From positions 1 through 64,000 of the forward strand of contig NZ_RJTM01000085.1 in assembly GCF_003725735.1 (NCBI RefSeq): a stretch of 64,000 nt of DNA. Reading direction: 5' to 3'. A program made the translations under genes and the position numbers. Under the pieces are notes generated by a model. That model had not been told where the DNA came from and ran no database searches. It saw only the letters and a program-made list of their open reading frames with translations. This stretch comes from Sinomicrobium pectinilyticum. Lineage in GTDB: Bacteria > Bacteroidota > Bacteroidia > Flavobacteriales > Flavobacteriaceae. Shown here in pieces: positions 1 through 64,000 of this stretch. The first letter of the stretch is position 1. Each line of letters begins with the position of its first letter.

Positions 1-213
1 TTACTGTATTAGCCTTGAAAAAGTTCAAACCCATCAAAAAGGAAAAAGTTTAAACGAGTTCAATATAAAAGATTTTTACATACAGTAAAACACGGACATC
101 GGACCAGGTGTGAAAAACCGGGCAGACACATTCATCATACGGGAAAAGGCTTTTGAATATAATTTGATGTGTCCCCCGGATTTACAGATTTTGCAGGAAG
201 ATAAAATTGATTG
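1..213. other. Non-coding left edge
   Basis: No gene is supported here. The stretch lies downstream of the minus-strand TonB receptor. TTACTGTA at 1-8 and TACAGTAA at 81-88 form a long-range inverted repeat whose meaning is unclear. The neighbouring gene to the left is outside the window. Confidence 0.5.
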
Positions 214-2550
214 TTATGGCAATAAACCGGCACCTATTTTGACGGAGACAAAAAATGTCCGTGGCCTGGAAGGACCGTAAATGTAATTGGCATCACGATC
301 CGGTCCGCGGTCAAAATCGCTCTGATAACTGTTAAAGAGATTTTGTATACCGCCGCTGAGTTGAAGCTGGAAATTGTTATCCAGGGTAAAGGTATATCCG
401 GTTTTTAGATTCAGTTCAAAAAAATCCCCGGTCTTTTGCAGCCTGTCATTTTCTATGTACCCTGCAATGTGCGGTACATACATGGAACCGGTATATACCC
501 CGGAAAGGTTGTTCTGCCACCTTTTTACCGGAGCATAGGTTATAACGAAATTACCGTACAGGTTCGGGGATTTAAAAAAGCGGGCTGCTTTATCGGTAAT
601 GGCATTTTCATCATCGGACCAGTGTACCGGCTCATCATATGCCGAGTATTGCAGGGTACCTCCGAGTTGCATGATCCACTTTGCATTCGGAGCATATTTG
701 GCTTCCAGGTTCAGGCCGTACACATCGGCACCGGAACTGTTCTTTTTGATATAGATAAACTGGCCGTCTGTGACATCAATGTCCAGTTGGTCCAGCTCAT
801 CCGGCGTGGCCTGCTCCAGGATGAAAGGATCGTTCAGACGGGTGAAAAAACCTTCGAGAGTAAGCCCTATATCGCTGTTCAGGGTAGATTTGCTCCAGTC
901 CGCCGAAATAAGAAAACTATGGGAAGTTTCCGGTTTCAGGTCGGGGGCGAAGCGTACGAAAGAAACTTCTCCTGCGGCGAGGGTGGAATGCAGGTCTTCC
1001 GTAAAATATTGCTGCGCCCGGAACCCTCTGGCATAACTTGCCCTTAGCTGTAAATTATTGTTCGGGCTGTACAATATATTAGCGCGGGGGTTGAGGTGCA
1101 CTGTTTCTTCCGTGAGGTTGTGGAAGTCGGCCCGTAGTCCTCCCAGTAATTTTAATTTCGGATTTATCTGCCATTCCTGCTGGGCGTAGAAGCCATATAT
1201 TCTTACGGTCTGTTCGATAAAGGCATTAAAGCCGGGCTTGGCATCTTCCGTTTGATCATATTTATATTCAAATCCGCCGGTGAATGTGCCTTCACTACCC
1301 AAAAAAATATCCATATGCCTGCTGTACTGGGAACCGAAAACCCAGGTCACATCTTTAGAGTGCCCGTAGCCTTTTGTACTTTCTTCCATGGTTTCGCCCT
1401 TTCCGCCGTAGAAATTCTTGTTCTTTGATTGCTGGGTGGTGGCGTATACGGAGAACCTGTCTTTAAGGTCGGCACTATACGCTTCATAGGTGAGCCCGCC
1501 ACTCACTACATCCGATGCTATCTGTTCGGTGATATCCGATTCGAATGGTTGCAGAGAAAGGTTATTACCGCCTCTCCGGAACTCGTTAATGGTATAGAAA
1601 TCAAGCGATAGCTTACTACGCTCCGAAGTCTTGTAAAAACTATTAAATCCGAAGGTGTGGTTTTGCATGGTGGTGAGTTCGGTAAAGCCGTCGCCATCCA
1701 CATCATGCGGATCCCTGTCCCTGTATAGCCCGTAGAGGGTGATACCGGATTTATAGTTTTCCGATAATACCGTACCGTTGAGGGTGATGGCCCTGTCCGG
1801 GGTCTTTCCTTCAATGAAAGCGAGGTTACTGCCCACCTGAAAACTGTTTTCCATAGGTTCTTTGGTTATTATATTTATGGTACCTGCAATGGCATTGGAA
1901 CCATAAAGGGCGGATCCTCCGCCACGCACCACTTCAATGCGATCTATGATATTGGCCGGTATCTGATCTAATCCGTAAACCCCGTTGAGCGCGCTGAAAA
2001 TAGGTTTACTGTTGATGAGGATCTGCGAATAAGCCCCGTTGAGCCCGTTGATCCTTACCTGGGAGTAACCACAGTTCTGGCAATTGGTTTCCATGCGGAG
2101 CCCGGGCTGGAAATTAAGCCCTTCGGACAGGGAGATGGATTGGGTAGCCTGCAGTATCCTGTCATTGGTAACACTTACAATTACGGGCGCCTCTTTTCGG
2201 TTTTGCCGGTTTCGGGATGCAGACACCACTACCTGGTCCAGTCCGAGTACGTCTTCCTGCAGCTCGAAGTCCAGGGTAAGTACCTGGTGTTCCTTCAGAA
2301 CTATCTCCTTTTTTATGATCTTATAGCCCAGGGTTTGTACTACTATGGTATATTCTCCTGGAGTGGCCCGGAGTTTATATGTTCCTTTATCGTCCGTTTG
2401 GGTGCCCTTTTCCGTTCCCTCCAGAAAGACACTTACATAATCGAGGGGAGTGCCTTTATAAGTTATTTTACCCTTAATGACTTCATCGTGAGTAGCTGCA
2501 GGACATTCATTAATACTTAGTAACAGTGATAGAAAGTAAATAAATTTCAT
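214..2550 (-). CDS. TonB-dependent outer-membrane receptor
   Basis: A 778-residue TonB-dependent receptor that imports a ligand across the outer membrane. I place the start at the ATG opening MKFIYFLSLLLS, because this gives a signal peptide; a longer in-frame extension would run through the promoter. After the signal come a CarboxypepD_reg-like beta domain (about residues 24-105, ending YTIVVQTLGYKI), a plug domain (VSASRNR... through GSNAIAGTINIITKEP) and a 22-stranded barrel ending in an aromatic beta strand (PRTFFVSVKIG). The plug carries a CQNCG pair typical of some metal- or vitamin-type receptors. It is divergent from a DtxR-family regulator and lies in a divalent-metal gene island, so a metal chelate is the likely substrate (inference). 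The exact ligand cannot be read from sequence. Confidence 0.93.
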   Translation of the reverse strand: MKFIYFLSLLLSINECPAATHDEVIKGKITYKGTPLDYVSVFLEGTEKGTQTDDKGTYKLRATPGEYTIVVQTLGYKIIKKEIVLKEHQVLTLDFELQEDVLGLDQVVVSASRNRQNRKEAPVIVSVTNDRILQATQSISLSEGLNFQPGLRMETNCQNCGYSQVRINGLNGAYSQILINSKPIFSALNGVYGLDQIPANIIDRIEVVRGGGSALYGSNAIAGTINIITKEPMENSFQVGSNLAFIEGKTPDRAITLNGTVLSENYKSGITLYGLYRDRDPHDVDGDGFTELTTMQNHTFGFNSFYKTSERSKLSLDFYTINEFRRGGNNLSLQPFESDITEQIASDVVSGGLTYEAYSADLKDRFSVYATTQQSKNKNFYGGKGETMEESTKGYGHSKDVTWVFGSQYSRHMDIFLGSEGTFTGGFEYKYDQTEDAKPGFNAFIEQTVRIYGFYAQQEWQINPKLKLLGGLRADFHNLTEETVHLNPRANILYSPNNNLQLRASYARGFRAQQYFTEDLHSTLAAGEVSFVRFAPDLKPETSHSFLISADWSKSTLNSDIGLTLEGFFTRLNDPFILEQATPDELDQLDIDVTDGQFIYIKKNSSGADVYGLNLEAKYAPNAKWIMQLGGTLQYSAYDEPVHWSDDENAITDKAARFFKSPNLYGNFVITYAPVKRWQNNLSGVYTGSMYVPHIAGYIENDRLQKTGDFFELNLKTGYTFTLDNNFQLQLSGGIQNLFNSYQSDFDRGPDRDANYIYGPSRPRTFFVSVKIGAGLLP

Positions 2551-2581
2551 AGCGTTTTTTGGTTTAAATACAACTGTGGTG

Positions 2582-2621
2582 CAAATATAATCTCCAAATC
2601 TTATAATGCAACTAAGTTGCA
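2582..2621 (-). promoter_or_regulatory. Receptor promoter with overlapping palindromic operator
   Basis: On the minus strand there is TTG, 19 bases, then TATATTTG (top strand 2582-2589), an excellent Bacteroidota promoter, about 31 bases before the receptor start. The upstream TTG lies inside a perfect inverted repeat TGCAAC-TAA-GTTGCA (2607-2621). That is where a repressor would block polymerase. The neighbouring DtxR-type protein is the natural candidate, but this is inference. Confidence 0.65.
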
Positions 2622-2662
2622 ATTAATATTTCATTTTTTGTTTTTATTTGCTTAAATTAAAA

Positions 2663-2710
2663 TTTAGACAAAGCTAAAAATTTATTTTACGAGATAAAAA
2701 TGTATTTTTG
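2663..2710 (+). promoter_or_regulatory. Promoter and candidate metal-box of the DtxR-type gene
   Basis: TATTTTTG at 2703-2710 fits the TAnnTTTG consensus and lies only 15 bases before the ATG, giving a very short leader. Just upstream, TTTAG-acaaag-CTAAA (2664-2679) is an inverted repeat with the half-sites expected of DtxR/MntR boxes. Autoregulation is plausible but unproven. Confidence 0.45.
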
Positions 2711-2725
2711 CATAAATAAAATTTT

Positions 2726-3379
2726 ATGACGCTGTCCGAAGAAAATTATCTGAAGGCCCTATATCATCTGGCCAAAGATGCGAAAGAAGCGGTTTCTACC
2801 AATGCTATCGCTGAGGTCATGGAAACCAAAGCATCTTCCGTAACCGATATGATCAAACGATTATCGGAAAAAAAGCTGGTTAAATACAAGCGTTATCAGG
2901 GGGCGAAACTTACCGAAGAAGGTAAGCTTTATGCGGTCAATGTTATCCGGAAACATCGTCTTTGGGAGGTTTTCCTGGTGGAAAAATTAAATTTTTCCTG
3001 GGATGAGGTGCATGAAGTTGCAGAGCAGCTGGAGCATATTAAATCGGATAAACTCATCGAAGAGCTGGATGTTTTTCTGGATTATCCTTCGGTGGACCCG
3101 CACGGGGATCCCATACCTGATAAACACGGGAATATACAACCTCTGCCAAAGGTGTTGCTGGCGACGCTTAAAGTCGGAGAAAAAGGGGTTTGTGTGGGCG
3201 TTAAAAATTCTTCCAAAGAATTTTTGCAGTACCTGGATAAGCTGGAGATTTCCTTGGGAAATGAACTGACTGTCCTTTCCAAAGAACCTTTTGACAATTC
3301 GGTGTCAATAGGGATGGGTAACACGAAGATCAGTGTATCCTCCCTGACTGCCAATAACCTTTATGTGAAAAAAGTATAA
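2726..3379 (+). CDS. DtxR/MntR-family metal-dependent transcriptional regulator
   Basis: A 217-residue metal-responsive repressor. Residues 1-70 form the winged helix (AIAEVMETKASSVTDMIKRL recognition region). The dimerisation/metal domain follows with H77, E100, E103 and H104, matching the MntR ligand set spacing. The C-terminal about 70 residues form an SH3-like FeoA-type domain (LKVGEKGVCVGV...). The N-terminal position that is Asp in MntR and Met in DtxR aligns with Asn7 here, so Fe versus Mn preference cannot be assigned. The ZIP transporter starts 3 bases after its stop, so the two are co-transcribed. It likely controls this pair, the divergent receptor and perhaps feoAB. Confidence 0.93.
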   Translation: MTLSEENYLKALYHLAKDAKEAVSTNAIAEVMETKASSVTDMIKRLSEKKLVKYKRYQGAKLTEEGKLYAVNVIRKHRLWEVFLVEKLNFSWDEVHEVAEQLEHIKSDKLIEELDVFLDYPSVDPHGDPIPDKHGNIQPLPKVLLATLKVGEKGVCVGVKNSSKEFLQYLDKLEISLGNELTVLSKEPFDNSVSIGMGNTKISVSSLTANNLYVKKV

Positions 3380-3382
3380 TAT

Positions 3383-4207
3383 ATGTTTGATAAGGTGATT
3401 ACCTATTTTGAGTCGATAGACCCCGTGATAGGGGCTTTGCTGGCTACTACATTTACCTGGCTGCTTACAGCTGCCGGAGCGGCATTGGTATTTCTTTTTA
3501 AAGGGATGAAACGTATTGTACTGGATGGTATGCTTGGGTTTACCGGTGGTGTTATGGTAGCGGCAAGTTTCTGGAGCCTCCTGGCACCTGCCATTGCCAT
3601 GAGTGAGGGAGAAGGTTTTGCTAAAGTGTTGCCCTCGGCTGTGGGTTTTGCCCTCGGGGCGGCTTTTCTTTTTGGACTGGACCGCTTGCTTCCGCATTTG
3701 CATATAAATTTTAAAGAGAGCAAGGCAGAAGGTGTACAGACTGGCTGGCACCGGACTACTTTGCTGGTTTTGGCCATTACCCTGCACAATATCCCGGAAG
3801 GGCTAGCCGTAGGGGTGCTTTTCGGTGGAGTGGCAGCGGGAATACCGGAAGCCTCAATAGCAGGGGCCGTGATCTTGGCCCTTGGGATAGGGATACAGAA
3901 TTTTCCGGAAGGTATAGCAGTTGCAATGCCCCTGCGCCGGCAGGGAATGAGCCGTAAAAAGAGTTTTTGGTACGGACAGCTTTCTGCGGTTGTAGAGCCT
4001 GTTGCAGGGGTAGTGGGAGCGCTTGCCGTTTCGTTTTTTACCCCGGTCCTGCCTTACGCACTTTCTTTTGCGGCAGGTGCCATGATATACGTGGTAGTGG
4101 AAGAAGTGATCCCGGAAACACAGCAGGACAAGTATACGGACGTTGCCACCCTGGGCTTTATCGGAGGGTTCATTATTATGATGTCCCTGGATGTAGCCCT
4201 GGGATAA
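3383..4207 (+). CDS. ZIP-family divalent metal transporter
   Basis: A 274-residue inner-membrane metal transporter with about eight hydrophobic segments. The two signature motifs are present: HNIPEGLAVGV in TM4 and NFPEGIAVAMPLRRQG in TM5, which form the binuclear metal site; the second motif has Asn in place of the usual first His. The loop around residues 110-120 is short, so the usual His-rich loop is absent. It is translationally coupled to the metal regulator upstream, consistent with import of Zn, Fe or Mn under its control. Substrate is not predictable from sequence. Confidence 0.92.
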   Translation: MFDKVITYFESIDPVIGALLATTFTWLLTAAGAALVFLFKGMKRIVLDGMLGFTGGVMVAASFWSLLAPAIAMSEGEGFAKVLPSAVGFALGAAFLFGLDRLLPHLHINFKESKAEGVQTGWHRTTLLVLAITLHNIPEGLAVGVLFGGVAAGIPEASIAGAVILALGIGIQNFPEGIAVAMPLRRQGMSRKKSFWYGQLSAVVEPVAGVVGALAVSFFTPVLPYALSFAAGAMIYVVVEEVIPETQQDKYTDVATLGFIGGFIIMMSLDVALG

Positions 4208-4227
4208 AGAAATATGGCTTGAGGGTT

Positions 4228-4359
4228 TTAATGGCACCCGCAATCAGTACTGCCACAGGTCTTTTTACTTTTCCTTTTCGGCAGCAAAAATTTACGTACC
4301 AGGAAACCTATGGCGATGGTAACTGCTATATAAACTAATATGGTTTGTATATCCGGCAT
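4228..4359 (-). CDS. FeoB-associated Cys-rich membrane protein (43 aa)
   Basis: A short gene read directly from the sequence: MPDIQTILVYIAVTIAIGFL, then a basic LPKRKSKK stretch, then CGSTDCGCH and stop. It has one membrane helix (residues 5-24) and a cytoplasmic tail with three Cys and one His. It starts 101 bases after feoB on the same strand and ends 20 bases from the convergent ZIP gene. Small Cys-rich single-span proteins encoded right after feoB are a known family thought to help ferrous-iron transport, in the way that FeoC does in enterobacteria. The exact role is unknown. Confidence 0.85.
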   Translation of the reverse strand: MPDIQTILVYIAVTIAIGFLVRKFLLPKRKSKKTCGSTDCGCH

Positions 4360-4460
4360 TATTATATTGTTTTACTTTTATGATTGTTTCCTCTGGCCCG
4401 TGACAAAAATTGGTTTACCGGTTTTCCCGGAAAATTCATCGGTTTGTCCCGCATCGAAAA

Positions 4461-6575
4461 CTATTTCAGTACCTGGTATGCAATCAAAGCCGTAACATAG
4501 GCAATAGCACTCATGAACACCAGTTGTATCATTGGCCATTTCCAGCTGTTTGTCTCTCTCTTCACTATGGCCAGGGTACTCATACATTGCATGGCAAAGG
4601 CATAGAAGAGCAGTAGGGATACCCCGGATGCAAGATTGAACAGCTTGCCTCCTGTTTGCGGGTTGGTCTCTTTGGCCATACGGTTTTTGATAGTACCTTC
4701 CTCCTCGCTGCCCACGCTGTATATGGTGGCCAGTGTGCCTACGAACACTTCCCTTGCTGCAAAAGAACTTACCAGGGCAATGCCTATTTTCCAATCATAG
4801 CCCAACGGCTGTATAACCGGTTCTATAGCTTTGCCCACAATACCAATATATGAATTTTCCAGTTGATAGGAGGCGATTTCCGTGTCAAGTTCCCCTTCAC
4901 TGAGGTTTTCTCCCTGATGTCGTTCCGTGATAATTTGTTCGGCATTATCAAATCGTTCCGAAGGGCCGTTAGAAGCCAGGAACCATAAAATAATAGATAT
5001 GGCGAGAATGATCTTTCCGGCGCCGAAAACAAAACTCTTTGTTTTTTCCACTACTGTGATGGCCACATTTTTAAATAGCGGGATCTTGTAATTGGGCATT
5101 TCTACCACAAAGAAAGACCTGGTTCTGGTTTTCAGTAATTTATGTAAGATATAAGCAGATCCTACAGCGGCAATAAAACCGATGAGGTAGAGAGCCATAA
5201 GCATAAGTCCCTGGTAATTGAGTCCCATAAAACGTTCGTCCGGAATTACAAGAGCTATAATAATGAGGTAAACGGGCAACCGGGCAGAACAGGTCATAAA
5301 AGGTGTTACCAGTATGGTAATAAGCCGTTCTTTCCAGCTTTCGATATTTCGTGTAGCCATAACCGCCGGAATAGCACAGGCTGCCCCGGAGATCAGGGGT
5401 ACAACGCTTTTTCCGCTTAGCCCGAACCGGCGCATTCCCTTGTCCATTAAAAACACGACCCGGCTCATATAACCGGACTCTTCCAGGATGGAGATGAAAA
5501 GGAAAAGAAATGCTATCTGAGGAATAAAAATAACGACCCCGCCGATACCGGGAATGAGTCCTTCCGCGATGAGATTCGTAAATACCCCGGCAGGCAAGAC
5601 ATTTTTAGCCCATTCGCTCAGGGATGCAAAAGACTGGTCGATAAAATCCATCGGATATTCGCTCCATTTGAAGATGGCCTGGAACATTAGCAGGAGTATG
5701 GCAAAAAATATGACATATCCCCATACCTTGTGTGTCAGGATTCTGTCCAGGGTAGCCCGGAGGCCTTTGGCCGCATGAATGTCCGTTTTATATCCTTCTT
5801 TAAGCGTGCCATTTATAAACTGGTAGCGATGGATGGCTTCCCGTTGTTGTAATCTTTTGAGTTCCGAACGGGATTTGGTATTGAAAGAAGAAGTATCCGG
5901 AACCGGAACCGCGTGACGGTTGAGCTCTACAAAATTGGCATCTTGTGTAATCACCAGCCACAGCTTGTACAGTTCGTGCTCGGGAAAAGCGTTCTGGAGG
6001 TTTTCAAAATAAGGCTGGTCTATTGCAGAAGCATTGACACAAGGTTCCGTGGAAAGGCTGCGATAGTCCAGTATGAGTTCTTTGATCTTATCAATGCCCG
6101 TACCTTTCCTGGAACTCACCAACGCTATCCTGGTATTCAGTTTTTGTTCCAGGGATTCAATATCCAGGGAAATGCCTTTTCTGTCCATCCGGTCGGCCAT
6201 GTTAATGACCAGGATGGTAGGAAGTTTCAGGTCTTTGATCTGTGTGAACAAAAGAAGGTTCCGTTTCAGGTTTTCCACATCGGTAATAACTACCGCTACA
6301 TCCGGATAATCCTTACCGTTTTTATTAAGCAGTAATTCTATGACGACATTTTCGTCGAGTGAGGTAGCATTGAGGCTGTACGTACCGGGAAGGTCCAGTA
6401 TATGAGCTTTCACACCTCTTGAGAGTTTACAGATACCTTCCTTTTTTTCTACTGTAATACCGGGATAGTTACCCACTTTCTGGTTGAGGCCCGTAAGTTG
6501 GTTAAAAACCGAAGTTTTTCCGGTATTCGGGTTGCCTATGAGCGCTACCTTTATCTGCTTATTCGTCAATATCAT
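4461..6575 (-). CDS. feoB: Ferrous iron transporter FeoB
   Basis: A 704-residue inner-membrane Fe(II) transporter. The N-terminal G domain shows G1 GNPNTGKT (residues 14-21), the switch-region DLPGTYSLN, and the G4-like NMAD. This is followed by a helical GDI-like spacer (about 170-270) and a membrane part with two Gate-type repeats (residues about 290-700), including the conserved GAACAIPAVMATR and TCSARLPVY segments. Length is normal for Bacteroidota FeoB. Its start overlaps the feoA stop by 4 bases, so the two are translationally coupled, and a Cys-rich partner gene follows it. Confidence 0.98.
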   Translation of the reverse strand: MILTNKQIKVALIGNPNTGKTSVFNQLTGLNQKVGNYPGITVEKKEGICKLSRGVKAHILDLPGTYSLNATSLDENVVIELLLNKNGKDYPDVAVVITDVENLKRNLLLFTQIKDLKLPTILVINMADRMDRKGISLDIESLEQKLNTRIALVSSRKGTGIDKIKELILDYRSLSTEPCVNASAIDQPYFENLQNAFPEHELYKLWLVITQDANFVELNRHAVPVPDTSSFNTKSRSELKRLQQREAIHRYQFINGTLKEGYKTDIHAAKGLRATLDRILTHKVWGYVIFFAILLLMFQAIFKWSEYPMDFIDQSFASLSEWAKNVLPAGVFTNLIAEGLIPGIGGVVIFIPQIAFLFLFISILEESGYMSRVVFLMDKGMRRFGLSGKSVVPLISGAACAIPAVMATRNIESWKERLITILVTPFMTCSARLPVYLIIIALVIPDERFMGLNYQGLMLMALYLIGFIAAVGSAYILHKLLKTRTRSFFVVEMPNYKIPLFKNVAITVVEKTKSFVFGAGKIILAISIILWFLASNGPSERFDNAEQIITERHQGENLSEGELDTEIASYQLENSYIGIVGKAIEPVIQPLGYDWKIGIALVSSFAAREVFVGTLATIYSVGSEEEGTIKNRMAKETNPQTGGKLFNLASGVSLLLFYAFAMQCMSTLAIVKRETNSWKWPMIQLVFMSAIAYVTALIAYQVLK

Positions 6576-6817
6576 ATTTCCGGGGTTTCATTTATTTTTT
6601 CTACTTCTATAAGCAGGGCGGTTTCCCGTCTGATGGAAAGAAAAGAACCGTTGATATTCAGGTATAGCGGATCCTTAAAAGGTGCAACCTGTAACAACTC
6701 TACCTCATTTCCGGGGAGGCATCCCATTTCGAAAAGTTTAACCGGAATAATATCTATGGGGATATCTTTGATAATACCCTTTTCGCCGCGTTTCAGATGT
6801 GCTATGGTTGTTTTCAA
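6572..6817 (-). CDS. feoA: Ferrous iron transport protein FeoA
   Basis: An 81-residue cytosolic SH3-like protein that supports FeoB. The core reads LKRGEKGIIKDI... LFEMGCLPGNEVELL... DPLYLNINGSFLSIRRETA, the standard FeoA fold with the conserved R-M-G-type loop (here FEMGCLPG). It is the first gene of the feoA-feoB-small protein operon. A TATTTTTG promoter element lies upstream on the minus strand. Confidence 0.96.
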   Translation of the reverse strand: MKTTIAHLKRGEKGIIKDIPIDIIPVKLFEMGCLPGNEVELLQVAPFKDPLYLNINGSFLSIRRETALLIEVEKINETPEI

Positions 6818-6844
6818 TTTTTATTTAGAATGAATTTAAGTAGT

Positions 6845-6871
6845 CAAAAATAATACAAAAAGTTAGCTTAG
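6845..6871 (-). promoter_or_regulatory. feo operon promoter region with DtxR-box-like half sites
   Basis: The minus strand reads TATTTTTG (top 6845-6852), matching TAnnTTTG, about 28 bases before feoA. Immediately upstream is GTTAGCTTAG (6862-6871, top strand), which shares TTAGCTT with the candidate box upstream of the DtxR-type gene. I see no good TTG at the normal distance. Metal control is inferred. Confidence 0.4.
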
Positions 6872-7136
6872 AAAAATGAGTGTTAACCTATTAAAAGTAT
6901 AATAGTTGGCAAAAGTAAGGGATTAACAGGGAGATAGGTGTGTTTCGGGAAAAAATCTGTGGGAGAATTTTAACATCTTCTTAGGGTTTGGAGTTGTTTT
7001 ACCGGTAGATACGGACATTTTAACCCGTTTTCTATTTGCCTGGTATGTCTTTGTTTGCCGGTACGGGGTTCGTTTTCTTTACTTTTCTGCAAAATTATTT
7101 TTCCGCGAATGGAAAAGGATTATTTGATTTTAAATA
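6872..7136. other. Intergenic region between feoA and hxlR
   Basis: AT-rich non-coding sequence between feoA and the HxlR gene. Frames opposite the HxlR gene run in here but show no recognisable product. No hairpin terminator stands out. Confidence 0.5.
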
Positions 7137-7487
7137 TCACAGGCAGTTTATCATCTTCCTCTGTTCCTTTATCATTTGTTTTTCTCCCCATTGCGACAAG
7201 TGCTCTATAAAAGGTATGAGCTCTTTCCCCGTTTCGGTAAGGAAATATTCTACTTTGGGCGGAACTTCATGGTATACCTTGCGGTTAATCAGGCCGTCAT
7301 CTTCCAGTTCGCGTAATGTCTGGGTCAGCATTTTGGTGGTTATATCCCGGATGGCCCTGCGGAGTTCCCCGTACCGCAATACCTGATGACGGTGCAGGTA
7401 CCACAATATTCTGCCCTTGTATTTGCCTCCGATACGCCGGAAGGCATAATCGACCGGGCAAATGACCTCATTGTTATTTTTTTTCAT
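7137..7487 (-). CDS. HxlR-family winged-helix regulator
   Basis: A 116-residue HxlR/MarR-like DNA-binding protein: CPVDYAFRRIGGKYKGRILW at the N-terminus, then the recognition region LRRAIRDITTKMLTQTLREL and wing (GLINRKVYHEVPPKVEY). A single Cys sits at position 10, just ahead of helix 1, where YodB/HypR-type members carry a redox-sensing Cys. It is divergent from a metallo-hydrolase, with an inverted repeat between them, so it probably regulates that gene and itself. The effector is unknown. Confidence 0.92.
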   Translation of the reverse strand: MKKNNNEVICPVDYAFRRIGGKYKGRILWYLHRHQVLRYGELRRAIRDITTKMLTQTLRELEDDGLINRKVYHEVPPKVEYFLTETGKELIPFIEHLSQWGEKQMIKEQRKMINCL

Positions 7488-7544
7488 TTTTTTACTACTG
7501 TTAATGTATTGATAATCAGTTTTGGTTTCTTTTTGGTGTGTAAG

Positions 7545-7558
7545 GTACTAAAAAGTAC
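7545..7558. promoter_or_regulatory. Candidate HxlR operator
   Basis: A perfect inverted repeat GTACT-aaaa-AGTAC between the divergent HxlR and metallo-hydrolase genes. GTAC-containing dyads are typical operators of HxlR-family repressors such as YodB and HypR, so this is the likely binding site (inference). Confidence 0.5.
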
Positions 7559-7612
7559 ATACTTGTGAATAGGGAGCTATTGAAATAATTTTGAAACCGG
7601 TAATTTATAAAA

Positions 7613-8617
7613 ATGACTATAATGAACAGAAGAAAATGGTTACGGTTAAGTGCTTTGGCGGGTGGTGTTTATACTATTTCCGGGATAATGGCATTCGGAA
7701 ATACCGGGCAGGAGGGTTATCATTTAAAAAACAGTGGATGCTTACAGCTGCAATTAGGGAAGCTGGAGATCTTTTTGTTTTCTGATGGCCACATTACACT
7801 ACCTGATCCGCAGCCTGTCTTTGCCCCCGAAGTCGATCCGGACCTGGTGGTACGTGAATTGAAACGGATATACCTGAAAGAAGACCAATTGGAAGGCGCT
7901 ATCAATGTCATGGTAATAAAAAACGGAAAACAGGTAATACTGGTAGATACCGGAAGTGGTCATCATTTCGGGGAAACCGGCGGATGGTTACTGAAAAATA
8001 TGGAGGACAAAGGGATCAGGCCATCTGACATTACGGATATACTGATTACCCATGCGCATGTGGATCATATAGGGGGAATTGTAGGTAAAACCGGAGAACT
8101 ACTATATCCGGCTGCCCGGTATTACATAGCGGAAAAGGAGTATGATTTCTGGGCTTCCGGAGATCCCGATTTTTCAGGGAGTAAGAATACGGAAAATCCG
8201 GAAGGCAGCGTCCTTCTGGCTCAGGGAGTGTTCCGGGCTATCGGGAACAAGCTGATAAAATTCAGGTATGGCGATGTGTTGTTTTCCTGCATCCGGACCG
8301 AACTGGCCGAAGGGCATACACCTGGACATACGGTTTTTACCGTTTTTTCTGATGGGGCATTCGTAAAACATATTGTAGATATTGTACATACCCCTTTATT
8401 AATAACAAGGCCCGAATGGGGTACGCAATGGGATGTGGATTTCCATAAGGGAGTAGAAACACGAAAAAGGGTGCTGGAAGAGTGTTATGCCAACCGTACA
8501 CTGGTGATGACCACGCACTTGCCCTGGCCGGGATTGGGATATATAGGGAAAAACGGAAAGGATTATCAATGGGTCCCTTTTTCTTATTTTACGCCAGGTG
8601 AAATTATTGAGATATGA
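7613..8617 (+). CDS. MBL-fold metallo-hydrolase with signal sequence
   Basis: A 334-residue metallo-beta-lactamase-fold hydrolase. A second ATG three codons in (MNRRKWLRLSALAGG) is an equally good start. The N-terminus has an NRRKWLR motif plus hydrophobic stretch that looks like a Tat or lipoprotein-free export signal. The zinc motif ITHAHVDHIGG gives H147, H149, D151 and H152; a further GHTPGHT and TTHLPWPGLG supply the remaining ligands. The family includes lactonases, quorum quenchers and thiol hydrolases, so substrate is unknown. Placement opposite an HxlR regulator suggests induction by an electrophile or small organic compound. Confidence 0.9.
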   Translation: MTIMNRRKWLRLSALAGGVYTISGIMAFGNTGQEGYHLKNSGCLQLQLGKLEIFLFSDGHITLPDPQPVFAPEVDPDLVVRELKRIYLKEDQLEGAINVMVIKNGKQVILVDTGSGHHFGETGGWLLKNMEDKGIRPSDITDILITHAHVDHIGGIVGKTGELLYPAARYYIAEKEYDFWASGDPDFSGSKNTENPEGSVLLAQGVFRAIGNKLIKFRYGDVLFSCIRTELAEGHTPGHTVFTVFSDGAFVKHIVDIVHTPLLITRPEWGTQWDVDFHKGVETRKRVLEECYANRTLVMTTHLPWPGLGYIGKNGKDYQWVPFSYFTPGEIIEI

Positions 8618-8660
8618 AAAATGGTGAACCAGGGGCAGAGATTTGGGGGTTCACACGTTT

Positions 8661-9326
8661 CTATTCCGATTTCAGGACCTTTACATCGTGGAGCAGCTTT
8701 TCCATATCTTCTTTATTGGTGCCATCGTAGAAGCCCCGGATACGCCTTTTCTTGTCCACCAGGATAAAATTTTCGGTATGTATCATGTCATAAGGCCCGC
8801 CGTCCCCGTCGTCCAGTACTGCGAGATAAGATTTCCTGGCCAGTTCGTAAATCTGTTTTTTATCGCCGGTAACGAGGTTCCATTTTTTATCGTTGACCCC
8901 TTTTTCCCGGGCGTATTTTTTTAGTTGAGGAACAGAATCTATTTCCGGGGTAACGGAGTGGGAGAGGAGCATCACATCTTGGTATGGCATGATCTCTTTT
9001 TGAATATCCGCCATGTTATCGGTCATGATCGGGCAGATGGAAGGACAGGTGGTGAAGAAAAAATCAGCAATGTATATCTTGTCTTTATAATCTTCCTGGG
9101 TAATAGTATCTCCGTTCTGGTTGATAAGTTTAAAGTCGGCTATGGTATGGTATTTTTTGACATACTGTATGGTGCTGTCCACCAGTTCGGTCTTTACCAT
9201 AGAAGGTTGATATATGGGAAGTATTTCCCGGGGCTTAAGTGCATTGTAAAAGAGGGTGATAATAATAGCCGAAAGAATAAAAAGAGTGATGGCCAGGTAC
9301 TTGAACTTACTGAAAAACCGCAACAT
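8661..9326 (-). CDS. SCO1/SenC-family copper chaperone
   Basis: A 221-residue membrane-anchored thioredoxin-fold protein. One N-terminal membrane helix (residues 10-28) is followed by the SCO domain, with the copper ligands C94-P-S-I-C98 and H183 in MIHTENFILV. SCO proteins deliver copper to the CuA site of cytochrome c oxidase or maintain its thiols. No oxidase gene is adjacent here; the gene is convergent with the MBL hydrolase. Assignment to the family is secure, the partner is inferred. Confidence 0.94.
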   Translation of the reverse strand: MLRFFSKFKYLAITLFILSAIIITLFYNALKPREILPIYQPSMVKTELVDSTIQYVKKYHTIADFKLINQNGDTITQEDYKDKIYIADFFFTTCPSICPIMTDNMADIQKEIMPYQDVMLLSHSVTPEIDSVPQLKKYAREKGVNDKKWNLVTGDKKQIYELARKSYLAVLDDGDGGPYDMIHTENFILVDKKRRIRGFYDGTNKEDMEKLLHDVKVLKSE

Positions 9327-9393
9327 GAAACGTCATCTTTAGAATTAGGATCGGGAGACAAAATTAATAAATTGTCGGGCGCCGTTGGTTGTC

Positions 9394-9413
9394 ACGGGGA
9401 AGTAAATCCCCGT
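9394..9413. terminator. Weak hairpin between nucleoside transporter and SCO gene
   Basis: ACGGGGA-agtaaa-TCCCCGT forms a 7-bp stem. The T-run is on the plus side, whereas both flanking genes run minus, so termination is uncertain. Confidence 0.3.
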
Positions 9414-9466
9414 TTTAACATTATATTATAGGGTTTTTCCCGTTTTTGCCTCTTTTTCGCAGGGTA

Positions 9467-10822
9467 TTATCCTACGATCATTCCTGCAAGGGTAGCGGAT
9501 AACAGGGAAGCCAGTGTACCTCCCAGAACCGCTTTCATTCCGAATTCGGACAGGGTTTTGCGTTGTCCCGGGGCAAGAGATCCTATACCGCCTATTTGTA
9601 TGCCTATAGAAGCAAAATTGGCAAACCCGCAAAGCATATATGTCGCCATAATAATAGATTTGTTATAGGTAAAATGCAGGGACCGGGATGCATCTTTCAG
9701 CTGTGCAAGTTGTATATAGCCTACAAATTCACTGGCGGCAAGTTTAACCCCGAGGAGTTGGCCCATAAGCGCCATATCTTCCTGTGCCACACCTATGGCC
9801 CACATGAGGGGGGCAAAGACGTACCCGAGGACAAGCTCCAGGGATAGTTCGCTATACGGGGTATGTTGGGCAACCCATTCATTGATATGGCCTATTTCGC
9901 CTACTTTGAGCAATCCGTAATTGACCATAGCAATAAAGGCTACGAAAACGAGCAGCATGGCCGCTACGTTGGCAGCCAGTTTAAGGCCTTCGGTGGTCCC
10001 GGTAGCCATGGCATCGAGAAAATTGGAACCTATATTTTGCTTGGAGACTTCGACCACCTCACTGACATTTTCCGTTTGCGGGACCAGTATTTTAGATATA
10101 ACAATAGCCCCGGGAGCTGCCATTACGGATGCCGCCAGCAGGTGACGGGCGAATTCCAGCCGAAGCGCTTCGTCCGAACCTCCGAGAAAACCGATGTATG
10201 CAGCGAGTACACCGCCGGCTACCGTGGCCATACCACCTATCATTACCAGTAACATCTCCGAACGGTTCATTTTTTCCAGATATGCTTTTATCATCAGGGG
10301 GGATTCGGTCTGCCCCAGAAAAATATTACCTGCCACGGAAAGACTTTCCGCGCCGGATATCTTCAGTAATTTGGTAAGTAGCCAGGCCATACCCTTAACG
10401 ACTTTCTGTATTATCCCCAGATAGAACAGTACGGAAGTAAGTGCTGAAAAGAAAATAATGGTTGGCAGGATGGTGATGGCAAAATTGAGAAGCGGACTTT
10501 CTATTTCATTGGTGACAAAGGAGCTGAACAGGAATTTGGTGCCGGCTTCGGTAAAGGTAAGAATCTTGTTGAAGGCCTTGCCGAGTATGGTGAAAATTTC
10601 CCGAATGAGAGGAACTTTTAAGATACCGATAGCCAGAATGAGTTGTGCGAGAAGCCCGAGCCCTACCGTACGCCAGTTTATGGCTTTTTTGTTGTTGCTG
10701 AACAGGTAGGCAATAGCGATCAGTACTACCATGCCCAATATTCCCCTTCCCAAGCCGTAAACCGAGAATCCCTGGCTGGGTTCTATGGCGGCATTCAAGG
10801 AAACAAGTAAAGATCTATGCAT
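9467..10822 (-). CDS. Concentrative nucleoside transporter (NupC/CNT family)
   Basis: A 451-residue polytopic inner-membrane Na+ or H+ coupled nucleoside importer. The typical CNT parts are present: an N-terminal three-helix region (GILGMVVLIAIAYLFSN), the NFAITILPTIIFFSALTSVLFYLGI segment split over residues about 110-135, the GQTESPLMIKAYLEKMNRSE motif, and the C-terminal CGFANFASIGIQIGGIG pore signature. It is encoded 9 bases after the bifunctional nuclease gene, on the same strand, so the two are likely one transcript. Confidence 0.95.
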   Translation of the reverse strand: MHRSLLVSLNAAIEPSQGFSVYGLGRGILGMVVLIAIAYLFSNNKKAINWRTVGLGLLAQLILAIGILKVPLIREIFTILGKAFNKILTFTEAGTKFLFSSFVTNEIESPLLNFAITILPTIIFFSALTSVLFYLGIIQKVVKGMAWLLTKLLKISGAESLSVAGNIFLGQTESPLMIKAYLEKMNRSEMLLVMIGGMATVAGGVLAAYIGFLGGSDEALRLEFARHLLAASVMAAPGAIVISKILVPQTENVSEVVEVSKQNIGSNFLDAMATGTTEGLKLAANVAAMLLVFVAFIAMVNYGLLKVGEIGHINEWVAQHTPYSELSLELVLGYVFAPLMWAIGVAQEDMALMGQLLGVKLAASEFVGYIQLAQLKDASRSLHFTYNKSIIMATYMLCGFANFASIGIQIGGIGSLAPGQRKTLSEFGMKAVLGGTLASLLSATLAGMIVG

Positions 10823-10831
10823 GTGATATGA

Positions 10832-11455
10832 TTATTTTTTTTCCCGCTTGGAAATTTCATCCCGGAGTTTCACGGCTTTTTCATAATCTTCGTTGACCAC
10901 AGCGGTTTCGAGCATTTTATGCAGCTCCTGTATGGTCAGGGCACTGTAATCCTCCGAGGTGGAAGCAGTAGTGTCTTCCTTACCGGAAACAATGTCTTCC
11001 GAGATTACTTCCTCCTCTTTCTGCTCTTTGTCTTTCGGGGAAAAACTGAGGTAAATACCGGCTTTATCGAGAATATTTTTGTAAGTGAAGATAGGCGCAT
11101 TAAAACGAAGGGCCAGGGCAATGGCGTCGCTGGTACGGGCATCGATAATTTCCTCAATCTTATCTCTTTCACAGATAATACTGGAATAAAATACACCGTC
11201 TACCAGTTTATGAATAATTACCTGCTTGACTGCAATATCAAATCGGTCTGCGAAATTCTTAAACAGATCGTGGGTTAAAGGCCTGGGAGGTTTTATTTCT
11301 TTTTCCAGGGCAATGGCTATGGACTGGGCCTCAAATGCACCGATAACGATCGGGAGTTTCCGGTCGCCCTCTACTTCATTGAGAATAAGTGCGTAAGCGC
11401 CGTTTTGCGTTTGGCTGTACGATATTCCTTTGATATTTAACCTGACTAAACTCAT
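10832..11455 (-). CDS. Bifunctional nuclease family protein (DUF151) with UVR-like tail
   Basis: A 207-residue protein. Residues 1-135 match the DUF151/bifunctional nuclease domain (LPIVIGAFEAQSIAIALE, RTSDAIALALRFNAPIF). A low-complexity acidic linker (KEQKEEEVISEDIVSGKED) leads to a C-terminal UVR-type helix pair (about 170-207: IQELHKMLETAVVNEDYEKA). The family was named from a plant RNase/DNase; the bacterial role is poorly defined. First gene of a pair with the nucleoside transporter. A TAnnTTTG-like TAAGTTTG lies on the minus strand at 11477-11484. Confidence 0.92.
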   Translation of the reverse strand: MSLVRLNIKGISYSQTQNGAYALILNEVEGDRKLPIVIGAFEAQSIAIALEKEIKPPRPLTHDLFKNFADRFDIAVKQVIIHKLVDGVFYSSIICERDKIEEIIDARTSDAIALALRFNAPIFTYKNILDKAGIYLSFSPKDKEQKEEEVISEDIVSGKEDTTASTSEDYSALTIQELHKMLETAVVNEDYEKAVKLRDEISKREKK

Positions 11456-11644
11456 ATATATTTACAACTGGGCATCAAACTTATCATCTCAATTTTAGGC
11501 AAAGATGAAAAAATTTCATGCGAATTCCTCACTGTCGGGCCCCGAATTTACATTTTAAGGTACCGGGTACCCGTTCTCCATCGGTTTTTCCGGCATGAAC
11601 GGCGGGCCCGGAAAAGGTCTGAACTGTGTTAACAGGAGAAAACA

Positions 11645-11692
11645 AAAGGGCTGTCAGAACAGGGGGCATATCCCGAATTCAGACAGCCCTTT
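11645..11692 (-). terminator. Terminator after etfA
   Basis: AAAGGGCTGTC (11645-11655) pairs with GACAGCCCTTT (11682-11692). Read on the minus strand, the stem is followed by TTGTTTT, fitting an intrinsic terminator about 20 bases after the etfA stop. Confidence 0.75.
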
Positions 11693-11713
11693 ATGGGCAC
11701 AATTTACCAAAAA

Positions 11714-12682
11714 TTATGAGTTTTGCGCTTTAAATTCCTTTAATTTTTCAACGAGTGCGGGAACGACTTCAAAGGCATCACCCACTACTCCGTAATCTGC
11801 AGCCTTGAAGAAGGGGGCTTCAGGATCTGAGTTGATAACTACTTTAACCTTAGAGGCGTTAATACCCGCCAGGTGCTGAATGGCGCCCGAAATCCCCACG
11901 GCAACGTATAAGTTGGCCGCTACAGGCTTACCGGTCTGTCCCACGTGTTCGCTGTGTGGCCTCCATCCCATGTCCGATACCGGTTTGGAACAAGCGGTAG
12001 CCGCCCCGAGTACATCTGCCAGTTCTTCGATCATTCCCCAGTTTTCCGGGCCTTTGAGCCCGCGCCCCCCGGAAACTACGATCTCCGCATCCGCAATGGT
12101 CACTTTTCCGGTTGTTTTGTCAACCGATTCGGTCCTGACCGCAAAATCCTTGTCGTCAAGAGAAGGAGCGAAGGCTTCTTCGGAAGCAGAACCTTCGGCT
12201 TCTTTCAGTCCGAATGAGTTTTTGGAAAGGCCTATAAGTTTTACATCCGTACTGATTTCGGTAATATTAAAGGCTTTATTGGTAAAGGCAGTTCGTTTTA
12301 CACGGAAGGGATCTGTGCTTTCGGGAAGAGCTACTACATTGGAAGCGTATCCCGCCTGCAGGTTAACGGCCAGTATAGGAGCGAGGTATTTGTCGTTGGC
12401 GCTGGAACTGATGATAACCATTTTGGCGCCTTCTTTTTCCGCTGCCTGTTTAATAACATCGGCATAAGCGCGGGCATTGAAGCGCGACAATTTTTCGTCC
12501 GATACTTTCAAAACCTTATCTACACCATAGTTTCCGAGCTCTGATGTGTTATCCACATTAACGGCAACGGCGGTCACCGTATCTCCGGTCTGTCCGGCCA
12601 GGGCCCTGGCATAAGAGGCGATCTCAAATGCTGTTTTCTTTAACTTTCCTTCTTCCGATTCCGTATATATTAAAATAGACAT
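11714..12682 (-). CDS. etfA: Electron transfer flavoprotein alpha subunit
   Basis: A 322-residue FAD-binding ETF subunit. The N-terminal alpha/beta domain starts MSILIYTESEEGKLKK; the C-terminal FAD domain carries VSGGRGLKGPENWGM, SKPVSDMGWRPHSEHVGQTG and YVAVGISGAIQHLAG, the classical ETF-alpha signatures. With EtfB it forms a heterodimer that takes electrons from acyl-CoA dehydrogenases and passes them to ETF-quinone oxidoreductase. It follows etfB by 53 bases on the same strand and is closed by an intrinsic terminator. Confidence 0.98.
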   Translation of the reverse strand: MSILIYTESEEGKLKKTAFEIASYARALAGQTGDTVTAVAVNVDNTSELGNYGVDKVLKVSDEKLSRFNARAYADVIKQAAEKEGAKMVIISSSANDKYLAPILAVNLQAGYASNVVALPESTDPFRVKRTAFTNKAFNITEISTDVKLIGLSKNSFGLKEAEGSASEEAFAPSLDDKDFAVRTESVDKTTGKVTIADAEIVVSGGRGLKGPENWGMIEELADVLGAATACSKPVSDMGWRPHSEHVGQTGKPVAANLYVAVGISGAIQHLAGINASKVKVVINSDPEAPFFKAADYGVVGDAFEVVPALVEKLKEFKAQNS

Positions 12683-12735
12683 ATTCTTTCTGTTTTTTGA
12701 ATGTTCACGATAGGAGTCTTCCCGCAGAACACAGG

Positions 12736-13482
12736 TTATATTACTTTAGCTTCGTTGTGCAGCATCCGGATAAGTTCGTCCAGGTTGTCCGGGGAAACCA
12801 GTTTTACTTCTCCTTTAGGTGCCGGTTTTTCGAATTTGACAACAGATGTCCGGGATTGCAGGTCTTCCGGTTCCAGGACGGTGAGTTTCTTCTGTCTTGC
12901 CATCATTATACCCCGCATGTTGGGAATGCGCAGGTCACTTTCTTCCACCAGCCCTTTTTGCCCTCCGATAATAAGGGGAAGGCTGCATTTTACGGTTTCT
13001 TTACCACCGTCTATTTCCCGGATGGCACTAGCTTCACTGCCTTCGATTTCCAGGCCTATACAGGTGTTGACAAAATTGGCCCCTGTAAGGGAGGCCAGCA
13101 TGCCCGGGACCATGCCGCCATTATAATCAATGGATTCCCTTCCGGCTATAACGAGATCATATCCGCCATCCTGAACAACCTTTGCCAGTTGTGTGGCTAC
13201 GAAAAAGCCGTCGGTAGGCTGGGCATTGACCCGTATGGCTTCGTCCGCACCTATGGCAAGGGCCTTCCTGAGGGTAGGTTCGGTCTCGGGACCGCCGATA
13301 TTTACTACGGTTACCGCAGCTCCTTGTTTCTCTTTGAACCACATGGCCCTGGTGAGGCCGAATTCATCGTTCGGGTTAATGACAAATTGTACGCCATTGG
13401 TGTCGAACCTGGTATCGCCATCGGCAAAATTGATTTTTGAGGTTGTATCCGGAACGTGACTGATACATACTAATATCTTCAT
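12736..13482 (-). CDS. etfB: Electron transfer flavoprotein beta subunit
   Basis: A 248-residue ETF-beta that binds AMP and, with EtfA, completes the soluble flavoprotein carrier. It begins MKILVCISHVPDTTSKINF and has the NPNDEFGLTRAMWFKE and DLVIAGRESIDYNGGMVPGM segments typical of the family. It is the first gene of etfB-etfA. It is divergent from the pyruvate dehydrogenase beta gene across a 345-base region rich in short repeats. Confidence 0.97.
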   Translation of the reverse strand: MKILVCISHVPDTTSKINFADGDTRFDTNGVQFVINPNDEFGLTRAMWFKEKQGAAVTVVNIGGPETEPTLRKALAIGADEAIRVNAQPTDGFFVATQLAKVVQDGGYDLVIAGRESIDYNGGMVPGMLASLTGANFVNTCIGLEIEGSEASAIREIDGGKETVKCSLPLIIGGQKGLVEESDLRIPNMRGIMMARQKKLTVLEPEDLQSRTSVVKFEKPAPKGEVKLVSPDNLDELIRMLHNEAKVI

Positions 13483-13827
13483 GTTTCTGTTTTTTGGATT
13501 TTACCCGAAGATAAAGGCAGAAAAAACACTTCGGACTTTGGTCTTCGGACTTCTGTCTTGTTTGATTTTATAATCGTTACGAAGATAGAGATTATTTCCT
13601 AAATATACTATGCGCGCATAATATTTTTTTGGAGGTGAGAAGGTGAAATGCCAGAACAGGACATCCGGATCTCACCCTCTCACCTCCTCACTTTCTCCCC
13701 ACCTAAAACAAGAAAGCCTGCGAGAGTTACAAAATTTATGAAAATGCAGGCTGTAAAATTTTTATTTATTACTATTTTTGCTTCGCTTACAGAGAAGATG
13801 CTGTTTTATTCAATATTAATATAGTAC
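13483..13827. repeat. etfB/pdhB intergenic region with degenerate repeats and hairpins
   Basis: No gene. It holds about five degenerate heptamers (13528-13562: ACTTCGG, ACTTTGG, TCTTCGG, ACTTCTG, TCTTGTT), a 12-bp palindrome TATGCGCGCATA (13609-13620), and a strong hairpin with arms GGAGGTGAGAAGGTGA (13631-13646) and TCACCCTCTCACCTCC (13672-13687, one mismatch). The right arm continues into octamer-like repeats to 13703. AGCCTGC/GCAGGCT (13715-13721, 13746-13752) is another dyad. The pdhB promoter element lies at the right end. Confidence 0.7.
13773..13780 (+). promoter_or_regulatory. pdhB promoter element
   Basis: TATTTTTG matches TAnnTTTG, 47 bases before the ATG. The position 19 bases upstream reads CTG rather than TTG (13751-13753), so the upstream element is one base off consensus. 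Confidence 0.5.
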
Positions 13828-14805
13828 ATGAGAACAATACAATTTAGAGAAGCCGTAGCCGAAGCCATGAGTGAGGAAATGCGAAGGGATGAAACTATTT
13901 ACCTCATGGGTGAAGAAGTGGCCGAATACAACGGTGCGTATAAAGCTTCCAAGGGAATGCTCGACGAATTCGGGCCTGACAGGGTTTTGGATACGCCTAT
14001 TTCCGAACTGGGTTTTGCCGGAGTGGGTGTAGGTTCTGCCATGGGCGGGAACAGGCCAATCATAGAATTTATGACCTTTAACTTCTCTTTGGTAGGTATT
14101 GACCAGATTATCAATAACGCCGCCAAAATGCGCCAGATGAGTGGCGGACAGTTTAATATTCCTATAGTTTTCCGGGGGCCTACCGCTTCTGCAGGTCAGC
14201 TTGCGGCTACGCACTCACAGGCCTTTGAGAGCTGGTTTGCCAATTGCCCGGGGCTTAAGGTAGTAGTGCCATCCAATCCGTACGACGCTAAAGGATTGTT
14301 AAAGTCCGCTATTCGTGACAACGATCCGGTTATCTTTATGGAATCGGAGCAGATGTACGGAGACAAGGGAGAAGTGCCGGAAGACGAATATACCATACCT
14401 TTGGGTGTTGCCGATATTAAGAGAGAAGGTACGGACGTGACCATTGTTTCTTTCGGGAAGATCATAAAAGAGGCCTATAAAGCGGCTGACGAACTGGAAA
14501 AAGAAGGAATTAGCTGCGAGATTATTGACCTCCGGACCGTACGCCCTATGGACCAGGAAACTATACTGAAATCGGTGAAGAAAACAAACCGCCTGGTGGT
14601 ACTGGAAGAAGCCTGGCCTTTTGGCAATGTTTCTACGGAGATTACTTACCTGGTGCAGTCACAGGCTTTCGATTTTCTGGATGCTCCTGTCATTAAAATA
14701 AATACCGCCGATACTCCGGCCCCTTATTCTCCGGTATTGCTGGCAGAATGGTTGCCGAATTATGAAGATGTTATCAAAGCTGTTAAGAAGGTTTTATATC
14801 AATAA
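13828..14805 (+). CDS. pdhB: Pyruvate dehydrogenase E1 component, beta subunit
   Basis: A 325-residue transketolase-type beta subunit of the alpha2beta2 E1. It starts MRTIQFREAVAEAMSEEMRR and has the pyrimidine-binding region (MGEEVAEYNGAYKASKGMLD... DTPISELGFAGVGVGSAMGG) and C-terminal domain (IIDLRTVRPMDQETILKSVK). With E1 alpha and thiamine diphosphate it decarboxylates pyruvate. No E1 alpha or E2 gene is adjacent, so the complex is encoded in separate places, as is common in Flavobacteriaceae. A branched-chain E1 is a less likely alternative. Confidence 0.93.
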   Translation: MRTIQFREAVAEAMSEEMRRDETIYLMGEEVAEYNGAYKASKGMLDEFGPDRVLDTPISELGFAGVGVGSAMGGNRPIIEFMTFNFSLVGIDQIINNAAKMRQMSGGQFNIPIVFRGPTASAGQLAATHSQAFESWFANCPGLKVVVPSNPYDAKGLLKSAIRDNDPVIFMESEQMYGDKGEVPEDEYTIPLGVADIKREGTDVTIVSFGKIIKEAYKAADELEKEGISCEIIDLRTVRPMDQETILKSVKKTNRLVVLEEAWPFGNVSTEITYLVQSQAFDFLDAPVIKINTADTPAPYSPVLLAEWLPNYEDVIKAVKKVLYQ

Positions 14806-14828
14806 AATATATATTTTTGCGTTATATA

Positions 14829-14862
14829 AACTTCACCGATGCTTTGTTGGTGAAGTTTTTTA
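14829..14862 (+). terminator. Terminator after pdhB
   Basis: AACTTCACC (14829-14837) pairs with GGTGAAGTT (14849-14857), followed by TTTTTATTTT. A TATTTTTG promoter-like element lies just ahead at 14812-14819. Confidence 0.8.
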
Positions 14863-14959
14863 TTTTAAAGGCATCGCCGGTTCATGCCGTAAGCCAGGTT
14901 GAAGGAGGCATTCCGGATAAATATATGTCTTTTGTGTGTTTTAGGATTTAACTTTATAT

Positions 14960-17452
14960 ATGAAGAAACTTTTAGCCGGGATACTTTTACTTTTATCGGT
15001 AGTGATACACGCCCAGACCAAGGTAAGTGGCATAGTGGTGGACGAGGGCGGGCTTCCCGTTCCCTTTGCTAACGTACTTTTTAAAGATTCTTCGGAAGGG
15101 ACAATTACCAATGACGACGGAAGGTTTTATCTCGAGTCCGTAAATAATTTTTCTACCCTGGTAGTTTCTTTTGTAGGGTATACGACTAAAGAGATAACGC
15201 TCGACAAAAAGGTAAACTACAATATGAAGGTGGAACTCCAGGAAGGAGAACAGCTCAAGGAAGTTGTGGTATACGTCGGGAAACAGCCCAAAAAAAACAA
15301 TCCGGCTATAGAACTTTTGAAGAAGATCCTGGAACGAAAACGCAGGAACGGAGTACATGGCTTTGACCAGTACAGGTATGACAAGTATGAAAAAGTAGAG
15401 TTTGACCTGAATACCATAGACAGCAGCCTGATGAAAGGAAAACTCTTCAAAGGGATGGAGTTTATTTTTGATCAGATGGACACGTCGCGGATTACGGGGA
15501 AGACCTATCTTCCCATCTTTATCAATGAAGCCTTTTATGAAGTCTACGGGGATAATAAGCTTAACAGGAAGAAGGAAAAGCTGATCGGTAACAAAAATTC
15601 GGGTTTCAGCTCTAACCAAAACATTATTTCTTTCATTCAGGACCTGTATACCGAATACGACATTTACAAGAGTTATCTCAAATTTTTTGACAAGAGCTTT
15701 GTGAGCCCTATTTCAAGAGTGGGGATAGACACCTATAATTATGTATTGACGGACAGTACTTATATAGACAATAAATGGTGTTATAACATTATCTACTATC
15801 CGCGCCGGAAGAACGAGCTGACCTTTAAGGGCGATTTCTGGGTTAGCGATACTACCTATGCCGTAAAAAAGATAAACCTGCAGGTTACCAAAAGCGCCAA
15901 TATCAACTGGGTAAAGGAGATTTATATAGAACAGGAGTTTGATGTGCTCAATGATTCCGTTTTTCTTTTGACCAGGGATTATATGATGAGCGATTTCAGC
16001 CTGAGAAAGAAAGAGGAATCGCGTGGGATTTACGGCAAGCGGACCACGATTTACGATAATTATGTATTTGACGAAGAGAAACCGAAATCATTTTATAATG
16101 AAGAAGTGGACCGTTTTGATGCCCGGATTTACGAGAGGGACAATGCTTTCTGGGAGCAAAACAGGCTGGAAGCCCTGAATAAAAATGAATCGGGGATATA
16201 TAAAATGCTGGATACCCTGAAAACCGTTCCGAAATTCAAACGTCTATACAGTATCGGGGAAATACTGGCTTCGGGTTATGTGGAGATCGATAAATGGGAT
16301 ATGGATTATGGCCCTATTTTTTCTACTTTCGGATATAACGATGCCGAAGGGATCCGCCTGAGGGGAGGAGGACGCACCTATTTCGGCCCCAATGATATGT
16401 GGCGTATAGAAGGTTTCGGGGCTTACGGGTTCAAGGACAAGAAGTTTAAGTACGGCATATCCGCAAAATGGCTGCTCAACAGGGAGAACAGGCTTATCAT
16501 TTCTGCGGGGAACCGTCGGGATGTAGAGCAGATAGGAGTGAGCCTTACGCCCAACAATGACGTTCTGGGAAGAAGTTATGCTTCCTCCTCCGTATTTACC
16601 GTGGGCTCCAACGATAAACTTACCAATATAAACCTTACGACTGCCGATGTGGAAATGGAACCTGCCAAAAACTTCCGGGTAAAGGTCGGGGGATCATTCC
16701 GCACCCTGCGTTCCGCTCTGCCGGAAGCTTTTAGTCTGGACTATGTGGACCCGGATTCACCGACAGGAGTTTCTTCACAGGTTAAGCAACTGGAACTGAC
16801 TACCTCGCTGGAATATACGCCCGGGCGCAGGACCGTAGGATATGGGGTGGAAAGGAGAGATGTGAACGATGAATATGCCAGGTTGTATGTCAATTACGCC
16901 AAAGGAGTCAGCGGCTTCCTGGAAAGTGATTTCGATTATGAGAAAATACAGTTCTATTTCCGTAAACCATGGAACGTAGGAGGTTTCGGAAGATTGTATA
17001 CTACCATAGAAGCGGGAAAGACCTTCGGGGAAATTCCGTTGGGATTGCTGAGTGTCGTACCCGGAAACCAAACTTATTTTTCCATATTCAATACCTTCCC
17101 GAACCTGGATTTTTACGATTTTGTTACCGATACTTACGTTTCCATGCACCTGGAGCACAACTTTAATGGGAGGATTTTTGCCAGACTTCCCCTGTTACGG
17201 AAACTGAACTTACGTGAAATAGTAGGCCTTCGCGGAGTGTGGGGTGAACTTTCGGACGAAAATATCGCTCTCAGTCAGCCGACCAATATAATGCTGCAAG
17301 CCCCATCGGAAAAAATATATTGGGAGTATTCGTTCGGAATAGGTAACATATTCCGGGTATTCCGGATAGATTTTAATTTCCGGGGGAATTATCTCGATAT
17401 GCCCGATGCACGGAGGTTTAGTGTCACCGGTACCTTCGGTTTTCACTTTTAA
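14960..17452 (+). CDS. DUF5686 / CarboxypepD_reg-like outer-membrane protein
   Basis: An 830-residue secreted protein: signal peptide MKKLLAGILLLLSVVIHAQ, CarboxypepD_reg-like domain (about 22-105: VSGIVVDEGGLPVPFANVLF), then the long DUF5686 region. The C-terminal half reads as repeated amphipathic strands and ends in an aromatic strand (RRFSVTGTFGFHF), as in outer-membrane barrels. It has no plug domain, so it is not a TonB receptor. Function of the family is unknown. It appears to be a single-gene unit between pdhB and ppa. Confidence 0.9.
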   Translation: MKKLLAGILLLLSVVIHAQTKVSGIVVDEGGLPVPFANVLFKDSSEGTITNDDGRFYLESVNNFSTLVVSFVGYTTKEITLDKKVNYNMKVELQEGEQLKEVVVYVGKQPKKNNPAIELLKKILERKRRNGVHGFDQYRYDKYEKVEFDLNTIDSSLMKGKLFKGMEFIFDQMDTSRITGKTYLPIFINEAFYEVYGDNKLNRKKEKLIGNKNSGFSSNQNIISFIQDLYTEYDIYKSYLKFFDKSFVSPISRVGIDTYNYVLTDSTYIDNKWCYNIIYYPRRKNELTFKGDFWVSDTTYAVKKINLQVTKSANINWVKEIYIEQEFDVLNDSVFLLTRDYMMSDFSLRKKEESRGIYGKRTTIYDNYVFDEEKPKSFYNEEVDRFDARIYERDNAFWEQNRLEALNKNESGIYKMLDTLKTVPKFKRLYSIGEILASGYVEIDKWDMDYGPIFSTFGYNDAEGIRLRGGGRTYFGPNDMWRIEGFGAYGFKDKKFKYGISAKWLLNRENRLIISAGNRRDVEQIGVSLTPNNDVLGRSYASSSVFTVGSNDKLTNINLTTADVEMEPAKNFRVKVGGSFRTLRSALPEAFSLDYVDPDSPTGVSSQVKQLELTTSLEYTPGRRTVGYGVERRDVNDEYARLYVNYAKGVSGFLESDFDYEKIQFYFRKPWNVGGFGRLYTTIEAGKTFGEIPLGLLSVVPGNQTYFSIFNTFPNLDFYDFVTDTYVSMHLEHNFNGRIFARLPLLRKLNLREIVGLRGVWGELSDENIALSQPTNIMLQAPSEKIYWEYSFGIGNIFRVFRIDFNFRGNYLDMPDARRFSVTGTFGFHF

Positions 17453-17541
17453 ATATTGTTAGAATTATATGAACAAAATTTTACTTTTCTGAAAAAAAAT
17501 AAAAGCATCAGATAAACCTTACATTAATTAAAAAAATTAAA

Positions 17542-17572
17542 TTGTGTTTTACAGGCATCTTCTGTATTTTTG
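17542..17572 (+). promoter_or_regulatory. ppa promoter
   Basis: TTG at 17542-17544, 20 bases, then TATTTTTG at 17565-17572, a very good Bacteroidota promoter, 24 bases before the ppa ATG. Confidence 0.7.
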
Positions 17573-17596
17573 CACCCTTCTTAACACATTGTAATT

Positions 17597-18127
17597 ATGA
17601 GCGCAGCGAAATTAAAGTCTTTTGACGTTTTGATAGAGATCCCTAAGGGGAGTAGGAATAAATACGAATACGATTTTAAACTGAAGAAAGTCCGGTACGA
17701 CAGGATGATATTTTCTTCTATGCATTATCCGGCGGATTACGGGTTTATTCCCGAAACCCTGGCGCTGGACGGCGACCCGCTGGATGTACTCGTATTGGTA
17801 ACCGAATCCACTTTCCCGGGGTGTGTAATGGAGGTTAAGCCCATCGGTGTTTTTCATATGGCAGACGAGAAAGGACCGGATGAAAAGATCGTTTGTGTAC
17901 CGGTATCCGATCCTATATGGAATAAACTCAATGACCTGGGGGATATGAACCCGCACCAGAAAAAGGAAATTGAGCATTTTTTCCAGGTATATAAAGATCT
18001 GGAGCAAAAAAAGGTCGATGTAGGTGGCTGGGGAGATGTTGATGAGGCCTACGAAATCATAGACGCATGTATAGACCGCTTCGAGTCTCTTCAGAATAAA
18101 GAGGCAGGACTGTTCAGTATTGCATAA
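17597..18127 (+). CDS. ppa: Inorganic pyrophosphatase (family I)
   Basis: A 176-residue soluble pyrophosphatase that hydrolyses PPi to phosphate. The catalytic acidic motif DGDPLDVLVL (around residues 57-66) is intact, as are the flanking KGSRNKYEYD and YPADYGFIPETLA segments. Length fits the compact bacterial class. The window also encodes a membrane pyrophosphatase about 4 kb away, so PPi can be burned both freely and with ion pumping. Confidence 0.97.
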   Translation: MSAAKLKSFDVLIEIPKGSRNKYEYDFKLKKVRYDRMIFSSMHYPADYGFIPETLALDGDPLDVLVLVTESTFPGCVMEVKPIGVFHMADEKGPDEKIVCVPVSDPIWNKLNDLGDMNPHQKKEIEHFFQVYKDLEQKKVDVGGWGDVDEAYEIIDACIDRFESLQNKEAGLFSIA

Positions 18128-18151
18128 TTTATTTAGAGAATAGCACAAAAA

Positions 18152-18184
18152 AACAGCGGAGGATGGGGAACATGCTCCGCTGTT
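18152..18184. terminator. Bidirectional terminator between ppa and the PepSY gene
   Basis: AACAGCGGAG (18152-18161) pairs with CTCCGCTGTT (18175-18184). It is flanked by an A-run to the left and TTGTTTT to the right, suiting both converging genes. Confidence 0.8.
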
Positions 18185-18190
18185 CTTGTT

Positions 18191-19375
18191 TTATAATACT
18201 TCCTGTTTTTGAAGCAGGCGTTCGTTTTTTTGTCGTTCCGGTTTTTCTTCTTTCCTTTTGGATTTCCGGCCGGGTTTTGTCTTTTTCTTTCTGCCTCTCC
18301 ATATCAGAAAACCGGTAATCGGGGAAGAAGCGGCAACAAGGCATACGAGGAAAGCCAGTATTTTGGTTGGATATCCGTAAATACTGCCGATATGGATGGG
18401 ATAAACAAGACGCCGCACTTTATCTCCCGTGGAAAGATCCTTATATAATGTTGTCTTCAATCGTTTGCCCGAATACATATCAAAATATACCATATCCCGT
18501 ATATTGGGTATTCCTGCTTCGAGATTTTCTTTCAGAACAAGGATGCTGTTCACTCCTTTTACATCACGGATAAGGCGTATATCTCCATGGTACGGAAAGA
18601 GGCTGTCGGTTTCCCGTAACATAGAGGCATAGAAATAATCCTTTCTTTCCGTAGCATTTTTTGCAGATATGTTTTTTACACGGTGTACGGGCTTGGATGC
18701 CCCGTCCGCAATGTAATACATCAGGTTTTCATACCAGCGATAAGACCAGATAAGGCCTGTAAGTGCAATAAGGAGAAGGAATACGGAACTGTAGAACCCG
18801 AATACGGAATGGATGTCCCAGTTAACCCGTTTAAAAGAAGCATTCCACTTGATTTTTAAGCGTGGTTTCAGGTTTTTGAGTTTTACGGGGCACCACAGTA
18901 CAATGCCGCTGATAAGTAACACCACGAATATCAGACACGAAGCACCGGTTATGGCCTTCCCGGTATTTCCCATAAGCAGGTAACGGTGAAGTTCCGTAAC
19001 TATGAAGAAAAACCGTTTTTCATAGAAAGTGTCTTTCAGTATAGCGCCGGAATAGGGGTCGGCGGAAAGTACGAGCCTTTCGCCGTTTTTATCCGTAAGA
19101 TGGATAAGCATACTTCTCTCCGGCTCGTCAAAGACATAGAGGTTGGTAAATTCGGAGTCGGGGTGCCGGTTACGGGCCTGTTCTATCAGGTGGTCCGCCG
19201 GAAATCTTTCGGAAGAAACCTGCGGAACGTTGTAATATGCCGGATCGAAAAAGGGCCCCAGTTCCTTTTCAAACACCAGAACACTTCCGCTGAGTGCCAC
19301 TATAAAAACCACAAGACCGGAGGCAAGCCCCAGCCATAAGTGGATTGTTTTGATATAGGGTTTCAGGCGTTTCAT
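18191..19375 (-). CDS. PepSY-associated TM helix protein (putative ferric-siderophore reductase)
   Basis: A 394-residue inner-membrane protein. It starts MKRLKPYIKTIHLWLGLASG and has a first TM helix, a periplasmic PepSY-type domain (about 45-140), then further TM helices (GASCLIFVVLLISGIVLWCP, FGFYSSVFLLLIALTGLIWSY split by a loop, and one near 345-365). The tail is very basic (RGRKKKTKPGRKSKRKEE). These proteins are usually paired with TonB siderophore receptors and some reduce ferric siderophores. Its start codon touches the receptor stop, so the two are one operon. Confidence 0.9.
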   Translation of the reverse strand: MKRLKPYIKTIHLWLGLASGLVVFIVALSGSVLVFEKELGPFFDPAYYNVPQVSSERFPADHLIEQARNRHPDSEFTNLYVFDEPERSMLIHLTDKNGERLVLSADPYSGAILKDTFYEKRFFFIVTELHRYLLMGNTGKAITGASCLIFVVLLISGIVLWCPVKLKNLKPRLKIKWNASFKRVNWDIHSVFGFYSSVFLLLIALTGLIWSYRWYENLMYYIADGASKPVHRVKNISAKNATERKDYFYASMLRETDSLFPYHGDIRLIRDVKGVNSILVLKENLEAGIPNIRDMVYFDMYSGKRLKTTLYKDLSTGDKVRRLVYPIHIGSIYGYPTKILAFLVCLVAASSPITGFLIWRGRKKKTKPGRKSKRKEEKPERQKNERLLQKQEVL

Positions 19376-21805
19376 CTAGAACGAATATCCTACAGTTAAA
19401 AGCCAGTTTCTCGGAGCTCCCGGGAACAGGCGGATATAATCATATCCTCCTACCCAGTGCGTCTTGTCTGTAATATTGTTGATATTCAGCTGTAATGTGA
19501 ATTTATTTATACTATAATAAAGTGCTGCATTGAGAAGGGTATATGCCGGTATGGTCTGTGCGCTGTTTTGTTGCAGTACCCTTTCCGTGACAAAGTTGGT
19601 GCCGAAACCTGCACCAAGTCCCTTAAACTGGCCGTGATTGATGTTGTACCTGGTCCATAGATTCCCCTGGTGCTTCGGTGTATTCGGCTTTTGAATTCCG
19701 CTACGGTTACCTTGGGCATCTTTTACGATTTCAGCCTCGATAAAGGAATAGGAGGCACTGACACTCCAATTCGGTAATATGCGCCCGTTGAGGTCAACCT
19801 CTACGCCACGGGAACGGTCTTTTCCTATTTGTTGCAAAACGTCCGTGCCCGGTTGTGCATAAAGTGTGTTCTTCTGTTCTATCCGGTATAGAGCCAGTGT
19901 GGCATCCAGTTTACCGTTGAACCAGGAAGACTTCCCTCCGAATTCTATCATATTGCTTTCCAGCGGATCAAAAGGTCCTCCGAGGTTAGGGTCCATATTG
20001 GAAGCTGTCTGCGGCTCGAATCCTTGAACATATGTGCCATAGAGGTTGATATTGTCTGTTACGGAATAAGTAACCCCTATCCTGGGCAGAAATGCTTCCT
20101 GGTGTACGCTCTTTTCATCAGGCATGTCGTAATTCTGTTTGTCCGTATAGTAGTCGTAGCGGAGGCCAACCAGTACTTTCAGTTTATCCCAGCTGATCTG
20201 ATCCTGTATGTAAACACCATGAGAGTTATATAGTTCCGGGCCGTATGACCTTACCGTATAGATATAATTGTTCATGTCTTTCAACTGTTGGGAAGCCACA
20301 GGATCTGTCAGGTCAAAATGTGCAACATTGGGGATGGGGTTACTGTTGGAATCAAAAAGAAAATCCTGGGGGTTGTTTTTGTCATAGGCTTTGGCCCCTC
20401 CGTCTGTTGTCAGGTACCCGTTAGCCTGTAATTGCGATCCACCACGGGGTATTTCCTGTTGAGCGTAATCATACCCTGCAATAAGGTTGTGATCCAGGGC
20501 TCCCGTCCGCACTTTGTAGTTAAAGAACGTGGAGAGATTATCTATAAACCTCTTGCGCTTGCGCTGGAATACCTGCATGGCTATCTGGTCCGGGATGGGT
20601 TGCCCCAGACTGTCTACGGCATATTGGTTGGCTCCTCTGTGTTCCAGGAGGTCTTCGTTATACCCGGTGCGGATGTAAGATGCCGAGAAGGACAGGTTGT
20701 CCGTAAACTGGTGGTTCAGTGCTATGGTAATAATATAGGTCTCTTCATTGAGATAATCATTAGTAGCACTCAGGGACTGGGAGATGGGGGTGGAATAAAG
20801 ATCATCCTTAAACGTGGATTGCCCCCGGTCCAGCCGGCTTTTCGAACTGTTGTAGATAAGGTCGAAATTCACCCTTGTTTTATCTGTCGGCAGAAAGGAA
20901 ATAGAAGGTGCGATAACAAGGTTTTTATCAAATTGCAGATCGCGGAAGCTGTTGGCGTCTTCATATCCTATATTAAGGCGGTACAGTAGTGATTTATCTT
21001 TGGTCAGCGGCCCGGTAAAATCTCCGAGAGCCCTGAGGGTATTAAAACTTCCTGTGGAAAAGCTCACGGAATTCCTTACTTCGTCCAGGGGCTTCTTGGT
21101 GACCCGGTTGATAACCCCACCCGGAGAAGCATTTCCGAATAGGGCAGAGGAAGGCCCTTTTAATACTTCCACACGTTCCAGGTAATTGGCCAGGGGCTGT
21201 TTCCAGAAACCGGTAGAGGTTCGCATACCATTCAGTAATTGCGTATTACTGCCGCCATTGATGCGGTATCCCCTTATAATAATGTCGTCATAAAAAGTAT
21301 TCTGGTTTACACCGCTGAAATTTTTAACGATATCACCGACACGCATTACACCCTGATCGGCAATGAGCTCTTTGGTGGCATAGGACACCGCCTGGGGAAG
21401 GTCTTTCAGCGCTATCTCTGTTTTGGCCCCTACAAAAGATGTGGTATTCTTATAGCTCTTCTCCTTACGTCCTATTACTTCCACGGTCTGCAGGGCGGTT
21501 ACACTTTCCTGTAGCTGAAAGTTGAGATCCAGGTTCTGACCTTCTTCCAGTGTGATATTATGCTCCTGGGTAGTAAAACCGATTTCGGATACGGTCAGGG
21601 TATAGCTTCCGGGCGGGATATTTTTCAACCGGAAATAACCGTTCTCATCGGCGGAAGTGCCACGGTTTAATTCGTTTATGAATACATTGGAGAAAGCTGC
21701 GGGCTCGTCTGCCCCGTTAGTTACTTTCCCGGTAATACTTGCCTGCTGTTGTCCATACATGATGCAACTGACGAGCAAGAGACAATACGTGATACAAAAT
21801 TTCAT
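19376..21805 (-). CDS. TonB-dependent siderophore receptor
   Basis: An 809-residue outer-membrane receptor. Order: signal peptide (to about residue 19, MYGQQQA), CarboxypepD_reg-like domain (22-105), plug (LPQAVSYATKELIADQGVMR... GPSSALFGNASPGGVINRVTKKP), then a 22-strand barrel ending NWLLTVGYSF. The plug sequence is characteristic of the FhuA/FoxA/FpvA siderophore class. The following gene encodes a PepSY protein. A 25-base palindromic sequence in front is a candidate iron-responsive operator. Confidence 0.95.
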   Translation of the reverse strand: MKFCITYCLLLVSCIMYGQQQASITGKVTNGADEPAAFSNVFINELNRGTSADENGYFRLKNIPPGSYTLTVSEIGFTTQEHNITLEEGQNLDLNFQLQESVTALQTVEVIGRKEKSYKNTTSFVGAKTEIALKDLPQAVSYATKELIADQGVMRVGDIVKNFSGVNQNTFYDDIIIRGYRINGGSNTQLLNGMRTSTGFWKQPLANYLERVEVLKGPSSALFGNASPGGVINRVTKKPLDEVRNSVSFSTGSFNTLRALGDFTGPLTKDKSLLYRLNIGYEDANSFRDLQFDKNLVIAPSISFLPTDKTRVNFDLIYNSSKSRLDRGQSTFKDDLYSTPISQSLSATNDYLNEETYIITIALNHQFTDNLSFSASYIRTGYNEDLLEHRGANQYAVDSLGQPIPDQIAMQVFQRKRKRFIDNLSTFFNYKVRTGALDHNLIAGYDYAQQEIPRGGSQLQANGYLTTDGGAKAYDKNNPQDFLFDSNSNPIPNVAHFDLTDPVASQQLKDMNNYIYTVRSYGPELYNSHGVYIQDQISWDKLKVLVGLRYDYYTDKQNYDMPDEKSVHQEAFLPRIGVTYSVTDNINLYGTYVQGFEPQTASNMDPNLGGPFDPLESNMIEFGGKSSWFNGKLDATLALYRIEQKNTLYAQPGTDVLQQIGKDRSRGVEVDLNGRILPNWSVSASYSFIEAEIVKDAQGNRSGIQKPNTPKHQGNLWTRYNINHGQFKGLGAGFGTNFVTERVLQQNSAQTIPAYTLLNAALYYSINKFTLQLNINNITDKTHWVGGYDYIRLFPGAPRNWLLTVGYSF

Positions 21806-21845
21806 ATAATGGAGGTCTGTTGTTTTACGGGGACGAAATTAATGT

Positions 21846-21870
21846 TTTATTTATATTTAGTATAAATAAA
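21846..21870 (-). promoter_or_regulatory. Candidate iron-responsive operator
   Basis: TTTATTTATA-tttag-TATAAATAAA is a perfect 10-bp inverted repeat 41 bases upstream of the siderophore receptor start. AT-rich dyads of this size suit Fur-type regulators, but no regulator is identified, so assignment is inference. Confidence 0.45.
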
Positions 21871-22084
21871 GTCAAATGTTTTTTTCACCTTTATTTTCCG
21901 GTAGAGGAGAGATAGTAGTGCATTTCATGGGCGAAGTAATGAAAATGATAATTTCGCTGCTGTTTTATCTTTTTATTTTTAAACGGGAATATTATGCATT
22001 CATAATTCTTTAATATCGGACTTACGGATAACCATTCATTTTTATTACATTTATGGTGATATATTTATAAAAACCTTGAAAAAT

Positions 22085-24436
22085 ATGGAGTCCAATACTA
22101 TTTTTTTGCCGATTATTATGGCAATCCTGGGTCTTGTCTATATGCTTGTAAAGGCAACGTGGGTCAAAAAACAGGATGCGGGAAATGAAAAGATGAAATC
22201 CATTTCCAAAAACATCAAAGAAGGCGCACTGGCATTTTTGCAGGCCGAGTATCGCCTTCTTTTCATTTTTGTTATCATTGCGGCTATCGCTCTCGGGGTT
22301 ATAGCTTTTTTTGTGCCCACGACACACTGGCTTATTATTGTGGCCTTTGTTTTCGGAGCTTTCTTCTCTGCTCTGGCTGGGAACATCGGCATGCGTATAG
22401 CCACGGAAAGCAACGTAAGGACTACGCAGGCGGCACGAACCAGTTTGCCGCAGGCCCTTAAAGTCTCTTTTTCGGGAGGTACGGTAATGGGATTGGGTGT
22501 GGCCGGACTGGCAGTTCTGGGGCTCAGTCTTTTCTTCCTGGTATTTACCAAGATGTTCCTTGTTGGTGCGGCGAGTTTTTATGACGAAATGACCATTGTA
22601 TTGGAAGCCCTGGCAGGCTTTTCCCTGGGGGCGGAATCCATAGCCCTGTTTGCACGTGTGGGCGGAGGTATCTATACCAAAGCGGCAGATGTGGGTGCGG
22701 ACCTTGTAGGGAAGGTAGAAGCGGGTATCCCGGAAGACGATCCGAGAAACCCGGCAACCATAGCAGACAATGTAGGGGATAATGTAGGAGATGTGGCCGG
22801 TATGGGTGCGGACCTTTTCGGATCGTATGTGGCTACCGTTCTTGCTTCCATGGTCCTTGGAAATTATATTATCCGGGAAATGGCAGAGGTGAACGGTGGT
22901 TTTACCGATGCATTCGGAGGGATGGGGCCTATTTTACTTCCCATAGTGATTGCCGGAGTAGGTATTATCGCATCGATTATAGGGACCCTGGTAGTGCGGA
23001 TAAGCAGTAATGATGCCAGAGAAGCACAGGTGCAAAAGGCTTTGAATACGGGAAACTGGCTTGCCATTATTTTAACCGTAGTGGCCTGTTACTTTTTGAT
23101 CCGATGGATGCTTCCGCCGACCATTCATATGAAATTTTTCGGGGAAGGATTTAAGGAAATTGCCAGTAATAATGTCTTTTTTGCTACCATTATAGGACTG
23201 GCCGTAGGCGGACTCATCTCATTTTTTACGGAATATTATACCGGCTTGGGTAAAAAACCGGTACTGAATATTGTGCAAAATTCATCAACGGGTGCTGCAA
23301 CCAATATTATAGCGGGGCTGGCTACGGGAATGAAGTCCACTTTTTCATCCGTACTTTTATTCGCAGCAGCCATATGGGGCTCCTACGCCCTGGCCGGGTT
23401 TTACGGAGTGGCCATTGCCGCATCGGCAATGATGGCTACTACTGCCATGCAGCTGGCTATCGATGCTTTCGGACCAATAGCCGATAATGCCGGAGGAATA
23501 GCTGAAATGAGTGAACTGCCGGAAGAAGTCAGGGGACGTACGGATATACTGGATTCCGTCGGTAATACCACTGCTGCCGTGGGTAAAGGATTTGCCATTG
23601 CTTCCGCAGCCCTTACCGCTCTGGCACTTTTTGCAGCATATGTGACTTTTACCGGGATTGACGGTATAAATATCTTTAAGGCCGATGTTCTTGCCGCATT
23701 GTTTATCGGGGGGATGGTGCCCGTTATCTTTTCCGCCCTTGCCATGCAGAGTGTGGGAAAGGCAGCTATGGAAATGGTAAAGGAAGTACGGCGCCAGTTT
23801 CGTGATATTCCCGGAATTATGGAGGGCACCGGGGAACCGGATTATGGCAGGTGTGTGGATATATCCACACAGGCCGCTTTGCGCGAAATGATATTGCCCG
23901 GGGCCATAGCTATTCTTTCGCCCATACTCATAGGCTTTGTTATGGGAGCCGAGGCTTTGGGGAGTTATATGGCCGGTGTGGCGGTGTCCGGAGTGGTATG
24001 GGCCATTTTCCAGAACAATGCAGGAGGTGCCTGGGACAATGCTAAAAAATCTTTCGAGGCCGGGGTGGAAATAGACGGAAAAATGACCTATAAAGGTTCG
24101 GATGCACATAAAGCTGCCGTTACCGGAGATACCGTAGGTGACCCCTTTAAAGATACTTCCGGGCCGTCTATGAATATTCTTATTAAACTGACATGTCTCG
24201 TCGGATTGGTCATTGCACCCATATTGGGAGGACATACTGCTGATACGGCCTCTCTGCGGGAAGATATCCGCAGGGAAGTGGATAGCAGGATGCCTGCCGG
24301 GGAAGACGAAAGTACCCGGGGAGTAATCCTGATGACCGAAACAGCAAACAGTACAACGGTAAAAGAAGAGATCCGGGTAAAAAATGATACTCCGGAAGAG
24401 GTAGAAAAAAACGGTAAAGAGATGAAAGAAAGATAA
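22085..24436 (+). CDS. hppA: Membrane-bound ion-pumping pyrophosphatase
   Basis: A 783-residue membrane pyrophosphatase that couples PPi hydrolysis to H+ or Na+ pumping. I use the ATG before [10 protein letters not shown]; an in-frame TTG three codons earlier is weaker. About 16 TM helices are visible, with the substrate motif [20 protein letters not shown] and [29 protein letters not shown] has Ala where K+-independent enzymes have Lys, indicating the K+-dependent class. After the last helix ([10 protein letters not shown]) there is an unusual charged tail of about 65 residues. H+ versus Na+ cannot be decided by eye. Confidence 0.97.
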
Positions 24437-24467
24437 AAAATAGCTGCTATAAAACACAGAGATTATC

Positions 24468-24520
24468 AAATGAAGTGCATCCCAAAAGTCAGACAAAAAA
24501 CTTTGGGGTGCACCTCATTT
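24468..24520. terminator. Long hairpin between hppA and the hydroxylase gene
   Basis: Arms of 22 and 21 bases (24468-24489 and 24500-24520) with three differences, loop of 10. The arms contain GTGCATCCCAAAAGT and its near complement. It probably serves as a two-way terminator for convergent genes. The arms also resemble the facing ends of an insertion element. Confidence 0.6.
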
Positions 24521-24577
24521 ATTTTTTGAACTCTATTGTGTTGATTAATAGTAGTCGTAGGGATTAAAAATATGTTC

Positions 24578-25228
24578 TTACAACCTGTTTACTTCCGCAT
24601 TTTCTCCCGGACTTCTGGGCATTGTACGGAAAATATGGTCCCATAAGGGGGAAGATACACCGAAAGCCCTGTCTGGTTCCCTGTAATGATGGATGGAATG
24701 GTGGTACCAGAGTACTTTAAGGAAGTTGTTGGGAACCTTAAACGCGTGTACCGAATAATGGACACCGAGGTAAGCGTTATATCCCATGAGGAACCCTGCA
24801 AGGAAACCAAAAGCATAATCTCCCATCACCGCCCTGTACAGGACGAAAAAGACAGTGGCAATAATAAGGCTGAGTACGGGAGGCATGGCCAGTCTGGACT
24901 TGTCTTTGGGATAGTCATGGTGCACACCGTGCATAGTGTATGCTATTTTTTTTCGCTTTTCCGTGGTAGCCGGCATATGATAAAAATAGCGGTGCATAAT
25001 ATACTCGATGAACGTAAAGAATACGGCCCCTGCTATAAAGAGCAATATCATTTCCGGTACGCGGAATCCCTTTTCTACGATTCCATAGTAAATAAGCACG
25101 GCAGCGATCACTGTAAATATAATCAGCGGCATGGAAATATGAGTGTGCGTCAGCTTTTCCAGTATAGGGTTGTTAAACAGTTTTGCAGAACCTTTGTGTT
25201 TGGGACGTTTGTGTTTTGTCGATTCCAT
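24578..25228 (-). CDS. Sterol desaturase / fatty acid hydroxylase family protein
   Basis: A 216-residue membrane di-iron hydroxylase. The His clusters that bind the two irons are all visible: HRYFYH, HGVHHDYP, HYSVH and HHSIHH. The size and motif order resemble fatty-acid 2-hydroxylases of the Scs7 type, which would suit the hydroxylated or sphingolipid-like lipids common in Bacteroidota (inference). About four hydrophobic segments. It lies 96 bases downstream of the deoxynucleoside kinase gene on the same strand. Confidence 0.92.
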   Translation of the reverse strand: MESTKHKRPKHKGSAKLFNNPILEKLTHTHISMPLIIFTVIAAVLIYYGIVEKGFRVPEMILLFIAGAVFFTFIEYIMHRYFYHMPATTEKRKKIAYTMHGVHHDYPKDKSRLAMPPVLSLIIATVFFVLYRAVMGDYAFGFLAGFLMGYNAYLGVHYSVHAFKVPNNFLKVLWYHHSIHHYREPDRAFGVSSPLWDHIFRTMPRSPGENAEVNRL

Positions 25229-25324
25229 AGAAATAAGATTGAAAAGTTATTCATCTGTGGGTTATCGGTCTTTATACAAAACAGCAATACCTGTGGAAAT
25301 CCTGTAAAACCTGATAACCAACTC

Positions 25325-25939
25325 CTAAAATAACCCGTTGAGTTCGGCATCGATTTTTTGGATGACATCACCGAGATCCTCGGGGTTATCTACAAAATTA
25401 AGCTTATCTACATCAATAATCAAAAATTTTCCTTTATCATAAGTATGTGCCCATGCTTCATAACGTTCATTGAGCCTGCTGAGGTAATCGATAGATATGG
25501 AGTTTTCATATTCCCGTCCCCTTTTGTGGATCTGACTTACGAGGTTTGGAATGGAACTTCTCAGGTAAATAAGCAGGTCCGGGGCCTGTACCAGGTTTTC
25601 CATGAGCTCGAACAACGAGCGGTAATTTTCAAAATCCCGATTGGTCATGAGTCCCATGGCATAGAGGTTTGGCGCAAAAATATAGGCATCCTCATAGATG
25701 GTCCTGTCCTGGATGATGGTCTTGCCGCTTTCCCTTATCTGTAATATTTGCCGGAACCGGCTGTTGAGGAAATAAATCTGGAGGTTAAAGCTCCACCGTT
25801 CCATCTGGGTATAAAAATCGTCGAGGTATGGATTATCCACCACATCCTCGAACTGTGCCTCCCATCTGAAATGTTTGGCTAACAATTTAGTCAAAGTGGT
25901 CTTTCCGGCACCAATGTTCCCGGCTACGGCAATGTGCAT
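25325..25939 (-). CDS. Deoxynucleoside kinase
   Basis: A 204-residue P-loop kinase of the dCK/dGK family that phosphorylates salvaged deoxynucleosides. Walker A is GNIGAGKTT (residues 7-15); the DR(T/S) catalytic region is IIQDRTIYEDAYIFAPNLY; the lid Arg residues lie in HKRGREYENSISIDYLSRLN. Specificity among dA, dG and dC is not clear. The gene would complement the CNT nucleoside importer elsewhere in the window. Confidence 0.95.
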   Translation of the reverse strand: MHIAVAGNIGAGKTTLTKLLAKHFRWEAQFEDVVDNPYLDDFYTQMERWSFNLQIYFLNSRFRQILQIRESGKTIIQDRTIYEDAYIFAPNLYAMGLMTNRDFENYRSLFELMENLVQAPDLLIYLRSSIPNLVSQIHKRGREYENSISIDYLSRLNERYEAWAHTYDKGKFLIIDVDKLNFVDNPEDLGDVIQKIDAELNGLF

Positions 25940-26330
25940 AGTATGATAGTAATTGAGTGATAAATGTTTTTCTAATGTAAATATACAAGTTATCCTTGTT
26001 CGGGTAAAATATTTTTAGCCGGGCGCGGGCATAAATATATTACCATCTCTCCGGTTTAATCTCGTCCTTAAGCATATATGAAAGCGAATCGGAAAATGTT
26101 AAAAAATGGCACCTGGCCCCGTTACGTATATTGGGCTGTATTCAAAAAAAGACATTTCCCGTGTTTTTATAAGGTAACGGAACAAGTTCACGGTTTCGTA
26201 CCCTGCAGGAAAATAACGTTCGGAATGATGGTAACGGGTTGATCTGCAAAACTTGCGGTTTGGTATAGGGATGCTGGTGATTGATCTATTTTGTTTTCAA
26301 AGAGACATCCGGCGCTGTAAATTTACTTAA
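25940..26330. other. Gene-poor gap
   Basis: No supported gene. A TATATTTA element, one base off the promoter consensus, faces the kinase gene near 25980-25990. A 54-codon frame from about 26079 has a composition unlike a real protein. The rest looks like decayed sequence. Confidence 0.5.
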
Positions 26331-26375
26331 AAGACAACCCTATGTTTCTCGGGATTAGCTTTTTCCGCCGTTGTG

Positions 26376-26489
26376 ATGGCGTCCGATTTGAAATACCAAT
26401 ATGGAGTAAATAAAGTGCCCGGTGATCATATTGCCGGATCAGCGGAAAATATGCTCAGGGCATTCCATAAGGCCTGTTTGAACAAATAA
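26376..26489 (+). CDS. Orphan short open frame before the GLPGLI gene
   Basis: A 37-codon frame from ATG (preceded by an in-frame GTG), reading MASDLKYQYGVN... HKACLNK and stopping 6 bases before the GLPGLI start. The frame is open back to 26331, adding LCFSGLAFSAVV, which looks like a hydrophobic leader without an ATG. Composition is protein-like, so this may be a real small gene or the end of a decayed one. I do not recognise a family. Confidence 0.35.
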   Translation: MASDLKYQYGVNKVPGDHIAGSAENMLRAFHKACLNK

Positions 26490-26495
26490 AAAAAA

Positions 26496-27374
26496 ATGAA
26501 AAATATGAGAAAAACAATGATGACCGGTTTGTTGGTTGCCGGTATGCTAGGTTCCGCTTTTGCCCAGGATTTTCGGGGGAAAGCCGTCTATGAGAGCAAA
26601 ACCTATGTGGATATGGATCTTCAGGGCACAGATATTCCCGAACAGGACAGAAAAAGAATGTTGGAAAGAATGAAACAGGATCTTGAAAAAACTTTTATCC
26701 TGGATTTCACCCGTACGACATCCTTGTACCAGGAAGAAGAACAGTTAGGACAACCTATAGCGGAAAGAGGCGGCATGCGTATGGCAGTTTTCACAGGCCC
26801 GGGAGGAGAGGGGATTTACTATAAAGACGTAAAGAACTTAACGTACTGTAACCAGGTGGAGGTGTTCGGGAAAATATTCCGTATAAAGGACTCCCTGCCT
26901 GACTTGCAATGGAAACTGGACAATGAGACCAGGAAGATCGGCGAATATACCTGCTATAAGGCTACGGCAATAAGAAAAGTATCCCGACCTGGATTTTCAG
27001 TGAAACCGGGTAAGGGAAATAAAAGGGAAAAAACGGCAGATTCGGGTAAAGAACCTGTCGGGGCAGAAGACAAGAAGATCGTCATCACAGCATGGTATAC
27101 TCCTGAAATACCGGTCAACCAGGGGCCGGGAGAATATTGGGGCTTACCGGGGCTTATCCTTGGGGTGGATACCGAAAGGACCTCTATTCTGTGCTCCAAA
27201 ATAATATTGAACTCTCAGGATAAAGAGGAAATAGAAGCCCCGAAAAAAGGGAAAGAGGTCTCCCGGGCCGAATTTGATGAAATCATGCATAAAAAAATGG
27301 AGGAAATGAGAGAAATGCACCGACGTGAAGGCCGAAACCGGGATGGAGGCAGGGTTTTCCGTATCGGCGGATAG
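26496..27374 (+). CDS. GLPGLI family protein
   Basis: A 292-residue exported protein of the Bacteroidota GLPGLI family, named for the motif seen here as WGLPGLILGVD (near residue 217). Signal peptide MKNMRKTMMTGLLVAGMLGS to AFAQ. The middle holds the usual YLDFTRTTSLYQEE-like (FILDFTRTTSLYQ) and ITAWYTPEIPVNQGPGEYWG segments. The C-terminus is highly charged with EMREMHRREGRNRDG. Function is unknown. It sits 60 bases before a large outer-membrane barrel, a pairing often seen for this family. Confidence 0.92.
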   Translation: MKNMRKTMMTGLLVAGMLGSAFAQDFRGKAVYESKTYVDMDLQGTDIPEQDRKRMLERMKQDLEKTFILDFTRTTSLYQEEEQLGQPIAERGGMRMAVFTGPGGEGIYYKDVKNLTYCNQVEVFGKIFRIKDSLPDLQWKLDNETRKIGEYTCYKATAIRKVSRPGFSVKPGKGNKREKTADSGKEPVGAEDKKIVITAWYTPEIPVNQGPGEYWGLPGLILGVDTERTSILCSKIILNSQDKEEIEAPKKGKEVSRAEFDEIMHKKMEEMREMHRREGRNRDGGRVFRIGG

Positions 27375-27434
27375 ATCGGCCCGGACAGAAGGGCTCTTCC
27401 GGTATATTTTTCTTCATAAATAGTGAATAAACCT

Positions 27435-30110
27435 ATGAAATACTGCATATATTTTTTGGTGGGATGTTTCTGTTTTTCTTCCATTTGTGCACAATCGGTC
27501 ACACTCACGGGCACCGTTAAAGACAGTACGGGAGTTTCCCTGGAAATGGCCAATGTGGTAGCTGTCAACCGGGAGACGCAGAATCTCGATGCTTTCGGGG
27601 TGACAAATGCTGAAGGCCGGTACAGGTTACAGTTGAATCGTGGAAAGACGTACGATGTTAAAGTGAGCTATCTGGGAATGAAAACGGAAGAGTTCACCAT
27701 AACCGCACAGGAAGATAGCTTTAAGGAAGTGGTTCTTTTTTCCGAGGCCGATCGTTTGGATGAAGTGGAGGTTACCTACGAAATGCCGGTTACCGTTAAA
27801 GGAGATACTATTATATATAATGCGGATGCTTTTAATAAGGGAACGGAGAAAAAGCTCGGGGATATATTGAAAAATCTCCCCGGCGTTGAAATAACCTCCG
27901 ATGGCGAAATTGAAGTGGAAGGAAAAAAGGTGGGTAGGGTAAAAGTGGAAGGTAAGGATTTCTTTGAAGGTGACTCCAGGCTGGCAGCAGAGAATATTCC
28001 CGCCAATGCAGTGGATAAAGTGGAAGTGCTGCGCAATTTTAACGAGGTCTCCCAGATGAAAGGATTGACGAATGACGACGATAATATTGCACTGAATATT
28101 AAACTGAAGGAAGGGAAAAAGAACTTCTGGTTTGGTGAGATTACGGCAGGTGCAGGCCTGGATGAACGCTATCTTGCCCATCCCAAGTTGTTTTACTACA
28201 GCCCGGAATACAGCCTGAATATTATTGCGGATATTAACAATATCGGGGAGTTGCCGTTTACCATGCGTGATTATTTTAATTTTACGGGAGGATTCCGGAC
28301 TTTCAATCAAAGGGGAGGGACCAGTTTGAACATGGCATCCAATGATCTTGGCCTCTCGCTTATGCAGAATAACCGGGCGAAGGAAATAGATACCAAATTC
28401 GGAGCTTTCAATTTCAGTTATTCCCCTACCGGTTTCTGGGATGTAGGCGGTTTCGCTATTTATTCTTATTCAGGCACGGAAATGCAGACCGATGCATCGC
28501 GGACTTTTATAGAATCGGGAGAGACGGAACATACCACCACGGCGACCGATCAGAAAAGCAAGCTGGGACTGGCCAAGCTGAATTCCGTTTACAAGCCTAA
28601 TGAGGACCTGCAGGTAGATTATGATGTTTTGCTGAAAGTGTCAGACCAGCAGGAGGTCATGGACCGGGTGTCCGTTTCGGATGTTACGGATGATATCCGG
28701 GAATACAGAGAACAGACCCCGCTTACCCTTACGCAGAGCGCCAATGTATACTATACCCTGAACAAAAAAAACATTTTTACGGCAGAGATCAGGCATATGT
28801 ATCAGAACGAAGACCCGTTCTACAATGCAATACGTGATTTACAGCCTTTTCAGGGAGTGTTGCCTTTTGACGACGGACAGAGCGTATATAATATCAATCA
28901 GGAACGATTGGTAAGGACAAACAGGATCGACGCCATGGTAGACCACTACCTGATAACCGGGAAAAAAAGCCATCTCAATTTTACGTTAGGAGCTACCCAT
29001 AGCCACCAGGGTTTTGATTCCGAAATTTTTCAAATCCTGGATAACGGTGCCGAGATGCCGTTGGAAGGGGAAGCTTATACCAATGACGTTACATATAATT
29101 TTTCGGATACCTTTCTCGGGGTTCATTACAAACTGGCAGCCGGTATATTCACACTAAATCCCGGTTTCACCCTGCATGGTTACAGGACAGAAAATAAACA
29201 ATCCGGTTCATCGGTAACCGATAATCTTTTTGCAGTGCTGCCTGATGTCTATATCAATCTTCAGTTTAAAAAATCGGAAAATCTCCGGTTTAACTACGGT
29301 ATAACCAGGGAATTTACTGATGTCAATAAACTGGCGCAGGGGTATGTTTTTAATAATTACAATGCCATATACAGCGGGAACAGGGAATTGGAAAGTGCCC
29401 TGTATCACAGTCTTTCGCTGAATTATTTCAGCTTTAATATGTTTAACTTCACCAATATTTTTGCCGGCTTGTCGTATAATAAACGCATAAACGCTTTAAA
29501 GAGCAGTGGAAATATAGAGGGTATTAACCAGGTGAGTACAACAATAAACTCCGGTTTTGAGGATGACGTGTTTACCGCACTGGGGCGGTATGAAAAACGG
29601 TGGAATCACTACAAGGCCTCATTGAGGGCAAATCTATCCTATTCCAGGTTTAACAATATCGTAAACGAGGAGAGGCGGGTCTCCGAATCGTTTACGCAGG
29701 ATTACCAGTTCAGTATGGCTACGAATTTCCGGGACTTCCCCAATCTGGAACTGGGATATGGATTTAACCGGAATAATTATGACAATGGCGGGAATGCTAC
29801 CACATACTTTACGGACAAACCTTTTATAAAAGTAGATGCTGCCTTTTTAAAAGGGTTTATTTTTGCTGCCGATTACACTTACAACCACTACAGGGATAAG
29901 GAAAAAACAGTGAAAAACGAATATTCTTTTCTCAATGCCGATCTTTCGTACCAGAAAAAAGACAGTCCGTGGGAATACAGCGTGGGAATTACTAACGTAC
30001 TGAACAACGGAGAGCTGAACCAGGATAGCTTTGACGAACTTTATTTTAACAGTTCGAGGTACCTGGTTCAGCCTCGTTATATGATGTTGAAGTTAAAATA
30101 CAACCTGTAA
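27435..30110 (+). CDS. Outer-membrane beta-barrel protein, TonB-receptor-like
   Basis: An 891-residue protein. I use the ATG giving MKYCIYFLVGCFCFSSICAQ; an in-frame GTG lies four codons earlier. CarboxypepD_reg-like domain at about 20-105, a plug-like region (GDILKNLPGVEITSDGEIEV... VEVLRNFNEVSQ), then a long barrel ending YLVQPRYMMLKLKYNL. It lacks the clear siderophore plug signatures. It is likely co-transcribed with the GLPGLI gene and could be its transport or surface partner. Substrate unknown. Confidence 0.9.
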   Translation: MKYCIYFLVGCFCFSSICAQSVTLTGTVKDSTGVSLEMANVVAVNRETQNLDAFGVTNAEGRYRLQLNRGKTYDVKVSYLGMKTEEFTITAQEDSFKEVVLFSEADRLDEVEVTYEMPVTVKGDTIIYNADAFNKGTEKKLGDILKNLPGVEITSDGEIEVEGKKVGRVKVEGKDFFEGDSRLAAENIPANAVDKVEVLRNFNEVSQMKGLTNDDDNIALNIKLKEGKKNFWFGEITAGAGLDERYLAHPKLFYYSPEYSLNIIADINNIGELPFTMRDYFNFTGGFRTFNQRGGTSLNMASNDLGLSLMQNNRAKEIDTKFGAFNFSYSPTGFWDVGGFAIYSYSGTEMQTDASRTFIESGETEHTTTATDQKSKLGLAKLNSVYKPNEDLQVDYDVLLKVSDQQEVMDRVSVSDVTDDIREYREQTPLTLTQSANVYYTLNKKNIFTAEIRHMYQNEDPFYNAIRDLQPFQGVLPFDDGQSVYNINQERLVRTNRIDAMVDHYLITGKKSHLNFTLGATHSHQGFDSEIFQILDNGAEMPLEGEAYTNDVTYNFSDTFLGVHYKLAAGIFTLNPGFTLHGYRTENKQSGSSVTDNLFAVLPDVYINLQFKKSENLRFNYGITREFTDVNKLAQGYVFNNYNAIYSGNRELESALYHSLSLNYFSFNMFNFTNIFAGLSYNKRINALKSSGNIEGINQVSTTINSGFEDDVFTALGRYEKRWNHYKASLRANLSYSRFNNIVNEERRVSESFTQDYQFSMATNFRDFPNLELGYGFNRNNYDNGGNATTYFTDKPFIKVDAAFLKGFIFAADYTYNHYRDKEKTVKNEYSFLNADLSYQKKDSPWEYSVGITNVLNNGELNQDSFDELYFNSSRYLVQPRYMMLKLKYNL

Positions 30111-30127
30111 TTAATTATTTCGACGGA

Positions 30128-30730
30128 TTAAATAATTTCCGCGGCTTCCAGTGCTTTTTCCAGTGCGACGGCCCTGGTGGTTTCCATTGCCGTTCCTTCT
30201 GCACGGAAGATCTCCACATCGGTCATCCCCATAAAACCGAGAACAGCCTTCAGGTAGCCCGGAATAAAATCATACCCCTGGTTTGCTCCTTCGGTATAAA
30301 TTCCGCCGGAAGCCAGTGCAATGTAAACTTTTTTGCCTTTTACCAATCCTTGCGGGCCGTTTTCCGTGTAGTGGAAAGTTAATCCCGCTCTGGCAATATG
30401 GTCAATCCACGCTTTTAATTGTGAAGGGATGCTGAAGTTATACATAGGGGCTCCCAATACCAGAATGTCCGCTTCAAAAAGTTCCCGGACCGATCTTTCG
30501 GATTGTTGTATGGCCCTGATATCGTCAGATGTCCGGTCCTCCTCGGGAGTGAAGAACGCATTTACCGTTTCGGTCTGCATATGCGGAAAAACCTCGCGGA
30601 CCAGGTCCCTTTCTTTTACCCGTACTTCCGGGTATACTTCTTTAAGTCTTTCTATAATGGCGTTTCCCAGCCGGGTGCTGTAAGAATTCTCGCTCTGTAG
30701 GCCCGATTTAATATGCAATATATTTTTCAT
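30128..30730 (-). CDS. azoR: FMN-dependent NADH:quinone oxidoreductase / azoreductase
   Basis: A 200-residue flavodoxin-fold azoreductase: MKNILHIKSGLQSENSYSTR binds FMN phosphate, followed by PMYNFSIPSQLKAWIDHIAR and ASGGIYTEG. AzoR enzymes reduce quinones by two electrons and azo dyes in vitro, protecting against electrophile stress. It is divergent from an HxlR regulator with a 24-bp perfect palindrome between, an arrangement like B. subtilis YodB-AzoR1. A TACTTTTG promoter element lies on the minus strand at 30747-30754. Confidence 0.94.
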   Translation of the reverse strand: MKNILHIKSGLQSENSYSTRLGNAIIERLKEVYPEVRVKERDLVREVFPHMQTETVNAFFTPEEDRTSDDIRAIQQSERSVRELFEADILVLGAPMYNFSIPSQLKAWIDHIARAGLTFHYTENGPQGLVKGKKVYIALASGGIYTEGANQGYDFIPGYLKAVLGFMGMTDVEIFRAEGTAMETTRAVALEKALEAAEII

Positions 30731-30786
30731 GTTTGTAATTTTTATTCAAAAGTACGTATCTTTACTTTACAATTTATAGTAGTATA

Positions 30787-30810
30787 CAAAAGGTTAGTAC
30801 TAACCTTTTG
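30787..30810. promoter_or_regulatory. 24-bp perfect palindrome, likely HxlR operator
   Basis: CAAAAGGTTAGT is followed directly by its exact reverse complement, with core TTAGTACTAA. It lies between azoR and the HxlR gene, 30 bases before the regulator's ATG. The GTAC centre matches operators of YodB/HypR-type repressors. Confidence 0.75.
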
Positions 30811-30840
30811 GTAAGTAGATGTAATTTTATATTGAAGATC

Positions 30841-31191
30841 ATGAAAGGAGCCATTTCAAAAGAAGTTTGTCAGAAAAGACTAAAAGGGATTGATGATGCC
30901 CTGTATGCCATAGGGGGTAAATGGCGGCTTAAGATCATCATTGCCCTGAGGGAAGGATATACCAGGTTTAATGAAATCCAGCGGACGATAGGGATTTCGG
31001 CCAAAATGCTTTCGATAGAATTAAAGGAACTGGAACTTAACGGTTTTTTGAAACGGGAAGTACACACCGGGCCTCCTGTTGTTGTGGAATATAAGCTCAC
31101 CGAATACAGCGATACCCTCGAAGGTGTTCTGCAGGCATTAAGTGACTGGGGGGAAAACCATCGGGAAAAAATAAGGCGGGAGCGTTCCTGA
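30841..31191 (+). CDS. HxlR-family regulator, probable thiol redox sensor
   Basis: A 116-residue winged-helix regulator. The ATG before KGAISKEVCQKRLKGIDDA is the natural start; an in-frame TTG upstream would lie inside the operator palindrome. The recognition helix region is FNEIQRTIGISAKMLSIELK; the wing is KREVHTGPPVVVEYKL. A Cys at position 10 matches the location of redox Cys in YodB (Cys6) and of Cys10 in the other HxlR protein of this window. It probably represses azoR and responds to quinones or diamide-like agents (inference from context). Confidence 0.9.
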   Translation: MKGAISKEVCQKRLKGIDDALYAIGGKWRLKIIIALREGYTRFNEIQRTIGISAKMLSIELKELELNGFLKREVHTGPPVVVEYKLTEYSDTLEGVLQALSDWGENHREKIRRERS

Positions 31192-31248
31192 AAAACCGGG
31201 GTTGTGACAGGCATGCGATTGCGGGTTAAAAATATATAACTTTCACCT

Positions 31249-31815
31249 ATGAATGAGTTAGTTGATTTTTTATTGGGGTTCGGTCGCCTGGCTCCTATGG
31301 ATATTGAACTTATAGAGCGTAAGACAGAAGAAGTGGGCGTTGCAAAAAATACGAGGCTTGCCAAGGCTTCCCAGTTTATCGATGAGCTCTGGTTTGTTAA
31401 AGAGGGGGTTACACGAGTTTATTACTATACCGAAAAAGGCGAAGAGATCACTAAATATTTCATCGATGAACTTCATTTTTCCAGCGATGCCAATAGCTTT
31501 CTCTATCGTATTCCCACGACTTCTTATGTGGAAACGATAACCGATTGTCTATTAATTAAAATTCCCCGTTCATCTTTTGAGGTGTTTTCTGAAAAGATTC
31601 CGGGCTGGAACGAACTCATTTCCAGGATTGTCACTCAGGCCATGCAGGACAAAGTCAACAGGATCAGCCCGATGCTTGCCGAAACCGGGAAAGAGCGTTA
31701 CCTGAAGTTTATGGAGCGTTATCCCGCATTGCTAAACCGCATCCCCCTTAATCTGCTGGCTTCCTATTTGGGAGTTACCAAATATTCGTTAAGCCGTATC
31801 CGGAAAAGCATGTGA
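31249..31815 (+). CDS. Crp/Fnr-family transcriptional regulator
   Basis: A 188-residue cyclic-nucleotide-binding-fold regulator. Residues 20-115 form the jelly-roll domain (ELWFVKEGVTRVYYYTEKGE), with no clear cAMP-binding RxS motif, so the ligand is unknown. The C-terminal helix-turn-helix reads IPLNLLASYLGVTKYSLSRI. It has no Cys cluster, ruling out a 4Fe-4S Fnr. It lies just upstream of an aldo/keto reductase gene, with a TTGCCA/TGGCAA dyad between them. Confidence 0.92.
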   Translation: MNELVDFLLGFGRLAPMDIELIERKTEEVGVAKNTRLAKASQFIDELWFVKEGVTRVYYYTEKGEEITKYFIDELHFSSDANSFLYRIPTTSYVETITDCLLIKIPRSSFEVFSEKIPGWNELISRIVTQAMQDKVNRISPMLAETGKERYLKFMERYPALLNRIPLNLLASYLGVTKYSLSRIRKSM

Positions 31816-31828
31816 ATTACCGGATTAG

Positions 31829-31842
31829 TTGCCAAATGGCAA
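31829..31842 (+). promoter_or_regulatory. Candidate Crp/Fnr-type operator
   Basis: TTGCCA-AA-TGGCAA is a perfect dyad 52 bases upstream of the aldo/keto reductase ATG. A CATTTTTG element at 31865-31872 is near the promoter consensus; it would put the dyad centre at about -43, the normal position of a class II activator site. Confidence 0.5.
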
Positions 31843-31894
31843 TTTTATTCTCCTTTGGATGCATCATTTTTGTAAAAACAAAAACGCAAAAGAA

Positions 31895-32779
31895 ATGAGT
31901 ATTCAAAAAACGATTACGATTGGGGCAAAAACCGGACATCCTTTGACAGTTAAACGATTTGGCTACGGCAGCATGCGGTTAACGGGGGAAGAAATGATTT
32001 GGGGCGAACCCAAAAACAGGCCGGAGGCATTACAGATATTAAAAACGGCAGTTCGTGAGGATATAAAATTCATCGACACGGCAGATTTTTACGGCGATGA
32101 TGTCACCAACAGATTAATAGCAGAAGCTTTATATCCTTACCCCGATGATCTGGTCATATGCACAAAAGTTGGTGCCGATAGGGGCGCTGATAAAAGCTGG
32201 AGGTTTTATGATACCCCCGAAAATTTAAGAGCGGGTATAGAAAATAATTTAAAGACCTTAAAAACAGAACAATTACCGTTGGTCCATTTAAGGATAATGC
32301 CCGGGTCAGATACCCCTTTGGAAGAGTCTCTCGGGGCTATGTTCGAAATGCAGAAGGAAGGTAAAATACTGCATGTAGGATTGAGTAATGTGAGTCCTGA
32401 TGAATTAAATAAAGGATTAACAATGGGAAATATAGCCAGTGTTGAAAATGCTTTCGGTTATGCTCAGAGGACCACTTTTGAGATGCATGGAATGGAAATC
32501 AGGGGGCTGCAGGAAGTAATGGATAGATGCCTGGCAGATAAAATTGTGATGATTCCTTTCTGGTCTTTGCAAAGTTCAGTTTTAAAAGAAGACCGCAGGA
32601 TCTCGGAGATCGCTGATAAATATAAAGTGACCGCGGCCCAGATAAACCTGGCCTGGACACTACATCTTAATGATTTGATGCTCCCTATTCCGGGAACTTC
32701 AAAATTAAATCATTTTAAGGAAAACATACAAGCATTGAATATTCCTTTGACAGATGAAGACATGGAGTTTTTAGGTTGA
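31895..32779 (+). CDS. Aldo/keto reductase
   Basis: A 294-residue NADPH-dependent AKR with TIM-barrel fold. The catalytic tetrad is visible as D61 and Y66 (FIDTADFYG), K91 (CTKVG) and H131 (LVHLRIMPG). The ATG before SIQKTITIGAKTGH is used; a TTG-initiated extension would run through the operator. Base composition is more AT-rich than its neighbours, hinting at acquisition. Substrate unknown. Probably controlled by the Crp/Fnr protein just upstream. Confidence 0.93.
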   Translation: MSIQKTITIGAKTGHPLTVKRFGYGSMRLTGEEMIWGEPKNRPEALQILKTAVREDIKFIDTADFYGDDVTNRLIAEALYPYPDDLVICTKVGADRGADKSWRFYDTPENLRAGIENNLKTLKTEQLPLVHLRIMPGSDTPLEESLGAMFEMQKEGKILHVGLSNVSPDELNKGLTMGNIASVENAFGYAQRTTFEMHGMEIRGLQEVMDRCLADKIVMIPFWSLQSSVLKEDRRISEIADKYKVTAAQINLAWTLHLNDLMLPIPGTSKLNHFKENIQALNIPLTDEDMEFLG

Positions 32780-32946
32780 CAAAGCAATATTCTGTTGAAA
32801 GGCAAAAGCCTGTCTCCGTACATTTGCAGGCATCGACCCGCATATTACTTTGGGAAAATAAGGCCCTTCTTTTGGGTGGAATTTTTGCATAGTCCCCAAC
32901 TTTAAGGGGATTGATCCTTCAAACCCGTAGCCACTATCTCAAATAA

Positions 32947-32986
32947 AAAAATCCGTAAAACCTTTTTTAGGTGTTTACGGATTTTT
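32947..32986 (-). terminator. tRNA-Phe terminator
   Basis: AAAAATCCGTAAA (32947-32959) pairs with TTTACGGATTTTT (32974-32986). On the minus strand the stem ends in a T-run, immediately after the tRNA 3' end. Confidence 0.8.
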
Positions 32987-32989
32987 ACG

Positions 32990-33062
32990 TGGTACCTCCA
33001 GGAATCGAACCAGGGACACATGGATTTTCAGTCCATTGCTCTACCAACTGAGCTAAGGTACC
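32990..33062 (-). tRNA. tRNA-Phe (GAA)
   Basis: A complete 73-base cloverleaf on the minus strand. Acceptor GGTACCT pairs with AGGTACC; D arm GCTCAGTTGGTAGAGC; anticodon stem ATGGA/TCCAT with loop CTGAAAA, anticodon GAA; T arm CCTGG-TTCGATT-CCTGG; discriminator A. The CCA end is not encoded. It has its own promoter and terminator. Confidence 0.97.
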
Positions 33063-33081
33063 CGTTGCTTTATTGCGGGTG

Positions 33082-33111
33082 CAAATATAGGTGCAAAATT
33101 AAATTTTCCAA
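33082..33111 (-). promoter_or_regulatory. tRNA-Phe promoter
   Basis: Read on the minus strand: TTG, exactly 19 bases, TATATTTG (top 33082-33089), about 19 bases before the tRNA 5' end. An ideal match to the Bacteroidota housekeeping promoter. Confidence 0.75.
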
Positions 33112-33138
33112 AACAAAATCGGAAAAAAAACTGTTTTG

Positions 33139-33146
33139 TAAATTTG
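33139..33146 (+). promoter_or_regulatory. coaX promoter element
   Basis: TAAATTTG fits TAnnTTTG exactly, 17 bases before the coaX ATG. No good upstream TTG is seen at the usual distance. Confidence 0.5.
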
Positions 33147-33163
33147 CGTCCTTACTTTTGATT

Positions 33164-33895
33164 ATGACTATAGCCATAGATGCCGGAAATACCTTCGTGA
33201 AAATTGCTGTTTTTCAATCAGATATTATCCTGTATTCCGAAAGATTCCGGTCGGGTGACTTTTTGGGAAAAATTTCGGGATTGCTGAAGCAATACGGAGA
33301 AGTGACCGATATTATTATCGCTTCGGTGGCGGATGTTTTCGAAAAGGACCTGGAGGAACTGCAAAAAATGGTAAAAGTCCATATACTGGGAACCTTGACT
33401 GTATTGCCTTTTAAAAACAGATATGCTACTCCCGGTACACTGGGGGCAGACCGGGTAGCCCTTGTTAGTGCCGCATGCCGTGAATATCCCGGACAGAATG
33501 TGCTGGTTATAGATTCCGGTACCTGTATTACATATGACTTTTTAAATGCGGAAGGGGAGTATCTCGGCGGGGCTATTTCCCCCGGAATACAAATGCGCTA
33601 TAAGGCCCTGCATACGTTTACGGCCAGATTACCGTTAATTGATTCTACCCGGCTGGATGATTTCATAGGGAATTCCACGGCGTCGAGTATATCTTCGGGG
33701 GTATTGAATGGTGTTGTAAATGAAATAGATGGGGTTATTGATCAATACAAGGAGAGATTTGAACATTTAACAGTTATTTTAACGGGAGGCGACCTCGATT
33801 TTTTGTCAAAACAATTAAAAAGTAGCATATTTGCGAATTCAAATTTCCTCCTGAAAGGGCTGAATTATATTTTGGAACTCAATAAGAACCAATGA
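33164..33895 (+). CDS. coaX: Type III pantothenate kinase
   Basis: A 243-residue kinase for the first step of CoA synthesis. The ATG before TIAIDAGNTFVKIAVF is used; the open frame extends back through the tRNA gene but that is not coding. Type III motifs are intact: DAGNT, GADRVALV and DSGTCITYDF. The ASKHA-type fold and absence of a Walker A are normal for the class. Its stop overlaps the next gene by 4 bases, starting a long envelope operon. Confidence 0.96.
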   Translation: MTIAIDAGNTFVKIAVFQSDIILYSERFRSGDFLGKISGLLKQYGEVTDIIIASVADVFEKDLEELQKMVKVHILGTLTVLPFKNRYATPGTLGADRVALVSAACREYPGQNVLVIDSGTCITYDFLNAEGEYLGGAISPGIQMRYKALHTFTARLPLIDSTRLDDFIGNSTASSISSGVLNGVVNEIDGVIDQYKERFEHLTVILTGGDLDFLSKQLKSSIFANSNFLLKGLNYILELNKNQ

Positions 33896-35193
33896 TCAGA
33901 AAGATATTTATTGTTTTAGTTGCATGTATTGCCACCTGCGGTTATGCGCAAAGAGGATCTTCGTCACCTTATTCCTTTTATGGTATCGGAGACCAAAGGT
34001 TCAAGGGAACAACGGAAAACCAGTCCATGGGGGGCATCAGTATGTATTCCGATAGTATTCACCTCAACCTCAATAACCCCGCGGCATACAGCGACCTCCA
34101 TCTGACCGTATATACCGGGGGAGGTTCTTATACTAATCTCAACCTGAAAAACGAAACTCAGAAAGAAAATACCTCCAATGCTTATCTGGATTACCTGGCC
34201 CTCGGGTTTCCAGTGATCCGGGGTAAACTAGGGGTAGGATTCGGGCTCATGCCCTATACCTCTGTAGGGTACAACCTGGAACAGAGGGGAGAAACTACGC
34301 TGAACCAATACAACGGAAAAGGAGGGACGAACCGGGTATTCTTTTCGGGCGGATACAAAATTACCGATAATTTCAGTATCGGAGCGTCGGCCAATTATAG
34401 TTTCGGGAAAATAGAGAACGAATACCGCAGGGTTGTACAGGACATAGAGCGTCCGACCCTGGAGAATAATACTTCGGAACTCAGTGGTTTTGATTTTAAA
34501 CTGGCGTTGAACTATAAAAAAAGACTGAAAAACGATCTTGTAGTTCATTCTTCCCTGACATATTCACCCGAAGCGACACTAACTTCCGATAACAGCCGTA
34601 CCCTATCTGTGGTTACCATAGATCCTACCAGAGGGACTATTATAGGAGGAGAAGTGCGCGACGTGGACCTGGATGCTTTGGGACTTCGTCAGGTAGATCT
34701 TACCATTCCGCAAAAAGCATCAGTTGGTGTGGGAGTGGGGAAAGATTATAAGTGGTTTGCCGGTGCGGAATACGAATGGAAGAAGAATGGTGATTTCAAT
34801 AATCCGTTTGTTTCGGTGGCCGGTGTAAGTTATGAAGATGCTACGCGGTTTTCCGCAGGAGGCTTCTTTATCCCGGATTATAGTTCTTTTACAAGCTATT
34901 GGAAGAGAATCGTTTACAGGCTTGGTGTGCGTTACGAAGAGACCGGGCTTCTGGTGAAAGATATTCCTTTAAACGACTTTGGCATATCTTTTGGTCTAGG
35001 TTTACCGTTAGGTGCCCCGATTCCTACCACAAATTCCCTGCAATATGCAGGTTTGTTTTCCAATGTTAACGTAGGTTTTGAGCTCGGCAGAAGAGGGACC
35101 ACTACCTACGGAAGAATTCAGGAAGACTATTTTAAAGTGAGTATCAGCTTATCGCTGAACGATAAATGGTTTGTAAAAAGAAAGTATGATTAA
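33892..35193 (+). CDS. FadL/OmpP1-like outer-membrane protein
   Basis: A 433-residue exported barrel protein: signal MIRKIFIVLVACIATCGYAQ, then GSSSPYSFYGIGDQRFKG and DSIHLNLNNPAAYSDL, which resemble the N-terminal NPA region of FadL-type hydrophobic-compound channels. The remainder alternates beta strands and ends KWFVKRKYD. Function unknown. It is coupled to coaX by a 4-base overlap and followed by a TPR protein. Confidence 0.82.
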   Translation: MIRKIFIVLVACIATCGYAQRGSSSPYSFYGIGDQRFKGTTENQSMGGISMYSDSIHLNLNNPAAYSDLHLTVYTGGGSYTNLNLKNETQKENTSNAYLDYLALGFPVIRGKLGVGFGLMPYTSVGYNLEQRGETTLNQYNGKGGTNRVFFSGGYKITDNFSIGASANYSFGKIENEYRRVVQDIERPTLENNTSELSGFDFKLALNYKKRLKNDLVVHSSLTYSPEATLTSDNSRTLSVVTIDPTRGTIIGGEVRDVDLDALGLRQVDLTIPQKASVGVGVGKDYKWFAGAEYEWKKNGDFNNPFVSVAGVSYEDATRFSAGGFFIPDYSSFTSYWKRIVYRLGVRYEETGLLVKDIPLNDFGISFGLGLPLGAPIPTTNSLQYAGLFSNVNVGFELGRRGTTTYGRIQEDYFKVSISLSLNDKWFVKRKYD

Positions 35194-35215
35194 CCACAAA
35201 TAAATTCTAAAAAAG

Positions 35216-36592
35216 ATGAAAAAGAAGGGTATATTATTTTTATTTGGTTTGGTTGGGGGAGCCGGCTTTGCGTTCGCACAGGCGCAGAATCCGGAGTGTA
35301 TGACAAATTTGTCTGTATTCGGGGAACACGCTAAAGTGAAGAATTATGATGCGGCCTATGAGCCCTGGAAGATGGTGTTCGACAATTGCCCGGAGATACA
35401 CCCGGCAACTTATGTTTACGGAGAACGTATTTTAAAAGACAAAATAAGCAATTCTTCGGGAGAAGAACACAACGAATATATCAATACGCTGATGTCCATG
35501 TACGATAAGGAATTGAAATATTTTCCGAAACGATACAGTAAGGCGGATGTCCTGGCGAAAAAAGCCTTGTTGATGTATGATGAAAAAACGGGTACAAGCC
35601 AGGAGATATACGGACTTCTGGATGATGCTTTTCAGAACGACAGGGCCAACTTCAGTAATCCCAAAGCACTTTACCTGTACTTTTCCCTGATGGTGGATGA
35701 GTACAATGCGGGAAATAAAGATTTGCAGGAAGTATTCGACACCTACGATGCCGTAAATGAGCGTATAGACGAGGAAATGGCAAGTTTGTCCAAAATACTC
35801 GACGAATATGTAGAAAAAGAAGAGGCCGGGGAAGCATTGAGTGCCAAAGACAAGCAAACATTCAACAATGCCAAGATTAATACGGAATCTTATGGTAAGA
35901 TAAGCAGCAGTATAGATTCCAAACTAGGGGACCTGGCTGATTGTGATAACCTGATTCCTTTGCTGGAAAAGAATTTCGAAGCCAAAAAGACCGATGCACA
36001 ATGGCTGAAAAGGTCTGCGGCGAGAATGGATGGTAAAGAATGTTCAGACGATCCTATGTTTATCAAGTTGGTCGAAGCTTTACACCAGGTAGAGCCCTCT
36101 TCCAAATCCGCATATTACCTTGGAGTGCTTAACGATAAGAAAAAGAATTCGGCGGAAGCTTTGAAATACTACAATGAAGCAGTAAGTCTGGAAAAGGATT
36201 CCTATAAAAAGGCCGATATACTTTTCAAGATCGGGGTGAAATATAAAAATGCCGGACAGAGTACAACTGCTTACAAGTACTTTAAGCAGGTGTTGGACGC
36301 GCAGCCTTCTAACGGAAAAGCTTATTTGCAAATAGCATCATTATATGCCAACAGTGCCAACCAATGTGGTAGCACTACCTTTGAAAAAAGAGCGGTGTAC
36401 TGGAAAGCGGCCCAAATGGCAAGAAAAGCTGCTGAAGTAGATCCTTCCGTAAAATCTCATGCATCTCAGACGGCTGCAAGTTACGAAGGAAGAGCGCCCA
36501 GCAAACAGGATATCTTTAGTTCCGGAATGGCCGGAAAGACCATTCAGTTTAACTGCTGGATAGGTGGTAGCGTAACAGTTCCTAACCTGTAA
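35216..36592 (+). CDS. Exported tetratricopeptide-repeat protein
   Basis: A 458-residue protein with signal peptide MKKKGILFLFGLVGGAGFAFAQ. TPR units are clearest near residues 290-400 (YYLGVLNDKKKNSAEALKYY, ILFKIGVKYKNAGQSTTAYK, AYLQIASLYANSANQC). Residues 180-240 are charged and helical. Two Cys pairs (C28/C54-type and near residue 380) may form disulfides. Conserved position between an outer-membrane protein and lptC suggests a scaffold in envelope assembly (inference). Confidence 0.85.
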   Translation: MKKKGILFLFGLVGGAGFAFAQAQNPECMTNLSVFGEHAKVKNYDAAYEPWKMVFDNCPEIHPATYVYGERILKDKISNSSGEEHNEYINTLMSMYDKELKYFPKRYSKADVLAKKALLMYDEKTGTSQEIYGLLDDAFQNDRANFSNPKALYLYFSLMVDEYNAGNKDLQEVFDTYDAVNERIDEEMASLSKILDEYVEKEEAGEALSAKDKQTFNNAKINTESYGKISSSIDSKLGDLADCDNLIPLLEKNFEAKKTDAQWLKRSAARMDGKECSDDPMFIKLVEALHQVEPSSKSAYYLGVLNDKKKNSAEALKYYNEAVSLEKDSYKKADILFKIGVKYKNAGQSTTAYKYFKQVLDAQPSNGKAYLQIASLYANSANQCGSTTFEKRAVYWKAAQMARKAAEVDPSVKSHASQTAASYEGRAPSKQDIFSSGMAGKTIQFNCWIGGSVTVPNL

Positions 36593-36600
36593 GCCATAAA

Positions 36601-37218
36601 GTGAAACAAAGGTTTGATCATATTCTTATAAGCATTGTCACAGTTTCTGCTGTGGCAATGTTTTTTTCATGCGATTCCAGTTTTGAGGATATTCGTAAAA
36701 TAGATGTTTCCGAACATTTCCCCGGCGGAGTTGCTGAAAATTTTCGCCTTATCTATACGGATTCCGCCCTTATCAAAGCCACTCTCACCAGTCCGTTAAG
36801 TAAAGATTACTCTAATCAGGAATTTCCCTACCAGGAATTTCCCCAGGGACTTAAAGTGGACTTTTTTGATAAAGAAAAAAATAAGAGCACCGTTATTGCC
36901 GACTATGGTATTATATACCAGGCTACGGATATGAGCGATCTTCGCGGTAATGTGGTATTGCTTACACACGACGGAAAGAAACTGGAGACATCACAACTTT
37001 ATTGGGACCAGAAAAACCAATGGGTTTTTACCCAAGAGAAATTTACTTTCACCAATCCGGAAGACGGCACAATAATGAATGGGGAAGGGATCGAGTTCAG
37101 CCAGGACTTTGAGAACGGACGCGGCCAGGTAAGGGCATACAAGGTAGACGGCGTTAAAGATATAGATGTGCAGGAAGAAGAGACCGGAACACAACAACAA
37201 ACAAATATTCAGGAATAA
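36601..37218 (+). CDS. lptC: LPS export protein LptC
   Basis: A 205-residue periplasmic bridge protein of the LPS transport system. It starts at GTG, 8 bases after the TPR stop. An N-terminal helix ends in AMFFSC with C24, compatible with a lipoprotein anchor. The LptC fold follows (VIADYGIIYQATDMSDLRGN, LETSQLYWDQKNQWVFTQEK). The tail is Gln-rich. It links LptBFG to LptA in moving LPS to the outer membrane. Confidence 0.88.
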   Translation: MKQRFDHILISIVTVSAVAMFFSCDSSFEDIRKIDVSEHFPGGVAENFRLIYTDSALIKATLTSPLSKDYSNQEFPYQEFPQGLKVDFFDKEKNKSTVIADYGIIYQATDMSDLRGNVVLLTHDGKKLETSQLYWDQKNQWVFTQEKFTFTNPEDGTIMNGEGIEFSQDFENGRGQVRAYKVDGVKDIDVQEEETGTQQQTNIQE

Positions 37219-37233
37219 AATACACAGTAGCGA

Positions 37234-37270
37234 TATGCCGTAAGACCTGTTTTTTCAGGTAAATGGCATA
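37234..37270 (+). promoter_or_regulatory. Stem-loop between lptC and the small membrane protein
   Basis: TATGCC (37234-37239) pairs with GGCATA (37265-37270), and ACCTG (37245-37249) with CAGGT (37256-37260) around a T-rich loop. No clean T-run follows, so attenuation is possible but unproven. TATCTTTG at 37278-37285 is a promoter-like element. Confidence 0.35.
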
Positions 37271-37338
37271 CTTTGTGTATCTTTGTGTTAACACTGTGTA
37301 TTTTTTATACAGAACACAAAGGAAATCAGGAGACCAAA

Positions 37339-37536
37339 ATGAAGTTTTTGAGAATAAGTGAGATAATTTATCTTGTGGTGGCCGTTTTATCTGTCATAGA
37401 AACCGTAAGGAGGTGGAATGCAGACAGGAATATGGCCTATGTTTTTGCCATTTTTGGCGTAGTATCCGTTTTCATGTTTTTTTTCCGGAGGCACTACCGC
37501 AAAAAATTCGAACAACGTAGAAAAGATAATAGATAG
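37339..37536 (+). CDS. Small two-helix membrane protein (65 aa)
   Basis: A 65-residue protein with two membrane helices (IIYLVVAVLSVIETV and AYVFAIFGVVSVFMFFF) and a basic tail FRRHYRKKFEQRRKDNR. I use the internal ATG before KFLRISEIIYLV; the longer frame starts at TTG inside a promoter. It lies in the lptC-CNNM block. Similar short proteins occur at this place in related genomes as hypothetical. Function unknown. Confidence 0.8.
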   Translation: MKFLRISEIIYLVVAVLSVIETVRRWNADRNMAYVFAIFGVVSVFMFFFRRHYRKKFEQRRKDNR

Positions 37537-37582
37537 TTATCGGTAAAAGTTCCGGTATCCCGGAGCAGAGTGATTTGTATTT

Positions 37583-38857
37583 ATGGACTATTCCATTGTA
37601 ATCATTATAGTATCTTTATTGCTTTCCGCTTTTTTCTCGGGGATGGAGATCGCTTATGTGTCTTCCAATAAAATACATATAGAACTGGAGAAAAAGCAGG
37701 AAGGCCTGCTTGCCAGGGTACTGACCAGGCTTACCGCCAAACCGTCCAAGTTTATTGCCACTATGCTGGTAGGCAATAATATTGTGCTGGTGATCTACGG
37801 ATTTTATATGGGGGAGCTTATTGTAAGCAAACTATATCCGGGCTATCTGGATGCCGGCGAATTGCCGTTGCGGATTATTTTCGTGCAGACACTCATTTCC
37901 ACCATGGTGATACTGGTTACGGGGGAATTTCTCCCCAAAGTGTTCTTTCAGGTATATGCAAACAAGCTGTTAAGGATATTGGCCTTTCCCGCATACGGAT
38001 TTTACATGCTTTTCTCCTTTGTTTCGGAACTGGTTATCCGGGTGTCCGACTTTATCCTGCGGACTTTTTTCAAGACCAGGGGAGATGAAGTACAGCTTAC
38101 GTTCAGTAAAGTGGAGCTGGGGGATTACATCTCGGAACAAATGGAGTCTATGGAAGATGAAGATGAGATCGATACGGAAATCCAGATATTCCAGAATGCC
38201 CTGGAATTTTCCGATGTAAAGGCCAGGGAAGTTATGGTGCCACGGACAGAGATTGTTGCGGTAGAACTTCACGAATCTCCCAAAAATCTTGTTAAGCTGT
38301 TCACGGAAACAGGATATTCCAAAATACTCATTTATCAGGACACCATAGATAATATAATAGGTTATGTACACTCTTTTGAGCTGTTTAAAAAGCCTAAGGG
38401 TATTAAAAACGTGATGCTTCCCGTAGAATTTATCCCGGAAACCATGTTGATAAACGATATACTCGGTACGCTCACGAAGAAAAGAAAGAGTATGGCGGTA
38501 GTGCTCGATGAATACGGAGGGACATCCGGTATTCTCACTATCGAAGATATAGTGGAAGAACTTTTCGGGGAAATAGAAGATGAGCACGATACCATAGCTT
38601 TATATGAAGAGAAGATCGGCGAGAAAGAATTTAAATTTTCCGCACGGCTCGAAGTCGATTATATTAACGAAGAATACAAGCTCAACCTTCCCGAAAGCGA
38701 AAATTATGAGACCCTCGGGGGACTTATTGTTAACCATATCGGTGAAATTCCAGAGAAAGGAGAGGAGGTTGTGATTGGGGATTACCGTTTTGCCATACTG
38801 GAGGTAGGCAGTACCAAAATAGATCTCGTGCAACTCAAAATTGTGGAAGAGGAATAA
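37583..38857 (+). CDS. CNNM/CorC-type hemolysin-family transporter
   Basis: A 424-residue inner-membrane protein: DUF21/CNNM transmembrane domain (residues 1-190), two CBS domains (about 205-320; AREVMVPRTEIVAVEL and VVLDEYGGTSGILTIEDIVE), and a C-terminal CorC_HlyC domain (about 335-420). These proteins act in Mg2+ or Co2+ efflux. The family also includes GldE of flavobacterial gliding, but the gldE neighbours are missing, so I call it a generic CNNM protein. Confidence 0.92.
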   Translation: MDYSIVIIIVSLLLSAFFSGMEIAYVSSNKIHIELEKKQEGLLARVLTRLTAKPSKFIATMLVGNNIVLVIYGFYMGELIVSKLYPGYLDAGELPLRIIFVQTLISTMVILVTGEFLPKVFFQVYANKLLRILAFPAYGFYMLFSFVSELVIRVSDFILRTFFKTRGDEVQLTFSKVELGDYISEQMESMEDEDEIDTEIQIFQNALEFSDVKAREVMVPRTEIVAVELHESPKNLVKLFTETGYSKILIYQDTIDNIIGYVHSFELFKKPKGIKNVMLPVEFIPETMLINDILGTLTKKRKSMAVVLDEYGGTSGILTIEDIVEELFGEIEDEHDTIALYEEKIGEKEFKFSARLEVDYINEEYKLNLPESENYETLGGLIVNHIGEIPEKGEEVVIGDYRFAILEVGSTKIDLVQLKIVEEE

Positions 38858-38875
38858 TTGGTGCCCGGGATGCTG

Positions 38876-38906
38876 TCCGTAAATCCATAAGAATTGTTAC
38901 GGATTT
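38876..38906 (+). terminator. Weak hairpin after the CNNM gene
   Basis: TCCGTAA (38876-38882) pairs with TTACGGA (38897-38903), then TTTTAA. An alternative stem AAATCC/GGATTT overlaps it. Weak. Confidence 0.3.
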
Positions 38907-39020
38907 TAACCTTTATCACATCTGCTTTCCTGCTAACTTCCAACAAAAAAGAATACCGGGTTTTAATTATTGTAAAAAATTGGTATTTTCGCGAACTGAA
39001 TTTTATAACTTTAACGACAA

Positions 39021-41132
39021 ATGGCAGTTCTTGAAAAAATAAGAAAGCGCTCACTGATACTTATCCTTGTTATCGGTCTTGCATTATTTTCTTTTGTTAT
39101 TTCCGACCTTTTCCGAAATGGCGGAGGAATAAACAGCAATACCTCTTCTATAGGAGAAGTGAACGGAGAAGCATTGCCCAGGGCGGATTTTGCAGATGAG
39201 GTAGAATATTTTTCACGTCAGTACGGTGAAAGAGCATCCACCGTACAGGTGGTTAACCAGGTATGGGAAAGACAGGTTCGGAGCAAGTTGCTCGATCAGC
39301 AATGTGAAGAACTCGGAATATATATAGAAAAAGACCAGATCATCAATGTGGTAAAGGCAAATCCCGCTTTTGCCCAGGATTCTACATTTCTTAACGATGC
39401 CGGAGTTTTCGACGAGGAAAAATTCATAGAGTTTATTGCCGATCTCAGGCTGAACAATCCTGCCGCTTACGAACAATGGAAATTACAGGAAGACGCCCTC
39501 ATCAAGTCCTCGATGGAGCAGACATACTTTAACCTGGTGAAAGCCGGTGTGGGAGCTACTGTTAAAGAAGGGGAGCTGGCATATAAACTGGAGAATGATA
39601 AAGTAGACATAAAATATGTGAGAGTGCCTTACAATACTGTGGCAGATAGTCTGGTAAGCATATCCACAGGTGAAGTACAGAAATACATAGACGAGCATCC
39701 GGAAGAATATAAGGACGAGGCTTCAAGAGATATACAATACGTGTTCTTTGAAGAAAAACCTTCCGAAGAAGATGAATCAGAGATACGGAACAGCATATCC
39801 GCATTGCTCGACAGCCGGGTGGAATATAACAACACTACGGAGAAAAGCGATACGTTACCGGGATTCCGTACAGTAACAAATGTAGAGGATTTTGTAAATG
39901 CCAATTCCGATATTCCTTTCGATTCTACTTATGTTGCTAAAAAAGATCTGCCCTCTGCAGTAGCCGATACACTGTTTAACCTTGGGGTCGGACAGGTATA
40001 CGGGCCATATAAAGACGGAGATTACTACAAACTTTCCAGAATGCTCGACAAAAAGGCAGGAGGAAGTGTAAAGGCCAGCCATATCCTCATACAGTACGAA
40101 GGTGGTACGAGAGCAAATCCCGATGTGACCAGGAGTAAAGAAGAAGCGGAAGCAAAGGCTAAAGAAGTACTTGCGGAGGCTCAGGAAAGCGGTGCTGACT
40201 TTGCACAACTGGCAAGGGAAAATTCGGACGGACCTACCGCTTCCAGAGGCGGGGATCTTGGATATTTTGTCAAAGGCAGAATGGTGAAGGAGTTTGAGGA
40301 TTTTGCATTCGCCAATCCCGTGGGGAAAGTCGGGCTGGTAGAAACCGACTTCGGGTATCATGTGATTAAGGTGGAAGACAAGCAGGATGTCGTACAGATA
40401 GCTACCATTGCCAGGGAGGTGGAGCCTTCACAAAATACAATAAACAGTCTCTTTACGGAAGCGACCAAGTTTGAAATGGAAGCCCTGGATAAGAATTTTA
40501 CCGACGTAGCCAAGGAAATGGATTACCGCATTCGCCCGGTGAACAATTTGAAGGCGATGGATGAGTTGTTGCCCGGTATTGGTAACCAGAGAGCTGTAGT
40601 ACAATGGGCATTTAATCAGGAGACCGATAAGGGAGATATCAAGCGGTTTGACATACCGAGAGGGTATATTATAGCGCAGCTTACCAATAAAAGAAAAGAA
40701 GGAGTGGCCAAGGCAAAAGATGTTTCTGCACTTGTGACTCCTATACTGAGAAAGCAAAAGAAGGCCGACCTTATCCGGGAAAAGAGCAATACTTCTTCGC
40801 TGGAAGAATTTGCAAAATCCAATAAAGTGACAGTTGCAACGGCTACAGGGCTTAATATGAAGTCGCCCACCATTTCCGGTGCCGGAAGAGAACCCAAAGT
40901 AGTCGGAACGGCATTTGCATTGGAAGAAGGGACTACTTCCGGGGTAATAGAAGGGCGCGACGGGGCATATATGGTGACCGTAACCAAAAAATCCGAGGCG
41001 CCGGCGCTGGATAACTACAGTACCTATGCCAATACACTGAAAGCTACCAACAGGAATACAGTAAACAACCAGGTTCTGACCGCACTGAAAGAAGCAGCGG
41101 AAATAAAAGATAACAGGTCAATGTTCTACTAG
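39021..41132 (+). CDS. Peptidyl-prolyl isomerase, PpiD/SurA-like membrane foldase
   Basis: A 703-residue periplasmic foldase anchored by one TM helix (LILILVIGLALFSFVISDLF). A SurA-N-like region follows (ADEVEYFSRQYGERAS..., helical to about 200). A parvulin domain lies at about 345-455 (ASHILIQYEGG, FAQLARENSDGPTASRGGDL, VETDFGYHVIKVEDK). The C-terminal half is a second degenerate parvulin-like region. It assists folding of exported outer-membrane proteins. It ends the coaX-started envelope block with a strong terminator. Confidence 0.93.
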   Translation: MAVLEKIRKRSLILILVIGLALFSFVISDLFRNGGGINSNTSSIGEVNGEALPRADFADEVEYFSRQYGERASTVQVVNQVWERQVRSKLLDQQCEELGIYIEKDQIINVVKANPAFAQDSTFLNDAGVFDEEKFIEFIADLRLNNPAAYEQWKLQEDALIKSSMEQTYFNLVKAGVGATVKEGELAYKLENDKVDIKYVRVPYNTVADSLVSISTGEVQKYIDEHPEEYKDEASRDIQYVFFEEKPSEEDESEIRNSISALLDSRVEYNNTTEKSDTLPGFRTVTNVEDFVNANSDIPFDSTYVAKKDLPSAVADTLFNLGVGQVYGPYKDGDYYKLSRMLDKKAGGSVKASHILIQYEGGTRANPDVTRSKEEAEAKAKEVLAEAQESGADFAQLARENSDGPTASRGGDLGYFVKGRMVKEFEDFAFANPVGKVGLVETDFGYHVIKVEDKQDVVQIATIAREVEPSQNTINSLFTEATKFEMEALDKNFTDVAKEMDYRIRPVNNLKAMDELLPGIGNQRAVVQWAFNQETDKGDIKRFDIPRGYIIAQLTNKRKEGVAKAKDVSALVTPILRKQKKADLIREKSNTSSLEEFAKSNKVTVATATGLNMKSPTISGAGREPKVVGTAFALEEGTTSGVIEGRDGAYMVTVTKKSEAPALDNYSTYANTLKATNRNTVNNQVLTALKEAAEIKDNRSMFY

Positions 41133-41153
41133 AAACATAGTAAATTCATTAAG

Positions 41154-41190
41154 AAACCCCGACCGGCAGCCCGGTCGGGGTTTCTTGTTT
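41154..41190 (+). terminator. Strong terminator after the foldase gene
   Basis: AAACCCCGACCGG (41154-41166) and CCGGTCGGGGTTT (41171-41183) form a 13-bp perfect stem with a CAGC loop, followed by CTTGTTT. Confidence 0.9.
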
Positions 41191-41233
41191 TATATCATAT
41201 CCTTTCGTCTTCCATGTCATAGTAACGGGTGTT

Positions 41234-41286
41234 ATAGTTATAAACTATTTTTTTAGTTGTTTAACTATAAAAATAGTTTATATTTG
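41234..41286 (+). promoter_or_regulatory. blaI-blaR1 promoter with tandem BlaI-type operators
   Basis: TTG (41257-41259), 19 bases, TATATTTG (41279-41286). Two operators: AACTA-t6-TAGTT (41243-41258) and AACTAT-aaaa-ATAGTT (41263-41278), with centres 20 bp (two turns) apart. The second fills the spacer between the promoter elements. A further ATAGTT half-site (41234-41239) lies upstream. Confidence 0.8.
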
Positions 41287-41329
41287 CTGTGTACTTACCG
41301 GGTATAACGGACAATTAAAAATCGGAACT

Positions 41330-41689
41330 ATGCAAAAACTTACGAACAAAGAAGAAGAAGTGATGAAAATGCTCTGGAAGCTGGAAAAAGCATTTGTTAA
41401 AGATATCCTTGCGGAGTTCGGGGAAGAGAAACCGCATTATAATACTTTATCCACCATTATACGAAACCTGGAGGATAAAGGTTATGTCAGCCATACGGCC
41501 TATGGTAATACCCACCAGTATTACCCGGTCGTGGAAAAGGAAGAGTACCGGAAGAGGTTTATTCATAACGCTATTACCGATTACTTTAATAATTCATATA
41601 AAAACCTGGTGTCCTTCTTTGCGGAAGAAGATAAGATAAGTGTCGAAGAGCTGAAGGAAATTATAAACCGGATAGAAAGCAAGAAATGA
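41330..41689 (+). CDS. BlaI/MecI/CopY-family repressor
   Basis: A 119-residue winged-helix repressor. It starts MQKLTNKEEEVMKMLWKLEK and has the recognition part KPHYNTLSTIIRNLEDKGYV and the dimerisation tail EDKISVEELKEIINRIESKK. BlaI-type proteins bind TACA/TAGT-like dyads and are released when the partner protease cuts them. Matching dyads are upstream. Its last 4 bases overlap the protease gene. Confidence 0.95.
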   Translation: MQKLTNKEEEVMKMLWKLEKAFVKDILAEFGEEKPHYNTLSTIIRNLEDKGYVSHTAYGNTHQYYPVVEKEEYRKRFIHNAITDYFNNSYKNLVSFFAEEDKISVEELKEIINRIESKK

Positions 41690-43098
41690 TGGAAGCATTT
41701 CTGATCTATATCGCAAAAAGCGCTGGATTTATAACGCTTTGCTACGTATGTTACCGGTTGCTCCTGCATCGTGAGACATTCTTTCGGTGGAACCGCTGCT
41801 TTTTATTGTCCGGAGTGTTGCTGGCCCTTATATTGCCTTTCTGGACTATAACAAGGACCATAGAGACTGTCCGGATGACCCCTCTTCCCGATCAAGGCAC
41901 AGAGGATATGATTTCCGGTACATTAACCCCGGGAACAGATGTATGGGATATTGTGTTTTGGATCTATATTTCGGGCGTAATAGTCTTCACAGTGAGGCTG
42001 ATTGTACAACTGCTATCCCTTAGAAAATGCTTGTCCTCCTGCAAGAAAAGAAAAGATGGGAATATAGTGGTCATGGAAGCTGCCAAAAACATAAGCCCTT
42101 TCTCCTTTTTTAATTTTCTGGTATATAACCCGGAAATGCACCCCGACAGAAAAGAACTGGAAGCCATATTACTTCATGAAAAGGCACATATAGAACAGTT
42201 GCATTCCCTGGATGTTGTACTGGTTCATATATTTCTGGTATTTCAATGGTGTAACCCGGTCATGTGGCTGTACCAAAGGGCAGTTGTAAGAAACCTGGAA
42301 TACCTGGCAGACCGTTCTGCTGCCGGAACGAACAGGAACAGTAGAAAGAACTATCAGCTACTGTTGCTCCGGCAGACGGAAGCGTATAAAGAGCATATGG
42401 CATTGACCAATACATTTTTTAATTCATCAATCAAAAAACGAGTAGTTATGTTACACACAAGTAATTCAGATCAAAAACAATTGTGGAAGTACGGGATCGT
42501 AATTCCCGTGCTGACGTTATTCCTGTTTGCCGTCAATACCCGCGAGGTAGTGGCCCAGGAGGAAAATGGCGAAAAGCTAAATATCGATGTAAGAATAGAT
42601 AAAGATGCGACGGATAGTTATTTAAAAAGAAAATCCCAATCGCTGAACTCTTCTTACGGCATAGAGCTGGAATTTAAAGGGGTTAAGAGAAACGCCCTTG
42701 GAGAGATTATAGCGATCTCTTCCAGTTTTAAGAAGGGAGCATCCGCGGGCTCATGGGCGGTTTCCGGAGATAAGCCTATAAAACCTTTTCATTTTTTTGT
42801 GGATGGTTCAAGTGAATTTGGATATGCAACTATAGAACGGACCGATGCCCATGGATTAACGGTGCCTGCTTCTGGAGTTTTTGCGGGTATAATAAACGTT
42901 GAGAATAGCGGAAATGCTGTTGATGCACCTCCATTATATGTCATAGACGGAAAGATCAAGGATAAGAATTTCGATATAAATTCTGTCTCACCTTCCTCAA
43001 TAGCCGAAATGAATGTATTAAAAGGAGAAGCTGCCACGAAGAAATACGGAAAAGACGGAGCTAATGGGGTTATAGAAATAACTACGTTAGGGGAATAA
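41686..43098 (+). CDS. M56 (BlaR1-like) sensor metallopeptidase with plug-like tail
   Basis: A 470-residue membrane protein. Four TM helices at the N-terminus (VCYRLLLHRETFFRWNRCFL) flank a zinc protease motif with HEKAH (LLHEKAHIEQLHSLDV), and the third ligand is in LEYLADRSA. After a fourth TM near residue 275 there is a periplasmic part that ends in NVLKGEAATKKYGKDGANGV, a TonB-plug-like box often found on Bacteroidota M56 proteins. It has no penicillin-binding domain, so its signal is not necessarily a beta-lactam. Confidence 0.93.
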   Translation: MMEAFLIYIAKSAGFITLCYVCYRLLLHRETFFRWNRCFLLSGVLLALILPFWTITRTIETVRMTPLPDQGTEDMISGTLTPGTDVWDIVFWIYISGVIVFTVRLIVQLLSLRKCLSSCKKRKDGNIVVMEAAKNISPFSFFNFLVYNPEMHPDRKELEAILLHEKAHIEQLHSLDVVLVHIFLVFQWCNPVMWLYQRAVVRNLEYLADRSAAGTNRNSRKNYQLLLLRQTEAYKEHMALTNTFFNSSIKKRVVMLHTSNSDQKQLWKYGIVIPVLTLFLFAVNTREVVAQEENGEKLNIDVRIDKDATDSYLKRKSQSLNSSYGIELEFKGVKRNALGEIIAISSSFKKGASAGSWAVSGDKPIKPFHFFVDGSSEFGYATIERTDAHGLTVPASGVFAGIINVENSGNAVDAPPLYVIDGKIKDKNFDINSVSPSSIAEMNVLKGEAATKKYGKDGANGVIEITTLGE

Positions 43099-43129
43099 TT
43101 TTTTCATTAGTACGATCATTTTTTATTTA

Positions 43130-43153
43130 AAACCGCATGAGTGCGGTTTTTTT
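43130..43153 (+). terminator. Terminator after the M56 gene
   Basis: AAACCGCA (43130-43137), TGAG loop, TGCGGTTT (43142-43149), followed by TTTT. Confidence 0.85.
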
Positions 43154-43167
43154 AATATCTTGTAGAT

Positions 43168-43320
43168 ATGAAAAAGCGTTTTTTCAAACTTCTGGCCAAA
43201 TTGAATAAACTGTTACTGCCCTCTTTCAGTAAGCGGCAACTGGATATCGCCAAAGCCAAAAAATGGCAACTGGCAATTATCGGGTGGCGTGCCTATGTGA
43301 CGAAAAACGCATTGGACTGA
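43168..43320 (+). CDS. Small basic conserved-type protein (50 aa)
   Basis: A complete short gene starting MKKRFFKLLAKLNKLLLPSF and ending GWRAYVTKNALD. It is strongly basic, with W33, W40 and a Y. I recall similar 50-residue proteins in Flavobacteriia, often mislabelled as SsrA-binding protein; they are far shorter than SmpB (about 150 residues), so I would not transfer that name. It stands alone between a terminator and the convergent GHMP kinase gene. Function unknown. Confidence 0.82.
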   Translation: MKKRFFKLLAKLNKLLLPSFSKRQLDIAKAKKWQLAIIGWRAYVTKNALD

Positions 43321-43352
43321 GAGAATGTCCGGCTTTTTCGTATGCGGGAAGA

Positions 43353-44282
43353 CTAACTGGTGGTATTCAGTATCATATCGGCGTAAGGGATAACGGTATC
43401 ATATCCTTTACTTTTAAAATAAGCCGTAGGGCTGGTCCGGGCTGTGGCTATGACAAAATCCCCCCCCCAGGCCCCGAGGCTCTTTATTACGCCGGGAAAG
43501 TCGGGAAAAAGCCTTTCTTTAACCACACGAAGCTGTATCAACGACGCTATGATCTGTTCATGGCGGATTAATAGAGATTCGAACTCTTCCAATTCCTCGC
43601 ATGTCAACACCCGGTTTGTGATTTCGGAAATTTCCTGTATGGCTTTCTCGTCCTTACTTCTGCTTTTGTATCTTTTAATGCCTTCCCTGCTGTCCTGTTT
43701 CTGGTTGAGGTGTACAAAAAACAGATTCTCCCTGAACGGAGGGTTAAAGGTTACGGGGACAATTTCCGGTTTTTTTTGCGCTATACTGTACAGAACAGGT
43801 GAATCATGTCTGGCACAGGCTATATCATATCCGCTTCCCTTAAAGGTTTGCGACAGTAGCTCAAAGGGGTCGATACCGGCCCATCTGGCCAGGTTACTGA
43901 CCAGCGTGGAAGAAGAACCCAATCCCCAGTCCCGGGGAAAGCTGAGTTTTGCGGTTACGGTAAACCCTTCGGTACTGTTTAAAAAATTGGGGTTCATTTC
44001 CCTGGCGGCCCGGATCAGTCCCGTCAGCCTTTGAATTGTGCTGTCTTTTCTATTGGTATCATTATCCGCCAGATCAAAATCCGCTTTAATGTCAAAAGTA
44101 TAGGAAAACCAGGTATGTCCTTTTTCATCCTTGCTTATCCAGGAAAGTTTCCCCGGGTCCCCTTTTCCTATACTGAGAGATTGTCCGTAAGAAGTGGGAA
44201 CAGCCAGGCATCGTGCCCCGTCCAGAACTACATATTCTCCCGTGAGTAATAACTTGCCGTTGCCGTAAAAATGTTTTTCCAC
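43353..44282 (-). CDS. GYDIA-family GHMP kinase (mevalonate pathway)
   Basis: A 309-residue GHMP-superfamily kinase. N-terminal GNGKLLLTGEYVVLDGA, ATP loop FPRDWGLGSSSTLVSNL (around 115-131), and the GSGYDIACARHDSP segment that names this Bacteroidota group. The C-terminal GAWGGDFVIAT is the third GHMP motif. It is encoded 68 bases after HMG-CoA reductase on the same strand, placing it in the mevalonate route to isoprenoids. Whether it uses mevalonate or phosphomevalonate is not clear. Confidence 0.9.
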   Translation of the reverse strand: MEKHFYGNGKLLLTGEYVVLDGARCLAVPTSYGQSLSIGKGDPGKLSWISKDEKGHTWFSYTFDIKADFDLADNDTNRKDSTIQRLTGLIRAAREMNPNFLNSTEGFTVTAKLSFPRDWGLGSSSTLVSNLARWAGIDPFELLSQTFKGSGYDIACARHDSPVLYSIAQKKPEIVPVTFNPPFRENLFFVHLNQKQDSREGIKRYKSRSKDEKAIQEISEITNRVLTCEELEEFESLLIRHEQIIASLIQLRVVKERLFPDFPGVIKSLGAWGGDFVIATARTSPTAYFKSKGYDTVIPYADMILNTTS

Positions 44283-44350
44283 AATATGAGGTAATCTTAT
44301 GCTGTTGTATACCCCCGGAAAATCCGGGAAGTTTTCATTAGAGTGTTCTG

Positions 44351-45670
44351 TTATGCTTTTTCCCGTAGTCGGTAAAACGCTTCTGTTACCGAGCGGTGTG
44401 TAGCGGTCTTGTCTTTAAAATACCGGACAAAATATTCTTTTTCTTCTTCGGTGGCATGCAGTTGATTGAGTATGTTCAGCAAGTGCATTTTCATATGTCC
44501 TTTCTGAATCCCAGTCGTTATGAGCGATCGTATTGCGGCAAAATTCTGTGCCAGTCCCGCTACGGCCACGATCTGCATCAGTTCCGGTGCGGAGGGGTTC
44601 CCCAGCATCTCCAGGGATAGTTTAACCAGGGGGTGCAGACTGGTAAGTCCGCCTACCGTACCCAGGGTCAGTGGGATTTCCATTTCAAACCGGAAGGTCC
44701 CGTCTTTTACCGAGGCCCGTGTAAGGCTGGTATATTTACCGTCTTTTGCCGCATAAGCATGGACCCCTGCCTCCACGGCACGGAAGTCGTTACCTGTAGC
44801 GAGGACTACGGCATCAACACCATTCATTATTCCTTTGTTGTGAGTTACGGCCCGATAGGGCTCTATTCTTGCTATTTCCACAGCCCGGACAAACTTATCT
44901 GCAAATTCTTCCGGGGGCATCCTGTCTTCGTTAAGTGCATCCACTTTGCAGGATACCGCTGCTTTGACCCTGCAATCCGGAACATAATTGGAGAGGATAC
45001 TCATTATAATCTGTATCTTCTTTTCTTCTGCATTGAAAGCCGTATATTCCACAGCACCTTCCTTAAAGGTTTTTGCAAACTGTTCCAGGCAGGAATTGAT
45101 AAAATTGGCCCCCATTGCATCGAGGGTGTTAAAAGTGCAGTGCAGCTGATAGTAGTTTTCCAGTTCGTCGGTTTTGTCCCGGAGTTCGATATCGATAATA
45201 CCACCGCCCCTTTTTTTCATGTTCCCGGTAATGGTTTCGGTATCATTGAAAAGTCCGGGTTTGATATGTGTAAAATAGTTCTGTAGCCTCTCGCTATCTC
45301 CCTTGTAGATAAAATGTACCTGTCCTATTTTTTCCGTAGCAATGACTTCCGCTTTGAACCCGCCTCTTTTAGACCAGAATTTGGCAGCCTTTCCCGCTGC
45401 GGCAACCACCGAACTTTCTTCTATGGCCATGGGGATGGTATAAAGCCTGTCATTGATCAGGAAATTGGGGGCTATACCCAGGGGCAGGTAATAGTTGGTA
45501 ATGGTGTTCTCTATAAACTCATCATGGAGCTTCTGTAGCTTTTCATCGTCGTTCCAGTATTTTTTGAAAATAGTGACAGCCTTCTCCGGGTTTGCAAAAT
45601 AGGCTTTGGCTAACCAGTCTATTTTCTGGTTCTTGGTGAGTCTGGAAAATCCTTCAACAGGTTGCTTCAT
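44351..45670 (-). CDS. Hydroxymethylglutaryl-CoA reductase (class II)
   Basis: A 439-residue class II HMG-CoA reductase. I start at the ATG before KQPVEGFSRLTKNQK; the longer frame adds 45 residues of non-conserved sequence. Catalytic parts: IPMAIEESSVVAAAGKAAKF (Glu), AVTHNKGIMNGVDAV (Lys), TGNDFRAVEAGVHAYAA (Asp) and KGHMKMHLLNI (His). Class II enzymes are called degradative in Pseudomonas, but in Bacteroidota they serve mevalonate synthesis, as the adjacent GHMP kinase indicates. Confidence 0.94.
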   Translation of the reverse strand: MKQPVEGFSRLTKNQKIDWLAKAYFANPEKAVTIFKKYWNDDEKLQKLHDEFIENTITNYYLPLGIAPNFLINDRLYTIPMAIEESSVVAAAGKAAKFWSKRGGFKAEVIATEKIGQVHFIYKGDSERLQNYFTHIKPGLFNDTETITGNMKKRGGGIIDIELRDKTDELENYYQLHCTFNTLDAMGANFINSCLEQFAKTFKEGAVEYTAFNAEEKKIQIIMSILSNYVPDCRVKAAVSCKVDALNEDRMPPEEFADKFVRAVEIARIEPYRAVTHNKGIMNGVDAVVLATGNDFRAVEAGVHAYAAKDGKYTSLTRASVKDGTFRFEMEIPLTLGTVGGLTSLHPLVKLSLEMLGNPSAPELMQIVAVAGLAQNFAAIRSLITTGIQKGHMKMHLLNILNQLHATEEEKEYFVRYFKDKTATHRSVTEAFYRLREKA

Positions 45671-45916
45671 CTTAATATATACAAAGTTATAATGCAGGGA
45701 AGCCGGATCCGGACAATAATTCTCCCGGTTGCCGGCCCTGTATGATCTCTCGGGCAAAGATACTAAAGAAATCCGGGTATTCTGTGTGTTAATATTTACT
45801 GCCAAAAGACGAAAAACCCTGAAATGTCACAGTTTAACTGAAAAAGTTTATATTTTCGCAAAAAAAATAGTATACTTGGCAGATTTTTTTGTTTGCTGAT
45901 AATAATCCGAACTTTA

Positions 45917-48082
45917 ATGAAAAAATATTTCATCTTGTCCGTTTTACTTGCAGGATTGACAACTTCGCTTACTGCACAGGACCGTCAAATTACTTTAGAG
46001 GAAATCTGGAATGGTGCTTTTAGCACGGAAGGCATGGATGTTCTCCATTCCATGAAAAACGGAAAACAATACTCCATTTTAAATATGGACCGTCAATCCA
46101 AGGTGGTATCCGTAGACAAATACGATTATAATACCCTGGAAAAGGTAGAGACCATAGTGTCAACCGCAGATATTGAAGATATCCGTTACTTTACCTCGTA
46201 TACTTTCAGTGACGACGAATCCAGAGTATTGCTGGCCACAGATGTCGAACCTGTGTACCGCCATTCGAAACTAGGTACCTACTACATGTATGATATACAG
46301 CGTAAGAAAACGCAGAAAATTTCAAACAATAAAATTCAGGAGCCCACTTTTTCACCGGACGGTAATAAAGTGGCTTTTGTTTATAAGAACAATATTTACA
46401 TTAAAGACCTCGTATCGGGAGAAACCGAACAGATCACTTCAGATGGTGAAAAAAATAAAATCATAAACGGTGTGACCGATTGGGTCTATGAAGAAGAATT
46501 CGCTTTTGTCAGGGCCTTCGAATGGAATGCTGACGGAACGGATATAGCGTATATCAAGTTCGATGAAAGTGAAGTTCCGGAGTTTTCTATGGATATTTAC
46601 GGTAATGAACTTTATCCCGTACAACAGGAATTCAAATATCCGAAAGCAGGGGAGAACAATGCCAAGGTATCCCTGTTTGTTTACAACCTGGAAAAAGGAA
46701 ATACCAAACAGGTCCAACTGGAGAATGCTTATTACATTCCCAGGATAAAATGGACCAGTGATGCGGACATATTGAGCGCCCAGGTACTCAATCGTCATCA
46801 GAACGACCTGGAACTGGTGTTTTACAATACAAAAGATGCTTCGACCAAAGTAGTTCTCAATGAGAAGGACGAAGCGTATATAGACATTACCGACAATCTT
46901 ACTTTTCTGCATGATAACAGTTTTATCTGGACGAGTGAGAAAGACGGATATAATCATATCTACCATTACGGAAAAGACGGAAAACTGATCCGCCAGGTCA
47001 CCGAAGGACCGTGGGAAGTAACCGATTATTACGGTTATGATGCCAAAACAGGCCGTATTTTCTATCAGTCAGTAGAGAACGGCTCCATAAACAGGGATGT
47101 CTATGCGATTAGACTAAATGGCAGAGGCAAGGAACGGCTTTCTTCTCAGGAAGGTACGAACAGTGCTACTTTCAGTGCGGACTTCAGTTATTTTATCAAT
47201 GCTTATTCCAGCGTGTCCGTCCCACCGCGCTATACACTTAACAATGCCAGGAACGGCAAGGAGATCAAGGAGATTGTGGATAATGATGCGTTGTTACAGA
47301 AGCTGGCAAATTACAATCTTCCCGAAAAACAGTTTTCTACGATCCATGTCAATGGCTATGACCTGAATATGTGGATGATAAAGCCTGCCGACTTTGACCC
47401 GAACAAAAAATATCCTCTTTTTATGTTTCAGTACAGCGGTCCCGGATCACAACAGGTAGCTAACCGATGGGCAGGGGCCAATGATTACTGGTATCAGATG
47501 CTTGCCGAACAGGGGTATATCGTAGCTTGTGTGGATGGACGAGGAACCGGGTTTAAAGGTGCGGATTTCAAAAAAATGACTTATAAGGAACTTGGCAAAT
47601 ATGAAGTGGAGGACCAGATAGAAGCGGCCAGGCAACTCGGTAAAGAGCCTTATATAGATGCAGAAAGAATAGGAATATGGGGATGGAGTTACGGTGGTTT
47701 TATGTCCTCTAACTGTATCCTTAAAGGTAATGACGTATTTAAAATGGCTATAGCAGTAGCGCCGGTAACCAACTGGAGGTTTTACGATACCATCTATACC
47801 GAGAGATACATGCGTACCCCGCAGGAGAACGCATCGGGCTATGACGACAATTCGCCGATAAACCATGTGGAAAAACTCAAAGGAGCTTATCTCCTGGTTC
47901 ATGGTACGGCAGATGACAATGTTCATGTACAGAATACCATGCGTATGGTAGAAGCTCTCGTGCAGGCCAACAAGCAGTTCGACTGGGCTATCTATCCGGA
48001 TAAAAACCACGGTATTTACGGAGGGAATACAAGACTTCATCTCTATACGAAAATGACCAACTTTATTAAAGAAAATCTATAG
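45917..48082 (+). CDS. S9 family dipeptidyl peptidase (DPP-IV-like)
   Basis: A 721-residue exported serine peptidase. Signal MKKYFILSVLLAGLTTSLTAQ; I chose the ATG eight codons into the longer TTG frame. Residues about 30-460 form the beta propeller with the Glu pair in VYEEEFAFVRAFEW. The alpha/beta-hydrolase domain holds the triad S591 (GWSYGG), D666 (HGTADDNVH) and H698 (DKNHGIYGG). It removes X-Pro dipeptides in the periplasm. The next gene is a peptide transporter, 18 bases on. Confidence 0.95.
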   Translation: MKKYFILSVLLAGLTTSLTAQDRQITLEEIWNGAFSTEGMDVLHSMKNGKQYSILNMDRQSKVVSVDKYDYNTLEKVETIVSTADIEDIRYFTSYTFSDDESRVLLATDVEPVYRHSKLGTYYMYDIQRKKTQKISNNKIQEPTFSPDGNKVAFVYKNNIYIKDLVSGETEQITSDGEKNKIINGVTDWVYEEEFAFVRAFEWNADGTDIAYIKFDESEVPEFSMDIYGNELYPVQQEFKYPKAGENNAKVSLFVYNLEKGNTKQVQLENAYYIPRIKWTSDADILSAQVLNRHQNDLELVFYNTKDASTKVVLNEKDEAYIDITDNLTFLHDNSFIWTSEKDGYNHIYHYGKDGKLIRQVTEGPWEVTDYYGYDAKTGRIFYQSVENGSINRDVYAIRLNGRGKERLSSQEGTNSATFSADFSYFINAYSSVSVPPRYTLNNARNGKEIKEIVDNDALLQKLANYNLPEKQFSTIHVNGYDLNMWMIKPADFDPNKKYPLFMFQYSGPGSQQVANRWAGANDYWYQMLAEQGYIVACVDGRGTGFKGADFKKMTYKELGKYEVEDQIEAARQLGKEPYIDAERIGIWGWSYGGFMSSNCILKGNDVFKMAIAVAPVTNWRFYDTIYTERYMRTPQENASGYDDNSPINHVEKLKGAYLLVHGTADDNVHVQNTMRMVEALVQANKQFDWAIYPDKNHGIYGGNTRLHLYTKMTNFIKENL

Positions 48083-48100
48083 AAACATAAATATACTTTC

Positions 48101-49465
48101 ATGGCAATAACATCCAAACCAGCACATCAGAGGGAACTGTTCGGGCATCCGGCGGGATTGTACATCTTATTTTTTACAGAAATGTGGGAACGTTTCAGTT
48201 ACTATGGTATGCGGGCATTGTTCACCCTGTTCCTGGTAGCCGAAACCACTTCCAAAAATCCCGGTTTTGGTTGGACTAACGGAGAGGCACTTTCATTGTA
48301 CGGATGGTATACCATGTTGGTCTATGTATCGTCTATTCCCGGAGGCTGGCTAGCAGACAGGGTGCTCGGGCAAAAAAAAACCGTGATGCTCGGTGGGGCG
48401 TTGCTATGCGTAGGACATGCTATCCTGGCGCTTAATTCCGAAATATCTTTTTATGTGGGCTGCTTCTTCATAATACTGGGAGTAGGCTGCCTCAAGCCCA
48501 ATATTTCCTCTATGGTAGGGGGGCTGTATAAACCAAAGGACGAACGAAGGGATCTGGGTTTCTATATCTTTTATATGGGGATAAACATAGGGGGCTTTAC
48601 TGCGCCTATCATTTGCGGATATGTAGGAGAAAAAATAAACTGGCACTACGGATTCGGCCTGGCTGCTATAGGAATGTTCCTGGGGCAGATAGTATATGTA
48701 TGGGGACAAAAATACCTCAAGGGAGTGGGGGACCTTATATCCGTAAAGAACGAAAAGGACAGGGAAATACTTGAAAAACCGCTTACATCCGTAGAAAAGG
48801 ACAGGGTAAAGGTATTATTGCTTTCCTTTCTGCTTATCATACTTTTCTGGGCTGCATTTGAGCAGGCCGGAGGATTGATGAACCTGTATGCCCAGCAAAA
48901 GACAGACCGGAATTTCTTTGGATTGGGCGTAATTCCTGCTTCCGTTTTTCAGTCGGTCAACTCTTTCTTTATCATAACACTGGCAACCCTGGTAGGGCTG
49001 TTCTGGCTGAAATGGAGACGTAAGGGACGGGAATCTTCTTCCCTGTTCAAAATGGCGGTGGGGATAATTGTTATGGCGCTTGGTTTTGGCTTTATGAGCG
49101 CCGCAGCAACAGAATACCAGAATACCGGTTCTTCTGCTATGTACTGGCTGATACTGGCGTACCTCTTTCACACCATAGGAGAATTATGCGCATCGCCGGT
49201 CTCCCTTTCTTTTATTACCAAACTGGCCCCTTTAAAATATGCTTCTATAATAATGGGACTGTACTGGGCGGCTACCGGTTTTGGTAATTATGCGGCAAGT
49301 AAACTGGGTGTCCTGGCCCAGTCTTTGGGAGATTTTGAGGTGTTTACCGGAATTATGATCATATGGACCTTAATCGGCATTGTGGTAATTCTGTTATTGA
49401 AACCATTAAAAAGGCTTACTCATGGTGCCGAGGACGGAGAAGGTGCTGTTGTGGCTGAAGTGTAA
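48101..49465 (+). CDS. POT-family proton-coupled peptide transporter
   Basis: A 454-residue MFS transporter of the POT/PTR family with 12-14 helices. Signature parts: FGHPAGLYILFFTEMWERFS with the ExxERFxYYG motif (EMWERFSYYGMR), GGWLADRVLGQKK, and GINIGGFTAPIICGYVGEK. It imports di- and tripeptides with protons. It directly follows the DPP-IV-like peptidase, so the pair likely produces and takes up dipeptides. Confidence 0.95.
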   Translation: MAITSKPAHQRELFGHPAGLYILFFTEMWERFSYYGMRALFTLFLVAETTSKNPGFGWTNGEALSLYGWYTMLVYVSSIPGGWLADRVLGQKKTVMLGGALLCVGHAILALNSEISFYVGCFFIILGVGCLKPNISSMVGGLYKPKDERRDLGFYIFYMGINIGGFTAPIICGYVGEKINWHYGFGLAAIGMFLGQIVYVWGQKYLKGVGDLISVKNEKDREILEKPLTSVEKDRVKVLLLSFLLIILFWAAFEQAGGLMNLYAQQKTDRNFFGLGVIPASVFQSVNSFFIITLATLVGLFWLKWRRKGRESSSLFKMAVGIIVMALGFGFMSAAATEYQNTGSSAMYWLILAYLFHTIGELCASPVSLSFITKLAPLKYASIIMGLYWAATGFGNYAASKLGVLAQSLGDFEVFTGIMIIWTLIGIVVILLLKPLKRLTHGAEDGEGAVVAEV

Positions 49466-49468
49466 AAA

Positions 49469-51508
49469 CTAATTCTCACGAAAAATATAAGCTCCCTTTT
49501 CATATGTGCTGTGAAAAGGGAGTTTTTCTTTTTTACAGGTTGCCTGCCATTGCCGGATGTAAGATATATAGTTACTGCCATCCGCTATGATCATTTCCGG
49601 ACGGTAAGCCTGTATAACTCTTTCCAGGTTGATCCCGGGCGAATTTCCCAGGAGTATGTAATGGGGCTTCAGTTCCGGTATAAGGGGGATTTTTTCACTA
49701 TTAATGTACAATAAACGTTTCCCATATATATTATAAAGGTTTTGTATATTTTCTGTTTTTATACGATCTATTCTTTCCGATACCGCATAGGTACGTATCA
49801 TACCATCATCGGCTATATTATTTTCCGGAGCAGGAGCATATACGGTCAGTCCTTTTCCGTACTGCCGGGCAATACGCGTATCCCGGCTTTTGTGAAAGAT
49901 AACCCATTGCTCCCGGGCAGAGGCCTCATAACGGTTATAAAAAACGGACAATTGTATGCAAAGGACGGATAGCAGTAATGCCGCCCCCCTCCGGAAGGTA
50001 ATTTTCTGAAGACATAAAAAGAGGAATATGAGGAACAGGTAAAATGATACGAGCAATTTGCCGTCGAAGAAAATATCACGAAAAATGAAGCTTTCCTGCC
50101 TCGCTATCCAGGTCACCAGGCGGTTCATGGAGATAATAACGAAGGCATAGGCCTCGGCAAGAAATGAGGGAAGACTTTGGAAAAGGGCAAGGGCTATGAC
50201 AAAAATCCCCCCGCCCAGGATAATGCCAAGGGCCGGGACAATAAGGAGGTTGGAGAGGAAGAATAACCCCGGAAACTGGTGAAAGTAATACAGGCTCAAA
50301 GGTAAAACACCTAATTGTGCTGCCAGGGACACCGTGGCCAGTTTCCAGAAGAAGTCCGTCACTTTCCATTTCGGTTTCCACCACGCGTATAATAAAGGCT
50401 GTATCCATATAATAGCAAAGACAGCCGCATAACTGAGTTGAAACCCTACATCCAGTAGAAAACCGGGGTTTATAAGAAGAAGGAAAAACATGGAGACCAG
50501 CAATACATTATCAATATTTGTGTTCCGCCTGAGCTGCATAGCTAAAGCGACAAACGAGAACATGCATACGGCCCGTACCACGGACGCTGACATTCCGGCA
50601 ATAAAGGCAAAGGCCCATAACGAAGAAAGAGTGAGTATTAAACTGAAAATATGGCCGTATTTCAACCGCCGGAGAGGATGTAGCAGAAAATGCAGTATAA
50701 AAAGGATAATACCTACATGAAGGCCGGATACCGCCAGGATATGTACGGCCCCCGCAGCAGCATAGTGTTCGTATATGTCTTCGGGGATATCCTGTTTCTG
50801 TCCCAGCAAAAGGGCCTGGATCATCGCTACGGATTCTGCCGGAAAATGATATTGCTCCAGGGCTTTTACTATATTATCCCGTATCAGTTCCGCATAAGCA
50901 TACAGGTTTTCCCCCGACCCGGCTACGTGGTATAATTCTTCTGATTTTAAGGATAGGCTGTGGTATATATATTGTTTTCGCAGATAATTTTTGTAGTGGA
51001 ACTGATGAGGGTTACGGGGTGGCGGGATATCCAGGAAAGCCGTTTTTGTATAATATTCGTTCCCCGTAACCAGTTCTTTTGCCGTACTGTCACGGCTGAG
51101 GTAAAGAATGACTTTTCCCGAAGTTTTAAACCCGTTGACTTTCCTGATGCTGGCAATATACCTGTAGGAGTAGGTATTCGGTTTCAATGTTTTCCGGGGA
51201 GTAAAAAGGATCTCATCTTCTCCTTTGGTCGTATAGCATGTATAATGATCTGTTCTAAACCCGGGCTTGTCCCAACTCGCTACCAATACACCGATACCAA
51301 AGGTAAGACAGAAAGAAATGATGCCGAAATACCGGGCATAGGGGAATCCCGGGCGGGAAGAGTAATAATAGGACAGGCAGAAAAGCGGTAAGAGGACAGC
51401 TATTGAAATATATATAATTGTACGGGGAATTGCAGTGTAAAAACCCGCTAATATCCCGGCTATCAGGAAAACCAGCAATTTTAAAATATTCGAATTCCGT
51501 AATTGCAT
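49469..51508 (-). CDS. comEC: ComEC/Rec2-family DNA-uptake channel protein
   Basis: A 679-residue polytopic inner-membrane protein of natural transformation. I start at the ATG before QLRNSNILKLLVFL. The DUF4131 region comes first (about 20-170), then the Competence domain (about 205-490) with AAGAVHILAVSGLHVGIIL, SASVVRAVCMFSFVALA and NPGFLLDVGFQLSYAAVFAI. The C-terminus lacks an obvious metallo-hydrolase domain, as usual in this phylum. It is the last gene of the surE-lpxB group. Confidence 0.93.
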   Translation of the reverse strand: MQLRNSNILKLLVFLIAGILAGFYTAIPRTIIYISIAVLLPLFCLSYYYSSRPGFPYARYFGIISFCLTFGIGVLVASWDKPGFRTDHYTCYTTKGEDEILFTPRKTLKPNTYSYRYIASIRKVNGFKTSGKVILYLSRDSTAKELVTGNEYYTKTAFLDIPPPRNPHQFHYKNYLRKQYIYHSLSLKSEELYHVAGSGENLYAYAELIRDNIVKALEQYHFPAESVAMIQALLLGQKQDIPEDIYEHYAAAGAVHILAVSGLHVGIILFILHFLLHPLRRLKYGHIFSLILTLSSLWAFAFIAGMSASVVRAVCMFSFVALAMQLRRNTNIDNVLLVSMFFLLLINPGFLLDVGFQLSYAAVFAIIWIQPLLYAWWKPKWKVTDFFWKLATVSLAAQLGVLPLSLYYFHQFPGLFFLSNLLIVPALGIILGGGIFVIALALFQSLPSFLAEAYAFVIISMNRLVTWIARQESFIFRDIFFDGKLLVSFYLFLIFLFLCLQKITFRRGAALLLSVLCIQLSVFYNRYEASAREQWVIFHKSRDTRIARQYGKGLTVYAPAPENNIADDGMIRTYAVSERIDRIKTENIQNLYNIYGKRLLYINSEKIPLIPELKPHYILLGNSPGINLERVIQAYRPEMIIADGSNYISYIRQWQATCKKEKLPFHSTYEKGAYIFREN

Positions 51509-51548
51509 GTTTAAAAATACAAAAAACATGCAAGATAATGGGGATGTG

Positions 51549-52112
51549 TTACAAGACGCGCCTGGCCTCGATAAAAGCGTGGTCCCAGTATCCTTCTTTC
51601 AGGGACGAGATAAGGACCCCCCTGGAGGTGGTGGAGTGGATAAAACGGATGTCCTGACCTTTTATGTCCACTACCAGGCCTACATGGTTTATTCTGTTCT
51701 TTCTTCCGGTTTTAAAGAAGAGGAGGTCTCCTTTACGGACTTCTTTGAGTTTAATTTTTTCACCTTGTGTAGCCATCATGTAAGAAGCGCGTTGCAATGC
51801 TATGTCGTGCTCCTGGAAAGAAGTATATACCAGGCCGGAACAGTCCATGCCCTTCCGGGTAGTACCTCCGTATTTGTATTTGGTACCGTTGTAGGAAATG
51901 GCGGTTTCTATAATCTTTTTTGCACGGGCATTACTTTTGGCAGGAGGAGGGGGATCAGTAGATTCACTATCCGGCCATGCTTCTACATTTATAGTCCGGT
52001 TGGGTGATGCCCCTTCAATAGTAACAGATCTGGGTGTCTCCAAAACCGTTTTTTTGGATTTACACGCGCAGAGGGATAAAAGCAGACAAATAGTAAAATA
52101 AGTTCGCCGCAT
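51549..52112 (-). CDS. NlpC/P60 lipoprotein peptidase
   Basis: A 187-residue cell-wall peptidase. Signal MRRTYFTICLLLSLCAC with a lipobox ending in C17. The NlpC/P60 domain (about 65-187) has the catalytic C91 in KGMDCSGLVYTSF, H143 in INHVGLVVD and H159 in FIHSTTSRG. It cleaves D-Glu-diaminoacid bonds in peptidoglycan stems. It follows lpxB on the same strand by 65 bases and precedes comEC. Confidence 0.94.
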   Translation of the reverse strand: MRRTYFTICLLLSLCACKSKKTVLETPRSVTIEGASPNRTINVEAWPDSESTDPPPPAKSNARAKKIIETAISYNGTKYKYGGTTRKGMDCSGLVYTSFQEHDIALQRASYMMATQGEKIKLKEVRKGDLLFFKTGRKNRINHVGLVVDIKGQDIRFIHSTTSRGVLISSLKEGYWDHAFIEARRVL

Positions 52113-52177
52113 GAACAGAAACTGGTTTAGGCTAAAATAATAAAAAAAGTGTTTCCTCCGTCAGCCGGGATGTTAAA

Positions 52178-53299
52178 CTAGGTATTTTGAATGGCGGAAA
52201 TTATAAGACGGGCAGCCTGCCTGCTTGCTCCTCTTCCTCCCAGTTTTTTTTCCAGGTCGTGATAATCACTGAATATCTGTTGGCGTTTTTTGCCGTCCAG
52301 GATTTTTGCAAGCTCTTCTCTCAGGCGATGGCGGTTGAGTTCTCCCTGAATAAGTTCCGTAACAACTTCTTTGTCCATGACAAGGTTAACCAGGGAAATG
52401 AATTTTAATGTGATGATCCTTTTTGCGATCTGATAAGAAAACCAGTTGCCTTTATAACATACGATTTCCGGGACTTTAAACAAGGCTGTTTCCAATGTCG
52501 CCGTGCCACTGGTGACGAGGGCAGCCGTGGCAACGCTCAACAGGTTATATGTTTTGTTGCGGATAAGGCTTGTACCGGAATTTTTAATAAAAGGATGATA
52601 AAACTCGGCATCCTGTCCGGGCGCTCCGGCAATGACAAACTGGTAGTCAGGGAACAAGAGAGGCATTTCAAGCATTACGGAAAGCATTTTCCGTATTTCC
52701 TGTTTCCGGCTTCCGGGTAACAGGGCAATGATAGGTTTTTCCGGGTCCAGGTTGTGTATTTGCCGAAATTCCGATTCGTTTACCTTGGGATACTGAGCTA
52801 TGGCATCAATAAGCGGGTGCCCGACGAAATGCACCGGATACTGGTGTTTTTTTTCATAAAAATCCTTTTCGAAAGGAAGGATGACATACATCTGGTCAAT
52901 GTCCTTTTTAATGGCTTTTATCCTGTTTTCCTTCCAGGCCCATAACTGCGGGGAAATATAGTAATGAGTCGGATATCCTGCTGCTTTCGCCCATTTGGCG
53001 ATCCGCATGTTAAACCCAGGGTAGTCCACAAAAATAATGACATCGGGAGCAAAAGAGGCAATGTCTTTTTTACAAAAGGCGATGTTTTTAAAAATAGTCC
53101 TGATGTTCATCAGAACTTCAGCAAAGCCCATAAAGGCCAGATCTTTGTAATGCCTGACCAAAGTACCGCCCACAGCCTGCATCAGGTCCCCTCCCCAAAA
53201 GCGAAAAACCGCGTTCGGGTCCTGTTCCTTCAGTGCTTTCATAAGGTTGGAGGCATGAAGGTCGCCCGAAGCCTCCCCGGCAATGATGTAATATTTCAT
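52178..53299 (-). CDS. lpxB: Lipid-A-disaccharide synthase
   Basis: A 373-residue GT19 glycosyltransferase that joins lipid X to UDP-2,3-diacylglucosamine. It begins MKYYIIAGEASGDLHASNLM. Further marks: YVILPFEKDFYEKKHQYPVH, FVGHPLID, ALLPGSRKQEIRKM and VTSGTATLETALFKVPEIV. It operates on the cytosolic face of the inner membrane. It lies in the surE-small protein-lpxB-NlpC-comEC row, typical of Flavobacteriaceae. Confidence 0.97.
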   Translation of the reverse strand: MKYYIIAGEASGDLHASNLMKALKEQDPNAVFRFWGGDLMQAVGGTLVRHYKDLAFMGFAEVLMNIRTIFKNIAFCKKDIASFAPDVIIFVDYPGFNMRIAKWAKAAGYPTHYYISPQLWAWKENRIKAIKKDIDQMYVILPFEKDFYEKKHQYPVHFVGHPLIDAIAQYPKVNESEFRQIHNLDPEKPIIALLPGSRKQEIRKMLSVMLEMPLLFPDYQFVIAGAPGQDAEFYHPFIKNSGTSLIRNKTYNLLSVATAALVTSGTATLETALFKVPEIVCYKGNWFSYQIAKRIITLKFISLVNLVMDKEVVTELIQGELNRHRLREELAKILDGKKRQQIFSDYHDLEKKLGGRGASRQAARLIISAIQNT

Positions 53300-53393
53300 T
53301 TGACTGATCTTTTTTTAATGCTGCGGCGCAGACCGTTTTATATATTTTTATTTCTTTACCCTTTACCGTCCGGCTAATATTGCTTCACTGCCC

Positions 53394-53675
53394 TCAGGAT
53401 ATTTTATAGATAAGGGTTATTACAGCCGTGAAAATAGTGGCCAGTAATACGCCCTTTGCCCTGTGGTCCCGCCTTATTTTTAAAAAACCGAAGAATGCCG
53501 CCAGGTTGAGCAATGCTCCGAGTGCCAGTATACTGCCAAAATGACCTACCTGAAAGGCATCTTTTAATGTCTGCTCGATTCCCGCCTTTGAAAAGAGCAA
53601 TATATAAAGCAGGGAACCGAATATATTGGCTATGATCCCCACGGCAAAACCTATGGCTATTTCTTTTTTAATCAT
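53394..53675 (-). CDS. Small three-helix membrane protein (93 aa)
   Basis: A 93-residue hydrophobic protein with three helices (AIGFAVGIIANIFGSLLYIL, ILALGALLNLAAFFGFLKI, KGVLLATIFTAVITLIYKIS). Its start overlaps the end of surE by 8 bases, so translation is coupled. No family recognised. Position between surE and lpxB suggests a minor envelope role, but this is only context. Confidence 0.85.
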   Translation of the reverse strand: MIKKEIAIGFAVGIIANIFGSLLYILLFSKAGIEQTLKDAFQVGHFGSILALGALLNLAAFFGFLKIRRDHRAKGVLLATIFTAVITLIYKIS

Positions 53676-54444
53676 TCAGTTCCCAGGTGTTTAAGGTTTG
53701 TATGGCATGGTGGGCAGTAAGGTCAAACTGCACGGGGACTATGGAAATGTAACCGTTGGCCAATGCCCATTCGTCCGTATCTTCTCCTTTGTCCGAATTG
53801 ATGAACTTCCCGGTAAGCCAGAAATATTCCCGGCCCTGCGGGTTCGTGCGTTTATCGAATTCTTCGACCCATCTCGCATTGGCCTGGCGACATATTTTTA
53901 TGCCTTTGATCTCTTCTTTTTTCAGTTTCGGGAAATTGACGTTCAATACCACCCCTTCGGGCAGACCGTTTTTCAGGGTATTTACGGTGATGGTCTTCAC
54001 GTGTTCCTTGATAGTTTCAAAATCGGCATCCCAGGAATAATCGCACAGTGAAAAGCCTATGGCCGGGATACCTTCAATACCGGCTTCTACTGCCGCACTC
54101 ATCGTGCCGGAATAAATGACATTTACGGAGGAATTGGAACCGTGGTTGATGCCACTCACACAAATATCAGGTTTCTTTTTCAGTATTTCGTTCACCGCCA
54201 GTTTTATACAATCTACAGGGGTGCCCGAACAACTGTATTCTTCTGTGACCTGGTCGTCTATATTGATCCTGTTGTAGAAAAGGGTGGCATCTATGGTAAC
54301 TGCATGTCCCTTTCCGGATTGCCGGTTGTCGGGGGCCACAACTATAACGTCTCCTATTTCTTTCATAACCTCTATGAGTGCTCTTATGCCGGGTGCGGCT
54401 ATACCATCATCGTTGGTTACCAATATCAGGGGTCTTTTCTTCAT
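53668..54444 (-). CDS. surE: 5'/3'-nucleotidase SurE
   Basis: A 258-residue metal-dependent phosphatase. I start at the ATG before KKRPLILVTNDDG, because the active-site Asp pair (D12, D13) must be near the N-terminus; the longer frame adds 12 residues. Other motifs: VVAPDNRQSGKGHAVT, YSCSGTPVDCIKLAV and VSGINHGSNSSVNVIYSGT. It removes phosphate from nucleoside monophosphates. First gene of the row that runs to comEC. Confidence 0.96.
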   Translation of the reverse strand: MKKRPLILVTNDDGIAAPGIRALIEVMKEIGDVIVVAPDNRQSGKGHAVTIDATLFYNRINIDDQVTEEYSCSGTPVDCIKLAVNEILKKKPDICVSGINHGSNSSVNVIYSGTMSAAVEAGIEGIPAIGFSLCDYSWDADFETIKEHVKTITVNTLKNGLPEGVVLNVNFPKLKKEEIKGIKICRQANARWVEEFDKRTNPQGREYFWLTGKFINSDKGEDTDEWALANGYISIVPVQFDLTAHHAIQTLNTWELND

Positions 54445-54826
54445 TGAATTTTTGTTAAAATATGTTGCTAAAATAAGCATTTATCTTTTGGCCCATTTTA
54501 AACTTACCGTTACTTTTTTAAGGCTCTCGTTCCCGGGATTTTTTTCACTTTCGGCTTCTTCGGGAAAGTAAAACGGGAGGGAACAAAACCGCTATCCGGT
54601 CCCGGCGTTATCCGTTTAACAAAAAATTAGTATCATTGTAGCTAACTGGCATGGTTTTTTCAGTAATTTAGAGGTTCCAAAGAAATAACCGGGACGAACG
54701 CTATGGGATTTGCCGTTCATTTCTGCGAAAGGGAAACAGGTTTCCCGGGGAGGAAAAGATAATTGTGGAGAGGTCCCCTGTAAGTTCGGTTTGATTTGCG
54801 TTCCGGAATTCAAAAAAAGTTGACAG
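54445..54826. other. surE/protease intergenic region
   Basis: No gene. A short hairpin GGGAAA-cagg-TTTCCC (54731-54746) and a TATCATTG element, one base off the promoter consensus, near 54633 are the only structures I see. Both flanking genes point away. Confidence 0.45.
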
Positions 54827-56962
54827 ATGAAAAGAAATTTTGTGTATGTACTGGCGGCACTGTTAATATCGGTGGCCTCCTGTAGTTTTACGAATACGAA
54901 TAAGACATTCGATAACCCGGATAAAGATAAGCTTCTCATACAGCTTATTTCCTATGTATTGGAAAAAGGTCATTACGATCCTAAAGATATGGACGATACC
55001 TTTTCCGGAAAGGTCTTCGACCAGTATATTTCAATGCTGGATCCTTCCAAACGCTATTTCCTCAAATCTGATATTGAGGAATTTGAAGTATATCGCGACC
55101 AAATTGACGATCAGATACGCGATTCGGAAATTACCTTTTTTGACCTGGTGCAGCAGCGCCTGGTAAAGCGTATGGGAGAAGGACAGGAAATATATAAAGA
55201 GATACTCGAAAAACCTTTTGACTTTTCCGAAGATGAAGACATCAACATGGATTATGAGAACCTGCCCTTTGCTTCTTCCAAAGAGGAGCTCAGGGACAGG
55301 TGGAAGAAATATCTGAAATTTTCCACACTTTCCGGTTATGTGACTAGGCTGGAAGACGAAGAAAACAAAAAAGAAGAGGATGCCGGGTATAACATGAAGT
55401 CCGAAACAGAACTGGAGAAGGAAGCAAGGGAATCGACAAAAAAAATGCAGGATGAATTTTATGACCTGATAGACGACCTGGAGCGCAAAGACTGGTTTGT
55501 GATGTATCTCAATGCTATTGTGACGGAATTTGACCCGCATACCTATTATTTCGGCCCGGAGGAAAAAGATCGTTTCGACACCAGTATGTCCGGAAAATTC
55601 GAAGGCATCGGGGCAAGGCTGCAAAGAAAGAATGACAGGATCAAGATCGTGGAAGTGATTTCCGGAGGCCCTGCATGGAGAGGTAATAAGATAGAAGTAG
55701 GAGATGAGATAGTGCGTGTGGCACAGGGCGATGAAGAACCGGTAGATGTTATCGGTATGCGTCTTGACGATGCTGTAAAACTTATCAAGGGGCCTAAAGG
55801 TTCGGAAGTAAGACTTACACTGAAGAAAGTGGACGGTACCACAGAAGTGATCTCTATTATTCGCGATGTTGTGGAACTGGAAGAGTCGTATGCAAAATCC
55901 TCTACCGTGGAAAAGGACGGTAAGACATTTGGTATCATTAACCTGCCTAAATTCTATATTGATTTTGATAACTACGACGACCGTAATGCGGCATCGGATG
56001 TAGAAAAGGAAATAGAAAGGCTTAAAGAACAGGGAATGGAAGGACTGATCCTGGACCTCCGGGGTAATGGCGGAGGTTCTCTGAAGACTGTTGTGGATAT
56101 GGCCGGGTTCTTTATAGAGAAAGGCCCCATAGTACAGGTGAAATCTTCCGGCAAGAGAAAAGAAGTTCTCTCCGATACGGATGAGCGTGTGCAATGGGAC
56201 GGGCCATTGGTAATTCTTGTCAATGAATTATCAGCCTCGGCTTCCGAAATACTGGCAGCAGCAATGCAGGACTATAAAAGGGCGGTAATTATAGGTAGCA
56301 AACAGACATATGGAAAGGGTACGGTGCAGAATGTAGTGGACTTAAACCAGTTCCTGGGGCAGAAAAATGATTTTGGAGATGTCGGGGCGCTTAAAATTAC
56401 CACGCAGAAGTTCTATCGTATCAATGGAGGTTCCACACAGCTGGAAGGTGTAAAAAGCGATATAACCGTACCGGACAGGTATAGCTATATTGATATAGGA
56501 GAAAAAGATCAGGAAAACCCGTTGCCATGGGACAAAATAGACCCTGCCGATTACAAGACGTGGGATGGTTATGTGAACTATGAATACGCCCTCAAACAAA
56601 GTAAGGAAAGAATGAGCAAGAATGAGCAGCTCGCCCTTATTGACGATAATGCACGATGGGTGAAGAAAAAACAGGATGAAAATAGATATCCGCTGAATTA
56701 TGAAGCATACAGGAAAGCGATAAATAAAGATGAAGAAGTGGCCAAACGTTTCGATGTCCTTTCTGATTATAAAACCGATCTTACTTTCCGGTCTCTGCCT
56801 TACGAGGAAAGCTTGATAGCCAAGGATACGGTTTTACGCGATAAGCGTGAGCGCTGGCATGAAAACCTGGCCAAAGATGTATACGTAGAAGAAGCACTGC
56901 ATGTTCTCGAAGACCTGCAGGCAGGCCAGGTAAAGAAAAGAGTGGCTAATATCCGTGACTGA
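54827..56962 (+). CDS. Carboxy-terminal processing protease (Prc/Tsp, S41)
   Basis: A 711-residue periplasmic tail-specific protease. Lipoprotein signal MKRNFVYVLAALLISVASC. A helical Prc N-region (30-230) precedes a PDZ domain (about 235-330: MSGKFEGIGARLQRKND), then the S41 catalytic core with GLILDLRGNGGGSLKTVVD and the Ser-Lys dyad, S471 in SASASE and K497 in YGKGTVQ. The C-terminal DUF3340 part follows. It trims C-terminal-tagged or misfolded envelope proteins and can process peptidoglycan enzymes. Confidence 0.94.
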   Translation: MKRNFVYVLAALLISVASCSFTNTNKTFDNPDKDKLLIQLISYVLEKGHYDPKDMDDTFSGKVFDQYISMLDPSKRYFLKSDIEEFEVYRDQIDDQIRDSEITFFDLVQQRLVKRMGEGQEIYKEILEKPFDFSEDEDINMDYENLPFASSKEELRDRWKKYLKFSTLSGYVTRLEDEENKKEEDAGYNMKSETELEKEARESTKKMQDEFYDLIDDLERKDWFVMYLNAIVTEFDPHTYYFGPEEKDRFDTSMSGKFEGIGARLQRKNDRIKIVEVISGGPAWRGNKIEVGDEIVRVAQGDEEPVDVIGMRLDDAVKLIKGPKGSEVRLTLKKVDGTTEVISIIRDVVELEESYAKSSTVEKDGKTFGIINLPKFYIDFDNYDDRNAASDVEKEIERLKEQGMEGLILDLRGNGGGSLKTVVDMAGFFIEKGPIVQVKSSGKRKEVLSDTDERVQWDGPLVILVNELSASASEILAAAMQDYKRAVIIGSKQTYGKGTVQNVVDLNQFLGQKNDFGDVGALKITTQKFYRINGGSTQLEGVKSDITVPDRYSYIDIGEKDQENPLPWDKIDPADYKTWDGYVNYEYALKQSKERMSKNEQLALIDDNARWVKKKQDENRYPLNYEAYRKAINKDEEVAKRFDVLSDYKTDLTFRSLPYEESLIAKDTVLRDKRERWHENLAKDVYVEEALHVLEDLQAGQVKKRVANIRD

Positions 56963-57284
56963 TATGGAAGAAATAAACCGGATTGATAGCCGGTTAAAAT
57001 AATATAAAGCCCCGGAACTTCCGGGGTTTTTTATTATTCGACAGTTTAAATTTACCAAACTGAAGGAAGGAGTATATGCTGTTTATCTCAAATATCTTAA
57101 AGCCTGCCATCAGAATTGTTGAAAGATATTTTTTACTTTCTAGTATTGGAACAATTTTATGACGGCGGATAAAAAGGATATTATACAGAACCATACGCAG
57201 TGGTTATCTCCTGTGCCTGTCCTGTCCGGTTAGTTTTATGTAATCATTCAAATCTTCAAGCTGAACAGTCCCGAAAACTGTTTC
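56963..57284. other. Protease/rodA intergenic region
   Basis: Between convergent genes. Only the terminator at 57010-57032 is clear. The remainder is AT-rich with no supported frame. Confidence 0.5.
57010..57032 (+). terminator. Terminator after the Prc protease gene
   Basis: CCCCGG-aactt-CCGGGG stem followed by TTTTTT, about 48 bases after the stop. Confidence 0.85.
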
Positions 57285-58589
57285 CTAACGGAGTTCTGTG
57301 AGATCCTCCCATTCGTTGATCTGGTTAGCATCCAGCTTTACAAAGACAAATAGAAGGAGTGTAAAGGCCCAGAGGCCGGAGCCTCCATAACTAAAGAACG
57401 GCAGGGGGATACCCACGGTAGGGAGCAACCCTATAACCATACCGATGTTTATCATAAAGTGGAAAAAGAGAATAGCCGCCACACTATAACCGTATATACG
57501 GCTGAATTTGGATTTCTGCCGCTCTGCCAGGAACAAAAGGCGCAACAGCAGAAAGGTAAACAGGAGTATCACCGCAGTACTGCCAATAAATCCCCATTCT
57601 TCTCCCACGGTACTAAAAATGTAATCAGTATGTTGTTCCGGTACAAAACCGCCTTTGGTACGGGTGCCTTCGAGGAACCCTTTTCCGGAGAAACCGCCGG
57701 AAGATATGGCAGATTCCGACTGGTACGTATTATATCCTATTGATTTTCTGATCTCCCTCAGCTTTTCAGGGTCATGTTCGAGTTTTAGCCACAGGTTTAT
57801 CCGATCGCGATGATGTTGTTTAAAAACATTATCGAAAGTAAACCTCACGCTGGAGGTTATGACTATGGTAATGAGCAGGAGAGTAATGAACGGGAGGACG
57901 GAGACCATCTTCTTTTTTCTCTTTCTCCACAGGTAATACAGGGTGAGAAAAAGAAAAACTGCTACACACACACCTATAGCCCCGAAAACAAGCGTGGTTA
58001 CAAATAGAGTAACGAGGCCCAGACCGGAAAGGAGGTATATGGATGGAAGTCCTTCACGGTACATTACAGGCAGAAAGGCGAGAAATACCATTGCACTACC
58101 CGGGTCAGGCTGCAAAAGGATAAAAAATATAGGGAGGACAATGATGAGGAAAGCCTTTAACTGGTATTTCAGGTATTTGATATTGGTCTGGGAATCACTC
58201 AGGTATTCGGCCAATGCCAGGGCGGTCCCCGTTTTGGCAAATTCGGCCGGTTGTATGCTCATGAATCCCAGATCGTACCATGCCGTCTGCCCGGCAATGG
58301 TCTTGCCGAAGATAAAAACCCCGGCGAGTGACCCTACGGAAAGCAAATAAATAATTCCGGAGAATTTTTGGTAGAACTTGGCATCTATGGCCAGGATAAG
58401 CGTTATGAATATACTGCTAAGCCCTATAAATGTAAGTTGTTTTCCGTAATATGTGGAAAAATCGAACACAGAGGAGCCGGTACCTTCGGTAATACTGCTG
58501 GAATAAATGTTGACCCAGCCTATGAACACCAGGAGAAAGTATAAAATTACGGTCAACCAGTCTATTTTACGTATAAAGGAATTATTCAT
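57285..58589 (-). CDS. rodA: Rod-shape SEDS glycosyltransferase RodA
   Basis: A 434-residue SEDS-family peptidoglycan polymerase with ten TM helices. Conserved parts: FMSIQPAEFAKTGTALALA, QPDPGSAMVFLAFLPVMYR, and the C-terminal IGLLPTVGIPLPFFSYGGSG with the hallmark PFxSYGG. It pairs with PBP2, whose gene overlaps its start by 8 bases, to make side-wall peptidoglycan. Last gene of the mre operon. Confidence 0.97.
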   Translation of the reverse strand: MNNSFIRKIDWLTVILYFLLVFIGWVNIYSSSITEGTGSSVFDFSTYYGKQLTFIGLSSIFITLILAIDAKFYQKFSGIIYLLSVGSLAGVFIFGKTIAGQTAWYDLGFMSIQPAEFAKTGTALALAEYLSDSQTNIKYLKYQLKAFLIIVLPIFFILLQPDPGSAMVFLAFLPVMYREGLPSIYLLSGLGLVTLFVTTLVFGAIGVCVAVFLFLTLYYLWRKRKKKMVSVLPFITLLLITIVITSSVRFTFDNVFKQHHRDRINLWLKLEHDPEKLREIRKSIGYNTYQSESAISSGGFSGKGFLEGTRTKGGFVPEQHTDYIFSTVGEEWGFIGSTAVILLFTFLLLRLLFLAERQKSKFSRIYGYSVAAILFFHFMINIGMVIGLLPTVGIPLPFFSYGGSGLWAFTLLLFVFVKLDANQINEWEDLTELR

Positions 58590-60444
58590 TGATCCTAAAA
58601 GGTTTACCGCTGTATGGTTTAGCGTATTCTTCTTGCAAACTTGCTTCGAGCATGCGTTTTTCCAAATCTTTTCTTGTTACTTCTCCCTTGAGGTATTTTT
58701 CGATCATGATTGAGGCGATGGGGCCTGCGTATCTGGATCCCCAATATCCGTTTTCTACAAAGACCGCAATAGCTATTTTGGGGTTTTCCACCGGGGCAAA
58801 AGCAACAAAGATAGAATGGTCTGTCAGTTGCGTCCTTTTGCCGTCTATACGGGTGAAGTTCTCCGCCGTACCGGTTTTACCCGCTATTTCAATACCTGGT
58901 ACCTGGAAGGACCTTGCCGTACCGTTTCTGTACACTTCGGCCATTCCTTCTATGACGGGGCCAAAGTATTTTGAATCTATGGTAGCATATTTTTTCTCCG
59001 TAAAATTTTTGTCCGATATGGGTTGGTTTTCCACCTTTTTCAGGATATGAGGGGTATAATAATGACCCTTATTGGCAATAACGGCGGTAATATTGGCAAG
59101 CTGAATAGGGGTGGTGAGTATTTCTCCCTGTCCGATGGCATTGGACAGGTTGGTGGTGGAATACCACCGGTGTTTGCCATACATACGGTTATAAATGTCG
59201 GCATTCGGTATCCGGCCGGCCTTGCCGATGGGCAGGTCATACCCCAGATAATCGCCGAGACCAAAGCTGTTCATGTGTTTTTCCCACGCTGTCATTCCCT
59301 CGGCTGAGGTCGGGTATTTGTCTATTATACGACGATATACATTGGCAAAATAACCGTTACAGGAGAGTGCCACCCCACGGACAAGGTCCCTGGAACCGCC
59401 TCCGCAATGGCAGCCCATGAGCCTCCTTCCCTTGTAATAATAACCGTTTTGGCAGGTCAACCGTGTAGAAGGATCTATCACACCTTCCTGCAGCGCAGCA
59501 AGGGCATTGAGGGCCTTAAAGGGCGAACCGGGGGGGTACATGGCCAGCAGGCTGCGGTCATAAAGCGGATTGGCAATGGAGTCGTAATACAACTGTGTGT
59601 AATTTTTGGAGCGCTGCCTTCCTACGAGCAGGGAAGGATCGTAACTCGGTGCGGTTACCAGGGCGAGAATCTCCCCGGTTGCCGGATCAAGCGCAACAAT
59701 CCCCCCCCGTTTGTTGACCATCAGTTCTTCCCCGTAGGTCTGAAGGTCTATATCAATAGTTAGCTGTATGTCTTTACCCTGCTCCGGAAGGGTGTCGTAA
59801 GAGCCGTTTTTGTACGGGCCTATATCCCGGTTAAAACGGTCCTTCTGAATGTATTTTACTCCTTTTTTTCCACGAAGGACATCCTCGTAGTATTCTTCCA
59901 CACCTTGTATGCCAATGAGTTCTCCCGATTGGTAGTTGGGATTGTTTCTCAGGTCGTATTCGCTTACTTCACGGATATATCCGAAGATATTGGCCCCGTG
60001 GTCTGTCTGGTAATGGCGCAGGGAACGCTTTTGAATATAAAATCCCTCGTATTTATGCATTTTTTCCTGGAGGGCGGCATATTCTTCCTTGGAAAGCTGC
60101 GGCACAAATACCGATGGAAGTCGGGGAGAATAGACATAGGCCTTATCGTACTTCCGGGTAAAATCTTCCTTGGTAATATTCAGTAAAGAACAGAATTCAA
60201 GAGTATCCAGCGGGGTGACTTCCCTGGGGATAATCATAACGTCATATGAGGGCTGGTTTGCGACCAGTAGTTTTCCGTTACGGTCATAGATATATCCGCG
60301 CTCGGGATAATCGAAAACCTGTTTTATGGCAGTGTCATTGAGCGGACTGTCCTTATTTCCCCATATTAACTGTAAATAGGAAAGCCTTCCTATGTAGATA
60401 AGGGCAACAAAGATAATAATGGATGAAAGTAATAGTTTTCTCAT
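58582..60444 (-). CDS. mrdA: Penicillin-binding protein 2
   Basis: A 620-residue class B transpeptidase with one N-terminal TM helix. Pedestal and dimerisation region to about 230. The active-site Ser is S307 with K310 (YPPGSPFKAL), then the SxN motif (ALSCNGYF) and KTG (IAGKTGTAEN). It cross-links side-wall strands made by RodA. The central part has an unusual C-x-C cluster (MGCHCGGGS). It overlaps both mreD and rodA by a few bases. Confidence 0.97.
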   Translation of the reverse strand: MRKLLLSSIIIFVALIYIGRLSYLQLIWGNKDSPLNDTAIKQVFDYPERGYIYDRNGKLLVANQPSYDVMIIPREVTPLDTLEFCSLLNITKEDFTRKYDKAYVYSPRLPSVFVPQLSKEEYAALQEKMHKYEGFYIQKRSLRHYQTDHGANIFGYIREVSEYDLRNNPNYQSGELIGIQGVEEYYEDVLRGKKGVKYIQKDRFNRDIGPYKNGSYDTLPEQGKDIQLTIDIDLQTYGEELMVNKRGGIVALDPATGEILALVTAPSYDPSLLVGRQRSKNYTQLYYDSIANPLYDRSLLAMYPPGSPFKALNALAALQEGVIDPSTRLTCQNGYYYKGRRLMGCHCGGGSRDLVRGVALSCNGYFANVYRRIIDKYPTSAEGMTAWEKHMNSFGLGDYLGYDLPIGKAGRIPNADIYNRMYGKHRWYSTTNLSNAIGQGEILTTPIQLANITAVIANKGHYYTPHILKKVENQPISDKNFTEKKYATIDSKYFGPVIEGMAEVYRNGTARSFQVPGIEIAGKTGTAENFTRIDGKRTQLTDHSIFVAFAPVENPKIAIAVFVENGYWGSRYAGPIASIMIEKYLKGEVTRKDLEKRMLEASLQEEYAKPYSGKPFRINE

Positions 60445-60950
60445 TGATTTTTAGTCCTGAACAACGGGATGAACAAAAAACAAAGTACCAGGGTAAAGGC
60501 TCCGGATAATAACGTTTTTTTCAAGGTTGTAAGTATATGTGTAAAGCTAAAAATCTCTAAGGAAAAAAGTATGATATGATGTGTTAAAATCATAATAAAC
60601 AGGTACATGAACCGCTGTCCGAGATTGGTGTTGTTTATTTTCAGGGTTTGATACTCATAGGCACTTCCGAAAGAAAAGCGTAATACTACCGGCCGTATAT
60701 AGGCAATGCAAAGCGATGAAGCCGCATGAATCCCGCCACTGTCACTGAAAATATCGACACACAGGCCTATAAGGAACGCGAGGAACAGGAAAAGAGCCCG
60801 GTTTTCATTTTTAAGGGGATAGAGCAGAATAAATAATACGTATATATAAGGATTTATATATCCAAGGAAATGGATATGGTTGCATATGAGTACCTGTACC
60901 AGTACCAATACTATAAACCTTATGCCGTTTGCCAACGTATTGTTATTCAT
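60441..60950 (-). CDS. mreD: Rod-shape-determining protein MreD
   Basis: A 169-residue membrane protein with about five helices, starting MNNNTLANGIRFIVLVLVQV and continuing LLYPLKNENRALFLFLAFLIGLCVDIFSDS. Low sequence conservation is normal for MreD; position between mreC and mrdA with overlaps on both sides secures the call. Confidence 0.92.
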   Translation of the reverse strand: MNNNTLANGIRFIVLVLVQVLICNHIHFLGYINPYIYVLFILLYPLKNENRALFLFLAFLIGLCVDIFSDSGGIHAASSLCIAYIRPVVLRFSFGSAYEYQTLKINNTNLGQRFMYLFIMILTHHIILFSLEIFSFTHILTTLKKTLLSGAFTLVLCFLFIPLFRTKNQ

Positions 60951-61773
60951 TTACCGATTGCTCTAATTCAAGTATTTCTTCCTTATTGGTGTTTTCAATG
61001 ACATACACATGGCCCAGGTTGGTCATATCATTAAAGAGTTGCACATTGATAATATAGTAATTCTCGGAAACATCCAGTGCAAAATCCTTTATGGTCCCTA
61101 TAGGAATCCCTTTGGGAAATATGGTAGACATGCCTCCCGTGATTATCGTATCTCCCACTTTCAACGGTGCTATACGGGAAATATCAATGAGTTGAACGGT
61201 ATTTTCCGATGTCCCGTCCCATTGTAGCGTACCGAAATGGTTCGTACTTTTAAGTTGGGCATTGATACGGGTAAGCGTATTTAAAACAGATTGTACCGTT
61301 GCGTAATGACGGGAGGTGTTATTGATAATCCCCACAATACCGTCCGAAGTGATAACTCCCATATCCTGTGCAATGCCATCACCTTCACCCTGGTCTATGG
61401 TGAGGTAATTTTTAGGGGAGTGGTAACTGTTTTTTATAACGGATGCATCCCGCACGATATAGCGGGGGTTTTCCGGAAGCAATGTGGAGTCGTTCGGAAT
61501 GGAATCGGGATAGGGATGTGCCTTGTTGAACAGTAAAAGACGAAGTCGTTTGTTCTCTTCTACCAGTTGCCGGTTATACCCTTTTAGTCCGAAGTAACCC
61601 GATATGTTGCTTGCGGTCTCATAGATACCACCGGTAATCCAGTTGGCAGAATTGATGAACTTGCTTTTGTGGTAACTGTGCGACTGGATAGTCAGAAACA
61701 GGGAAAATGACAGCAAAACAAAGAAAAGAAAGAAGAACCTGTTCTTTAAAAAAAAATTAATTATGTTTTGCAT
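60943..61773 (-). CDS. mreC: Rod-shape-determining protein MreC
   Basis: A 276-residue periplasmic scaffold with one TM helix (FFFLFFVLLSFSLFLTI), a coiled coil (ETASNISGYF... QLVEENKRLRLLL), and the MreC beta-barrel domain (VRDASVIKNS... NYLTIDQGEGDGIAQDMGVI, GSMLRG-free as expected). It links MreB to the wall synthases. It begins 10 bases after mreB. Confidence 0.95.
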   Translation of the reverse strand: MQNIINFFLKNRFFFLFFVLLSFSLFLTIQSHSYHKSKFINSANWITGGIYETASNISGYFGLKGYNRQLVEENKRLRLLLFNKAHPYPDSIPNDSTLLPENPRYIVRDASVIKNSYHSPKNYLTIDQGEGDGIAQDMGVITSDGIVGIINNTSRHYATVQSVLNTLTRINAQLKSTNHFGTLQWDGTSENTVQLIDISRIAPLKVGDTIITGGMSTIFPKGIPIGTIKDFALDVSENYYIINVQLFNDMTNLGHVYVIENTNKEEILELEQSVNE

Positions 61774-61783
61774 AGCATTCTAC

Positions 61784-62812
61784 CTATCTTACCAGGATAC
61801 TTTTAAATCTTCCGATATTTTTCAGGGCTATTCCGGTACCTCTTACGACAGCACGAAGCGGGTCTTCGGCAATATATACGGGCAAATCCGTTTTCTGGGA
61901 GAGCCTTTTGTCCAGTCCTCTCAGCATAGAACCGCCTCCGGCCAGATATATTCCGGTATTATATATGTCCGCAGCAAGTTCGGGCGGGGTCTGCGATAAT
62001 GTTTCCATTACGGCATCTTCAATACGAAGAATGGACTTGTCCAGCGCCTTGGCAATTTCCCGGTAAGAAACCTGTACCTGTTTTGGCTTTCCGGTCAGAA
62101 GGTCCCGTCCCTGCACGCTCATTTCTTCCGGCGGGGTTTCCAGGTCTTCGGTAGCGGAGCCAATTTGTATCTTGATGTTCTCTGCAGTTGCTTCACCTAC
62201 ATATAGGTTGTGCTGTGTACGCATGTAGTATACAATGTCATTGGTAAATACGTCCCCCGCTATTTTTACGGATTTATCACAGACAATACCACCGAGAGCT
62301 ATTACTGCAATTTCGGTAGTACCCCCTCCTATATCCACGATCATATTCCCCTTGGGTTCCATAATGTCAATACCGATACCTATAGCGGCAGCCATAGGTT
62401 CGTGGATGAGGAAGACTTCTTTGCCGTTTACCCTTTCCGCAGATTCTTTTACCGCCCGCATTTCCACTTCGGTTATACCCGAGGGAATGCAGATAACCAT
62501 GCGTAAGGCCGGTTGAAATAATTTGCGCTTCAATGCCGGAATGTTCTTAATGAACATGTTTATCATTTTTTCCGAAGCATCGAAGTCGGCAATGACGCCG
62601 TCTTTCAGCGGGCGTATGGTTTTGATATTTTCATGGGTTTTTCCCTGCATCAGGTTGGCCTCCTGACCTACAGCTATAATTTTTCCCGATATCCGGTCTC
62701 TGGCAACTATAGAGGGGCTGTCCACAACAACTTTGTCATTATGGATAATCAGCGTATTTGCCGTACCGAGGTCCATTGCGATTTCCTCTGTTAAAAAGTC
62801 AAAAAATCCCAT
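61784..62812 (-). CDS. mreB: Actin-like cell-shape protein MreB
   Basis: A 342-residue bacterial actin: DFLTEEIAMDLGTANTLIIH (phosphate 1), LIHEPMAAAIGIGIDIMEP, MIVDIGGGTTEIAVIALGG (phosphate 2) and YLAGGGSMLRGLDKRL (adenosine). It organises side-wall growth and heads the mreB-mreC-mreD-mrdA-rodA operon. A TACATTTG promoter element lies at 62876-62883 on the minus strand. Confidence 0.98.
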   Translation of the reverse strand: MGFFDFLTEEIAMDLGTANTLIIHNDKVVVDSPSIVARDRISGKIIAVGQEANLMQGKTHENIKTIRPLKDGVIADFDASEKMINMFIKNIPALKRKLFQPALRMVICIPSGITEVEMRAVKESAERVNGKEVFLIHEPMAAAIGIGIDIMEPKGNMIVDIGGGTTEIAVIALGGIVCDKSVKIAGDVFTNDIVYYMRTQHNLYVGEATAENIKIQIGSATEDLETPPEEMSVQGRDLLTGKPKQVQVSYREIAKALDKSILRIEDAVMETLSQTPPELAADIYNTGIYLAGGGSMLRGLDKRLSQKTDLPVYIAEDPLRAVVRGTGIALKNIGRFKSILVR

Positions 62813-62875
62813 GTATTCGAATTAATTAGTCAGTTCGTTCGTTTTAAAGCGGTTATTACCAAGCAGACACCATTC

Positions 62876-62883
62876 AAATGTAA
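62876..62883 (-). promoter_or_regulatory. mre operon promoter element
   Basis: The minus strand reads TACATTTG, an exact TAnnTTTG match, about 63 bases before the mreB ATG. No good upstream TTG is seen. Confidence 0.45.
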
Positions 62884-62940
62884 CAATACTTTGGCACATT
62901 TTGTCCCCTTAGACCTTATAAAGTATTCTGCGGGACCGGA

Positions 62941-62966
62941 ATTGCCCGGAATGCATTCCGGGCAAT
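62941..62966. terminator. 26-bp perfect palindrome after purH
   Basis: ATTGCCCGGAATG is followed directly by its exact reverse complement. It lies 30 bases beyond the purH stop and 58 bases before the mre promoter element. No T-run follows on the minus strand, so it may be a factor-dependent terminator, an RNA stabiliser or a protein-binding site. Confidence 0.55.
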
Positions 62967-62996
62967 CTTCGCTTTATAACGAATAACAGGGTGTAA

Positions 62997-64000
62997 TTAG
63001 TGTTTAAAATGTCGTGTTCCTGTAAATACCATAGCTATTTCGTGCTCATTGCAATAGTCTATGCTCAGCTGGTCTTTTATAGATCCTCCCGGTTGTATCA
63101 CAGCTTTTATACCGGCTTTGTCCGCTATTTCCACACAATCGGGAAACGGGAAAAAAGCATCACTGGCCATAACAGCTCCGTGGAGGTCAAATTCAAAAGA
63201 TCCGGCTTTTTCAATGGCCTGCCTGAGGGCATCTACCCTGCTGGTCTGACCTGTGCCACTGGCACAAAGCTGGCGGTTCTTGGCCAGGACAATGGTGTTG
63301 GATTTGGTGTGTTTACATATTTTCGAAGCAAAGAGCAAATCTTCTAACTCTTTATCCGTGGGTTTATTGTTTGTCTGGTAAGTTAAATCTTCAAGCGTAT
63401 CCGTTTTGGCATTTTTTTCCTGTACCAGGAGTCCGTTCAGGCAGGTTCTGACCTGCTTTTTCGCCAGTTCGGCATCTTTTTGGACGAGAATGATACGATT
63501 TTTTTTCTGTTTGAGTATCTCCAGGGCTTCTTCGGAATATGAGGGCGCTATAACCACCTCGCAGAAGAGGCTGCTGATTTCACTGGCAGTCTCCGTGTCT
63601 ATTTCGGTATTGGCAATAAGAATACCGCCAAAGGCGGAAACAGGGTCTCCTGCAAGAGCATCTCGATAAGCTTCCTTTAATGTATTTCGGGTAGCCACAC
63701 CACAGGCATTATTGTGTTTTAAAATAGCAAAAGTGGGGGCGTCTCCCTGAAACTCATCCATAAGGTTAACGGCGGCATCCACGTCCAGGAGGTTGTTATA
63801 TGACAGTTCCTTGCCGTGGAGCTTGTCGAACATGGCATCCAGATCACCGAAGAAATAACCTTTCTGATGCGGGTTCTCTCCGTAACGGAGTTCCTGTCCT
63901 TTTGTTTCGCTGGCCTTGAAAACCAATTCTTCTTCATTAAAATAATTAAATATGGCCGTATCGTAGTGCGAAGAAACGTTAAATGCTTTTGCTGCAAAAC
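62997..64000 (-). CDS. purH: Bifunctional AICAR transformylase / IMP cyclohydrolase, partial
   Basis: Only the C-terminal 333 residues are present; the 5' part, including the IMP cyclohydrolase domain, lies beyond the right edge. Visible sequence begins FAAKAFNVSSHYDTAIFNYF and continues with the family signature LRYGENPHQKGYF, KHNNACGVA, DPVSAFGG and the C-terminal VIQPGGSIKDQ. The last two steps of IMP synthesis are its role. An in-frame TTG at 63926 is not the start, because the frame continues upstream in conserved sequence. Confidence 0.97.
   Translation of the reverse strand, partial: FAAKAFNVSSHYDTAIFNYFNEEELVFKASETKGQELRYGENPHQKGYFFGDLDAMFDKLHGKELSYNNLLDVDAAVNLMDEFQGDAPTFAILKHNNACGVATRNTLKEAYRDALAGDPVSAFGGILIANTEIDTETASEISSLFCEVVIAPSYSEEALEILKQKKNRIILVQKDAELAKKQVRTCLNGLLVQEKNAKTDTLEDLTYQTNNKPTDKELEDLLFASKICKHTKSNTIVLAKNRQLCASGTGQTSRVDALRQAIEKAGSFEFDLHGAVMASDAFFPFPDCVEIADKAGIKAVIQPGGSIKDQLSIDYCNEHEIAMVFTGTRHFKH

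Follow-up and report, generated by a model that had tools for sequence, protein, structure and literature searches.

A divergent azoR–hxlR gene pair of Sinomicrobium pectinilyticum with a conserved N-terminal cysteine and an 18-bp-period operator: a putative one-cysteine counterpart of the YodB switch

Introduction

YodB, CatR and QsrR regulate azoreductases, nitroreductases and dioxygenases (PMC6798810, in the section cited here). The reactive Cys6 of YodB lies at the N-terminus of a helix, and its activation is attributed to the helix dipole; the YodB box is TACT-N7-AGTA (PMC8063818). Another family member, B. subtilis HxlR, acts as an activator; its Cys11 reacts with formaldehyde, and in other members the equivalent residue is described as a sensor of electrophiles or oxidants (PMC7835342). 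At catDE two CatR boxes belong to one promoter, which provides a precedent for multiple boxes of HxlR-family regulators; these stand together with YodB and Fur boxes, and the cited section of that paper describes no 18-bp array (PMC6212828). In the cited portions of these papers, quinone or electrophile sensing by HxlR proteins has so far been described from Bacillota. A literature search that left most subscription papers outside found none on HxlR-family regulators in Bacteroidetes or an HxlR cysteine in Bacteroidota, and a search of the same coverage found none on a Flavobacterium HxlR with an azoreductase or on an HxlR with YceI and DoxX.

The window, by which we mean the whole 64,000-nucleotide stretch of S. 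pectinilyticum DNA analysed here, holds a gene pair that appears to share with YodB, QsrR and CatR the logic of an N-terminal reactive Cys and an azoreductase-type detoxification target. A sequence-only reading had described it as a YodB-AzoR-like switch. The comparison with relatives supports it as to the pair, which is conserved, the N-terminal Cys, which is invariant, and the palindrome, which is conserved; the equivalence to YodB Cys6 and the idea of two sensors of the same type are not supported.

Results

The azoR gene occupies 30128..30730 on the minus strand and encodes an FMN-dependent NADH azoreductase/quinone reductase of 200 amino acids. A profile search matched the product to PF02525 (E=2.2e-50), and its best PDB match is 4c0w, FMN-dependent NADH-azoreductase 1 (E=8.9e-41). 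The Flavodoxin_2 domain is accompanied by a full-length match to characterised azoreductases, and along that match we noticed no difference between the window azoR and the solved AzoR structures. Divergent from it lies hxlR (30841..31191, plus strand, with its ATG at 30841 and its stop codon ending at 31191), whose product of 116 amino acids is an HxlR/DUF24 winged-helix regulator (PF01638, E=8.3e-25; 86.9 bits against a curated cut-off of 20.8). This protein scores below the NCBIfam cut-offs for RrpB (61.9 bits against 175) and RrpA (50.4 against 185). The divergent arrangement described earlier is thus confirmed in coordinates and domains, and the pair is conserved in relatives. The closest named relatives, among the best 80 of 563, are those of Sinomicrobium oceani (86% identity) and S. 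weinanense (85%), and azoR is divergent in both.

Downstream of hxlR and in its orientation, 31249-32779 holds a Crp/Fnr-like cNMP-binding regulator gene (PF00027) and an aldo/keto reductase gene (PF00248); neither has a match beside hxlR in the S. weinanense locus (L055). On the azoR side, at 26496-30110 and convergent with azoR, a GLPGLI-family protein adjoins a large protein with a carboxypeptidase-regulatory-like domain.

The relatives used throughout are the best 80 of 563 from one scan of named genomes, with 59-86% identity. The scan patterns, LY[AV]IGGKW and ISA[KR][MV]LSxEL, exclude the Cys, and ranking was by similarity over the whole query. A held-out set consisted of 11 new loci from the phylum sample, picked by similarity to the window HxlR (13 minus two already in the 80). 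We took as the divergent gene the longest minus-strand ORF ending near hxlR, which six of the 80 loci did not yield. Among the remaining 74 ORFs, some of which match more than one family, 34 are Flavodoxin_2 (azoreductase), 18 DoxX_2 and 12 YceI, and the rarer families are MauE (four), pirin (three), DUF2652 (three), DoxX (two), nitroreductase (one) and NmrA (one). Three more loci (L054, L069 and L078) have azoR one gene further out, behind a DoxX_2 gene. The regulator and operator form a constant block, and the target gene is exchangeable.

Cys10 is the sole Cys of the window HxlR and lies 18 residues before Trp28, the Trp of GGKW (Trp-18; other positions are numbered likewise). The sequence-only reading had made conservation of this N-terminal Cys one of its tests, and it is conserved, at Trp-18 in all of the best 80 of 563 relatives and in all 11 held-out loci. 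At positions -24 to -19 and -17 to -15 the most frequent residue is found in at most 40 of these best 80 of 563, Leu occupies Trp-14 in 79 of them, and 69 have no other Cys.

The AF2 model of the window HxlR (mean pLDDT 91.6) has a first helix of residues 7-24, with Cys10 as its fourth residue, in the first turn. Among the matches listed, the closest solved structures are HypR (YybR), HxlR of B. subtilis and YtcD; YodB (5hs7, Z 13.4) and QsrR bound to DNA (4hqe, Z 12.8) have the HxlR fold in common with it. Structural alignment pairs YodB residue 4 with residue 12 of the model, which puts Cys6 near residue 14, a Leu; in YodB, HypR and HxlR alike the sensor Cys falls on model residues 14-15, with offsets inferred from the ends of the aligned ranges. 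Cys14 of HypR is at the Trp-13 position by alignment (HypR 13-116 with model 14-116), as is Cys11 of B. subtilis HxlR (PMC7835342). Cys10 therefore sits four to five residues earlier than Cys6 of YodB (Trp-18 against near Trp-14), Leu14 takes the Cys6 position, and the C-terminal partner Cys of YodB (Cys101/108) has no counterpart, so that equivalence of the two N-terminal cysteines is not supported. Judging from the model, the Cys is still located close to the start of a helix, on a longer one.

Some HxlRs of the same clade have Cys at Trp-19, His, or neither in place of Cys at Trp-18, so the clade can function there without a Trp-18 Cys. In four loci (L013, L036, L038 and L040) His replaces this Cys, a possible loss of the thiol sensor; by eye, these hxlR genes are divergent from SDR-like genes.

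The window encodes a second HxlR (7137..7487, minus strand; N-terminus MKKNNNEVICPVDYAFRRIGGKYKG), which does have 116 amino acids and a Cys10, as had been stated. Counting back from the aromatic residue of GGK[WY], this Cys is at -13, the canonical position. The set assembled for the second HxlR comprised 30 loci and 10 hand-picked paralogues from its own genome, of which 17 of 40 failed the motif and were excluded. The proposal of two thiol sensors of one type does not survive the comparison: the Cys positions differ (-18 against -13, the latter shared by 22 of the 23 counted loci of the second type), and the 18-bp repeat occurs in one of those 23. Judged by sequence, the two 'Cys10' coincide by number alone. 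At 7137-8617 the second HxlR gene is divergent from a gene for a metallo-beta-lactamase-fold protein with sub-cut-off similarity to AidB lactonase, and GTACTTTTTAGTAC lies between them.

A tree of 114 sequences, YodB not among them, was rooted on the second HxlR. One node (support 0.83) contains all of the -18 and -19 proteins together with eight that have neither, and the remaining five -13 proteins in the tree fall outside it. The window subfamily together with L024 has a support of 0.99. The window hxlR fits the clade defined here by its Cys at Trp-18, its 18-bp-period operator and its position in the tree.

Between azoR and hxlR the sequence-only reading had pointed out a perfect 24-bp palindrome centred on GTAC. 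It is present at 30787..30810 (CAAAAGGTTAGTACTAACCTTTTG) and forms the conserved central operator dyad. About 0.004 such palindromes are expected per 64 kb from base composition, and 30 Markov-2 resamplings of the window gave none of at least 24 bp, the longest being 22. About the central axis, 49 of 79 relatives from the best 80 of 563 keep eight or more of 10 pairs complementary (mean 7.15 of 10; 10 of 10 in the window). The axes of the individual units average 4.67 and 4.94 of 10 pairs (5 and 7 in the window), and conservation is thus highest for the central dyad.

The palindrome is the meeting point of two strong 20-bp units, which make up the operator core (30780..30817). These are TAGTATAC-AAAA-GGTTAGTA (30780-30799) and TACTAACC-TTTT-GGTAAGTA (30798-30817), offset by 18 bp and providing four half-sites. 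Across the best 80 of 563 relatives the full operator has four to six half-sites with an 18-bp period. A third 18-bp unit (30762..30779) is clear in consensus columns -15..-1 and poor in the window; as it is degenerate there, we do not claim it as functional in the window.

A scoring template derived from the genus loci, TACTNACC-N4-GGTNAGTA, was run upstream of the 80 hxlR genes. It scored at least 10 of 14 in 72 of the best 80 of 563 relatives, against 53 of 1600 base shuffles, and the best other site lay at exactly +18 or -18 in 74 of these 80, leaving six without such a partner by score. The partner is present in 33 of the 34 loci with azoR as immediate neighbour and in 9 of the 11 held-out loci, being absent by score in L179 and L183. 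Autocorrelation over shifts 8-40, which uses no template, also peaked at 18, with at least 12 of 16 matches in 52 of 79 loci against about 2% of resampled ones, and a minor echo at shift 36 (7/79). For the window alone, 18 is absent from the two best shifts of its self-similarity. The aligned consensus reads approximately GCTTACAAAANGTTAG, TAGTATACAAAAGGTTAG and TAGTAACCTTTTGGTTAGT in succession. Its outer half-sites (columns 2-7 and 30-35) are about as conserved as the inner ones, and conservation drops directly after column 36. Because there are four half-sites, the sequence suggests two dimers, whose dyads could coincide either with the unit axes or with the central one. The view of the palindrome as an accidental seam between two dimer sites is weakened, its axis being the best conserved dyad, and is kept as one of two binding modes.

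The window operator is an 18-bp-period array, and 30731-30840 contains no exact YodB box (TACT-N7-AGTA). A match at seven of eight positions, TACA-N7-AGTA, lies within the operator at 30785-30799, in a conserved stretch, so the two kinds of DNA site may be related, and the view that the operator bears no resemblance to the YodB box was abandoned.

We also looked for the array in a mixed set of 40 loci, less two without a match, one without the motif and four repeats. A shift of 18 reached at least 11 of 16 in 8 of 15 Trp-18 loci as against 6 of 18 others, namely three Trp-19 loci (L011, L030, L035), two with neither (L028, L036) and one Trp-13 locus (L047). The array is therefore not strictly exclusive to Trp-18 proteins. 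Three paralogues of the clade (L010, L032, L049) have CTATCC/GGATAG half-sites in a similar upstream 18-bp array, so specificity may diverge while the spacing stays. Elsewhere in the window there is a perfect 26-bp palindrome, ATTGCCCGGAATGCATTCCGGGCAAT, between two minus-strand ORFs (62941-62966; perhaps a terminator), and a perfect 20-bp palindrome (23852-23871) within the long ORF 22076-24436.

In the aligned relatives the array abuts, on its upstream side, CAAAnnTA-nn-TAnnTTTG, two back-to-back -7 boxes; TAnnTTTG is the -7 box of flavobacterial sigma-A, located at -12 to -5 (PMC9723704). The left box is exact in 66 of 79 relatives from the best 80 of 563; in the same 79 the right box is exact in 40 and has at least five of six bases in 63. 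The window has candidate boxes for hxlR at 30757..30764 on the plus strand (TATCTTTA, consensus TAnnTTTG) and for azoR at 30747..30754 on the minus strand (CAAAAGTA, the reverse complement of TAnnTTTG). Read in both directions, the double boxes predict a bidirectional promoter, and -7 spacing would put the starts near 30769 for hxlR and near 30742 for azoR. By inspection, a TTTG at 30732..30735 on the plus strand, 21 bp before the -7 box, is a candidate for what we take to be the -33 motif of hxlR. The array extends over the region in which hxlR is predicted to start and over the azoR upstream side, which would suit repression of both genes.

The window's own genome has 19 HxlR matches. A search of that genome with the operator pattern picked out, besides the present locus, one DoxX-like/HxlR locus (C66, one mismatch), the remaining matches, with two to three mismatches, being no better than the reversed-pattern control. 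C189 and C133 were rejected as regulon sites, as their matches fall within reading frames. One scan of viral contigs found no exact operator pattern.

Counting the window's own genome in both cases, HxlR matches occur in 5 of 199 same-family genomes at E <= 1e-28 and in 13 of 395 phylum-sample genomes at E <= 1e-30; in some genomes of the latter sample the scoring covered part of the candidates. Among plasmids 888 records matched, of which eight were inspected, too few to speak to restriction to the phylum. Two of the eight are Bacteroidota HxlRs with Cys at Trp-18 and Trp-19; the other six come from other phyla, with the Cys at -13 in five and an N-terminal Cys missing from the sixth (L190 and L191 by eye). 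On a Bacteroides finegoldii plasmid (L185, 1362-1461) the HxlR has its Cys at -19, and the upstream 18-bp-period repeat has another half-site. A contig labelled as a Williamsia MAG, an actinobacterial name, carries an HxlR and an operator of the Bacteroidota type, with pirin as the divergent gene (L073); the contig is perhaps misassigned.

Discussion

The gene pair, the Cys position, the array, the double -7 boxes and the exchangeable neighbours can be read from the DNA, and our preferred reading, which we hold to be probable rather than secure, is an autoregulated one-Cys, electrophile-responsive HxlR repressor of azoR and of itself. Reduced HxlR dimers, two to three per operator, would sit on 18-bp-spaced pairs of half-sites beside the double -7 boxes, covering the hxlR start region and the azoR upstream region and keeping both genes low. 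A quinone, or another electrophile or oxidant, would modify Cys10, whereupon the dimer would change shape and leave the DNA, and azoR would then be expressed and reduce the quinone or azo compound. With Cys10 as the sole Cys, the chemistry may be S-alkylation, a mixed disulfide or a Cys10-Cys10' disulfide; a Cys6-Cys101' bridge of the YodB kind would not form. Repression rather than activation is our inference; the sign of regulation cannot be read from a family in which B. subtilis HxlR acts as an activator. The link to quinones is plausible, and as azoR is the neighbour in just 34 of 74 loci, quinone is a guess among electrophiles. Against the preferred reading stand the clade members without a Cys at Trp-18, the weak third unit of the window, the place of 18 outside its two best self-similarity shifts, the loci without a partner at +18 or -18 and the repeat at the Trp-13 locus L047.

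Mainly activating HxlR, or a formaldehyde-type intrahelical Cys-Lys crosslink like that of Cys11-Lys13 in B. subtilis HxlR, seems to us quite improbable, even though the window has Cys10-Gln-Lys12, a C-x-K with the spacing of Cys11-Lys13 (PMC7835342), and B. subtilis HxlR (7bzd/7bze) heads the structural matches listed (Z 14.6-14.9). The window Cys is at Trp-18 and that of B. subtilis HxlR at Trp-13, and the location of the array, downstream of the hxlR -7 box, fits repression of hxlR. As a family trait the crosslink is disfavoured because Trp-16 is Lys in just 5 of the best 80 of 563 relatives (Ala in 27, Ser in 20, Gly in 16). A two-Cys switch of the YodB type, in which an N-terminal and a C-terminal Cys form an intersubunit disulfide, would suit a protein of the same family as YodB with similar target genes, but we consider it very improbable: the window HxlR has no second Cys, and a Cys at Trp+60 or beyond is found in just 6 of the best 80 of 563. 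Cys10 might instead be structural or sense another signal, such as a metal, persulfide or hypochlorite, with the azoR pairing incidental. That azoR adjoins fewer than half of the relatives, and that the neighbours YceI, DoxX and pirin suggest stress of a wider kind, is consistent with such a role. We nevertheless think it unlikely, as azoR is the commonest neighbour and the Cys is on its own in 69 of the best 80 of 563, which speaks against a metal site rich in Cys.

A single dimer on the central palindrome, about the GTAC axis, with the outer half-sites as accessories, would agree with the rank of this axis as the best dyad, in the relatives and in the window alike. Against this, the outer half-sites are conserved like the inner ones and the fall-off after column 36 fits two flanking dimers around a central two-fold, and at a paralogous locus (L029) it is the other type of axis that carries a palindrome, near-perfect with 13 of 14 pairs. 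We regard the single dimer as possible, if doubtful.

By analogy, the electrophile-responsive repressor that we prefer would resemble YodB and QsrR in its working and differ from them in its build, having neither the Cys position of YodB nor a partner Cys. We give about even chances to a wider picture, that of a one-Cys HxlR clade of the Bacteroidota's own. Its Cys would lie roughly one helical turn upstream, on an extended first helix, and two or three dimers would bind an 18-bp array joined to a bidirectional double -7 promoter. This block would stay fixed while detoxification genes (azoR, DoxX, YceI, pirin, nitroreductase) are swapped beside it.

For work on other members of the family, the two proteins of the window are a caution that 'Cys10' is not to be equated between HxlRs by number. 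The promoter layout is common to Mucilaginibacter, Pedobacter, Chitinophagaceae, Dyadobacter, Flavobacterium and others, and the locus offers a testable operator and one residue for mutation.
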